Assembly (NCBI GenBank): GCA_017399625.1
Contig: JAFQBT010000041.1
Span: 1 to 39,435 of the forward strand
DNA length: 39,435 nt
Reading direction: 5' to 3'
From: Oscillospiraceae bacterium
Lineage (GTDB): Bacteria > Bacillota > Clostridia > Oscillospirales > Ruminococcaceae
Shown here: positions 1 through 39,435 of the stretch, piece after piece
How the letters are laid out: each line of letters starts with the position of its first letter
Position numbering within the stretch: position 1 is the first letter of the stretch
The notes under the pieces: generated by a model
Told to the model about the DNA's origin: nothing
Databases searched by the model: none
The model's input: only the letters and a program-made list of their open reading frames with translations
Position numbers and translations under genes: made by a program

Positions 1-504
1 AAGTTCTGTCATATCCTCGGCAGCAAGATAATCTGCCTGAACGGGTATCAGAACATAATCCGAAGCGGACAAGGCATTGATAACCAGCATACCGAGAGAA
101 GGTCTGCAATCAAGCAGCACATAATCGTAATCTTTCTTTACACTATCAATGTACTGCCGCAGTACCGTTTCTCGGCTCATTACATTTACCAATCCAACCT
201 CCACGGCGGACAGTGTTCTGTTTGCAGGGATAAAATCGAATCCCTCATAGTGGTGTTTTATTTCCGGATGTTCATCCTTGCCGCCGACACCGGACACAAC
301 ATCATTCATGACATTACTCAATGTCATTGGCAAATCATGGGGTTTCCGAAGACCCAGCATTTTTGTAAGATCTCCCTGTGGGTCAACGTCCACAAGAAGA
401 ACTTTTTTGCCGTTCATCGCCAAGCCGGCGCCGAGGTTATACACGGTCGTGCTTTTCCCGACGCCGCCCTTTTGATTAGCAACGGCAATTACTTTTGGTT
501 CCAT
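1..504 (-). CDS. parA: ParA/Soj-family partition ATPase (C-terminus outside window)
   Basis: Reading the minus strand from an ATG at 504 gives 168 codons that stay open to the window edge, so the gene is partial at its 3' end. The protein begins [19 protein letters not shown], the deviant Walker A motif (KGGVGKST) of ParA/MinD-type ATPases. It continues with a Walker A' segment ([15 protein letters not shown]) and a Walker B-like stretch ([13 protein letters not shown]). ParA proteins use ATP-dependent DNA binding to position plasmids, chromosomes or integrative elements. The start is supported by AGAAAGGAG about nine bases upstream. In this setting, beside a tRNA-Leu 3' remnant and a small element-type protein, it most likely belongs to an integrative element rather than to the chromosomal parAB locus. 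No parB is visible, but it could lie beyond the left edge. Confidence 0.93.
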
Positions 505-532
505 TGGGTTTCTCCTTTCTGTTTTTTGTGAA

Positions 533-560
533 TAAAAAAAGCACCCACAGAAGCGAGTGC
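533..560 (-). terminator. Intrinsic terminator in the leader of parA
   Basis: On the minus strand GCACTC pairs with GGGTGC (one G-T pair) around a short loop and is followed by a run of seven T. It ends about 30 bases upstream of the parA start and reads in the same direction. No minus-strand gene lies immediately upstream, so it is either a leader attenuator or a leftover from a gene displaced by the neighbouring cassette. Confidence 0.6.
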
Positions 561-1020
561 TAATATGCATGGACTTAATATAGTTGCTGAATTAATTGTA
601 TGTCTTGTATTTATTTTTAAAAGGAAGTAAAATATTAGTGTGGATTGTTGAGTTTACTGGAGAAATATGATATGTAAAAAAAGTCGTTTTTTAAGTTAAT
701 GAATAAAGATGTCGAGATATTTAAAAGTAGTGGTAAAGATGTAAATGCTGGGTGTGGACAATTTTATAATGAAAGTATAATGTAAAATAAAGCTTTATAC
801 TAAAAGAACTTATAAATCAAGTAAAATTTCTCAAATAATGCTTGGCCATTGCTCAATGCGGGATAGTAAAAGCTAATAGTTAATGGCTTGTTAATAGCTG
901 CTATGTTGAATGATAATGCAAAAGAAATAATTGATATTTTAATAAATCTATTAGACTGAACTCTTGCACATTATCCTTTCATTCAAAAGGAATAGACTAC
1001 GAGCCAAGGAGTGAGTTAAG
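561..1020. other. AT-rich stretch without a supported gene
   Basis: About 460 bases of low-GC DNA lie between parA and the two-gene cassette. A weak promoter-like pair on the plus strand (TGGACA at 755-760, TATAAT at 776-781, spacing 15) could serve the cassette. I see no RNA gene and no convincing protein. The cassette's ribosome site (AAGGAG) lies at the end of this stretch. Confidence 0.5.
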
Positions 1021-2055
1021 ATGCCGTACACAGTAAAATCAAGTGAAAAAACACGCAAATCTGGTGCAGATGGAGAAACAAAAGCTTTACTATATCTTAT
1101 GAACTTCCGAAGTGATAGTGATGAGATTCATTATTTCATCGTTGATTTTTTTAATGATCTTACTGGTATGGATCGTTTTTCTACAAAGCTATGGGATATT
1201 CAATCTAAGGCAGCAAAAAACAACTCGCCTAAAGCTATTGGTAAAGAATTGGTCACGTTATTTAAAAACTATCTCAGTGAATTTGAATTTGCCTATTATA
1301 TTCTTTTCGTCGGTGGCGTAAGCAACACCCTCCGGATTGATGCTACATTAAATACATTCGATATTAGCAATATAACAACTTCTGCAATGCTTAAGCTGAA
1401 GGAAGGTTTAGAGGAAGAAGCAAACGAAAAAGGATATATCGATAATCAAGATATAACCGATGAAAATATTATGGATTTTCTGAGCAAAGTTCTATTTGTG
1501 ATTGACGATAAAGAACCTAGCGAATACGTAAAAGCAATCATAAAAAATCATCCTGGTATTATTCCTGAAAAACAAATTCTTGATGCCATTTTCAATGAAC
1601 TTAGTGAAGAACAATCCGGAAAGAAAAATAGCAATGTTGAAGGAATCACCATTCAAACAACTGATGAAGCACTCAATTATTGCCGACACTTAACTAATAA
1701 TGAAATTCGCTTATTTGTATTGCAACGCATAATAAATAGAAACCCTGTTGAGAAAGGAGTCCCAACATCATTTATTCCTATTTACAACACGTGGGTACCT
1801 GAACATCAAAAAGATATGCTTGATGAGTGCAAGCAATCCTTATGTCGAGCTCTCTTTAATAAAAATGCGGCCAATTCTTTTTGGGCGCTTTTTGAAAGCA
1901 TATATGACACTATTGTCAAGTACCCGCAATACGATGTTCAACAAATATATCTTTCTATTGATAACGGTGTAAAAAATTCCTCCCCTGATTTTGATATACT
2001 ATCTCTCAAATACTTTATCGCTGTTGTAAAGGACGGTGTACAGGATGATAATTAA
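1021..2055 (+). CDS. Hypothetical 344-aa protein, possible nuclease component of a two-gene ATPase cassette
   Basis: The ATG is preceded by AAGGAGTGAG at a good distance. I do not recognise a named family with certainty. The first 70 residues (GADGETKALLYLM, then an acidic FFNDLTG, then WDIQSKAAK) have the spacing of a PD-(D/E)xK nuclease core with a QxK-type last motif, as in DUF4297/Cap4-like nucleases. This is inference by eye. The rest is predicted mostly helical, with many charged residues and no signal peptide or membrane segment, so a cytoplasmic protein. Its last 11 bases overlap the start of the downstream SMC-like ATPase, which points to translational coupling and a shared complex. 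Pairs of an SMC-like ATPase with a nuclease or sensor are common among anti-phage systems, including the ABC-three-component group, but no specific system can be assigned. Confidence 0.75.
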   Translation: MPYTVKSSEKTRKSGADGETKALLYLMNFRSDSDEIHYFIVDFFNDLTGMDRFSTKLWDIQSKAAKNNSPKAIGKELVTLFKNYLSEFEFAYYILFVGGVSNTLRIDATLNTFDISNITTSAMLKLKEGLEEEANEKGYIDNQDITDENIMDFLSKVLFVIDDKEPSEYVKAIIKNHPGIIPEKQILDAIFNELSEEQSGKKNSNVEGITIQTTDEALNYCRHLTNNEIRLFVLQRIINRNPVEKGVPTSFIPIYNTWVPEHQKDMLDECKQSLCRALFNKNAANSFWALFESIYDTIVKYPQYDVQQIYLSIDNGVKNSSPDFDILSLKYFIAVVKDGVQDDN

Positions 2056-3652
2056 GCGAACTGCAGTTGGTAACGGAACAGAAGCTTTTGTTGAAAGTAA
2101 ATATGTTGAAGGATTAAACATTATTTCTAGCGATGATAACAACAAAGGAAAGACTATTGCAATTCAATCTATGATGTATGCCTTAGGTAATGATCCTACT
2201 TTTCCTACGACATTTGACTATAAAGATTACTATCACTACATAGAATTCGAAGTAAATGGAACGCTCTATCAACTTTGTCGTAACAATAGTAGTTTTATTT
2301 TAAAACACGATGATGTTTTAATGGTTTTTGATAGTGTATCTGAATTAAAACGATATTGGACTAAGCACATTTTCAGATTGCCACAAATAATTAAAAACCA
2401 AATTTCAAAAATCGTAGATCCCGTACTTTTTCTGCAACTCTTTTTTATCGGCCAGGACAAAAAGGATACATCAAATATTTCTCACTCTGGTTTATACAAC
2501 AAGCAAGATTATATCAATATGTTGTTTGATATATGTGATGCCAGTGGTATTGAGCTCGATGAAGAAGAAATCAAAAAAATAAAAGATCGGATTAAGCATT
2601 TAAAAGATGAACGAGATATTTTACTTAAACAGCATAAAATTTTGAAATCACAAAAGCCCCCCATTAGCTACCTCAGTTCCGCCAATGACCGGGCAACTTT
2701 TGGAAAGAAGATTGATGCTCTTGAGAAAATAAACTCTAAAATTGCTGAACTACGAAAGGCACGAAATACAGCCGCAACAAGAAAAGCAAGATGGGAAACC
2801 ACCCTAAAGGAGCTTCGTTCTTTAAACCGAACCATCGATAGTGGAGAATTGCGTTGTATGGATTGTGATTCAACAAACATTTCTTTTAGCTCATCCAAGA
2901 AAAATGGGTATGCATTTGATGTCTCATCAGTCGATATGAGAAACGAAATAATTGCATCTATTAAAGAAAAAATTGAGACATACGATGAAGAAATTGAGAA
3001 ACTTGCATCCCTAATCACAGAAGCACAAGATGAATTAACCAGTTTAATGTCCGAAGAAATCATCACGCTTGAATCGCTAGTAGCATATAAAGAAGATATT
3101 TTTAACGCGGCTGATGCAGAATCTCGAATTCGTGAAATCGATGATCAAATTGCCACATTGAATTCCCAATTACAGATAAATGCAAACACAACGCAATCGA
3201 AAAAAGACAAACAGAACAGCATCCTAAATTGTATCACTCAGATTATGAATGACACATACCAAGTGATTGACCCAACTGGAAATTTGTATTTCGATGGTCT
3301 ATTCACCAAAAGAGATGAAACGTATTCAGGTAGTGAAGCTACGGTATTTCATCTCGTAAAGCTTTACGCAATCTGTAAGGTTATTGGTCATACTTATCCT
3401 ATAGTTGTAGATTCCTTCAGAGCTGAGGATTTATCAACTGCAAAAGAAGCAATCGTAATAGATCTCTATTCGAGTATTCCTAACCAAGTTATTTTCACAA
3501 CAACATTAAAAACTGAAGAGCTTGGAAAATACGATAAAATTCGGAATATTCATCATATTGATTATAAGGACCATATTGCAAGTAAAATGCTGACAAGTGA
3601 TTATTTGCCAGAGTTCAAGCGAATTATGTCCTCATTATCTATCAACGTCTAA
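2045..3652 (+). CDS. SMC/Rad50-like ATPase with central CxxC, partner of the upstream gene
   Basis: This cytoplasmic ATPase has the layout of Rad50/RecN-type proteins. A P-loop lies near residues 29-38 (DDNNKGKT, lacking the usual first glycine), followed by long coiled-coil segments (about 170-270 and 295-380). Between them is a single CMDC motif near residue 277 that resembles a zinc hook. A signature-like SGSEA is near 430, and a Walker B-like YPIVVDS is followed by an acidic pair. Start choice: a GTG at 2036 would sit on top of the ribosome site, so the ATG at 2045 (AAAGGA upstream) is preferred. It overlaps the end of the preceding gene. The family resembles ATPases of ABC-three-component and similar defence cassettes. 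A third component is not seen here, so a two-gene version or a distinct system is possible. Confidence 0.82.
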   Translation: MIIKRTAVGNGTEAFVESKYVEGLNIISSDDNNKGKTIAIQSMMYALGNDPTFPTTFDYKDYYHYIEFEVNGTLYQLCRNNSSFILKHDDVLMVFDSVSELKRYWTKHIFRLPQIIKNQISKIVDPVLFLQLFFIGQDKKDTSNISHSGLYNKQDYINMLFDICDASGIELDEEEIKKIKDRIKHLKDERDILLKQHKILKSQKPPISYLSSANDRATFGKKIDALEKINSKIAELRKARNTAATRKARWETTLKELRSLNRTIDSGELRCMDCDSTNISFSSSKKNGYAFDVSSVDMRNEIIASIKEKIETYDEEIEKLASLITEAQDELTSLMSEEIITLESLVAYKEDIFNAADAESRIREIDDQIATLNSQLQINANTTQSKKDKQNSILNCITQIMNDTYQVIDPTGNLYFDGLFTKRDETYSGSEATVFHLVKLYAICKVIGHTYPIVVDSFRAEDLSTAKEAIVIDLYSSIPNQVIFTTTLKTEELGKYDKIRNIHHIDYKDHIASKMLTSDYLPEFKRIMSSLSINV

Positions 3653-3701
3653 TATGTGTTATTCAGTTTGATTTGATGACTGACCGCTAACTAAATAATC
3701 C

Positions 3702-3752
3702 AAAGCACCGATGCCCGGGGAGCCTTTCGTCCCTCCGGGCATCAGTTGCTTT
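3702..3752 (+). terminator. Long hairpin after the ATPase cassette
   Basis: GATGCCCGG (3710-3718) pairs with CCGGGCATC (3735-3743), and flanking AAAGCA and TGCTTT extend the stem. There is only a weak T-rich tail, so this may be a terminator or a 3' stabilising structure. Confidence 0.6.
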
Positions 3753-3788
3753 AGTTAAATGCATGTATTTGCTATGGGAAATATGTAT

Positions 3789-3947
3789 TCATCTAAATTT
3801 TGCTTTTGCTAGTTTGATGATTATATCATCAACGCAATCTACGTATCGTCCTTTGCGGATAAGTGAGTTCCTTAAATCGATCAGACTTTGCAGCAAAATT
3901 TCAAATTCTTTTTTATTTAGATACAAATAATACTTTTCATTTTCCAT
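3789..3947 (-). CDS. Small 52-aa element-associated hypothetical protein
   Basis: The 52-residue protein starts MENEKYYLYLNKKEFEILL and continues with a helical segment ending in basic residues. The ATG at 3947 is chosen because GAGGT lies seven bases upstream. An in-frame extension to 4064 reads through non-coding-looking DNA and has no ribosome site. Short proteins of this shape (about 50-60 aa, with a LxxLIDLRNxLxxxGRYxDxVDDxxxKL pattern) are familiar from integrative elements of Firmicutes. Their function is unknown. It lies about 230 bases from the tRNA-Leu 3' remnant, consistent with being the last gene at this element end. Confidence 0.75.
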   Translation of the reverse strand: MENEKYYLYLNKKEFEILLQSLIDLRNSLIRKGRYVDCVDDIIIKLAKAKFR

Positions 3948-4011
3948 AGCCAAACCTCGGTTTGTCTGTAAATTTATCAACAGCAGATGTCCTTTTATGA
4001 TTTTACAAACG

Positions 4012-4044
4012 CCCTCCGAATGCCCTCCGGAGGGTTTTATTATT
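4012..4044 (+). terminator. Hairpin with T-rich tail
   Basis: CCCTCCG (4012-4018) pairs with CGGAGGG (4028-4034), and the tail TTTTATTATT follows. CCCTCCGGAGGG inside it is also a perfect palindrome. It lies upstream of the small minus-strand gene, with no plus-strand gene before it. Confidence 0.4.
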
Positions 4045-4180
4045 GGAAAAGTTCTCATGCTCAAAATTTCTTTTATTTAATCTACCTTGTCAAACAAAGT
4101 TGATGCTCATGCGATTTTTTAGCTTCGCCAAGTTCCACTAATTTCTGCTATGTTACACCACTTTCCACATAGCGTCTATA

Positions 4181-4236
4181 ACTCAAAATCCGTTGATAGC
4201 GATATCGTGTGGGTTCGACCCCCATCACCGGCACCA
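4181..4236 (+). other. 3' part of tRNA-Leu(CAA): attachment-site remnant
   Basis: From the anticodon loop (CTCAAAATCC) onward this reads as a tRNA-Leu. A variable arm is followed by a T-arm (GTGGGTTCGACCCCCAT), an acceptor strand CACCGGC, discriminator A and an encoded CCA. The 5' half (expected GCCGGTG acceptor strand and D-arm) is missing, so it cannot be a working tRNA. Site-specific recombinases often integrate in tRNA 3' halves and leave this footprint at the far end of an element. The intact tRNA and the integrase would then lie to the left of the window. Confidence 0.8.
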
Positions 4237-4311
4237 CAATCTCCACTCAAAAGTGGGTAAATAAAAGCGGATAACCTTTGGGAAAAGGTTATCCGTTTTT
4301 TTTGTTGCTTA
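4224..4311 (+). repeat. Direct repeat, left copy (tRNA 3' end plus terminator)
   Basis: This starts in the tRNA acceptor strand (ATCACCGGCACCA) and runs through the following terminator to GTTGC. It matches 19,913-19,998 with about five substitutions and small length changes in the T-run. The two copies bracket about 15.7 kb of accessory genes. Confidence 0.85.
4268..4303 (+). terminator. Intrinsic terminator behind the tRNA remnant
   Basis: CGGATAACCTTT pairs perfectly with AAAGGTTATCCG across a four-base loop and is followed by eight T. It is the natural terminator of the tRNA transcript. Confidence 0.9.
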
Positions 4312-4456
4312 TTTGGGCTGTTTTTAGATGGAAAACGATAAAAAATTTGTGCGGGTTCGGGGAGATGGCGGAATCAGGTGAAGCACATAAACATGATATT
4401 GGCTAAACACTTAAATTTTTTATCTATTTCCTGTTGCAAAAAACAAGTCTTTTTGT

Positions 4457-4490
4457 CTATTGGATTGTAAAGCAATTTACAATCCAATAG
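4457..4490 (+). promoter_or_regulatory. Perfect 15-bp hairpin directly before the Rhs ribosome site
   Basis: CTATTGGATTGTAAA (4457-4471) pairs perfectly with TTTACAATCCAATAG (4476-4490) across a GCAA tetraloop of the stable GNRA class. GAGGAGG follows at once, then the ATG at 4505. In RNA it would sit against the ribosome site, so it could stabilise the 5' end or modulate translation. As DNA it could be an operator. Confidence 0.7.
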
Positions 4491-4504
4491 AGGAGGATGT
4501 AAAA

Positions 4505-7500
4505 ATGAAAATTTTCAGGAAATTACTTAGCTTGTTTTTGGCATTTTTGTTCGTACTGCAATTATTTCCGCTTAGATATATCGGAAATTTTGCAGTCGAA
4601 GCATTTGCTTTGGAAAGCAATCAAAACATAAATGGGTACAATTTCGATATTCCAAAAGAATCGGATAATACCATTAATGTGGAAATTCCGGAAACCATCA
4701 TTGAACCGGAAGGATATTCATATAAAGAAACTGCATATGAGTATGAGTACGATGAAGCATTGAGCGAAAATGAAAATCGCTTTTTGGAAATAATCTTCGA
4801 AAACACATATTTTTCAGAACTTACAAATGATGAAAAAGCTTTTGTCTGCTCGTACATATCTTTGACAGAGGCTCAGTTGCAGACTCTTGAGCAAAGGGAA
4901 TATCCTCTTATTGCTTCAGCAAATATAGTTGATTTAACTGAGAAATCCAAAAAAACATTTAATGAAATACTTTCCTTAAACCTTTCTCCCAATACCATAA
5001 AGATTATATTGGATGAATTTCATATTTATTTTGAAAACGTCAATGATTCTATTATAAATACAGCAACAGACACTACCATAAGAAATTATCTTTTAAATGG
5101 TTACAGTGTTAATGAAGCAGTGAATGCTTATGCTATCAGTCAAACAATAGATATCGAAACGGATGAACTTTTAGTTTGTGAAAACAACGAAGATATCGAA
5201 ACATCTTTAAATAAAAGCGAAGTTGCACAAATAGAAGAATTTGCTTCTATTTATTCTGTCTCTTCTGCCGCAATTCTTTCTTATGTGGAGGAAAATAGCC
5301 TTACTGCAGCAGAAATCGAAAACGTATCATCGAAAATTGATGCAAATATCGGTTCTATATTAGAAGAGTATTCCACAACTTCCACATCTGACGAAGCAAC
5401 TTATGAAATCTATTCTCCATACTATTACAGGTACGATGAAAATGAATTTGTGTCTCTTAATACCGGAGACATAACTTATGAAACTGTTGATTACACCTTA
5501 CCCGGTAAAAATGGATTGGACTTGGTTATTGCAAGAAGATACAATACGTTAGATTCAAAAATATACGAGATCTATCCTTACTCTTATTATAATGGTGACA
5601 TCTATCACCAAACGGTTCAGAAATTTAACAATAACCACAACGTTAATATGTTTGGTTTGGGACAAGGATGGAGTTTTTGTTTTTCATCTATCGAAAAAAT
5701 GGGTGGTAATAAATATGTTCATTTAGCAAACGGCGGCGTTTATCAAATACATTCACAATCCGGAGAACCTCTAAGCCTCCTCGGATATGAATATGATGAT
5801 GTCCGAATTTCAATTTATGGTTATGAATATGATAGTAATTATTTCCCACTATATAAATTGGAATATTATGACGGCATATGTGAATATTTCACTCATGATG
5901 GTAAATTAAGTAAGATAGAAGACAGGTATGAAAACTCACTTACTTTTGCATACAGTACCCAAAACGGTTATCCTCATATTACTATCACTGATACATTTGG
6001 TCATAACACCGTCATTTCAAGCGTATCAACAGAAACCGGTCACAAAATGACTGTCGCTCTTTCTAATGGAGAAGAGTTAATATATAATGTTATTGAACAC
6101 GAGAGTGGAGTGAGCGGCATATCATCATATAAAGATGCCGCAGGAAACGAAACCAATTATAGCTATACTTTGTTTGAATGCAGCTATTATAATAATTATA
6201 ATAATACTTATTTTGCATTAAGTACCATAACTCATCCAACCTATGCTAAGACTATATTCGATTACGAAATCGAAAGAACGAATACTTCTGCTTGGTATAG
6301 CTATTATACCGAAAACGTTCCGAAACTCTCCTTGCGTAAGGACCTTATTTCGGAAGAAGCATATAATATAATTGAATATGAATATATCAACGGCACTTCA
6401 CTAAAACATACATATCGTACAATTATTACTGACGCAAATGAAGTTACTAAAGATATTACTTTTAACTGGAAACATAAAATAGATCACGTTAAAACGACTA
6501 TGAACGACTCCGTAATATTGGAAACCGATTACAGTTATCGTTTAATAAACAGTCATACTGATAGTGAAACGAATCGTTACTATAACTCCAACGCAAATGA
6601 CTATTTAGAATCAACCGTAAGGTATATACGCAATTCCGAAAATCTTATTGTCCATACATGGTCAACTTATGCTGATAGTTTTGATTATGATTCTGAATAT
6701 TTAATGTCAAATAGCTATCACAATTATGGACTCATTTCATCTAAAAGTTATAAAACTAATCCTGATACAGCCGTTAAAATAAAAAACACGTATAATACAA
6801 ACTGCAAAAACATTATTAAATCTGAAATACGTGTAAACGATTCTGTTATCCAAACAACAGACTACACTTATGATAATTTTGGAAATGTTCTTACTGCAAA
6901 AACATATGGTACGGATTCATCAACCTATGAACTCACCGAATACACCTATCAAAATGGCGCATATCTTACTCAGGAAAAACATTCTTCTGTAAAAACATCC
7001 GACGGAACTTCTGCAATCGGCACCTCTGGAAGCGCTGACGGCATTATCATTTTTAATTATACCTATGATAATTCCGGTCGTCTTTCTTCCTCTAAAGATG
7101 GAAAAGGCAATATGACAGAGTATGAATATGACGCCCTCGGAAATATAACCAAAATCACAAATCCGGATAACACAACCGTTACCTACACCCGCAACTATTC
7201 AGACAACTATGTCATCGTCAAGGACGAGAACGGCGCACAAATAAAATACACCTATACTCCCCTCGGTCTTGAATATGAAACAATCGATGTTTCAACCGGA
7301 AACGTCATAACAAGGAAAGAATACGATAACAGTTCCCGCCTTGCTAAAGTTTCCGAATTTATTCATGGCTCAGTAACAGAATATACCTACGATTACCTCG
7401 ACAGAATTACTTCCGAAACTGTAAAACAGGGAAATACCGTTCTTTCCCAGACTCTTTACAGCTATGAATATGCTGTCGAAAACGGAACCTACAACAAAGT

Positions 7501-10500
7501 CACTAAAACTGTTGTCGGCGACAGCAACGCTCCTTCCGTTGTTACAACCGAATACACCGATAAACACGGAAACATTGCAAAAACCGGCAAAATCATTGAC
7601 GGTGTTGAATATTTCGATACCTATACCTATGACTATGTTGGAAACAATACCGGAGTTCTTACCGCGGCAGATTCTGCAAAAGGTCTTGATTCGACCTCCG
7701 CGTATGAATATAACTATAACGGTCAGGTAACAAAAACAACCAACGCAAACAATCAGTACACAACAAATACATACAACGAATTCGGAAGGCTTGTTACATC
7801 AACCGACTATGCCGGAACTCCGACCAACTACACTTACGATTCTCTTGGCAGACTTACAAGCCAAACCATAACCATCGAAAACGGCAAAACTTCCACAACG
7901 AAATATGAGTACGATGCCGCAGGCAACATTATCCGCGAATGGAACCAGGTTAATGCGGTCGGTTCTTCGGCACAATGGAACAAAACCGAATATACCTATG
8001 ACAGCCGCAACCGTCTTACTTCCGTAAAACAGTACAACGGCAGCACCCTTGCAAGCACCACCAGCTATACTTATGACGGTGTTGGCAACGTTCTCACCAT
8101 GACCTCCGGCGGAAAAACTACCACCTACACCTACGACAGGTTCGGCAATGTACTTACGGAAAAGGACGCTCTGAATAGGACGAAAACCTACACCTACAGC
8201 GACCTTGGCCGGCTTGAATCCGTAACCGACAGAAACGGCATCGAAACCGAATATTTCTATGATGCTCTCGGAAGAATAATAAAAACCGAAGCAACCGATG
8301 GCACAGATACCGAAACTCAGACATTCACTTATTCCAAAACCGGGCAGGTGCTTTCCAAAGCGAATGACAGCTCCACAACCACATACACTTACGACGATTT
8401 GGGAAGAATTGCAAGCATATCCGAGTTTTCGGAAAGAATTACAGAAATCCCCGAAGATCCGGAACCGGTGGAACCTGAACCGGACCCGAACCCTGAACCC
8501 GGCGCTGAGTTTACGGTAACGCTTAATCCTAATGGCGGAAGGATAAATGCCTCAATCGGCAATGTAACGATTACAGTTCAAAACGGAGATACATATTCCC
8601 TTCCGACCCCAGCAAGGCTTTCGTACACCTTCAATGGCTGGTATTACGGAACTGAAAAAATCGAAAACGGTGATACCGTTAACCTTACAATGAATGCAAC
8701 TTTTGTTGCAAACTGGTCTTCCGGTTCCGGAATAACCGACCCGATTACTCCTCCACTTATCGAAATGGGTGAAGAAGATGAGGAAGAATCTTCGACATTT
8801 TCCCTTGAAGAAACAGCCGAAACAGACGAAACCACCGCAAGTTATTGTAAAAATTATACATATGACCTCGCCGGAAATCGTACAGGATTCACTCTTGAAA
8901 AAGGCGGCGAAACGGTTCATAATATTAGTTACAGTTACGATAACCTGAATCGTCTTTTGACCGTTTCTGAAAACGGAGCCATAGAGGCAACCTATACATA
9001 CGATACAAACGGTAATCGTGCTTCCCTTACACTCGGCAACGGGGTAACTACGACTTATTCGTACAACCTTGCGAACTGGGTGACGAACCTTTCCAACAAG
9101 AATAGCAGCGGAGCAACTCTTTCCAGTTATGCATACACTTACTATGCTTCGGGTAATCAAAAGAGCAAAACCGACAACACCGGAAAAGTAACAAGCTATG
9201 TTTATGACGGTTTGGGTAGGCTTACGAGCGAGAGCGAAATCGGCGGAGTAACGCTGAGTTACACTTATGATTCCGCAGGTAACCGCACGAAACTCACCGC
9301 AACGGGAACGGAAAGCTATGTAATCGATTACACTTACAACAATGTAAACCAGCTTACAAGCGAAACCAAAACCGAAAGCGGAGCGACTGAAACCACAAGT
9401 TACACCTATGATGCCAACGGAAACATGCTTTCCAAAACATCACCCGAAGGAACTCAGGCGAATACCTACAATAACCTGAACCAGCTTGTTTCTTCCATTA
9501 CTGCCGGTGTTACAATCAGTTACACCTACAACGTTGACGGAATCCGAACCTCGAAAACAGTCGGAACAGCCACCACAGATTACCTTCTTGACGGCGGAAA
9601 CGTAGTTGCAGAATCACAAAACGGCGATGTAACAGCTACTTATTTGCGCGGTGCAAATCTTTTGAGCACGGATAACGGAACGAGCACGAGCTATTATCTT
9701 TTTAATGCTCACGGAGATGTAACCGGACTTACTAACGGTGCTCAAACAATCGTAAAGAGCTATGATTACGACGCTTTCGGTAATGAAAAAGAGCCAAGTG
9801 CAACTGACGATAACCCCTTCCGTTACTGCGGAGAATATTTCGACAAAGAAACCGGAACTTACTATCTCAGGGCGAGATATTACGACCCGGTAGTTGGTAG
9901 ATTTACTTCTCAAGACAGTGTTCGTTATACCGAAAGGTCTTTGCCGACCGGAAACGTAATTGACCCGCTTAGTCTTAACTATTACACCTATTCCGCAAAC
10001 AACCCGGTTATGTATTGTGACCCAAGCGGTAATGTTTGGGAAACAATCTTTGATATTGTATCACTCGGTGCAAGTTTCATAGAAGCTCTCGAAGACCCAA
10101 CCGATGGTTGGCTTTGGGTCGGTGTTGCCGCAGATGCAGTTGACCTTATTCCTTTTGTAACAGGTGTTGGAGAAGTTACAAGAGCTATAAGAATTGCTGA
10201 TGCCGTCGATAATGCTCACGATGCAGGAAAAGTTGTTAATGTTGCAGGGGATGCGGTAAAACACGGAAAAAAGTATAATCCTCAGGGTAAGCTCATTGAT
10301 GTAAATGAATCAATGAGTGAATATTCAAGGAAGTATCAAACTTTTGTTACTGGACAAACAAATAAAGCTTATCTTTTAAACGGTGTAAAATTCGACGGTA
10401 TAACACCTGAAGGTATCTTAATGGAAGCAAAGGGGAAATACTCGAATTTTGTAAACAAACAGACAGGTAATTTCTATTCATGGTTTAAAGGCGCTGATAG

Positions 10501-10654
10501 TTTGATTAATCAAGCTAATAGACAGCTGGAAGCAGCTAATGGCAATCCTATACATTGGTATTTTTCTGATAAGATTTCCATGGAAGCTACTATAAAATTA
10601 TTTGAGAAAAATGAAATTACTGGTATTGTTTGCATATATATGCCGATGGAATGA
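4505..10654 (+). CDS. Secreted Rhs/YD-repeat polymorphic toxin with Tox-REase-5-like C-terminus
   Basis: This 2049-residue protein starts at the ATG behind GAGGAGG. An N-terminal signal peptide (KLLSLFLAFLFVLQLF) is followed by about 280 residues of acidic helical sequence. A DUF6531-type entry (LNTGDITYETVDYTLPG) begins near residue 318, followed by roughly 1400 residues of YD repeats. Inserted near 1335-1404 is an InlB/Flg_new-type repeat (NGGRIN, YTFNGWYYG) between acidic linkers. The Rhs core motif (YYLRARYYDP, then GRFTSQD) is near 1785-1802. The last 120 residues (GVKFDGI, EAKGKYSNF, QANRQLEAANG) look like a Tox-REase-5 restriction-endonuclease-fold toxin. The YD shell is known to encapsulate the toxin tip in related proteins. 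The next gene, ten bases on, is the expected immunity gene. A second tip lies downstream. Confidence 0.92.
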   Translation: MKIFRKLLSLFLAFLFVLQLFPLRYIGNFAVEAFALESNQNINGYNFDIPKESDNTINVEIPETIIEPEGYSYKETAYEYEYDEALSENENRFLEIIFENTYFSELTNDEKAFVCSYISLTEAQLQTLEQREYPLIASANIVDLTEKSKKTFNEILSLNLSPNTIKIILDEFHIYFENVNDSIINTATDTTIRNYLLNGYSVNEAVNAYAISQTIDIETDELLVCENNEDIETSLNKSEVAQIEEFASIYSVSSAAILSYVEENSLTAAEIENVSSKIDANIGSILEEYSTTSTSDEATYEIYSPYYYRYDENEFVSLNTGDITYETVDYTLPGKNGLDLVIARRYNTLDSKIYEIYPYSYYNGDIYHQTVQKFNNNHNVNMFGLGQGWSFCFSSIEKMGGNKYVHLANGGVYQIHSQSGEPLSLLGYEYDDVRISIYGYEYDSNYFPLYKLEYYDGICEYFTHDGKLSKIEDRYENSLTFAYSTQNGYPHITITDTFGHNTVISSVSTETGHKMTVALSNGEELIYNVIEHESGVSGISSYKDAAGNETNYSYTLFECSYYNNYNNTYFALSTITHPTYAKTIFDYEIERTNTSAWYSYYTENVPKLSLRKDLISEEAYNIIEYEYINGTSLKHTYRTIITDANEVTKDITFNWKHKIDHVKTTMNDSVILETDYSYRLINSHTDSETNRYYNSNANDYLESTVRYIRNSENLIVHTWSTYADSFDYDSEYLMSNSYHNYGLISSKSYKTNPDTAVKIKNTYNTNCKNIIKSEIRVNDSVIQTTDYTYDNFGNVLTAKTYGTDSSTYELTEYTYQNGAYLTQEKHSSVKTSDGTSAIGTSGSADGIIIFNYTYDNSGRLSSSKDGKGNMTEYEYDALGNITKITNPDNTTVTYTRNYSDNYVIVKDENGAQIKYTYTPLGLEYETIDVSTGNVITRKEYDNSSRLAKVSEFIHGSVTEYTYDYLDRITSETVKQGNTVLSQTLYSYEYAVENGTYNKVTKTVVGDSNAPSVVTTEYTDKHGNIAKTGKIIDGVEYFDTYTYDYVGNNTGVLTAADSAKGLDSTSAYEYNYNGQVTKTTNANNQYTTNTYNEFGRLVTSTDYAGTPTNYTYDSLGRLTSQTITIENGKTSTTKYEYDAAGNIIREWNQVNAVGSSAQWNKTEYTYDSRNRLTSVKQYNGSTLASTTSYTYDGVGNVLTMTSGGKTTTYTYDRFGNVLTEKDALNRTKTYTYSDLGRLESVTDRNGIETEYFYDALGRIIKTEATDGTDTETQTFTYSKTGQVLSKANDSSTTTYTYDDLGRIASISEFSERITEIPEDPEPVEPEPDPNPEPGAEFTVTLNPNGGRINASIGNVTITVQNGDTYSLPTPARLSYTFNGWYYGTEKIENGDTVNLTMNATFVANWSSGSGITDPITPPLIEMGEEDEEESSTFSLEETAETDETTASYCKNYTYDLAGNRTGFTLEKGGETVHNISYSYDNLNRLLTVSENGAIEATYTYDTNGNRASLTLGNGVTTTYSYNLANWVTNLSNKNSSGATLSSYAYTYYASGNQKSKTDNTGKVTSYVYDGLGRLTSESEIGGVTLSYTYDSAGNRTKLTATGTESYVIDYTYNNVNQLTSETKTESGATETTSYTYDANGNMLSKTSPEGTQANTYNNLNQLVSSITAGVTISYTYNVDGIRTSKTVGTATTDYLLDGGNVVAESQNGDVTATYLRGANLLSTDNGTSTSYYLFNAHGDVTGLTNGAQTIVKSYDYDAFGNEKEPSATDDNPFRYCGEYFDKETGTYYLRARYYDPVVGRFTSQDSVRYTERSLPTGNVIDPLSLNYYTYSANNPVMYCDPSGNVWETIFDIVSLGASFIEALEDPTDGWLWVGVAADAVDLIPFVTGVGEVTRAIRIADAVDNAHDAGKVVNVAGDAVKHGKKYNPQGKLIDVNESMSEYSRKYQTFVTGQTNKAYLLNGVKFDGITPEGILMEAKGKYSNFVNKQTGNFYSWFKGADSLINQANRQLEAANGNPIHWYFSDKISMEATIKLFEKNEITGIVCIYMPME
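8834..9907 (+). repeat. Direct repeat inside the Rhs gene, copy 1
   Basis: These 1074 bases, from just after the acidic linker to the GRFT of the Rhs core, match 11,405-12,478 at a constant offset of 2571 with no net insertion or deletion. By eye the identity is around 90% or more. Beyond GRFT the two sequences become unrelated. Confidence 0.9.
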
Positions 10655-10663
10655 GGAAATAAA

Positions 10664-11362
10664 ATGATTCAAACATACACATTAATATTTCGGATGCGTC
10701 CACGATACTTATTAGATAACAAAATTATTGAAATTGTTCAAAATATTATATCGGAAATAAACAATATTCTTTATGACGGTAATCTTAAACTTTTCGAACC
10801 AGCATACAAAAAAACAGCATGCAAAGAAGTCGATTTAACTTTTGAACACCTAAACAAGCTTCTCAATAAAAAAAGCAATCGCACGAATTATGAGTTGGGA
10901 ATACCTTATATATTCAGCTTTTTCTCTTCTCTTAAGGAAGAAGAAAGTATGAAAATATCATTTTTACTAGGAGGAAGTGGGGGAGACTTCAAAAACAATG
11001 TAATTGTTTATTTGTCACAAAATATTTTTGAAGAGAATGATAATTTTCAAAAAGTTTGTAATCTTTTCAAAACTATCATTAATATCTCTTCTCCATATTA
11101 TGCTTTTATGGCAAATAGTTTAAATGATAATCTATCCACATCGTATTGGAAAGAAAAACCAACTTTTGTACACACTTTGAATTATTTTGATGAAGAAACC
11201 GCACAAAAAATAGGTATTGAAAAATTAAGAAAATTACAAGGTGCAGAAGAGGCTGACGGCGGTTGGTATTTAAAATTATTGGATGAACCTCTTGATGTGG
11301 ATAATCCTTCACACTTGGAAAAACAAAAACAAATAAGTGAGTTTCTCGGATTAACGGATTAA
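10664..11362 (+). CDS. Immunity protein for the Tox-REase-5 toxin (Imm52-like)
   Basis: The 232-residue cytoplasmic protein starts ten bases after the toxin stop, with its ribosome site (GAGGAAAT) overlapping that stop. Position and spacing make it the cognate immunity protein that binds and neutralises the nuclease tip in the producing cell. The C-terminal part (VHTLNYFDEETAQKIG, GGWYLKLLDEPLD) resembles the Imm52 family, which is commonly paired with Tox-REase-5. That assignment is from memory of the family pattern and is less certain than the immunity role. There is no signal peptide, as expected. A strong terminator follows, closing the toxin-immunity unit before the orphan Rhs tip. Confidence 0.8.
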   Translation: MIQTYTLIFRMRPRYLLDNKIIEIVQNIISEINNILYDGNLKLFEPAYKKTACKEVDLTFEHLNKLLNKKSNRTNYELGIPYIFSFFSSLKEEESMKISFLLGGSGGDFKNNVIVYLSQNIFEENDNFQKVCNLFKTIINISSPYYAFMANSLNDNLSTSYWKEKPTFVHTLNYFDEETAQKIGIEKLRKLQGAEEADGGWYLKLLDEPLDVDNPSHLEKQKQISEFLGLTD

Positions 11363-11371
11363 TTTTTGAAA

Positions 11372-11398
11372 AAGCCCCTCTTTTGAGGGGCTTGCTTT
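11372..11398 (+). terminator. Terminator after the first toxin-immunity unit
   Basis: AGCCCCTC pairs with GAGGGGCT across TTTT, followed by TGCTTT. The same hairpin recurs after the second immunity gene near 13,893, so each cassette carries its own copy. Confidence 0.85.
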
Positions 11399-11401
11399 AT
11401 A

Positions 11402-13282
11402 TCCACCGCAAGTTATTGTAAAAATTATACATATGACCTTGCGGGAAATCGTACAGGATTCACTCTTGAAAAAGGCGGCGAAACGGTTCATAATATTAAT
11501 TACAGTTACGATAACCTGAATCGTCTTTCGACCGTTTCTGAAAACGGAGCCATAGAGGCAACATATACATACGATGCAAACGGCAATCGTGCTTCCCTTA
11601 CACTCGGCAACGGGGTAACTACGACTTATTCGTACAACCTTGCGAACTGGGTAACGAACCTTTCCAACAAGAATAGCAATGGGGCGACTCTTTCAAGTTA
11701 CGCATATACCTACTATGCTTCGGGTAATCAAAAGAGCAAAACCGACAACACCGGAAAAGTAACAAGCTATGTTTATGATGGTTTGGGCAGGCTTACAAGC
11801 GAGAGCGAAAGCAATGGCGTAACATTAAGTTACACCTACGATTCCGCAGGCAACCGCACCAAGTTAACCGCAACGGGAACGGAAAGCCATGTAATCGATT
11901 ACACATACAACAATGTAAATCAGCTTACGAGCGAAGTTAAAACCGAAGGCGGAGCGACCGAAACCACAAGTTACACCTATGATGCCAACGGAAACATGCT
12001 TTCCAAAACATCACCCGAAGGTACTCAGGCGAACACATACAACAACCTGAACCAGCTTGTTTCTTCCATTACGGCAGGAGTAACATCGAGTTACACCTAC
12101 AACGTTGACGGAATCCGTACCTCGAAAACAGTCGGAACAGCCACAACAGATTACATTCTTGACGGTGGAAACGTAGTTGCAGAAGCTCAAAACGGCGATG
12201 TAACATCAACATATCTCCGCGGAGCGAATCTTTTGAGCACGAGCACGGAAGATGAAACAAGCTACTACATTTTTAATGCTCACGGGGATGTAACCGGACT
12301 TACCAACGGTGCTCAAAATGTTACGAAGGCTTACGATTACGATGCTTTCGGTGTTGAGAAAGACCCAAGTGCAACGGACGAAAATCCATTCAGATATTGC
12401 GGCGAGTACTTTGACAAGGAAACCGGAACATATTACCTCAGAGCGAGATACTACGACCCGACAATAGGACGCTTTACACAACAAGACACCCATTGGAACA
12501 CCGCAAATATGATTTATGGGGATAATCCCAATAAAATCAATGAACGGGAAGATGCGCTTGGATTAAAGGCATATACATACACGCCGAGCATAAGTTCTAT
12601 TATGCAGAGCGGGAATTTGTATGTATATGGAATAAACAATCCGATATATTATTTTGATTATTTGGGAACTTATTCATTACCAAATTGGGTGAAAATAGGA
12701 ATAGGAGTAGCAGTTATAGGTGGTTTAGCTGTAGCTACCGCTATGACTGCTGGAACAGCGGCTATCATATTAGGAGCTGCATTAAATGGAGCAATTGTTG
12801 GAGGAGTTTCCGGTGCTGCGTTGGGTGCGATAACTGGTGGAATAGATGATGGCTTAAACGGAGCTATAGATGGAGCTTGTTCTGGGTTCATGTCTGGTAC
12901 TATCATTGGAGGAATTAGTGGAGCAGCTTCTGCTGGCATAAATGTTTCAACAAGTACAACATTAGTAGAAGGTAAAGCTCACGGCTCTATTTTACATAAA
13001 TTTGCTTCAAATTATGAAGCAGGTAAAATGGTATCTTCAGGGCAATATACAAAAATAGGACTTAACAAATCTTTAAAAAAATTAGGATTAAACGGAGGAC
13101 GCTTAAGACCTGATGTTGTAGGAATAGGAAGAAAAGTACCCAACTTATTAATAGAGGTTGTTAGCCCTAAGCAAAGTATCAAATATATAGACAATAAAAT
13201 GGCAAAAATGGTTTTACAAAATCCTGGTGCTAAAGGAAAAGTTGTAAAGTTGATTAGAGAGGTTGTGATCCTTCTTGAATAA
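11402..13282 (+). CDS. Orphan Rhs core and toxin tip (silent cassette, no proper start)
   Basis: The frame is open from about 11,402 and matches the main Rhs protein from residue 1444 onward, but there is no signal peptide, no N-terminal shell and no ribosome site. The first possible start is a TTG at 11,783 inside a YD repeat. After the core (YYLRARYYDP, GRFTQQD) the sequence differs. A glycine-zipper-like hydrophobic stretch (VAVIGGLAVATAMTAG and on) is followed by about 100 residues with RPDVVGIG and LIEVVSPKQS, suggestive of a PD-(D/E)xK-type nuclease toxin of unrecognised family. A terminator separates it from the upstream operon. It is best read as a displaced tip that can be recombined into the main gene through the shared 1.07 kb. 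Expression as it stands is doubtful. Confidence 0.82.
   Translation, partial: STASYCKNYTYDLAGNRTGFTLEKGGETVHNINYSYDNLNRLSTVSENGAIEATYTYDANGNRASLTLGNGVTTTYSYNLANWVTNLSNKNSNGATLSSYAYTYYASGNQKSKTDNTGKVTSYVYDGLGRLTSESESNGVTLSYTYDSAGNRTKLTATGTESHVIDYTYNNVNQLTSEVKTEGGATETTSYTYDANGNMLSKTSPEGTQANTYNNLNQLVSSITAGVTSSYTYNVDGIRTSKTVGTATTDYILDGGNVVAEAQNGDVTSTYLRGANLLSTSTEDETSYYIFNAHGDVTGLTNGAQNVTKAYDYDAFGVEKDPSATDENPFRYCGEYFDKETGTYYLRARYYDPTIGRFTQQDTHWNTANMIYGDNPNKINEREDALGLKAYTYTPSISSIMQSGNLYVYGINNPIYYFDYLGTYSLPNWVKIGIGVAVIGGLAVATAMTAGTAAIILGAALNGAIVGGVSGAALGAITGGIDDGLNGAIDGACSGFMSGTIIGGISGAASAGINVSTSTTLVEGKAHGSILHKFASNYEAGKMVSSGQYTKIGLNKSLKKLGLNGGRLRPDVVGIGRKVPNLLIEVVSPKQSIKYIDNKMAKMVLQNPGAKGKVVKLIREVVILLE
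11405..12478 (+). repeat. Direct repeat, orphan copy of the Rhs core
   Basis: Partner of 8834-9907. The reading frame is intact throughout, so purifying selection or recent duplication has kept it translatable. The substitutions are scattered and mostly at third positions. Confidence 0.9.
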
Positions 13283-13763
13283 ATATTTTATTCAAAAACG
13301 TTTAAAACCTTATTTATCTGATATATCTGCAAAAAATGATTTTACATTGTTAAATGGTAACATTTCATGTTGTGGGCATCACAATTTTGAAGTTTTATAT
13401 AATGGAAGCATTGTAAAAAATATTTTTGGGAAAAGTTATTTGATAGGGAATAAACCCGTTTTTGAAGCTAAATGTAAAATTTGCGAATCAAAAATACGTA
13501 TTTTTGATTCGAATACGGATGGATATGATAATTGTGATACAAAAACTGATGCAACGAATGCAACATTGACATCATTCATTTGTCCTAAATGTAACACGTC
13601 TGATTTTGAAGTAAAAGTTTCTTTTGAATATTTATCAAAAGATGATTTAGATGATGAAGGAATAGTTGATTACGGGAACTCTTTTACATGTATATGGATA
13701 AGTATCTGTTGTAATAATTGCGGAAAGAAAATAAAAAATTTTTTAGTTTTTGAAACTGGATAA
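13275..13763 (+). CDS. Cys-rich zinc-ribbon protein, candidate immunity to the orphan toxin
   Basis: The TTG start at 13,275 overlaps the stop of the orphan toxin frame by eight bases, so translation is probably coupled. A GAGAGG ribosome site lies somewhat far upstream. The 162-residue protein has Cys pairs at CCGHH, CKIC, CPKC and CNNC, suggesting one or two zinc ribbons. It has no signal peptide. I know no named immunity family with this pattern. The role is inferred only from position: gene after toxin, before a terminator identical to that of the first cassette. If the toxin is a nuclease, a small zinc-binding partner would be a plausible inhibitor. A truncated unrelated protein is the alternative. 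Confidence 0.7.
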   Translation: MNKYFIQKRLKPYLSDISAKNDFTLLNGNISCCGHHNFEVLYNGSIVKNIFGKSYLIGNKPVFEAKCKICESKIRIFDSNTDGYDNCDTKTDATNATLTSFICPKCNTSDFEVKVSFEYLSKDDLDDEGIVDYGNSFTCIWISICCNNCGKKIKNFLVFETG

Positions 13764-13820
13764 CCATATAATTATAATGAATGGTAATTTTGCTGGAGTC
13801 TCAAAGTTTGCAACTGGTTA

Positions 13821-13849
13821 AATAACAAATTGTATAATATTTGTTATTT
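13821..13849 (+). terminator. AT-rich inverted repeat with T-rich tail
   Basis: AATAACAAAT pairs with ATTTGTTATT and is followed by a T-rich stretch. It may end the second immunity transcript upstream of the stronger hairpin at 13,893. Confidence 0.5.
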
Positions 13850-13891
13850 TGCTTTTTCCATCCACAAGATATATTGTCAAAAAACATCAAC

Positions 13892-13921
13892 AAAGCCCCT
13901 CTTTTGAGGGGCTTATTTTTT
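13892..13921 (+). terminator. Terminator after the second toxin-immunity unit
   Basis: AAGCCCCTC pairs with GAGGGGCTT and is followed by a long T-run. The stem and loop match the one at 11,373-11,392. Confidence 0.88.
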
Positions 13922-13944
13922 TGTCTTTTTCCACCAAGAAGCAA

Positions 13945-13981
13945 AGAGGAACTGTCATGTTTTAATGACAGCTCCTCTTTT
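13945..13981. terminator. Bidirectional terminator
   Basis: AGAGGA-A-CTGTCAT pairs with ATGACAG-C-TCCTCT, with one mismatch. T-rich tracts on both sides let it serve the minus-strand genes that end at 14,006 and any read-through from the left. Confidence 0.75.
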
Positions 13982-14005
13982 GTTTTGGTGTATTCCGATT
14001 TTGTT

Positions 14006-14209
14006 CTATCTTCCGTATTTCTTCCAGTCAAGAGCCTGGCCGCACCGGTCGCAGTATGCCTGATATTCCCGTTCAAGGGTTATTCCGCACCTTGGGCAAA
14101 CCGGATATTCGTATCCCTCCGCACAAACAAAGCTCTCCGTAACCATCATGGAAAGCCTGTAAGAGAGTGCAATCTCCGGTGTTATAATTTCCTCTGTTTT
14201 ATGCCGCAT
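14006..14209 (-). CDS. Small zinc-ribbon protein
   Basis: This 67-residue protein has a C-terminal pair of CxxC motifs (CPRC and CDRC) spaced like a zinc ribbon. The preceding helical part carries no transmembrane segment. It overlaps the end of the upstream Xre-like gene by 11 bases, so the two are a coupled pair. Such short zinc-ribbon proteins are common in Clostridia and have no defined role. Binding to nucleic acid or to the partner regulator is possible. A bidirectional terminator follows its stop. Confidence 0.75.
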   Translation of the reverse strand: MRHKTEEIITPEIALSYRLSMMVTESFVCAEGYEYPVCPRCGITLEREYQAYCDRCGQALDWKKYGR

Positions 14210-14462
14210 CGTCTTCCGCCGCTTCCAGAACCTTCCTAAGGCTTTCGAGAAATGCCATGGGATCGTTACAGCAGTAAATCAGATACAACACCAAAGTAAG
14301 CGCACTGCAGCAGGAATTTCCGTGGTCAAGTTCCGCATAGGAACGGTCGTCCATCTCAAGCAAACTTGCCATCTGCGCCTGGGTATATTTCATTTTTGCT
14401 CTTGTTTTTATCAAATCGTTATAGAAAAATTTCTTGAAAGATTTCTGATAGAGTTTTCTCAA
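14199..14462 (-). CDS. Xre-like helix-turn-helix regulator
   Basis: The 87-residue protein carries a helix-turn-helix of the Xre/Cro type (KYTQAQMASLLEMDDRSYAELDHG, shown by the TQAQMA and RSYAELD elements), then a short hydrophobic helix (LTLVLYLIYC) and an acidic tail. The only start keeping the full helix-turn-helix domain is a TTG at 14,462 with a weak AGGCG upstream; a later ATG would cut into the domain. A near-palindrome at 14,523-14,538 lies about 60 bases upstream and could be its operator. It forms a two-gene unit with the zinc-ribbon protein. Confidence 0.75.
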   Translation of the reverse strand: MRKLYQKSFKKFFYNDLIKTRAKMKYTQAQMASLLEMDDRSYAELDHGNSCCSALTLVLYLIYCCNDPMAFLESLRKVLEAAEDDAA

Positions 14463-14522
14463 TGGGTCGCCTGCTTTCGTCGGAATCCAACAAAATTCTA
14501 ATTACATTTGCTGGTTTCAAAC

Positions 14523-14538
14523 ATGAGGCGCACCTCAT
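14523..14538. promoter_or_regulatory. Palindrome, possible operator
   Basis: ATGAGG-CGCA-CCTCAT has perfect six-base arms and lies upstream of the minus-strand Xre-like gene. The operator role is inferred only from position. Confidence 0.4.
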
Positions 14539-14647
14539 ATAATTGCCGACTATTGGGTTTTTCTCGTTGTTTTTTCAAATTTTCTATTAGGATTAGACAA
14601 GATAAAAGGGTTGTTGTAACAGCGAAGGATTTATTGCTTTTCGCAGC

Positions 14648-14682
14648 AAAAAAAGGAACGGCAAAAATTACCGTTCCTTTTT
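14648..14682. terminator. Terminator of the Xre gene (minus), possibly bidirectional
   Basis: GGAACGG pairs with CCGTTCC. A T-run of seven follows on the minus strand and five T follow on the plus strand. It lies just beyond the stop of the regulator at 14,729. Confidence 0.8.
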
Positions 14683-14728
14683 GTGTTACATATCAAAAAA
14701 ATATCTGTCTTATATTTTGAAAAATCAT

Positions 14729-15061
14729 TTAAGTTTTATCCAGGCAGGATTCGATAATTCCCATAATATGATTTTTCGTACCATCAGAAAGCTTCCTGAA
14801 ATTTTTAACCAGACATCTTTCCTGTTCAACAAGCTCCTTGTCCTCGGCCAAGGCATAGGAGTATCTGACATCGGTGTTTCCAAGTAAATAGTCTATTGAT
14901 GTATCAAAAATATCGGACAGCTTACAAAGAGTTTCCATATTGGGCTGGGTCCTTCCTCTTTCATAGCTGTTGATGGTTTTTTGAGTAAGAAAAAGTTTAT
15001 CCGCCAATTCCTGCTGGGTCATGCCGTATTCTTCCCTAAGGTTCTTTAATCTAAATTTCAC
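14729..15061 (-). CDS. Xre-family repressor, divergent from the sigma-factor operon
   Basis: This 110-residue protein has an N-terminal HTH (LKNLREEYGMTQQELADKL, QKTINSYERGRTQPN) and a helical C-terminal part. It is typical of small phage- and element-type repressors that bind palindromic operators as dimers. The GTG at 15,061 is chosen because GAGGTG lies six bases before it; a GTG at 15,070 would overlap that ribosome site. The gene is divergent from the ECF sigma operon, and the shared 170-base region contains matching half-sites (ACTACAT and ATGTAGT). Autoregulation and control of the sigma operon are therefore likely, though inferred. Confidence 0.88.
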   Translation of the reverse strand: MKFRLKNLREEYGMTQQELADKLFLTQKTINSYERGRTQPNMETLCKLSDIFDTSIDYLLGNTDVRYSYALAEDKELVEQERCLVKNFRKLSDGTKNHIMGIIESCLDKT

Positions 15062-15111
15062 ATAAATCACCTCGTTTAAACCAGCATAGCAAAGATTTTG
15101 GTCGAAGTATA

Positions 15112-15146
15112 ACTACATTACAGTATTATTCACTACATAATGTAGT
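15112..15146. promoter_or_regulatory. Candidate operator: palindrome plus extra half-site
   Basis: ACTACATAATGTAGT (15,132-15,146) has perfect seven-base arms around one central base. A further half-site, ACTACATTA, lies at 15,112-15,120. Both sit between the divergent Xre and sigma-factor genes, as expected for a repressor binding region. Confidence 0.65.
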
Positions 15147-15232
15147 TAATATACAGTTTCCGAATTTGCTTATACGAGGCTATTATGTTAAACTTTTGGA
15201 TAGAAACGACAAAACACCGGAGGACGATAAAA

Positions 15233-15802
15233 GTGATAACTCTTATTATTTCAGCCATCGAAGACGATTACGAACGCGAATTTATAACCAACATCTATAA
15301 TGACTACTACGATTATATGCGTAAAAAAGCATATTCTTTTGTAAGAAACAACGAAGAAGCAGAAGAGCTCGTTCACGATGCTTTCGTAAATCTAATTGAA
15401 AACGTAAAAGTTGTTATGACTGTTGAAAAACAGAAACTTCCAAGTTACATCATAACAACTATCCGCAACGTTTGCATCAACAGATGGAAAGCAAATAAAA
15501 AGTTTCATGAAGCCGTGTTTTCAATGGATGATGCCGATCTTGCGAACTGGCTGAAGGACGATGCCGCTCTTCCGGAAGATCTTTACATCAAAAATGAGGA
15601 GCTTTTCCTGATGCACAAAGCTCTTTCGCGTCTTCCTGAACGAGACCAACGATTGCTTGAAGCTAAATATACTTTAAACCTCAGCGATGAGGATATTGGA
15701 ATGCAATTTGACATTGCAAAACAAAATGTACGTGTTTATATCATGCGCGCACGCAGAAAGGCTTATGCCCTGATGAAGGAGGTAACGGTAAATGAAAAGT
15801 AA
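15233..15802 (+). CDS. ECF-type RNA polymerase sigma factor
   Basis: The 189-residue protein has region 2 (YDYMRKKAYSFVRN, EEAEELVHDAFVNL) and region 4 (LSRLPERDQRLLEAKY, then a helix-turn-helix ending QNVRVYIMRARRKAYALM), with no regions 1 or 3, as in ECF sigma factors. These redirect RNA polymerase to a small regulon. The GTG at 15,233 is preferred because GGAGG lies nine bases upstream; an ATG at 15,185 would add 16 residues without a ribosome site. The stop overlaps the following membrane protein by 11 bases, the usual sigma/anti-sigma coupling. A divergent Xre repressor with palindromic sites probably controls the operon. Confidence 0.92.
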   Translation: MITLIISAIEDDYEREFITNIYNDYYDYMRKKAYSFVRNNEEAEELVHDAFVNLIENVKVVMTVEKQKLPSYIITTIRNVCINRWKANKKFHEAVFSMDDADLANWLKDDAALPEDLYIKNEELFLMHKALSRLPERDQRLLEAKYTLNLSDEDIGMQFDIAKQNVRVYIMRARRKAYALMKEVTVNEK

Positions 15803-16541
15803 CGGTTTCGTTCTGACCAACAAACAGCTGAACGAAGACTATGAAGACCTTATTTTCAAAAAGGTTATGTCGATTCATTGTGAAGAAGAAAGCAAGGAAA
15901 TTCTTGAAGAGATAGCGCGAAATAGAACCGAAAACATTTCCGGACATAAAGAAGTTAACAAAATTTTCAATCAGTTGGACAGAAAAGATAATATGAGAAT
16001 CCTTGCAGATATTGCAAAGAAAGGTTTTCTTTTTGCAGCATCCTTTGTTTTTGTTGTAATTGTGTCGCTTTCATCCGTAGTTGTTGCTTCTGCGGAAGTG
16101 CGCGAAACGGTAACGGATATTCTTTACCACCTTGTTTTTGAGGAAAACGAAAGATATACAAAAATTTCCGCCGGCGAAACAACCGGTTTTATTGACCCGG
16201 AGCTTTACGATTGGGAAGGCGCTTATGCTCCAACTTATATGCCGGAGGGGTTTGAGTTTTTGAGCAGGGATGATTTCAAAGACTATCACTCAATAGAATA
16301 CTCAAACGGAAAACAGCAAATCTATATAGCTCAATTTTATGAAGGTTCATACAATATTGATACAGAAGAAGCCGAAATTGTAAAACACACCACAATTAAT
16401 GGAAGCGAGGCCTTTGTTGTTACAAAAAGGAATCATTCTATTGTGTGCTGGTCTGCAGACCAAATAATGATGTTCGTTAGAGGAAATATAGATAGTAGCG
16501 AACTGATTAATATTGCTGAAAATATGAAAACAGTTAAATAA
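15792..16541 (+). CDS. Membrane-anchored anti-sigma-like protein with DUF4367-type exterior domain
   Basis: The 249-residue protein has a cytoplasmic N-terminal part of about 75 residues that could hold the sigma factor. One transmembrane helix follows (residues near 80-100, LFAASFVFVVIVSLSSVVVA). The extracytoplasmic part (YAPTYMPEGFEFL, QIYIAQFYEG, AFVVTKRNHSIVCW) fits the DUF4367 pattern found in many Clostridial anti-sigma proteins. It overlaps the sigma gene by 11 bases. The inferred role is to sequester the sigma factor until an envelope signal arrives. No zinc-binding anti-sigma motif (HxxxCxxC) is visible. Confidence 0.85.
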   Translation: MKSNGFVLTNKQLNEDYEDLIFKKVMSIHCEEESKEILEEIARNRTENISGHKEVNKIFNQLDRKDNMRILADIAKKGFLFAASFVFVVIVSLSSVVVASAEVRETVTDILYHLVFEENERYTKISAGETTGFIDPELYDWEGAYAPTYMPEGFEFLSRDDFKDYHSIEYSNGKQQIYIAQFYEGSYNIDTEEAEIVKHTTINGSEAFVVTKRNHSIVCWSADQIMMFVRGNIDSSELINIAENMKTVK

Positions 16542-16601
16542 TTTTTGTCACATTATCCTTTTTTTGTTGTCTTTATTAAAAAAGCAAAAGAGGTAATAAA
16601 A

Positions 16602-17045
16602 ATGAAAATCAAAAAAATGTTTTCTCTTCTTCTGTCAATGGTTATTTGCATTTCTTTTCCGTTGCAGGCACTTGGTGCGCTCGGCGATAGCAGCACCATA
16701 ACTCCTTACTATGTAAACATTGATGTTATTGTACCTTTGATAAGCGAAGAAGACGGAGACCTTTATGCAAGTATTTCTGTTGGAACTCATGTCACTTGTT
16801 CCGTAGAAATTACAATGTCAATTGAACGCTCTGCTCATGGCACAAGCTGGTCAACTTACAGAAGTTATCCAAAAGTAACGCTAAACTCCGGCGGTTCTCG
16901 TACTGCTTCTCAAATTGCTTATGATGTTCCCGGTGGTTATTATTACAGAACATACGGAACCATTAAAGTTTACGTAAATGGAACATTGACCGATTCCGAA
17001 ACTATTGAATCCGACCCGATTTACGTAAGTATTCTCAACAATTAA
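16602..17045 (+). CDS. Small secreted protein of the sigma operon
   Basis: The ATG at 16,602 follows GAGGTAATAAAA. The 147-residue protein has a clear signal peptide (KKMFSLLLSMVICISFPLQA, cleavage near LGA). Its mature part is predicted to be mostly beta strand, rich in Ser, Thr and Tyr (VEITMSIERSAHGTSWSTY, YYYRTYGTIKVYVNG). There are no Cys, no anchor and no catalytic motif. The pattern resembles the small DUF6147-like secreted proteins of Clostridia, but I would not insist on it. It is probably the effector or target of the ECF sigma system, ending with a terminator 50 bases on. Confidence 0.8.
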   Translation: MKIKKMFSLLLSMVICISFPLQALGALGDSSTITPYYVNIDVIVPLISEEDGDLYASISVGTHVTCSVEITMSIERSAHGTSWSTYRSYPKVTLNSGGSRTASQIAYDVPGGYYYRTYGTIKVYVNGTLTDSETIESDPIYVSILNN

Positions 17046-17094
17046 AAAAGCGGGCAGCTACTTTTGTATTGGAGTAAAATGTAATTAAAAAAAG

Positions 17095-17131
17095 AACGGA
17101 TAGCTGTTTTTAATAGCTATCCGTTCTTTTT
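17095..17131 (+). terminator. Terminator of the sigma operon
   Basis: AACGGATAGCT pairs with AGCTATCCGTT across a short loop and is followed by CTTTTT. Confidence 0.88.
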
Positions 17132-17174
17132 AAGCAACTCTAAGAGTTTTATATTTCTTTTTAGTCTTCGCAAT

Positions 17175-17191
17175 ATGTAGATTTGCTACAT
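17175..17191. promoter_or_regulatory. Inverted repeat upstream of the OLD-like gene
   Basis: ATGTAG-N5-CTACAT lies about 55 bases before the start codon. Its half-sites match those of the palindrome at 15,132, though arranged in the opposite order. Confidence 0.4.
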
Positions 17192-17243
17192 TTCATGGAA
17201 TCTTTTTAAAAAAACACACAAACAAACGAGAGGAGCCATAAAA

Positions 17244-18728
17244 GTGAGTGATTTACAGCTGTCAATCAAAAAAATAAAGAATATTCAATCTTGCGATCTT
17301 GAATTACCTCTAGAGAAGGGGCTATATGCAATAGTAGGTGACAATGGGTGCGGTAAAAGCACATTAATGTTGGCGATGTCTTTACTTGTTAAGCCATCAT
17401 CGCGCTTTAGTTTCCAACCGCATGATTTCACAAATGATTCACTTATTAAACTAACGGTTGATGGTATAACTGACCATTGGTTCGTGTCAAATGGAGAGTG
17501 GTCAACTTCGGTGACAAAAAGCAGTCCTAAACATAATACACACAATTATTATAACGGATTTTATGAAGGAAGTATTTTTTTTGGTTCACGGTTTTATGAT
17601 TATAATAACGTTCAAAGTTTTTTGAAAAAAGATGATTTTGAATCTATGATTAGAGAGGCGGATTCGTTTGTAACAGAGACATTAAGTTATATACTGCATG
17701 GTGACAAAAAACATTATAAGCAACTATATAAAGTAAAAACTAAAAAAGTAGCGGCAGAAAACGGCTTTAAGGGTATACCATATTTTTTGAAATGTGGAGA
17801 TTATTATACAAGTCAATACAACATGAGTAGTGGAGAAAGTATGCTAATTTCGTTAATAGATTTTATAAACAATCTGACTGAGCGAAATCGTTATACTTCT
17901 GAAAAACCCTTACTTTTTTTGATTGATGAGGCAGAGTTGGCGCTACACCCTGCAGCGATTAATAGGTTGGTAACACTATTTAATGAGATGCTTAAAAAAT
18001 TAAACTTGGTTGTCATTTTTTCAACGCATTCTACTGAAATAATTAATCGAATTTCTCCTAAAAACATATACATGCTTGAGAACAACTCTGGTATAATGTC
18101 CTCATTGAATCCATGTTATCCAAATTATGCTATACGAAATCTTTACGTTCCTAATGGTTATGACTTTATCATTTTGGTCGAGGATGAACTAGCAAAAGCA
18201 GTCATAGAACGATTGATTCGTTCTAACAACATATGTACAAGCCGGTTATGGTATGTTGTTCCCAGCGGGGATTGGGCGCAAACACTTAAATTGCAAAATG
18301 ATATTCAAAAAAGCGGATTGCTCGGAATCGGGAAACGTGTAATAAGTATTCTTGATGGCGATGTTAAAGAAAAAGCAGAGGTAAAAGCTGAAGAATTACA
18401 TTTGTCATTATTCACCTGTTTACCGATTAAAAGCGTAGAAAAATATTTGTATAAAAAATTGATATCTGAGTATGATGCTAGTTTCATAAAACTACTTGGC
18501 GACAAATATTTTACGCTTAGATCATTACACGATATTATTGCAGATTACAATGAAAATTATCCAAACGAAAGTGATAATAATGGAAAAAAACTTTATAAAA
18601 TGATTTGTTCCAATTTAGATAAAGTTGGTATCTCATCGGAACGTTTTATACAATATCTTTGTGAGGATATTTGCCAATATGAAAACTTTAGTGCTTTTAT
18701 AGGAACACTGACACGGTTGCTTTCATGA
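17244..18728 (+). CDS. OLD-like AAA ATPase with TOPRIM-type C-terminus
   Basis: The GTG at 17,244 is preceded by GAGAGGAG. The 494-residue cytoplasmic protein has a Walker A motif (GDNGCGKST, near residues 33-41) and an ABC signature-like MSSGES near 200. A Walker B motif follows (LLFLIDEAELALHP), then a switch FSTHS. The C-terminal third carries FIILVEDE and later ISILDGD, the acidic residues expected of a TOPRIM nuclease domain. This is the arrangement of OLD-family proteins, which are ATP-dependent nucleases often used against phages, alone or with a partner. No partner gene (for example a UvrD-like helicase as in Gabija) is adjacent, so a stand-alone system is likely. It has its own terminator and possibly a shared operator type with the sigma operon. 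Confidence 0.87.
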   Translation: MSDLQLSIKKIKNIQSCDLELPLEKGLYAIVGDNGCGKSTLMLAMSLLVKPSSRFSFQPHDFTNDSLIKLTVDGITDHWFVSNGEWSTSVTKSSPKHNTHNYYNGFYEGSIFFGSRFYDYNNVQSFLKKDDFESMIREADSFVTETLSYILHGDKKHYKQLYKVKTKKVAAENGFKGIPYFLKCGDYYTSQYNMSSGESMLISLIDFINNLTERNRYTSEKPLLFLIDEAELALHPAAINRLVTLFNEMLKKLNLVVIFSTHSTEIINRISPKNIYMLENNSGIMSSLNPCYPNYAIRNLYVPNGYDFIILVEDELAKAVIERLIRSNNICTSRLWYVVPSGDWAQTLKLQNDIQKSGLLGIGKRVISILDGDVKEKAEVKAEELHLSLFTCLPIKSVEKYLYKKLISEYDASFIKLLGDKYFTLRSLHDIIADYNENYPNESDNNGKKLYKMICSNLDKVGISSERFIQYLCEDICQYENFSAFIGTLTRLLS

Positions 18729-18880
18729 TTCTCAAGTTGCTTTCGCGAAAAGTGCTCCTTTTTACACAAAAAACATTATTTTGATTTAAAAAATGAATAT
18801 CCGCATACAGTATTATGGTTAACGAAATGTGCAAATCGCCTATCTAGAAACAAAAAGAGAGCTTATTGGTACTAAATTTT

Positions 18881-18909
18881 AGGAGCAGGCTTAATACCTG
18901 CTCCTTTTT
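18881..18909 (+). terminator. Terminator after the OLD-like gene
   Basis: AGGAGCAGG pairs with CCTGCTCCT and is followed by TTTT. It lies about 150 bases after the stop. I see no gene in the gap. Confidence 0.85.
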
Positions 18910-19198
18910 ATTCATCACTTGCCACATTTTCTTCTTTCACAAAGGTATCGTAAGCAAACCTTGCTCCTAACCTGAACCCTGTTATGAAACTGTCAAGGAC
19001 GGATTCGCCGTTCACGATTCCCCATGCGTCAACGTATTCGAGAAAACGCTTCTGAGCATCGCCTGAAAGCTCCTTGAGCAGGAAGTCTTCGTTATTGGAT
19101 AAGGTCTGCATTTCTCGCCGTATCTTCCTGTTTGTTTTGATAGATTTAGTCTGTGGGTCTATGTTGCAGTAGAATAATTCTTCAATAAAATCTGCCGT
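18908..19198 (-). CDS. DUF6809-like element protein with apparent ACG start
   Basis: From an ATG at 19,111 the protein is 67 residues and ends in the family-like pattern FITGFRLGARFAYDTF. The same frame is open upstream for 29 more codons and gives the expected family N-terminus (ADFIEELFYCNIDPQ). At its head, exactly nine bases after a strong GGAGG, stands ACG at 19,198-19,196 instead of ATG. The natural start therefore seems to have mutated from ATG to ACG, leaving either very weak initiation or a broken gene. Proteins of this kind occur in Clostridial integrative elements, function unknown. The in-frame ATG at 19,111 has no ribosome site of its own. Confidence 0.72.
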   Translation of the reverse strand, partial: TADFIEELFYCNIDPQTKSIKTNRKIRREMQTLSNNEDFLLKELSGDAQKRFLEYVDAWGIVNGESVLDSFITGFRLGARFAYDTFVKEENVASDE

Positions 19199-19229
19199 AA
19201 ATCATCACCTCCTCCCTGTTATTTTTGTT

Positions 19230-19279
19230 TTGAGCACCGATGAAATGTGATTGCGTATATTTGAGCACGCCTTGAGCAC
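19230..19279. repeat. Cluster of TTGAGCAC words
   Basis: TTGAGCAC occurs at 19,230, 19,261 and 19,272 between the two element genes. Related words (TTGAGCAT, GTGCTCAA, GTGCTCAT) follow between 19,829 and 19,903, and another cluster lies at 32,436-32,488. Confidence 0.6.
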
Positions 19280-19284
19280 GGCAT

Positions 19285-19674
19285 TTAATCATCAAAGGCG
19301 GGGAAATCAACGGAAGTAATGACATTGTCCTCCATAAAGAAAAGCTGAGGATATCGGAACATATCGATGTATCTCTCTATCTGTTCATCATTAAGGCTTC
19401 CAAAGTTTTCTCCGGAGCAGTCGCAGATGAAGGCAGGTCCGGCAATGATGTCGATTATCTCTCCTTCTTCGTCCCTTACCGCGCGATTAAGAGGCATTTC
19501 AAGGATCTTGCCCTCGTCATTGCAAACGATGCAGACCTCCTCTTCAAAGGGATAGAATGCCTCAATAAAGCCTCCTCCAACAGCCTCCTGCATAGACTTG
19601 AGGTCTGTGGATATCTCTGCGGCTCTTGCAAGCTTTCCCGGCTCAAGAAGAACGACTTTTATGGTTCTTTCCAT
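19285..19674 (-). CDS. DUF3846 domain protein
   Basis: The ATG at 19,674 follows GAGGAA at five bases and gives a 129-residue protein that begins at once with the domain (IKVVLLEPGKLARAAEI). The conserved block VCNDEGKILEMPLNRAVRDE and the segment IIAGPAFI follow, then an acidic end. These are the features of DUF3846 proteins, small accessory genes of Clostridial conjugative elements and plasmids with no known activity. The frame stays open upstream through another ATG at 19,740 as far as a TAA at 19,770. Beyond that stop the same frame still reads sensibly from an ATG at 19,836, so a longer N-terminal part may have been cut off by a nonsense change. Confidence 0.85.
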   Translation of the reverse strand: MERTIKVVLLEPGKLARAAEISTDLKSMQEAVGGGFIEAFYPFEEEVCIVCNDEGKILEMPLNRAVRDEEGEIIDIIAGPAFICDCSGENFGSLNDEQIERYIDMFRYPQLFFMEDNVITSVDFPAFDD

Positions 19675-19912
19675 AGGTTCCTCATCTTCTGTTCTGAAAC
19701 TTTCTGCGGTTTTCGCAACAGCTTCTCCGATAGTCTCCATGTATTCATCGGAATCGAACTTGGTAAATTATGCAAAAGTGTTGGCATCCGTCCCCTCCTT
19801 CAACCACACAAACCCATCCTCATTATTTTTGAGCATCGCCGTGCTCGTCGCCTATACCTCGCCCGTGCTCAAACTCAAATTGCATGAGTTTCGCGGTGCT
19901 CATCGTTTCCAT

Positions 19913-19998
19913 ATCACCGGCACCACAATCTCCACTCAAAAGTGGATAAATGAAAACGGATAGCCTTTGGAAAAAGGTTATCCGTTTTTTGTTGTTGC
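19913..19998 (+). repeat. Direct repeat, right copy (tRNA 3' end plus terminator)
   Basis: It begins ATCACCGGCACCA, the last bases of tRNA-Leu. The T-arm present in the left copy is absent. A terminator follows (CGGATAGCCTTT pairing with AAAGGTTATCCG at 19,957-19,984, then six T). It is the probable right boundary of the 15.7 kb island. Confidence 0.82.
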
Positions 19999-20128
19999 CT
20001 TTAGGCTTAACAAAACCCCTGGTTCTGCCAGGGGTCGATAAAAAGCCTTGGCAAAAATAAAACCTCTATGCTACGATGATGATGGTTTGGCGACCGCATC
20101 ACAAAAAGTAGCAAGGAGGTTTTAGACA

Positions 20129-20596
20129 ATGAAAAATGAAGTTAAACAAACAGCGCATTCCAGTTACAGGTGCGAATATCATATAGTATTTGCACCGAAA
20201 TATCGCAGAAAAGTGATATATGGTCAGTTAAAAAAAGATGTTGGAGAAATATTAAGAAAACTTTGCAATGAACTCAAAGTTGAAATAATAGAAGCACAGG
20301 CATGTCCTGACCACATACATATGCTGGTAAGCATACCGCCATACATGAGTATATCACAGTTCGTGGGAACGCTCAAGAGTAAGAGTGCTTTGATGCTTTT
20401 TGACAGGCATGCAAACTTGAAATACAAATATGGAAGCCGAAATTTTTGGTGCAGAGGATATTTTGTAGATACGGTGGGCAAAAACGAAAAGATGATTGCA
20501 GAATACATCAAAAACCAATTGGAAGAAGATTTTTCAAGAGATCAAATATCACTCAAAGAATATATGGACCCGTTTACGGGTAAGCCTGTAAAATGA
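20129..20596 (+). CDS. tnpA: IS200-type Y1 transposase TnpA
   Basis: This 155-residue protein is of normal length for the family and looks complete. The metal-binding HUH motif is DHIHML (His 62 and His 64), and the catalytic tyrosine is probably Tyr126 in EYIKNQ. Such enzymes cut and rejoin single-stranded DNA at subterminal hairpins during replication. The ATG follows AAGGAGG at a good distance. There is no tnpB, so this is the IS200 rather than the IS605 layout. A GCAGCCACT hairpin behind the gene (20,607-20,626) probably acts as its terminator. Confidence 0.95.
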   Translation: MKNEVKQTAHSSYRCEYHIVFAPKYRRKVIYGQLKKDVGEILRKLCNELKVEIIEAQACPDHIHMLVSIPPYMSISQFVGTLKSKSALMLFDRHANLKYKYGSRNFWCRGYFVDTVGKNEKMIAEYIKNQLEEDFSRDQISLKEYMDPFTGKPVK

Positions 20597-20606
20597 GGCA
20601 AAAAAA

Positions 20607-20626
20607 GCAGCCACTTTAGTGGCTGC
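20607..20626 (+). terminator. Hairpin after tnpA
   Basis: GCAGCCACT pairs with AGTGGCTGC across two bases. It is only weakly followed by T but sits 11 bases after the tnpA stop. Confidence 0.6.
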
Positions 20627-20705
20627 CTGTAATTGTGATGCGATGGTTAACCCTCAGTACCCCTTCGAGGGGTCAGCAAGTACTGACCCTTCTAGGGTCT
20701 GAGCA

Positions 20706-20727
20706 AACCACTAGTTTACTAGTGGTT
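20706..20727 (-). terminator. Hairpin after the TetR gene
   Basis: AACCACTAGT pairs perfectly with ACTAGTGGTT. It lies 15 bases beyond the TetR stop. The T-tail is short on the minus strand. Confidence 0.55.
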
Positions 20728-20741
20728 ATGATTTTAAAAAA

Positions 20742-21449
20742 TCACTGTTCTTTTTCTTCCATCGCGGCTTCAAGGTTCTGCTCGTTTACCATTTCGATAT
20801 AATCCCGGAATCCTTTGAAAATTTTTCTTCCGAGGGAGCGGTAATCCGTTGCAAGGACCTTATTTATTTTGATTTTCCGAAGCTCCTCCGGAACGTTATA
20901 AAGCAGCATTATTGCGCTGAGAGTCCGCTCGATCTGCAGAGGAAGAGGAGTATCCGCTTCGCGGGTCATGATGGTTGCATACTCGATTCCGGAAACGATG
21001 TTTTCCGTTGCGGCCCATTGTTCGTCCGTCCAGTCCGGACAGAACTGGGAAAAAATGTTTTTTGTTTTTTCGGTATCGTTTTCCCGGATGATTTTAAGAG
21101 TTTTTTCCGAGGAATATCCCGCGGAATAAAAATCCCTTGCGGCCAGATCTTCCTCACAGATGGAAGCCATGGAGGATATTTCAAGGCAATAGGTGAGAAG
21201 GGAGGTTTTTCCTTCGTTTGCGGCCTGCTGCATCATAAGATCCTGATATGCAAAGGATTCTTTTACAAGAACCGCCAGAAGGTCCTCCTTCGTTTTGAAA
21301 TAAAAGGTGATGTTTCCGGTGCTGAGGTCAAGGGCTTTTGCAATTTTTGAGCAGGAAGTTGACGAATATCCTTCGTCAACAAAAAGCCTTGCTCCAAGCT
21401 GGATTATCTGTAATCTTGTGTCCGGGCGTTTTTTATAGATATGAGGCAT
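20742..21449 (-). CDS. TetR-family transcriptional regulator
   Basis: The 235-residue protein starts at the ATG behind GGAGGAAGGCAG. Its N-terminal helix-turn-helix (ARLFVDEGYSSTSCSKIAKA, then LSTGNITFYFKTKEDLLAVL) is a clear TetR-type DNA-binding domain. The C-terminal helices form the ligand and dimer part and are not recognisable beyond that. It is divergent from the surface-protein operon that begins at 21,743, with both promoters in the same 290-base gap, so it is the likely regulator of the operon and of itself. A longer start 16 codons upstream lacks a ribosome site. Confidence 0.93.
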   Translation of the reverse strand: MPHIYKKRPDTRLQIIQLGARLFVDEGYSSTSCSKIAKALDLSTGNITFYFKTKEDLLAVLVKESFAYQDLMMQQAANEGKTSLLTYCLEISSMASICEEDLAARDFYSAGYSSEKTLKIIRENDTEKTKNIFSQFCPDWTDEQWAATENIVSGIEYATIMTREADTPLPLQIERTLSAIMLLYNVPEELRKIKINKVLATDYRSLGRKIFKGFRDYIEMVNEQNLEAAMEEKEQ

Positions 21450-21522
21450 CTGCCTTCCTCCTTCTGTTGAAAAATGCAACAAAGAAACCGCTTGCATGCA
21501 AATCGGATATGTACTAATGCTA

Positions 21523-21550
21523 ATTCTACTCCGTTTTTTATATAAGTCAA
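21523..21550 (-). promoter_or_regulatory. Promoter of the TetR gene
   Basis: On the minus strand TTGACT (21,550-21,545) and TAGAAT (21,528-21,523) are spaced by 16 bases. A small palindrome TTGCATGCAA (21,492-21,501) lies downstream and could be an operator. Confidence 0.6.
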
Positions 21551-21623
21551 TGGATTTTGACGGATCAGTAAAAAATTTATGCAGGATTGGCTGTCCGATT
21601 TCGTTTTACGCTGCCGAATCCGG

Positions 21624-21651
21624 TTGACAAAAGCAACACAGAGGCTATAAT
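21624..21651 (+). promoter_or_regulatory. Promoter of the pilus operon
   Basis: TTGACA (21,624-21,629) and TATAAT (21,646-21,651), both consensus, are spaced by 16 bases, about 90 bases before the first gene of the operon. Confidence 0.75.
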
Positions 21652-21742
21652 ATATAATATTAGCATATTTTTATATACATTTAATGTTTTTTGAGCAAAA
21701 GGTGATAAAAAGAGTCTTTTTTGCTTTAAGGAGATGTTTTTT

Positions 21743-22252
21743 GTGACAGAAAAAGAGATAAAAAAACTTTCGAGAGCTGACCTTCTTCAGATGCTCATCG
21801 AGCAATCGGAGGAACTCGAAAAGCTGAAAGCGGAACTTTCGGAAACAAAGGAAAAGCTTGATGACCGGGAAATAAAAATTTCCGAAGCGGGCTCCATCGC
21901 CGAAGCGGCGGTTTCCATCAACGGAGTTTTTGAAGCAGCCCAGGCTGCCGGAATGCAATATCTCGAAAACATCAAAAAACTCAGCGAAAGACAGGACGCT
22001 CTTTCAAGAATAAAAGAACGGGAAACAAAGGAAAAATGCGACCGCCAGCTTTCCGAAACCCAGCGGAAATGCCTTGCCATGGAAGCGGAATCAAAGGCAA
22101 AATGCGACGCAATGATTCAGAAAGCGGAAAGAGAATCAAAAGTCTATTGGGACGACGTTTCAAAAAGGCTTGAAAAATTCTATGATGAGCATATCGGGCT
22201 TCGGGAACTTCTTGCAACCGTTTATTCCAAAAAAGAGCAGGACGAAAAATGA
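21743..22252 (+). CDS. Coiled-coil protein, first gene of the pilus operon
   Basis: The GTG at 21,743 is chosen because AAGGAG lies nine bases before it; an ATG at 21,734 would abut the ribosome site. The 169-residue protein begins with a short conserved-looking helix (LSRADLLQMLIEQSEELEKL) and continues with charged coiled coil (KLKAELSETKEKLDD and on). It has two short Cys-containing repeats (KEKCDRQ, KAKCDAM) and no signal peptide. I recognise the start as a family often found next to signal peptidases and LPxTG proteins in Clostridia, without known function. The stop overlaps the next start (ATGA), so it is translationally coupled to the signal peptidase. Confidence 0.8.
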   Translation: MTEKEIKKLSRADLLQMLIEQSEELEKLKAELSETKEKLDDREIKISEAGSIAEAAVSINGVFEAAQAAGMQYLENIKKLSERQDALSRIKERETKEKCDRQLSETQRKCLAMEAESKAKCDAMIQKAERESKVYWDDVSKRLEKFYDEHIGLRELLATVYSKKEQDEK

Positions 22253-22833
22253 AAAAACGGGAAAGAAAAGAAATACCCGAAATAAGCGAACTCAAAGCCG
22301 AACTCCACAGAGTGAACTATAAGCGAAGATACATAAAAGTATTCAAAAGCACAGTTTATACCCTTGTTGTAGTTGCGGCTTTTGCCGTTCTTGTGGCAAC
22401 TTTATGGATGCCGGTTCTCCAGATCTACGGTTCGTCCATGACGCCCACCATTGATGAAGGGCAGATCGTTGTTTCGGTAAAAGGAAAAGATTTTGAACAG
22501 GGCGACCTTGTTGCGTTCTATATCGGCAACAAGCTGCTTGTAAAAAGGGTGATTGCCTGCCCTTCGGATTATGTTCTTGTTGATGAAAACGGAACGGTTT
22601 TTGTCAACGGAACGGAACTTTATGAACCTTATGTAACCGAAAAAGCCTTCGGCGAATGTGATATCGAATATCCCTACCAGGTTCCGGATTCGAAATATTT
22701 CCTTATGGGCGACCACAGGGAAACTTCCATCGACAGCCGTACTTCCGCCGTGGGATGCATTTCCGAAGAACAGATAGTCGGAAAAATCGTTTTCCGGGTC
22801 TGGCCTTTGCCGGAATTCGGAGTTCTTGAATAA
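22249..22833 (+). CDS. lepB: Type I signal peptidase
   Basis: The 194-residue membrane enzyme removes signal peptides of secreted proteins. It has a cytoplasmic basic start, one transmembrane helix (about 36-56), the catalytic serine in YGSSMTP (Ser63) and the catalytic lysine in LLVKRVI (Lys99). The family box GDHRETSIDSR is near the C-terminus. Its length fits the short Gram-positive form. The start overlaps the previous stop by four bases. Its position just before two LPxTG proteins suggests a dedicated peptidase for the pilus subunits, as is usual for pilus islands that carry their own copy. Confidence 0.95.
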   Translation: MKKRERKEIPEISELKAELHRVNYKRRYIKVFKSTVYTLVVVAAFAVLVATLWMPVLQIYGSSMTPTIDEGQIVVSVKGKDFEQGDLVAFYIGNKLLVKRVIACPSDYVLVDENGTVFVNGTELYEPYVTEKAFGECDIEYPYQVPDSKYFLMGDHRETSIDSRTSAVGCISEEQIVGKIVFRVWPLPEFGVLE

Positions 22834-22873
22834 ATTTTATTGAAAAATAAAGCAGGAAAGGAGGAAAAGCGCA

Positions 22874-25800
22874 ATGGAAAGCAATCTTGAACAGAGAATG
22901 AAAAAATATGCGAAGAAGAACAGCCGCAAAAAAATCTGGCTTAAAATTCTTTCGGTCCTTTCCACAATAGTGGTTTTCTGCACCACCTATGCGCTCATCC
23001 TTCCTGCAATAACCCAGGAGAGGGAAACCTTCTGCGGAGCGGAGGAACATATCCATTCCGAAAGCTGTGCACCTCACGAAGAGGAAATCCTTATCTGTGA
23101 ACTTTCGGAGGAAGCGGAACATTCCCATTCGGAGGAATGCTTCGGAAAAATCCTCCGCTGTGAAACGGAGGAAAACCACCTCCATACCGAAGAATGCCGG
23201 TCCGGAGAACAGCTGACCTGCGAAAAACCGGAAGGACATATCCATTCGGAGGAATGTTATGAAACTTCCCTCCTCTGCGAAATTCCGGAAACCGAAGGTC
23301 ATACCCACGGCGAGGAATGCTACGAAACAAAAACCGTTTCCTGCGAAGCGGAGGAACATTCCCACAGCCTTGCCTGCTATTCCGACAAAACCGCGGATAT
23401 CGAAACGGAAGAACAATGGAGCGCAAGCTTTGCCGCGGAGGATTTCGGCGAAGTTGTTTCCGAAAATCTCATAACAATCGCGAAAAGCCAGCTTGGCTAT
23501 CACGAAAGCACAAAGAACTACGTCGTCCTTGAGGACGGCGAAACCACAAAAGGCAGAACCCGCTACGGCGAATGGTTCGGAGAACCCTATGCGGACTGGA
23601 ATATTCTTTTCGCCGGCTTCTGCCTTGATTATGCAAAAGCGGAAATCCCCTTTGATGCGGATTCTGAAAAATGGATCGAACTTCTTTCCGCGCCGGAAAC
23701 CGATATTTACAGAGCTGCCGATGAGCACGAAGCCCTTGCAGGCGATCTGATTTTCTTTGATGAGGATTCGGACAGAAAACCGGAAAAAGCGGGAATCATA
23801 ACAGAAATCACCGAAGCCGGATATAAAACGGTGATCGGAGATTACGGCGACAGCGTCCAGCCGGTTATTATCGAAAAAACCGACGAAACGGTTTTTGGCT
23901 TTGCGGCAATAGCAATTCCGTCGCCCTACCATTGCGGAATGGAAGAACATATCCACGATAACTGCTTTGACGAAAACGGAAACCTCAGCTGCGGATTCGC
24001 GGAGCATGTTCATACGGACGAATGCCTCATTGAAAAAGCGGAAGAAACGGAGCCGGAATATTTCTGCGGAATGGCTGAGCACGCACACACCGAAGAATGC
24101 TTCGATGAAAACGGAGAAGCGGTTTGCGGAATGGAAGAACATGCTCACACCGAGGAATGCCTTGCCGAAAAAACCGAACCGGAATATTTCTGCGGAACGG
24201 ATGAGCACCTGCATACGGAAGAATGCTTCGGTGAAAACGGAGAAGCGGTTTGCGGAACGGAAGAACATGCTCACACCGAGGAATGCCTTACCGAAAAAAC
24301 CGAACCGGAATATTTCTGCGGAACGGCTGAGCACCTGCATACGGAAGAATGCCTTGATGAAAACGATGAAAACATCTGCGGATTCAATGAACATCTGCAT
24401 GATGCCGGCTGCCTTACCGAAAAAGAAGAAAAAGAATTCTGGTGCGGATTCGATGAGCACGCCCATACGGAAGAATGCTTCGGCGAAAACGGAGAACCTG
24501 CCTGCGGAATGGAGGAACATTCCCATACCGACAACTGCCGGGTAAGCCTTGAAAGCCTTACGGAAGAGGAAAAAGCCCGCATCGAAGAAGTCATAAAAAT
24601 AATAGAAGAACTCCCGACCCCGGATGAAATCGATCTTAAGATCGGGGAATTTGAGGAAGCGGAGGATTATGAAGGCGAAGAGGTCTGGCTCACCGAAATT
24701 TACCGGCAGGCGGGATTGGCATATAAATATTATACCGATCTTCCGGAAAACCACCGCCAATTTGTTACAAACAGCGAAAAGCTGATGGAACTCGAATATA
24801 TCTGGTCAATGGCGATACTCATTGAAATGGAAATCGCGGGTACCATAGATTACAGTTCCGGAATGTTCACCGGAACAAGGGCTTTTGTCCTTTATACAAA
24901 AGGCGCAAACGGATATTACGCTTTCGACGGAACAGGAAAGGCCGTTCCGATAAACATCGATTCAAACGGCGTTATAACCGCAAACGTAAACAACAGAAAC
25001 GAACTTCTCTGGACCTTTGAACAAAGGTCAACGAACACCTATCTTATAAAAAACCTTTCCTCCGGAAGATATATGCACACATATTCCTATGGAGGCGGCG
25101 CAATCACAACTTCCGGATCTTACCAGAGCACCATCGTCACCGCAACCGGCGGAGTTAAAATCCGGAGCAACAGTTCCGATTATGCAAGGCTTGATGAAGC
25201 GGCCCTCACCTTCCTTCCCACAACAAACGCAAATGCAGCGGCGGTTTATAACTTCGGCGTTTACGATACCGCAAACCAGTTCCATATCTGGCTTGACGGG
25301 ACGAACGGCGGAATGGATTATCTTGCGGGTTCCGATGATATCGGCTATTCCGTAAAGAAAGGCGAAGGCTTTATCCTTCCGGAAAACTGGAAAACCCCGG
25401 ACGGATACAGCTATAAGATACAGGGCTGGTACGATATAATCGACGGAAAATATTATTCCCCGGGAACGGAAATTTTCCCGACGAAGAACACCGTTTTTTA
25501 TGCGGACTGGGTACCCGCAAGCTATGATATCGGCCAGTTCAACGCAAGCGTTTCGCCGACGGTAAGCACAAGCGACTTTATTACAACAAGGGTTTATGAT
25601 TACAGTCCTTTCTTCAACTTCCCTTATGTAAACGCAGAAGTTACGGTCGATGCTTCCGGACACAGCGAAACCTGGTCCATAAAATCAACCCAGAAAGGCG
25701 CCGGAAACCTTATCTTCCGCGACTGGAGCGGCGGAAAACTTTCCTATCCGAACAGTTCCAACTCCGGTGACAACGAATATACCGGCGATAACACGAACCC

Positions 25801-28129
25801 AAACCTTCTGAGCGCGGAAGTCCGGGAAAGAATCTTCGGAACGGGACCGGGAGTTCCCGGAAGAAACTATCTCGGAACCGGCGACCACCTTTTCCAGTAT
25901 TGCGACGACCCGGACAATACAGAATATTACGGATATTATTATTACGATTCGCTCTATCACGCGGCTTCCTATAACCAGCGGGCCGGAAGATTCTATATTT
26001 ACGATTATCTTGAAAGAGCGACGGATTCCAGCACGGCGGACTTCCTTCCGCTGAACTCGCCCTATGTCAACACAAACGGAAGACCGGTCACGACCTATTC
26101 CAACAGCGGCCAGTACGACGAATATAACGGAACGACCCATTATCAATATACCGGCGGTTCCGGAGTTAATTCGGAATACTGGTTCGGACTTAAAACCGAT
26201 ATTGAATTCTTCCTTCCAAGCGACCCGGGAGGAAAGGATTCCGAGGGAAACAACGTAAACCAGGGACTTAACGGAAAAGACCTTGTTTTCGACTTCACCG
26301 GAGATGATGACGTCTGGGTTTTTGTTGACGATATTCTTGTTCTTGATATCGGCGGTATTCACAACGCCCTCGAAGGTTCCATAAACTTCTCCACCGGCGT
26401 TGTTACGGTAAACGGCAGTACGTCCGCTCTTCCAAAATCGATTGGAGCGGGTGAGCATACCCTTACAATGTACTATCTTGAACGAGGAGCTTCCCAATCC
26501 AACTGCAAGATCAAATTCAACATAACGACCCGTTATCATCTTAAGATAATGAAGGAGGACGTCCTTACAAGGGAACTTCTTGACGGTGCGGAATTTACGG
26601 TTTATACCGACGAAGCCTGCACGAAGGGAGCCCTACTCTGGGAAAGCGAAGCGGCAAACAAAGCCGGCGCGGAAGGACAGAGCACCTTTGTTGTAAAGAA
26701 CGGCGTTGCGAATATGTGGGGACTTGCCTCCGGCAACACCTACTACATAAAAGAAACAAAATATCCCGCAAACGGCGGCTACGGAGTTGCAAACGGAATA
26801 ATCGTGATGCAGCTCAACAGCCTTGGAACAGCAACTTTCGACGTTATTCCGAACCCGGATGCGGAAGGAAGCGACCTTTCCGGCGGCTTCACTGTCCACG
26901 GATTCAAAATAGACGTTGAAAACCACGAAGCCTATCTTGTTGCAACAAACGGCAAGGAGGAATACGGCGACGAGGTAACATCCGTAACCGTTGTGAAGGA
27001 ATGGAACGATAACATTGACCATTCAAAGGATTCCATAACGGTCTATATCCTTGCAAACGGATTCCGGATTCAGGAAGCGGTGCTCAGCGAGGCGAACAAC
27101 TGGACCCATACATGGAAAAACCTTCCGGTAAATGGCGACAGCGGAAAACCGGTTACCTATACCGTTGAGGAAGGAACCGTTCCGGGATATTTCGGAACCA
27201 TAACACCACTTGTTTCCTCAGGCGGCGGAGGAGAATTCAAACAGGTTTCTTCCTTCACCGACGGAAAAAACTACGTAATCGTTTCGAACAACGCTCCGCT
27301 TTATGCAACGGAAAGCGAAGGTATCAAAAGAAACTGGAACATAAGTATTCCCCAGTTCTTCACCGGAGCGAAATGGACTGCGGATGTAAACGGAGACACT
27401 GTTTTGCTGACCAATGAGCTTGGGCTTACGCTTTATTATTCCAACAGCGGCGGAAACCGTTTTTACAGCGTAAGCAATAATCCGCCGGGCGGAACAAATC
27501 TTTCCTTCGTCGACAATAAGCTTGCATATATTGAAGACGGAAAACTCTGGTATATGTCCTGGAACGAAGGAGAAACAGTTCCCGTAGATGAATGGGGCGG
27601 CCCGACGGTTGTTCTTTATGAAGAAAGCGGAGGCGAAACCGTTACGAACGGGTTCCTCATCACGAATGAACCGGTAACCGTTGATAACAGCGTTTCTTTT
27701 AAGGTAAACAAAGCCTGGAACACCGGAAACTTTGCTTCGATAAAGGATTACGAACAGCTTGTTGTAACAATGAAGCTGCTCGAAAACGAAAAAGATTCCG
27801 GTATGAGCGCAGACCTGAGCATTAAAAACGGCTGGGCATATACATTCAAAGATCTTCCGAAATTCGACAGCGGAGGAAACGAAATCGTTTATTCCGTTGA
27901 AGAAGTTCATATTTCCTCCGAATGGCGTCCGGAATACGGCGAAATAACCCTTGAGGGAAACCGTTATGAAACAACGGTAACAAACGTATATCGGATGCAT
28001 TACGAACTTCCGCAAACCGGCGGAGGAGGAACAATTTTCAATATCGCGGGCGGAATCTTCGCTTTCGGAGCGGGTTTTGCCCTGATATACAGAGCAATCA
28101 AAAAGCGAAGAAAGGAGGACACCTCCTGA
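22874..28129 (+). CDS. Giant LPQTG surface protein with His/Cys repeats, degenerate amidase-like domain and Cna-B domains
   Basis: The 1751-residue protein starts behind AAAGGAGG. A transmembrane-like signal lies near residues 22-45. Six His/Cys units (type CGAEEHIHSESC) fill about 52-170, and ten more (type CGMEEHAHTEEC) fill about 353-560. Between them (195-350) is a domain like the CHAP amidases of Clostridial adhesins, but the usual catalytic Cys is Asn243 (DWNILF) and the usual His is replaced in KAGIITE, so it is probably inactive. An InlB-type repeat (about 836-880) and a fibro-slime-type domain (GDDDVWVFVDD, about 1110-1215) come next. At least three Cna-B-like domains then lead to LPQTG near 1711, a membrane helix and a basic tail. 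It is the likely tip or adhesin of a sortase-assembled pilus. The His/Cys arrays suggest metal binding. Confidence 0.92.
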   Translation: MESNLEQRMKKYAKKNSRKKIWLKILSVLSTIVVFCTTYALILPAITQERETFCGAEEHIHSESCAPHEEEILICELSEEAEHSHSEECFGKILRCETEENHLHTEECRSGEQLTCEKPEGHIHSEECYETSLLCEIPETEGHTHGEECYETKTVSCEAEEHSHSLACYSDKTADIETEEQWSASFAAEDFGEVVSENLITIAKSQLGYHESTKNYVVLEDGETTKGRTRYGEWFGEPYADWNILFAGFCLDYAKAEIPFDADSEKWIELLSAPETDIYRAADEHEALAGDLIFFDEDSDRKPEKAGIITEITEAGYKTVIGDYGDSVQPVIIEKTDETVFGFAAIAIPSPYHCGMEEHIHDNCFDENGNLSCGFAEHVHTDECLIEKAEETEPEYFCGMAEHAHTEECFDENGEAVCGMEEHAHTEECLAEKTEPEYFCGTDEHLHTEECFGENGEAVCGTEEHAHTEECLTEKTEPEYFCGTAEHLHTEECLDENDENICGFNEHLHDAGCLTEKEEKEFWCGFDEHAHTEECFGENGEPACGMEEHSHTDNCRVSLESLTEEEKARIEEVIKIIEELPTPDEIDLKIGEFEEAEDYEGEEVWLTEIYRQAGLAYKYYTDLPENHRQFVTNSEKLMELEYIWSMAILIEMEIAGTIDYSSGMFTGTRAFVLYTKGANGYYAFDGTGKAVPINIDSNGVITANVNNRNELLWTFEQRSTNTYLIKNLSSGRYMHTYSYGGGAITTSGSYQSTIVTATGGVKIRSNSSDYARLDEAALTFLPTTNANAAAVYNFGVYDTANQFHIWLDGTNGGMDYLAGSDDIGYSVKKGEGFILPENWKTPDGYSYKIQGWYDIIDGKYYSPGTEIFPTKNTVFYADWVPASYDIGQFNASVSPTVSTSDFITTRVYDYSPFFNFPYVNAEVTVDASGHSETWSIKSTQKGAGNLIFRDWSGGKLSYPNSSNSGDNEYTGDNTNPNLLSAEVRERIFGTGPGVPGRNYLGTGDHLFQYCDDPDNTEYYGYYYYDSLYHAASYNQRAGRFYIYDYLERATDSSTADFLPLNSPYVNTNGRPVTTYSNSGQYDEYNGTTHYQYTGGSGVNSEYWFGLKTDIEFFLPSDPGGKDSEGNNVNQGLNGKDLVFDFTGDDDVWVFVDDILVLDIGGIHNALEGSINFSTGVVTVNGSTSALPKSIGAGEHTLTMYYLERGASQSNCKIKFNITTRYHLKIMKEDVLTRELLDGAEFTVYTDEACTKGALLWESEAANKAGAEGQSTFVVKNGVANMWGLASGNTYYIKETKYPANGGYGVANGIIVMQLNSLGTATFDVIPNPDAEGSDLSGGFTVHGFKIDVENHEAYLVATNGKEEYGDEVTSVTVVKEWNDNIDHSKDSITVYILANGFRIQEAVLSEANNWTHTWKNLPVNGDSGKPVTYTVEEGTVPGYFGTITPLVSSGGGGEFKQVSSFTDGKNYVIVSNNAPLYATESEGIKRNWNISIPQFFTGAKWTADVNGDTVLLTNELGLTLYYSNSGGNRFYSVSNNPPGGTNLSFVDNKLAYIEDGKLWYMSWNEGETVPVDEWGGPTVVLYEESGGETVTNGFLITNEPVTVDNSVSFKVNKAWNTGNFASIKDYEQLVVTMKLLENEKDSGMSADLSIKNGWAYTFKDLPKFDSGGNEIVYSVEEVHISSEWRPEYGEITLEGNRYETTVTNVYRMHYELPQTGGGGTIFNIAGGIFAFGAGFALIYRAIKKRRKEDTS

Positions 28130-28194
28130 ACCGCAATAAAACAGTTTCTGAAATTTCGGCAATAAATCAAATCAAAAGAAAGGAAAATGTAAAA

Positions 28195-29631
28195 ATGAAA
28201 CTCACAAAAATCGCAAGCCTTATCCTTGCAATCGCACTTGTTTTCTCCCTTGGAATCACCGCTTTTGCAGCAGAAACCGGTTCCATCACCATCAACGGCG
28301 CAAGCGAAGGCAACATTTATACAATTTATAAGCTCCTCGACCTTGAAAGCTATAACGTCACAGACGGCAAATATGCTTATAAAGTAAACTCGGAATGGGA
28401 CGATTTCTTCGAAACCGCCGAGGCAAAAGAATATTTTACTGTTGACACTCAGGGTTATGCAACCTGGACAAATGTAAAAGATGACGATGACACCGTTGCC
28501 GCTTTTGCAAAACTTGCTCTTGCATACGCAAAAGCAAATTCCATTCCTTCTGTTGCTTCTTCCGACGACCCCTCCGAAGGCAAAATCGTATTCTCCAATC
28601 TTGAACTCGGTTATTACCTTATCGACTCCACCATGGGTGCTCTCTGCGGTCTTACCACCACCAACCCCAATGCATATATCAATGCAAAAAACGCTGCTCC
28701 TACCATTGACAAACAGGTAAAAGAAGACTCCACCGACCAATGGGGCAACGAAAACTCCGCAGATATCGGTCAGGTTGTTGAATTCCGTGTAACCATCAAC
28801 GTACATGAAGGCGCAGAAAACTATGTTTTCCACGATATTATGTCCGCAGGTCTTACCTTCAATGGCGTAAGCGGAGTTCAGCATATTATCCCCGGTCAGG
28901 ATCCCCATGCTGCTACTGAAGGAGATGATTATGAAGTTAAAACCGGAGGTATTACCGATGGCTGCACTTTTGAAATTATTTTCTCCAAGGACTTCTGCGA
29001 TCATCTTGAAACCAACGATAAAGTAGTAATTTTCTACAGCGCAGTGGTTAACAAAGACGCAATTATTGCGGGCGAAGGCAACAGCAACGAAGCAAAACTT
29101 GAATTCGGTGAAAATCACTTTACAACCGATGATAAAACCTATAGCAAAACTTACGGATTTGACCTTGTAAAAACCGACAGCCAGAACAAACTCATTGACG
29201 GCGCAGGATTCAAAATTTATGATGAAGCAACCGGCGGCAATGAAGTCGCAGTTGTTCTTATGGATGACGGCGTAACATACAGAAGAGCAAGAGCCGACGA
29301 AACCGGAGTTGAAATCATTGTTAAAGATGGCCAGGTAAGAGTTGTAGGTTTTGATAACGGCACCTATTATCTTGAAGAAACTACAACTCCCCAAGGTTAC
29401 AACCAGCTTGCTGAACGCCACAAATTCACCATTTCCGACAGCAACCTTGATGCAATCGTAACCGGCGGAATTGTTTCCACCGGTTCCGGTGTTCACGTAG
29501 TCAACAAAAACGGCACCATGCTTCCCGAAACCGGCGGCATCGGCACCACCCTTTTCTATGTTGTCGGCGGAATCCTTGTTGCAGGTTCCCTTGTTTTCCT
29601 CGTAACCAAAAAACGCATGGGCAACAGATAA
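28195..29631 (+). CDS. LPETG major pilin (fimbrial isopeptide D2 and Cna-B type)
   Basis: The 478-residue protein has a signal peptide (cleavage after AFA near residue 24) and an N-terminal pilin domain. A D2-type isopeptide domain starts near PTIDKQVKED (about 168), and a Cna-B domain (KTDSQNKLIDGAGFKIYDE to YYLEETTTPQGY) comes before LPETG at 443. A membrane helix and basic tail follow. This is the layout of SpaA-type backbone pilins, covalently linked by a class C sortase and stiffened by Lys-Asn bonds. The Lys of PTIDKQV is the probable linkage or isopeptide residue, though no classical YPK pilin motif is present. The ATG follows AAAGGAAAATG. Codon choice differs from the upstream giant protein, which may reflect high expression. 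Confidence 0.93.
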   Translation: MKLTKIASLILAIALVFSLGITAFAAETGSITINGASEGNIYTIYKLLDLESYNVTDGKYAYKVNSEWDDFFETAEAKEYFTVDTQGYATWTNVKDDDDTVAAFAKLALAYAKANSIPSVASSDDPSEGKIVFSNLELGYYLIDSTMGALCGLTTTNPNAYINAKNAAPTIDKQVKEDSTDQWGNENSADIGQVVEFRVTINVHEGAENYVFHDIMSAGLTFNGVSGVQHIIPGQDPHAATEGDDYEVKTGGITDGCTFEIIFSKDFCDHLETNDKVVIFYSAVVNKDAIIAGEGNSNEAKLEFGENHFTTDDKTYSKTYGFDLVKTDSQNKLIDGAGFKIYDEATGGNEVAVVLMDDGVTYRRARADETGVEIIVKDGQVRVVGFDNGTYYLEETTTPQGYNQLAERHKFTISDSNLDAIVTGGIVSTGSGVHVVNKNGTMLPETGGIGTTLFYVVGGILVAGSLVFLVTKKRMGNR

Positions 29632-29666
29632 TTTGCTGATAATATTAATAATACATAACTAAAGTT

Positions 29667-29697
29667 CCGCACAGCTGTTTTTATAACAGCTGTGCGG
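29667..29697 (+). promoter_or_regulatory. Strong hairpin between major pilin and sortase
   Basis: CCGCACAGCTGTT pairs perfectly with AACAGCTGTGCGG across five bases. No T-run follows; the sortase ribosome site (AAGGAG) begins at once. It is probably a 3' end stabiliser or partial attenuator that keeps sortase below pilin levels. Confidence 0.75.
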
Positions 29698-29713
29698 CAA
29701 GGAGAGATCTGCA

Positions 29714-30550
29714 ATGAAGAACAAAACAAACATATTGTTAATATTAATCCTCATTGCAGGTCTGTCCTTGCTTCTCTATCCTTCCTTCAGCAACTACTGG
29801 AACTCCTTTACCCAGTCCCAGGTTATTGTTGACTATACCCAGCAGATAAAGGATCTGGATTCGGAAAAATATGACCGGATATTATCCGAAGCGACGGAAT
29901 ATAACAGAACTCTGGTCAGCAGAAGCAACCATTTTCTGCTCAGCGACGAACAGAAAGCGGAATATGACGAGCTCCTCGATATTTCCGGCGTCGGAATTAT
30001 GGGATATATCGAAATCCCGTCCATCAACTGCACTCTTCCGGTTTATCACGGAACGGAGGATTCCGTTCTGCAGATAGCCGTGGGACATCTTGACTGGACA
30101 AGCCTTCCGGTCGGCGGAGAAAGCACCCATTGTGTCCTTTCCGGCCACAGGGGGCTCCCAAGCGCAAAACTCTTCACCGACCTTGATAAAGTCACCGTCG
30201 GGGATACCTTCGTTCTGAGGATCCTTGACGAGGTGCTGACCTATGAGGTGGACCAGATACTGATAGTTGAACCCCACGAAACGGACGAGCTCCTTATCGT
30301 TGAAGGAAAGGATTACTGCACTCTTGTTACCTGCACCCCCTATGCCATAAACACCCACAGAATACTGGTAAGGGGCGAAAGAATCGAAAATGCCGCGGAA
30401 GCAAAGAATATCCGAATCGTTTCGGAAGCGGCAAGGATAGAACCCCTTGTCATCGCTCCGGTTGTTGCGGCGCCGATTCTTCTTATATTGTTTATAAATA
30501 TTATGATACCGAAAGAAAAAAACGGAGGTGACGATTATGACGAAAGCTAA
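29714..30550 (+). CDS. Class C (pilin-polymerising) sortase
   Basis: The 278-residue membrane enzyme has an N-terminal anchor (residues 7-25) and a second C-terminal membrane segment (about 246-264), typical of class C. The catalytic residues are visible: His145 (LSGHRGLP), Cys207 (TLVTCTPY) and Arg216 (INTHRILV). It joins pilin subunits through LPxTG and a pilin lysine. The usual lid motif with Asp-Pro-aromatic is not evident in the N-terminal region (LVSRSNHFLLSDEQ stands there), so its autoinhibition may differ. The ATG follows AAGGAG behind a long hairpin, and its end overlaps the next gene by 14 bases. Confidence 0.93.
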   Translation: MKNKTNILLILILIAGLSLLLYPSFSNYWNSFTQSQVIVDYTQQIKDLDSEKYDRILSEATEYNRTLVSRSNHFLLSDEQKAEYDELLDISGVGIMGYIEIPSINCTLPVYHGTEDSVLQIAVGHLDWTSLPVGGESTHCVLSGHRGLPSAKLFTDLDKVTVGDTFVLRILDEVLTYEVDQILIVEPHETDELLIVEGKDYCTLVTCTPYAINTHRILVRGERIENAAEAKNIRIVSEAARIEPLVIAPVVAAPILLILFINIMIPKEKNGGDDYDES

Positions 30551-31514
30551 AAGATTTCTGGCTTTATTCCTGATGCTCATAATCATGTTCTGTTTTTCTG
30601 CAAAGGCTTTTGCAATTTCGGAAAAAATCGACCCGGAGCGGGAATCCAGCCTTGAGATAATTTTCCGTGAGGGTGAAAAAAATCTTTCCGGCGCGGAATT
30701 TTCGGTTTATCTCATTGCGAATATTGATGAAAAAGGAAAATTCACCGTCACCGAAGAATTCAGCGGCTTCAACGTCAATATAACCGGAATCAACGACGAA
30801 GCATGGCGCATTCTTGCAATGACCCTGGAAAGCTATATTTTTGAAAAAGGCGTTGCTCCCACGGCAAAAGGAATCACCGATTCCGATGGAATCGCCGTAA
30901 TGGAAGGTCTTGAACCGGGACTTTATCTCGTTATCGGAACTCCCCTTTCCCTTGACGGATACACATATTTTGCGGAAACCGCAATTATACAGATTCCGGT
31001 TTTGGATGACGAAAACAATATCTGGAATTATGATGTTTCAATAAAGCCGAAGCACAGCTCCGTTCCGGACGGCGGTGCAGACAGCTTTGTCACCCGGAAG
31101 GTCCTCAAAATCTGGGAGGACAAAGGTTATGAAAGCATCCGCCCGAAGGAAATCACCGTCCGCCTTTTCTGCGACGGCGATCTTTATGATACGGTGGTCC
31201 TGAGCGAAAAAAACAACTGGCGCCATACCTGGGAAAACCTTGAGGAAGGCCATAAATGGATAGTCACCGAAAAGGTTCCGGAAGGATATACCGCCCGGAT
31301 CACAAAGGAAGGAATCACCTTCATTATCGAGAACAGCATTGAAAAACCGGAAAATCCGGATAAACCCGATAAACCGAAGCCTCCGGAAGAACCGGACGAT
31401 CCGAAGCTTCCCCAGACCGGTCAGCTCTGGTGGCCTGTTCCGGTGCTTTTCGGAGCGGGAATATTTTTTATTGCCGCGGGAATTTTCCGCAGAAGAGGCG
31501 GCTATGAAAAATAA
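30537..31514 (+). CDS. LPQTG minor pilin with Cna-B domains
   Basis: The 325-residue protein has a signal peptide (cleavage after AKA-FA, near 24), an N-terminal SpaA-like beta domain and a Cna-B domain (VLKIWEDKGYESIRP to WIVTEKVPEGY). A proline-rich stalk (PDKPDKPKPPEEPDDP) leads to LPQTG near 295, a membrane helix and a basic tail. The small size and proline stalk suggest the basal or anchor pilin. The ATG at 30,537 lies eight bases after GGAGG. A GTG at 30,528 coincides with the ribosome site and is rejected. It overlaps the sortase gene upstream and the second sortase downstream. Confidence 0.92.
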   Translation: MTKAKRFLALFLMLIIMFCFSAKAFAISEKIDPERESSLEIIFREGEKNLSGAEFSVYLIANIDEKGKFTVTEEFSGFNVNITGINDEAWRILAMTLESYIFEKGVAPTAKGITDSDGIAVMEGLEPGLYLVIGTPLSLDGYTYFAETAIIQIPVLDDENNIWNYDVSIKPKHSSVPDGGADSFVTRKVLKIWEDKGYESIRPKEITVRLFCDGDLYDTVVLSEKNNWRHTWENLEEGHKWIVTEKVPEGYTARITKEGITFIIENSIEKPENPDKPDKPKPPEEPDDPKLPQTGQLWWPVPVLFGAGIFFIAAGIFRRRGGYEK

Positions 31515-32121
31515 AAGAGGAACGGGACTTATTATAACCGGATTTATTCTGATTCTTGCGGCGGCGGGGCTTTTTGGATACAACGTAATCGAGGAAAGAA
31601 AAGCCGAAAATTCCTCCGGAAAAGCCGTCGGCGTTCTTGAACAGCAGATAGTTATAAAGGAATATCCGGAAATATTCGAAAATGCTGCCGAGGCGGAGAT
31701 TCCGGATTATATTCTGAATCCGGAAATGGCTATGCCGGAAACGGAAATCGAGGGGATAAAATATATCGGAACGCTGGAAATTCCAAAAATCGGGCTGAAG
31801 CTTCCGGTTATCAGCGAATGGAGCTATCCGAATCTTAAAATTGCGCCATGCCGCTATTTCGGCTCCGCGTATCTTGATAATATAGTCATCGCGGCCCATA
31901 ACTATAAATCCCATTTCCGGGAAATCGAAAATCTTTCCTCCGGGGATGAAATTATTTTTACGGATACAGACGGAAACGTTTTTGTTTATTCCGTCGGCGC
32001 AAAAGAAGTTCTTCCGCCCACCGCTATCGAGGAAATGACAAGCGGCGAATGGGACCTTACCCTTTTCACCTGCAATCCCGCAGGAACTTTCCGGGTTGCG
32101 ATAAGATGCGATAAGAAGTGA
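31504..32121 (+). CDS. Second sortase of the pilus operon
   Basis: The 205-residue enzyme has one N-terminal membrane helix (about 8-27). Its sortase fold has catalytic His132 (IAAHNYKSHF), Cys190 (LTLFTCNP) and Arg197 (GTFRVAIRC). It lacks the C-terminal membrane segment of class C. This suggests a housekeeping or anchoring type, perhaps class D-like, that attaches the finished pilus to the wall. The start overlaps the end of the minor pilin by 11 bases. Only three bases separate its stop from the end of an IS30 relic, so the operon's original 3' flank has been lost. Confidence 0.9.
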   Translation: MKNKRGTGLIITGFILILAAAGLFGYNVIEERKAENSSGKAVGVLEQQIVIKEYPEIFENAAEAEIPDYILNPEMAMPETEIEGIKYIGTLEIPKIGLKLPVISEWSYPNLKIAPCRYFGSAYLDNIVIAAHNYKSHFREIENLSSGDEIIFTDTDGNVFVYSVGAKEVLPPTAIEEMTSGEWDLTLFTCNPAGTFRVAIRCDKK

Positions 32122-32124
32122 TTT

Positions 32125-32224
32125 GTCAAACTAAGTGCAACAGTTAGCAAGTTCGAAGTCCCATAAATCCTTGGGAGAACGATAATTAAGAACCTTACGA
32201 GGCCTGGCGTTAATTAACGCCAGG
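32125..32224 (-). pseudogene. IS30-type transposase C-terminal relic
   Basis: On the minus strand 32,211-32,131 reads NARPRKVLNYRSPKDLWDF followed by a short end and TAG. The RPRKxLxxxSP pattern is the C-terminus of IS30-family transposases. The following GCACTTAGTTTGACAA probably belongs to the terminal inverted repeat. Everything upstream of this tail is gone. The left junction is a palindrome, CCTGGCGTTAATTAACGCCAGG minus its outer base pair, spanning 32,203-32,224. Confidence 0.75.
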
Positions 32225-32416
32225 TTCTTTGACGGCTCCGTTGACGTAAAGGATGCTTACTATGCGCGTCTTGTTGCGGCGAAGCTCATCAAGCCCACCG
32301 ATGAGCAGCGCCTCGTCGGCGACGCTGACCTCGATGGAAGAATAACCGCTCTTGATGCGAACATAATCCGCAAATTTGCCGCAAAAATCATCGCCGAACT
32401 CCCGGTGAAAAAATAG
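32225..32416 (+). pseudogene. Dockerin-domain fragment (5'-truncated gene)
   Basis: A 63-codon open frame ending in TAG encodes the tail of a two-repeat dockerin. The first calcium loop is cut (FDGSVDVKDAYYARL) and the second is complete (GDADLDGRITALDANIIRKF). Dockerins tether enzymes or surface proteins to cohesins. There is no start or ribosome site. The truncation point coincides with the IS30 relic, so the insertion or a deletion beside it removed the rest of the gene. Confidence 0.8.
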
Positions 32417-32435
32417 AAAAGCGCCGGCGCTCATT

Positions 32436-32488
32436 TTGAGCACCGCACCCGTGCTCAAAACAAAAAGCACGGAAAACTCCGTGCTCAA
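32436..32488. repeat. TTGAGCAC / GTGCTCAA word cluster
   Basis: Three words occur in 53 bases, at 32,436, 32,451 and 32,481, and another at 32,718. AGCACGG and CCGTGCT (32,466-32,485) form a small hairpin. The same word clusters around 19,230-19,903. Confidence 0.6.
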
Positions 32489-32569
32489 AAAAGAAAAACA
32501 GTATTGCAGCGCTTTTTGCGAAAGAAGCGATTTTCGGCATGAAAAAGCCAAAAAACAGCTGTCCGCAGG

Positions 32570-32598
32570 TTGACTTTATAAAGCTATGCGGCTATAAT
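32570..32598 (+). promoter_or_regulatory. Promoter of small RNA copy 1
   Basis: TTGACT (32,570-32,575) and TATAAT (32,593-32,598) are spaced by 17 bases, close to consensus. No protein-coding start follows; a terminator comes about 110 bases later. Confidence 0.75.
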
Positions 32599-32604
32599 GA
32601 AAAA

Positions 32605-32712
32605 GGAATAAAGATATTTTTGTTTTTCCAAAAAAACTGCGGGAAAAACTGATTCGTCATATCGTTCCTTTCAACGGGAAATCCCCCTTTTCGGAGAAAA
32701 GGGGGATTTTTC
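32605..32712 (+). ncRNA. Candidate small RNA, copy 1 (about 108 nt)
   Basis: The predicted transcript begins GGAA seven bases after the -10 box. Hairpin 1 pairs GTTTTTCC (32,622-32,629) with GGAAAAAC (32,642-32,649). Hairpin 2, CGTT-CCTTTC-AACG (32,663-32,676), exposes a pyrimidine loop complementary to Shine-Dalgarno sequences. Hairpin 3 is an intrinsic terminator (AAATCCCCCTTTTC pairing with GAAAAGGGGGATTT). There is no open reading frame of note. It matches 33,250-33,358 almost exactly. I do not recognise a known RNA family. Confidence 0.65.
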
Positions 32713-32727
32713 CTTTTTTGAGCACAA

Positions 32728-32756
32728 AAAACACCGCCCGGAAACGGACGGTGTTT
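32728..32756 (-). terminator. Terminator of the Xre gene
   Basis: On the minus strand AAACACCG and CGGTGTTT pair around a GC-rich centre, followed by a T-run. Confidence 0.8.
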
Positions 32757-32783
32757 CAAGCTGAAAAGATTTATGCAAACGCT

Positions 32784-33107
32784 TTATCGGTTTTTCGAAA
32801 GAAAATGGTCGATCAGAATAAAAACGGCTTTTTGGTCCTCTTCCGAAAGTGCTGCAAGCTTTGAAGAAAGGGATTGGATATCGGCGGGATTTTGCTTTCC
32901 GGTGAGTATATAATCGGTGCTGACCTCCAGAATATGGCTCAGTTTCACAAGGTTATCAATGCGGATTGCCTTGTTTCCCCGCTCCATGTTGGAAATCATC
33001 TGGATGGAAACGTTCATTTTTTCGGAAAGCTGCTCCTGAGTGAACCCAAGGCGCTTTCTGCAAAACTGAATTCTGCTGCCGATTTCGTGTAAATCCAATT
33101 CTTTCAT
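32784..33107 (-). CDS. Xre-family regulator between the two small RNAs
   Basis: The 107-residue protein has an Xre helix-turn-helix (IQFCRKRLGFTQEQLSEKM, then SIQMISNMERGNKAIR) and a C-terminal helix pair with charged residues (SSKLAALSEEDQKAVF). It is probably a dimeric repressor or activator. The ATG at 33,107 has GGTGA just upstream; a GTG at 33,116 is the alternative. It runs opposite to the two small RNA units that bracket it. Its own promoter would lie in the AT-rich stretch at 33,150-33,200, next to the second small RNA promoter, so cross-regulation is possible but not shown. Confidence 0.88.
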   Translation of the reverse strand: MKELDLHEIGSRIQFCRKRLGFTQEQLSEKMNVSIQMISNMERGNKAIRIDNLVKLSHILEVSTDYILTGKQNPADIQSLSSKLAALSEEDQKAVFILIDHFLSKNR

Positions 33108-33215
33108 TGCTTTCACCGCAACCCGATTTCCGGGAATTTTGTCTGTGCTTCGGGATTAATTATACTTACAGTTTAATTATATGTGTTTAAAGGTTAAATT
33201 ATAAGCACCCATAGA

Positions 33216-33244
33216 TTGACTTTATTAAACTCAGGATGTATAAT
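33216..33244 (+). promoter_or_regulatory. Promoter of small RNA copy 2
   Basis: TTGACT (33,216-33,221) and TATAAT (33,239-33,244) are spaced by 17 bases. Most of the spacer differs from that of copy 1 while both boxes are identical. Confidence 0.75.
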
Positions 33245-33249
33245 AAAAT

Positions 33250-33358
33250 GGAACACAGATATTTTTTGTTTTTCCAAAAAAACTGCGGGAAAAACTGATT
33301 CATCATATCGTTCCTTTCAACGGGAAATCCCCCTTTTCGGAGAAAAGGGGGATTTTTC
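33250..33358 (+). ncRNA. Candidate small RNA, copy 2 (about 109 nt)
   Basis: It has the same layout as copy 1: GGAA start, GTTTTTCC/GGAAAAAC hairpin (33,268-33,295), CGTT-CCTTTC-AACG hairpin (33,309-33,322) and the same terminator. From AGATAT to the terminator tail it differs from copy 1 by about one extra T and one G-to-A change, while the first bases are more divergent. Confidence 0.65.
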
Positions 33359-33372
33359 CTTTTGAAAACGCA

Positions 33373-33404
33373 AAAAAAGAAAACCCCTCCGTTTTCCGGA
33401 AGGG
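33373..33404 (-). terminator. Terminator of the DUF4430 gene
   Basis: On the minus strand CCCTTCCG pairs with CGGAGGGG and is followed by TTTTCTTTTTTT. Confidence 0.8.
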
Positions 33405-33430
33405 CTTTTTTGCTGACCTGTGAAATCTGA

Positions 33431-33802
33431 TCAGAAGGTGTTTTCGAGTTTGATTTCGATAAAGTCGTTTGCGGCAACGGGCTGTTCCCAAAGACCGACC
33501 TGGCCGTATTCGCCGTTAACATAAACGGACCACCACACAGTCCAGTTGACGCTGTCCTGTTCAAGTTCACCGATGCGCTGAATCATGGTGCTGTCGATCT
33601 GTTCGTAATCGATTCCGTTTGCTTTGAGTCCTTCTTCAAGAAGAACGCCTGCGGTGGCGTTTTCGGTGAGTTCAACTTCAAATTCATAAACAACGTTGCC
33701 CTCAAGGTCGCTTACAGCGAATTTAACGGTTTCTGCGGAAGAGCAGGCAGCAAAGCTGAGCATCATAACAAGCGCGAGAACGATTGCAAGGATTTTTTTC
33801 AT
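33431..33802 (-). CDS. DUF4430 lipoprotein
   Basis: The 123-residue protein starts behind AAAGGAGG. A lipoprotein signal (LAIVLALVMMLSFAACSS) places its lipid-modified Cys near residue 20. The mature part (GLKANGIDYEQI, WTVWWSVYVNGEYGQVG, FIEIKLE) has the DUF4430 pattern. This beta-grasp-like domain is often found in surface proteins and in cobalamin-binding or transcobalamin-like proteins. Ligand binding at the outer face of the membrane is therefore plausible but unproven. The gene is single, with its own promoter and terminator. Confidence 0.88.
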   Translation of the reverse strand: MKKILAIVLALVMMLSFAACSSAETVKFAVSDLEGNVVYEFEVELTENATAGVLLEEGLKANGIDYEQIDSTMIQRIGELEQDSVNWTVWWSVYVNGEYGQVGLWEQPVAANDFIEIKLENTF

Positions 33803-33856
33803 TTTAAAATTCCTCCTTTTTATTTGTCCGCTTTTGCGGAAAATCATTTCAATTGC

Positions 33857-33885
33857 ATTATACTCCTGTTTGCCGGATGTGGCAA
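33857..33885 (-). promoter_or_regulatory. Promoter of the DUF4430 gene
   Basis: On the minus strand TTGCCA (33,885-33,880) and TATAAT (33,862-33,857) are spaced by 17 bases, about 55 bases before the start codon. Confidence 0.65.
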
Positions 33886-33918
33886 GGATAAAAGCTGTTC
33901 CAAAGTTGCTGAAATGCG

Positions 33919-34767
33919 TCAGAGAATTTCCGCAAGCTTTGCAAAATCATCGAGGGAGAGTTCCTCTGCCCTTGCGTTCGGAGAAAGTCCGCATTTTTCA
34001 AGTGCGGAAAGAACCTCGTCCTTTCCGATTCCAAGGCCGGAGGAAAGGGAGTTCGTAAGGGTTTTGCGCCGCTGGCTAAAGGAAGCCTTCACGATGCGGA
34101 AAAAATGCTTTTCGTCCGCAACCCTGACTGCGGGTTCCTTCCGGAGAGTGAGCCGGAGCACCGCGGAAGTTACGTTCGGCGGCGGAACGAAATTGCCTTT
34201 GGAAACGTCGAAAAGCTTTTCCGGTTCGCTGTAATAATTTATCGCGGCGGAAATTGCTCCGCAGTCCCTTGTTCCGGGTTTTGCGGCAATGCGAACAGCC
34301 GCTTCCTTCTGGACCATAACGGTAAGGTTTTCTGCGCCGATGTTTTCCTCCAGCAGCTTCATGATAATGGGAGAAGTGATGTAATAGGGAAGGTTTGCGC
34401 AGACGACGAAAGGCATATCACCGAAATGTTCCTTTATCACAGCCCTGAGGTCAAGTTCGAGCACGTCCGCATTGAGGATAGTGATATTGTCAAATTCCGC
34501 AAGGGTTTCTTTGAGCACGGGAAGAAGAGTCTTATCGATTTCGATGCTCAGAACCTTTTCTGCCCGGAGAGCAAGTTCCTTTGTGAGCACGCCCATTCCC
34601 GGACCGATTTCAAGAGCGCAGATTCCGGGACCGACTCCGCTTTCTTCCGCGATCCGCGGGCAGAGATCCGGATTCACGATAAAGTTCTGTCCGAAGCTTT
34701 TGGAAAATTTGAAACCGTGGCGTCCGAGAATTTCCCGCACCACGTTTATGTTCGAAAGTTCAGGCAT
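33919..34767 (-). CDS. rsmA: 16S rRNA dimethyladenosine transferase
   Basis: The 282-residue enzyme (also KsgA) dimethylates the two adjacent adenosines in the 3' terminal hairpin of 16S rRNA during 30S maturation. Visible marks are the N-terminal SFGQNFIV, the SAM-binding motif LEIGPGMGVLTKEL, the acidic VLSIEID and LNADVLE, and the catalytic NLPYYITSP. The C-terminal helical domain (SQRRKTLTNSL) is complete. The ATG at 34,767 has AGGAGG seven bases upstream; the open frame extends further but reads through repeats. Length is normal for the family. It is convergent with nothing and stands alone here. A dispersed hairpin repeat lies upstream. Confidence 0.97.
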   Translation of the reverse strand: MPELSNINVVREILGRHGFKFSKSFGQNFIVNPDLCPRIAEESGVGPGICALEIGPGMGVLTKELALRAEKVLSIEIDKTLLPVLKETLAEFDNITILNADVLELDLRAVIKEHFGDMPFVVCANLPYYITSPIIMKLLEENIGAENLTVMVQKEAAVRIAAKPGTRDCGAISAAINYYSEPEKLFDVSKGNFVPPPNVTSAVLRLTLRKEPAVRVADEKHFFRIVKASFSQRRKTLTNSLSSGLGIGKDEVLSALEKCGLSPNARAEELSLDDFAKLAEIL

Positions 34768-34796
34768 TTTGATCCTCCTAAACAAATTTATTAAAG

Positions 34797-34850
34797 CCTT
34801 CCCCTCGAGGGAAAGGTGGCATTTCCGAAGGAAATGGCGGATGAGGTGTT
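34797..34850 (+). repeat. Composite hairpin repeat, copy A
   Basis: Outer hairpin CCTTCCCCTCGAGGGAAAGG, then a central hairpin CATTTCC-GAA-GGAAATG, then GGCGGATGAGG. It belongs to the same family as the copies at 36,624, 38,205 and 39,341, with a different central stem. Confidence 0.75.
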
Positions 34851-34876
34851 CCTTTGCGTTGCACCGTTTTTTGAAC

Positions 34877-34895
34877 GGGCGGATAATATCCGCCC
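34877..34895. repeat. Palindromic repeat GGGCGGATA-A-TATCCGCCC
   Basis: Perfect nine-base arms, followed by CTACGG. The same 19 bases recur at 39,300-39,318 in inverted context, preceded by GTAG. A variant with other arms (CGACC/GGTCG) lies near 38,350. Confidence 0.8.
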
Positions 34896-34990
34896 CTACG
34901 GTAATTGCGGCGAATACCGCATGTTTTCTTTTCTTATTATACAATTTTATTACATTTATGTAAAGTTTTTTAATTCTGCGCCGTTTCGCC

Positions 34991-35019
34991 TTGACGGAAA
35001 AGGTGTTTTAATATAAAAT
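34991..35019 (+). promoter_or_regulatory. Promoter of the amino-acid transporter operon
   Basis: TTGACG (34,991-34,996) and TAAAAT (35,014-35,019) are spaced by 17 bases, about 38 bases before the ATPase start. Confidence 0.65.
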
Positions 35020-35056
35020 ATATTAGTTAAAAACTATCTTTTCGGAGGTGAACGCG

Positions 35057-35782
35057 TTGATAAAGCTTGTCAATGTAAATAAATACTTCGGAAACCTCCA
35101 TGTACTTAAAGACGTTAACCTTGAAGTTAAGGAGGGCGAAAAGCTCGTTATAATCGGACCTTCCGGAAGCGGAAAATCAACAACGGTCCGCTGCATGAAC
35201 TTCCTTGAGGAACCTTCCTCCGGCGAAGTTTATATCGACGGCGAGCTTCTGACCCATAAAAACAAAACCGAACTTGTGCGCAAAACCTCCGCAATGGTTT
35301 TCCAGCAGTTCAATCTTTATCCCCACATGGACGTTCTCCATAACCTTACCCTTGCGCCCATAAAACTCCAGAAAAAATCAAAAGCCGAAGCGGAAGAACT
35401 TGCCATGAAGTATCTCAGGCTCGTCGGTCTTGAGGATAAAGCCCATGTCTATCCGGGAACTCTTTCCGGCGGACAGCAGCAGAGAGTTGCCATCGCAAGG
35501 GCTCTTACAACCCAGCAGAAAATCATCATTTTTGATGAACCAACCTCTGCCCTCGATCCGGAAACAGTTCAGGAGGTTCTGGACGTTATGATCCGTCTTT
35601 CGGAAGAAAACATCACAATGGTGGTCGTCACCCACGAAATGGGCTTTGCCCGGGAAGTTGCGGACAGAATCGTCTTTATGGACGAAGGCAGAATCATCGA
35701 AGAAGGCACCCCGGAACATTTCTTCACAAATCCGGAAAACGAAAGAACAAAAGCCTTCCTCGGAAAAATTCTGAGGCAGTAA
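35057..35782 (+). CDS. Polar amino-acid ABC transporter, ATP-binding subunit
   Basis: The 241-residue cytoplasmic ATPase has Walker [11 protein letters not shown]-loop [11 protein letters not shown], signature LSGGQQQR, Walker [13 protein letters not shown] and switch VVVTHEM, all intact. It is close in layout to GlnQ/HisP-type importers. The TTG at 35,057 lies eight bases after GGAGG and gives the usual family start ([11 protein letters not shown]). A GTG at 35,048 overlaps the ribosome site. It is followed by the binding protein and two permeases in one apparent operon, which together make a complete importer. Substrate is a polar amino acid; glutamine, glutamate or cystine cannot be told apart. 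Confidence 0.97.
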
Positions 35783-35832
35783 ACATTGCCTCCCCTTTGA
35801 CAAGGGGCACATTTTTTGAAAGGAGTTCCTTA

Positions 35833-36615
35833 ATGAAAAAAATAATTTCTCTTTTTCTTGCAATCGCAATGATATTCTGCTTTGCTTCATGCGGAGGCAG
35901 CGCGGAAGTTACCGTTGAAACAATCCAGGAGCGCGGCGTTCTCCGCGTTGGTGTAAAAGATTCCCTTGTAGGAATGGGCTACCTCAATCCGGAAACCGGT
36001 GAATACGAAGGTCTTGAAATCGATATTGCCCGGGCTATCGCCGAAGAAATGGGCGTTGGAATCGAGTTCCTTGTCGTAACCCCCACAACCCGCCTTCAGA
36101 TGATCGATTCCGGCGATATCGACATCAGCCTTTCCAACTTCACCATCACCGAAGAGCGCAAAATGAGTTATCATTTTTCCGCTCCCTATTACACCGACGC
36201 AGTGGGCGTAATGGTGCTCAAGGATTCCGGAATCACCTCACTCGAGGATCTTGACGGAAAAACAATCGGCGTTACCATGAGCTCCACCTCCGCTCAGTCT
36301 CTTAAAGATTACCTCGGCGAAGGTTTTGAACTTTCCTTCGATGAATTTGACGACCACGCGGGAATCAAGCTTGCCCTTTCCGCAGGTGCAATTGACGCGC
36401 ACTGCGTTGATACCGTCGTTCTCACCACCTATATGGATGACACCACCGTGATTCTCGAGGACCGTTTTGCGGCACAGCCCTTCGGCGTTGTATCAAAACT
36501 TTCCAACACCGCTCTCAACGCATACGTTGATGCCCTTATCGAAAAATGGCTTTCCGACGGAACAATCGATTCCATGCGTGAGGCAAACGGACTTCTCCCC
36601 AGCTTTGAGGGATAA
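35833..36615 (+). CDS. Amino-acid ABC transporter, substrate-binding lipoprotein
   Basis: The 260-residue protein begins with a lipoprotein signal (FLAIAMIFCFASCGG, lipid-modified Cys near 18). The family 3 solute-binding fold follows (VLRVGVKDSLVGMGY, YEGLEIDIARAIAEEM, DISLSNFTITEERK, GKTIGVTMSSTS). It captures a polar amino acid outside the membrane and delivers it to the permeases. The ATG follows AAAGGAG. The short gap before it contains a hairpin of the local repeat family, and the gap after it another, so mRNA levels may differ between subunits. Confidence 0.96.
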   Translation: MKKIISLFLAIAMIFCFASCGGSAEVTVETIQERGVLRVGVKDSLVGMGYLNPETGEYEGLEIDIARAIAEEMGVGIEFLVVTPTTRLQMIDSGDIDISLSNFTITEERKMSYHFSAPYYTDAVGVMVLKDSGITSLEDLDGKTIGVTMSSTSAQSLKDYLGEGFELSFDEFDDHAGIKLALSAGAIDAHCVDTVVLTTYMDDTTVILEDRFAAQPFGVVSKLSNTALNAYVDALIEKWLSDGTIDSMREANGLLPSFEG

Positions 36616-36623
36616 AATTCATC

Positions 36624-36760
36624 AAGCCTCCCTTGTCAAAGGGAGGTGGATTTTTTGACCGCTTGCGGTCAAAAAAGACGGAGGGATTCATTCAAAAGAA
36701 TCCCCCAGTCACGCACCTATTCTTAAAGGCGTGACAGCCCCCTTTAACAAGGGGGCCTTA
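36624..36760 (+). repeat. Composite hairpin repeat, copy B
   Basis: CCTCCCTTGTCAAAGGGAGG (36,627-36,646), then a central hairpin of TTTTTTGACCGC and GCGGTCAAAAAA, then CGGAGGGATT and a GGGATTC/GAATCCC stem. AGCCCCCTTT and AAGGGGGCCT form a final hairpin near 36,736-36,757. It lies inside the transporter operon between binding protein and permease. Confidence 0.8.
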
Positions 36761-36787
36761 AAGATGTACGAAAGGAAGTGAAAAGCA

Positions 36788-37492
36788 TTGAACAGCGGAG
36801 TTTTCGCGCTCTGGCGCTGGGAAGCGCTCTGGGCATCAAGAGCGGAATTTATTGATGCGTTTTTCGTAACGCTTCGGGTTTCGGTTTTTGCGCTTGTTCT
36901 CGCGCTTTTTCTCGGCGTTGTTTTCGGGCTTTTCTCTTCCGGAAGCAACAAAATCCTAAAAGGCATCGCAAGGGTCTATGTTGAGTTTTTCCAGAACACC
37001 CCCCTTGTTTTCCAGGTGCTTTTCATGTATTACGGTCTGCTCTATGCGGGAGTCGATCTTTCAAAGGAGCAGATTGGCGTAATCGGGCTTGGGATCTATA
37101 CCGGCGCATATATTTCCGAAGTTGTGCGTACCGGAATAATCTCCATACCCTTCGGACAGACGGAAGCGGCCCTCAGCCAGGGTTTCACCCATCTTCAGGC
37201 TATGGAATACATAATCCTCCCCCAGTCCGTAAAAATCGTCCTGCCGCCTCTGGTGAACCAGATGGTAGCGCTTATAAAGAACACCTCCGTTCTTGCAATG
37301 ATCGCCGGCGGCGACCTTATGTACCGTTCCAACGCCTGGGCCTCCAACGGAACCCTCAGCTACGGACCGGCATATCTTACCTGCGGAATCCTCTTTTTCT
37401 GCATCTGCTTCCCGCTTACCTATTTCGCAAAGCGCTATGAGCAGAAACTCAAATCCGCCGGCACTTCCAAAAAGGAGGTGACCGCCGGATGA
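36788..37492 (+). CDS. Amino-acid ABC transporter, permease subunit 1
   Basis: The 234-residue membrane protein has about five hydrophobic helices and the family's EAA-like loop (EAALSQGFTHLQAMEYIILPQ). This is the pattern of His/Glu/Gln/Arg-type permeases that contact the ATPase. The TTG at 36,788 has AAAGGAAG upstream. An extra N-terminal helix before the conserved part is of ordinary length. The end overlaps the next permease by four bases (ATGA), so the two are translated together and probably form a heterodimer. Confidence 0.95.
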   Translation: MNSGVFALWRWEALWASRAEFIDAFFVTLRVSVFALVLALFLGVVFGLFSSGSNKILKGIARVYVEFFQNTPLVFQVLFMYYGLLYAGVDLSKEQIGVIGLGIYTGAYISEVVRTGIISIPFGQTEAALSQGFTHLQAMEYIILPQSVKIVLPPLVNQMVALIKNTSVLAMIAGGDLMYRSNAWASNGTLSYGPAYLTCGILFFCICFPLTYFAKRYEQKLKSAGTSKKEVTAG

Positions 37493-38169
37493 TCGAGGAA
37501 ATCGCCCTTATTTTTACGGATTACAATATTTCCTATCTCCTTGCGGGTCTTGGGATGACCCTCCTCATCGCGGTGATAACCCTTTTCGGCGGAACGCTCC
37601 TCGGAACGGTTCTTGCGCTTTTCAATAATTACGGAAAGCTGACCGGAAAAATCGCCGCGGTGACAGTCGAAATTTTCCGGAACACTCCTTTGCTCCTCTG
37701 GGTTTTCGTCGCAATTGCGGCGGTGCCCCTTCCTTCGCTTCTTTCAAGAGCCCTTGTTGCAACGGTGATTTTCAACGCCGCAATCATTTCCGAAATAATC
37801 CGCGGCGGTTTAAATGCAATTCCGAAGGGACAGATTGAAGCCGGAAGAAGCCAGGGTTTCAGCTTTTTCCAGATTATGATTTATATAATCCTGCCCCAGA
37901 CCTTCAGGAAAATCGTTCCCACCCTTACTAGCCAGAGCATCACCATCATCAAGGATACTTCCTATCTTGCCCAGATCGGTGTTGCGGAGCTTATGTTCGT
38001 GGTAAAAAAGCTTATGTCAACGGCGAACACCTTCACCGGACATTCCATCACAGCCCAGGACGTTTTCATCCTTTTCGGAACCGCGGCGCTTATCTATTTT
38101 GTGATAAACTTCAGCCTTTCTGTTGCGGTTCGCAAAATGCAGAAAAAACTCGACGCGAATATGAAATAA
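37489..38169 (+). CDS. Amino-acid ABC transporter, permease subunit 2
   Basis: The 226-residue membrane protein is a relative of the preceding permease, with the same kind of loop (EAGRSQGFSFFQIMIYIILPQ) and about five transmembrane helices. It starts inside the stop of its neighbour (ATGA). With that neighbour it forms the transmembrane channel of the importer. A strong terminator five bases after its stop closes the operon. Confidence 0.95.
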   Translation: MIEEIALIFTDYNISYLLAGLGMTLLIAVITLFGGTLLGTVLALFNNYGKLTGKIAAVTVEIFRNTPLLLWVFVAIAAVPLPSLLSRALVATVIFNAAIISEIIRGGLNAIPKGQIEAGRSQGFSFFQIMIYIILPQTFRKIVPTLTSQSITIIKDTSYLAQIGVAELMFVVKKLMSTANTFTGHSITAQDVFILFGTAALIYFVINFSLSVAVRKMQKKLDANMK

Positions 38170-38174
38170 AAAAC

Positions 38175-38196
38175 GCACCCGCAAGGGTGCTTTTTT
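38175..38196 (+). terminator. Terminator of the transporter operon
   Basis: GCACCC-GCAA-GGGTGC followed by six T. The same sequence ends the DUF975 gene at 39,231. Confidence 0.9.
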
Positions 38197-38204
38197 ATTG
38201 CATA

Positions 38205-38312
38205 AGCCTCCCTTGTGCAAAGGGAGGTGTCGCCAACGGCGACGGAGGGATTGTAATCCCATCCCGGTAAATCCAGCTGGATTTTTTTGCGGAACGCTGA
38301 GGACAGCGTTCC
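38205..38312 (+). repeat. Composite hairpin repeat, copy C
   Basis: CCTCCCTTGTGCAAAGGGAGG, a central GTCGCC-AAC-GGCGAC, GGAGGGATTGTAATCCC, a palindrome ATCCAGCTGGAT and a further stem GGAACGCT/AGCGTTCC (38,291-38,312). Confidence 0.8.
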
Positions 38313-38438
38313 CTGCGGTGACGCGGCGGTTTTAAAAAACGGACGACCGCAATGGTCGCCCCTACATTAATTTGATGGAACCATCGGAATCTGCCCTCCG
38401 AAAAAGTGCAAAAGGCAAAACCGCCCTTCCATTTTTTG
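38313..38438. other. Gap between transporter operon and DUF975 gene
   Basis: Apart from a GTCGCCCCTAC-type palindromic repeat (CGACC-GCAAT-GGTCG near 38,344-38,358) I see no gene here. Confidence 0.5.
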
Positions 38439-38467
38439 TTTACAAATAAAATTTTCTGCGCTATAAT
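38439..38467 (+). promoter_or_regulatory. Promoter of the DUF975 gene
   Basis: TTTACA (38,439-38,444) and TATAAT (38,462-38,467) are spaced by 17 bases, about 26 bases before the start codon. Confidence 0.75.
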
Positions 38468-38493
38468 GAAATCGCCGTAAAGGAGGTGCTTTT

Positions 38494-39225
38494 ATGTGGA
38501 CAAATTCCGAACTTAAACAAAGGGCAAAATCTGTACTTAATAATTTTGGATTTTGGACCCCTTTCTTTGCAACGATTCTTGCCGGATTTTTGGCAACAAA
38601 TTCGAGTAACTTAGTTTCCGTTATTATCGAAAACCCAAAATATGAATATGTTTTGGAAAGGGGCGAATATCCCCCGGCCTTAATTACCGCGGTTTTTCTG
38701 GTTATGCTTTTTTCCTTCATTTGGAACACATTTATTGGATATCCGGTTATGGTCGGAATGAACCGCTTCTTTATGGAAAACCGAATTTCCGGCGCAAAAA
38801 TCCAAAGCCTTTTCTGGGTTTTTAAAAGCGGAAACTATTTTAATGTTGTAAAAACAATGTTTATTCTTAATATCAAAGTTCTGCTTTGGAGTTTACTTTT
38901 GATAATTCCCGGAATTATCAAATCCTATGAATATTATATGGTTCCCTATATTCTTTCCGAAAATCCCGGAATAAGCACAAAACGCGCCTTTGAAATTTCA
39001 AAAAAAATGACCGAAGGCGAAAAATTCGATATCTTCTGGCTTGGTCTTTCATTCTTTGGCTGGATCCTTCTCGGAACTTTTGCCTGTGGAATCGGCGTTC
39101 TCTTTGTTGAGCCTTATATACAGACTACCTATGCGGAACTTTATCAGGTAATGCGCGAAAAAGTCCATGGACTTGGTTTTTCCGATTATAACGAACTTCC
39201 CGGTTTCTTTTCTGAACAGGCATAA
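38494..39225 (+). CDS. DUF975 family membrane protein
   Basis: The 243-residue protein starts behind AAAGGAGG. It begins with a short amphipathic helix typical of the family (ELKQRAKSVLNNFGFW). Several membrane segments follow, with the conserved mid-part LLIIPGIIKSYEYYMVPYIL and the following NPGISTKRAFEISKKMTEG. These are the marks of DUF975 proteins of Firmicutes, whose function is unknown; a role in membrane organisation or export is sometimes suggested. The gene is monocistronic, with its own promoter and terminator. Confidence 0.92.
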   Translation: MWTNSELKQRAKSVLNNFGFWTPFFATILAGFLATNSSNLVSVIIENPKYEYVLERGEYPPALITAVFLVMLFSFIWNTFIGYPVMVGMNRFFMENRISGAKIQSLFWVFKSGNYFNVVKTMFILNIKVLLWSLLLIIPGIIKSYEYYMVPYILSENPGISTKRAFEISKKMTEGEKFDIFWLGLSFFGWILLGTFACGIGVLFVEPYIQTTYAELYQVMREKVHGLGFSDYNELPGFFSEQA

Positions 39226-39230
39226 AAAAC

Positions 39231-39252
39231 GCACCCGCAAGGGTGCTTTTTT
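39231..39252 (+). terminator. Terminator of the DUF975 gene
   Basis: GCACCC-GCAA-GGGTGC followed by six T, the same as at 38,175-38,196. Confidence 0.9.
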
Positions 39253-39295
39253 AATGCACAATGCATAGTGCAAAGTGCAGAATGATTAAAAAACC

Positions 39296-39320
39296 GTAGG
39301 GGCGGATAATATCCGCCCTA
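39296..39320. repeat. GTAGGGGCG-type palindromic repeat
   Basis: GTAG followed by GGGCGGATA-A-TATCCGCCC, the second copy of the palindrome at 34,877. Confidence 0.8.
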
Positions 39321-39340
39321 AAAAAAGATTCCCGGAGGGC

Positions 39341-39435
39341 AGCCTCCCTTGTGCAAAGGGAGGTGTCTGCGAAGCAGACGGAGGGATTGTAATCCCATCC
39401 CGATAAATCCAGCCATTCAGCCTTCCCCTTGAGGG
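39341..39435 (+). repeat. Composite hairpin repeat, copy D (plus start of another)
   Basis: CCTCCCTTGTGCAAAGGGAGG, a central GTCTGC-GAA-GCAGAC, then GGAGGGATTGTAATCCC as in copy C. The last 16 bases of the window (CCTTCCCCTTGAGGG) look like the start of a further copy resembling copy A. Confidence 0.78.

Follow-up and report, generated by a model that had tools for sequence, protein, structure and literature searches.

A predicted Xre-controlled small RNA gene with a second copy apparently outside Xre control in an Oscillospiraceae bacterium

Two near-identical units flank an xre gene in the DNA analyzed here. Our preferred reading, probable though by no means secure, is that copy 2 encodes a trans-acting small RNA (sRNA) that is repressed by Xre and blocks translation starts and that copy 1 has been freed from Xre. 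It is drawn from comparisons of the nucleotide sequences and the proteins that they encode.

RESULTS

Two putative RNA units flank an xre gene

The window, i.e., the whole stretch of 39,435 nucleotides that was analyzed, is contig C25 of a 2.1-Mb draft genome (G000, here called the own genome) that is 86.9% complete. The features of the locus are as follows.

32570 to 32598, + strand: promoter of copy 1, TTGACT-17-TATAAT (promoter scan), operator arms lost (operator matrix score, 0.34)
32605 to 32718, + strand: RNA of copy 1, a derived duplicate, predicted ends (genome self-match, alignment of the copies, folds)
32657 to 32672, + strand: conserved 16-nt core of copy 1, TCATATCGTTCCTTTC (core search and alignment with relatives)
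32676 to 32712, + strand: intrinsic terminator stem-loop of copy 1 (scan, 17 pairs; compensatory pairs in relatives)
32784 to 33116, − strand: xre gene, encoding a 110-aa HTH_3 repressor-like protein (Pfam, structure similarity)
33206 to 33238, + strand: predicted Xre operator of copy 2, half-site CACCCATAGATTGA and inverted half-site TTAAACTCAGGATG (top-scoring site of the window, both strands)
33216 to 33244, + strand: promoter of copy 2, TTGACT-17-TATAAT, divergent from xre (scan; same place in relatives)
33250 to 33363, + strand: RNA of copy 2, in the position common to relatives, predicted ends (alignment of the copies, folds, relatives)
33303 to 33318, + strand: conserved 16-nt core of copy 2, TCATATCGTTCCTTTC (core search and alignment with relatives)
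33322 to 33358, + strand: intrinsic terminator stem-loop of copy 2, same stem as in copy 1 (the scan lists the inner part, 33330 to 33351, 8 pairs)

Each unit is about 113 nt long, and both lie on the + strand. The promoter scan of the window gave 7 promoter-like sites, compared with a mean of 2.5 in shuffled sequences, and both unit promoters matched the consensus at 11 of 12 positions. In the alignment of the copies, the part from AGATAT to the terminator showed two differences, one indel in a T run and one G/A exchange. The promoter boxes, terminators (found as terminator-like stems at 32676 to 32712 and 33330 to 33351), near-identical bodies with about two differences, and xre gene between the units on the opposite strand had all been reported in a preliminary description of this DNA and were indeed recovered. 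A third full copy was not found in the own genome; after the matches of 100 and 96%, the remaining pieces were 43 nt or shorter. The left neighbor is a pilus locus ending in a sortase gene, the right neighbors are a DUF4430 gene and ksgA, and the units overlap none of xre, the DUF4430 gene, and the sortase gene.

A dockerin-like 3′ gene fragment was observed beside copy 1 (32230 to 32420), and 10 other places in the own genome match it at 70 to 90% identity. Since this fragment is repeated elsewhere in the genome, the left flank of copy 1 looks rearranged. Elsewhere in the window, the frames at 1021 to 3652, 4460 to 13282, and 17244 to 18728 are ones that we take to resemble a two-gene ATPase system, RHS-repeat proteins, and an OLD-like ATPase.

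Homologous units share a conserved core

Close xre genes among 15 genomes of the genus were restricted to the own genome and G222, G390, and G358 (75, 74, and 71% identity); the next best xre gene of the genus had 40% identity (E = 1.8e-14). G222, G390, and G358 each carry one unit, which is divergent from xre. Its promoter combines ATTGACTTTATTAAACT with TATAAT or TATACT, and the core TCATATYRTTCCTTTY lies between a variable middle part and the terminator. By a sequence model for the RNA unit, only these four genomes had full units (E = 1e-29 or better); the model was built from the rows of the same four genomes, and its informative part is the absence of units elsewhere among the 15 genomes (next match, 8.7e-5 or worse). 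A direct DNA search of 396 genomes of the family gave no full-length homologue. Matches with an E value of 0.001 or better occurred in 19 of them, the own genome included, and the 12 matched loci inspected (11 in relatives and 1 in the own genome) held only terminator-like, coding, or chance pieces. Plasmids (3 records) and phages (5 records) gave only pieces of 37 nt or shorter, and an exact 42-nt pattern had zero matches in viral contigs, where Xre relatives reached at most 46% identity (among the best 80 of 121).

None of the 4,227 Rfam families matched the window at the gathering threshold. The best subthreshold matches were STnc560 (35.5 versus 55) and PyrR (30.7 versus 54), and for L157 to L159 and L190, which are loci with related xre genes (see below), only tRNA was above threshold. 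The proposal that the units are promoter-driven small RNA genes outside known families thus gains support from the sequence, the Rfam result, and the homologous units in three other species.

Promoter, terminator, and the 16-nt core are conserved across species, for the core in just three lineages. The sequence complementary to the core reads like a Shine-Dalgarno (SD) sequence plus a start codon. Outside the units, there were two exact matches to the core, at G358:C4 and at G398:C41, the latter in a genome without a unit, and therefore the core sequence is not exclusive to the units. The RNAs of G358 and the window have homologous 5′ halves (0 of 500 shuffles reached the score), with loss of an 8-bp hairpin in G358, and the alignment of the 5′ half of the G222 RNA was not above shuffles (106 and 215 of 500). 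Since the 5′ half changes fast between species, the near-identical bodies of the two copies are better read as the result of recent duplication or gene conversion.

The units had also been described as free of open frames. This held in so far as no + strand frame of at least 20 codons starts within the unit bodies: all such frames touching the units have their start either in the promoter or before it or else at the 3′ end or beyond. It did not hold for a shorter frame of 16 codons in copy 2, which was seen by eye and runs from an ATG at 33248; copy 1 has no in-frame ATG there. If the units encoded micropeptides, this frame, which begins at the likely start of copy 2, and the GTG frames through the unit in G222 (51 codons) and G390 (33 codons), which have a 4-nt SD, would be the candidates. 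However, the GTG frames are absent from G358 and the window copies, no reading frame is conserved across the units, and none is common to copy 1, copy 2, G222/G390, and G358, which makes a coding function very improbable.

The opposite strand offers another reading, in which a small hydrophobic protein has its ribosome site and start at GAAAGGAACGATATG and is regulated by the + strand RNA as antisense, as in a type I toxin-antitoxin layout. Indeed, an SD and an ATG at good spacing make up the complement of the core, and in copy 2 an open frame beginning MMNQFFPQFFWKNKKY comes after them. But the frames, compared by eye, are wholly different between species (MMIVKFINLKNRTNRTFF in G222 and MISLLFF in G358), and in the scan the interval between each unit and the next gene on the right had no minus-strand promoter, so that we consider this reading highly unlikely. 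Membership of the units in the type I toxin-antitoxin systems was rejected on the same observations, unconserved opposite frames and no minus-strand promoter at either unit.

The predicted folds are dominated by the terminator

The preliminary description had seen three hairpins in each unit, one of them with CCTTTC in its loop. Only the terminator is certain. It dominated the fold of each copy, with folding energy z scores of −2.65 and −3.27 with the terminator and ordinary values of −0.60 and −0.64 without it. Moreover, the consensus fold of the units consisted of the terminator alone, with three compensatory pairs, and left the core unpaired. The 8-bp hairpin (GUUUUUCC/GGAAAAAC) depended on the fold; it was present in the MFE structure of copy 1 and in that of copy 2 folded from GGAAC and absent from the MFE structure of copy 2 folded from 33252. 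The 4-bp CGTT-CCTTTC-AACG hairpin was in no MFE, centroid, or consensus fold. Removal of the terminator gave an alternative pairing, UUCCU/GGGAA, at its place, and GGAAC or GGAAU paired with GUUCC of the core when the full 5′ end was included. In the predicted folds, the mean unpaired value of the core was 0.51 and 0.45 in the two copies, 0.43 to 0.51 in the copies and G222/G390 together, and 0.88 in G358.

A trans-acting RNA with three hairpins and CCTTTC in the loop of a conserved one would fit G358, where CATT...AATG stands in place of CGTT...AACG, a compensatory exchange of one pair seen by eye. But the stem is broken in G222 and G390 (TATT...AAAG), it is in no predicted fold, and the first hairpin is lost in G358; we therefore give this structure little credence. 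The SD-complementary segment itself stands; it is the conserved 16-nt core, which the consensus fold leaves unpaired, and not the loop of a conserved hairpin.

A putative Xre operator overlaps the promoter of copy 2

The Xre protein matched HTH_3 of Pfam with 54.2 bits (cutoff, 23), and its profile was similar to the solved structures of ICEBs1 Xre (E = 7e-12), P22 C2 (3.2e-9), and SinR (1.4e-7). The recognition-helix region, NVSIQMISN, is identical in five Xre proteins. A contig scan with five xre proteins gave 39 related xre loci, many of them from ruminant-gut MAGs. In 37 of the 38 loci read (L157 to L193), with the best-scoring box pair chosen per locus, the inverted half-sites CACCTATAGRTTGA and CATCTATAGTTTAA were found around the −35 box of the xre-divergent promoter, which has the form CACCTATAGRTTGAC...TTAAWCTATAGRTG-TATAAT. 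The operator-promoter was absent from L194 (32% identity); the operator analysis and the xre tree omit this locus and L195 (33% identity, unread). The consensi of the two half-sites, derived apart, were nearly equal (CACCTATAGATTGA and CATCTATAGTTTAA), and arms within one locus matched slightly better than arms from different loci (24 of 2,000 permutations reached that). The inverted half-sites are most likely the Xre operator.

An operator matrix was built from the 34 loci without RNA, which score at least 26.9 (median, 41.7). Copy 2 scored 31.3, the highest score on either strand of the window, where the next independent site had 3.8, and G222 and G390 scored 30.5. G358 scored 18.2, under the lowest training locus at 26.9. 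Copy 1, with 0.34, has kept the −35 and −10 boxes and lost the operator arms. The identical boxes with diverged spacers had been taken to argue for selection on transcription; this argument has to be replaced, the spacer being half of the putative inverted-repeat operator, which copy 2 has retained and copy 1 has lost. When up to 3 mismatches were allowed, the pattern ATTGACTTTATTAAACT occurred at 14 sites in the own genome, both copies included, versus 4 for the reversed control, and the closest other site (C5:7256, 1 mismatch) has no −10 box. Xre is likely to be the regulator of the RNA gene and not a bystander.

In the mechanism that we propose, copy 2 would be a gene for a small noncoding RNA, and the Xre repressor, transcribed divergently from it, would target this gene. 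Judging from the shared operator, Xre would bind the two inverted half-sites, which flank and overlap the −35 box and spacer, and shut the promoter. If Xre were relieved, the promoter and terminator should yield an RNA of about 113 nt, whose core, UCAUAUYRUUCCUUUY, may pair with ribosome-binding sites and start codons and block translation, as its complementarity suggests. Since the promoter of copy 1 kept its −35 and −10 boxes and lost the operator, this duplicate would supply the same RNA outside Xre control as well.

The same switch precedes protein genes in most relatives

In most other xre loci, the operator-promoter precedes unrelated protein genes, which were classified by eye as encoding lipoprotein-like proteins, Cys-rich proteins of about 70 to 80 aa, a pseudopilin-like protein, and others. 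A Pfam search with 10 of these cargo proteins gave HTH_17 and YAcAr above the cutoff, YcaO below it, and no match for 7. The RNA-bearing xre genes (window plus three species) form one clade with a support of 100/99.

Among L157 to L193, a nearly invariant operator-promoter stands before differing protein genes across Clostridia, as if cargo had been exchanged. An SD-led frame after the promoter was found in none of L159, L170, L176, and L184 (which has 56 bases there); L170 has a frame of 80 codons, and in L176 a stop follows after 14 codons. L155/L168 (G182) and L176 each have an interrupted cargo frame after the Xre promoter. In L190 (about 1800 to 1925, minus strand), the leader has no SD-led ATG frame in its first 250 nt, and its fold contains a terminator-like hairpin; the terminator scan lists none in L190. 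This locus perhaps has a second, unrelated RNA cargo.

The RNA might also mark an empty cargo slot: a protein gene formerly driven by the switch would have been lost, leaving the promoter and terminator with an RNA of little function. The protein genes behind the same promoter in most other loci, the failure of the G222 5′ half to align with the others above shuffles, and the single origin of the RNA cargo are in line with this. Conservation of the 16-nt core and of the terminator, the latter with compensatory changes, and the duplication of the whole unit argue against it, and we regard an empty slot as unlikely.

Locus history and the pilus neighborhood

Copy 2 is the older copy; its place divergent from xre is the same as in the relatives. 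Copy 1 is situated behind xre, without the divergent arrangement. The gene order ksgA-DUF4430-RNA-xre of G358 is that of the window. Eleven of the 13 DUF4430 loci of the genus inspected have no module-like sequence behind DUF4430; two of these 11 are those of G222 and G390, in which the module lies beside the pilus sortase instead, and one has 205 bases to the contig end. In the stretch that begins at the RNA terminator and extends almost to the xre stop, G222 and G390 were 98 to 100% identical in 50-base steps (L033, 1298 to 1797, versus L034), with flanks of only 54 to 90% before and 20 to 72% after this stretch. This points to a recent transfer of the RNA-xre pair as a cassette; gene conversion may be the other source of the identity. 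A tRNA gene follows the pair in G222. Phage or ICE genes were not seen among the neighbors read.

The pilus sortase was present in 8 of the 15 genomes of the genus, namely in 4 of 4 with the RNA and 4 of 11 without it. A link between RNA and pilus is suggested by this co-occurrence, which is not decisive. Two convergent pilus operons, which differ in type, enclose the RNA-xre pair in L153 (G390:C41).

Target predictions

When the sets comprised just 33, 19, 19, and 20 start regions, the best pairing energy was beyond the 5% shuffle limit in G000, G390, and G358 and not in G222, and the best gene of G000 was a nonpilus gene. With a larger background (226, 214, 187, and 194 start regions), no gene was first in all four genomes. 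Also, no full-length site complementary to the core was common to different genomes among the four. A full-core wobble pattern matched 8 sites in them, five of which were the RNA genes; the other three never occurred in two genomes.

The last sortase gene of pilus operon B (sortase B) reached −25.0 kcal/mol in G000, with a perfect complement of 12 nt. Its energy was reached by 0 (G000), 2 (G222), 7 (G390), and 1 (G358) of 500 shuffled cores, a null that leaves general SD complementarity unaccounted for and concerns a gene picked after the scan. Against the larger background, its rank was 12 among 214 start regions in G358 and 19 among 187 in G390. It was missing from the lists of G000 and G222, for which another start had been chosen (as seen for G222); with its energies, it would take about the third place in G000 and a place lower than 28 in G222. 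A similar SD is present at the sortase of G398, which is without the RNA. Outside the RNA genes, GTTGAAAGGAA occurs at two places only in G000, one of which is the SD of sortase B. We treat sortase B as a candidate target and only as a lead.

DISCUSSION

Like the ICEBs1, P22 (C2), and SinR repressors, Xre has an HTH_3 domain, is similar to them in sequence, and has an inverted-repeat operator, predicted here, in a divergent intergenic region. Unlike them, it has one neighboring putative target, which differs between species.

RsaE/RoxS and FsrA are C-rich sRNAs of Firmicutes that pair with SD sequences. IsrR is reported to be another one. The RNA described here likewise has a C/U-rich segment complementary to SD sequences; unlike RsaE/RoxS, FsrA, and IsrR, it has no Rfam match, and its conserved core also spans the start codon.

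In the SgrR-SgrS, OxyR-OxyS, and GcvA-GcvB pairs, the sRNA is divergently transcribed beside the regulator gene (PMC4423775). Copy 2 and the RNAs of the three relatives are also adjacent to, and divergent from, a regulator gene. Our system differs in that it belongs to Clostridia and has an Xre-type repressor, in that most relatives use this repressor and operator to drive protein genes, and in that a second RNA copy without an operator lies beyond the regulator gene. An sRNA gene beside a regulator gene is a known layout; here, the same switch serves protein genes in most relatives and an RNA in one clade. A connection of an sRNA with a sortase-type pilus also has a parallel, since an sRNA of Streptococcus pneumoniae is reported to modulate pilus-1 (PMC8465756); here, the tie between RNA and pilus consists of neighborhood and a weak pairing lead only. 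Among the papers listed in searches of the openly licensed PMC literature, titles and abstract openings contained no such Xre-switched sRNA system, and it is from this result and the Rfam result that we take the system to be novel.

A wider view, which we put forward tentatively as possible rather than probable, is that gut Clostridia have in Xre and its operator-promoter a portable plug-in switch and that the cargo behind it is exchanged between species; this cargo includes lipoproteins, small Cys-rich proteins, a pseudopilin-like protein, and a YAcAr/SLOG protein. The cargo of one clade would be a new small RNA that was duplicated and partly released, giving a regulated and an unregulated supply of translation-blocking RNA beside pilus operons. 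The operator rule from 37 loci makes the whole Xre family testable by one binding assay. Moreover, the system lets one ask how bacterial sRNA genes arise: by filling an existing switch and then duplicating out of its control.
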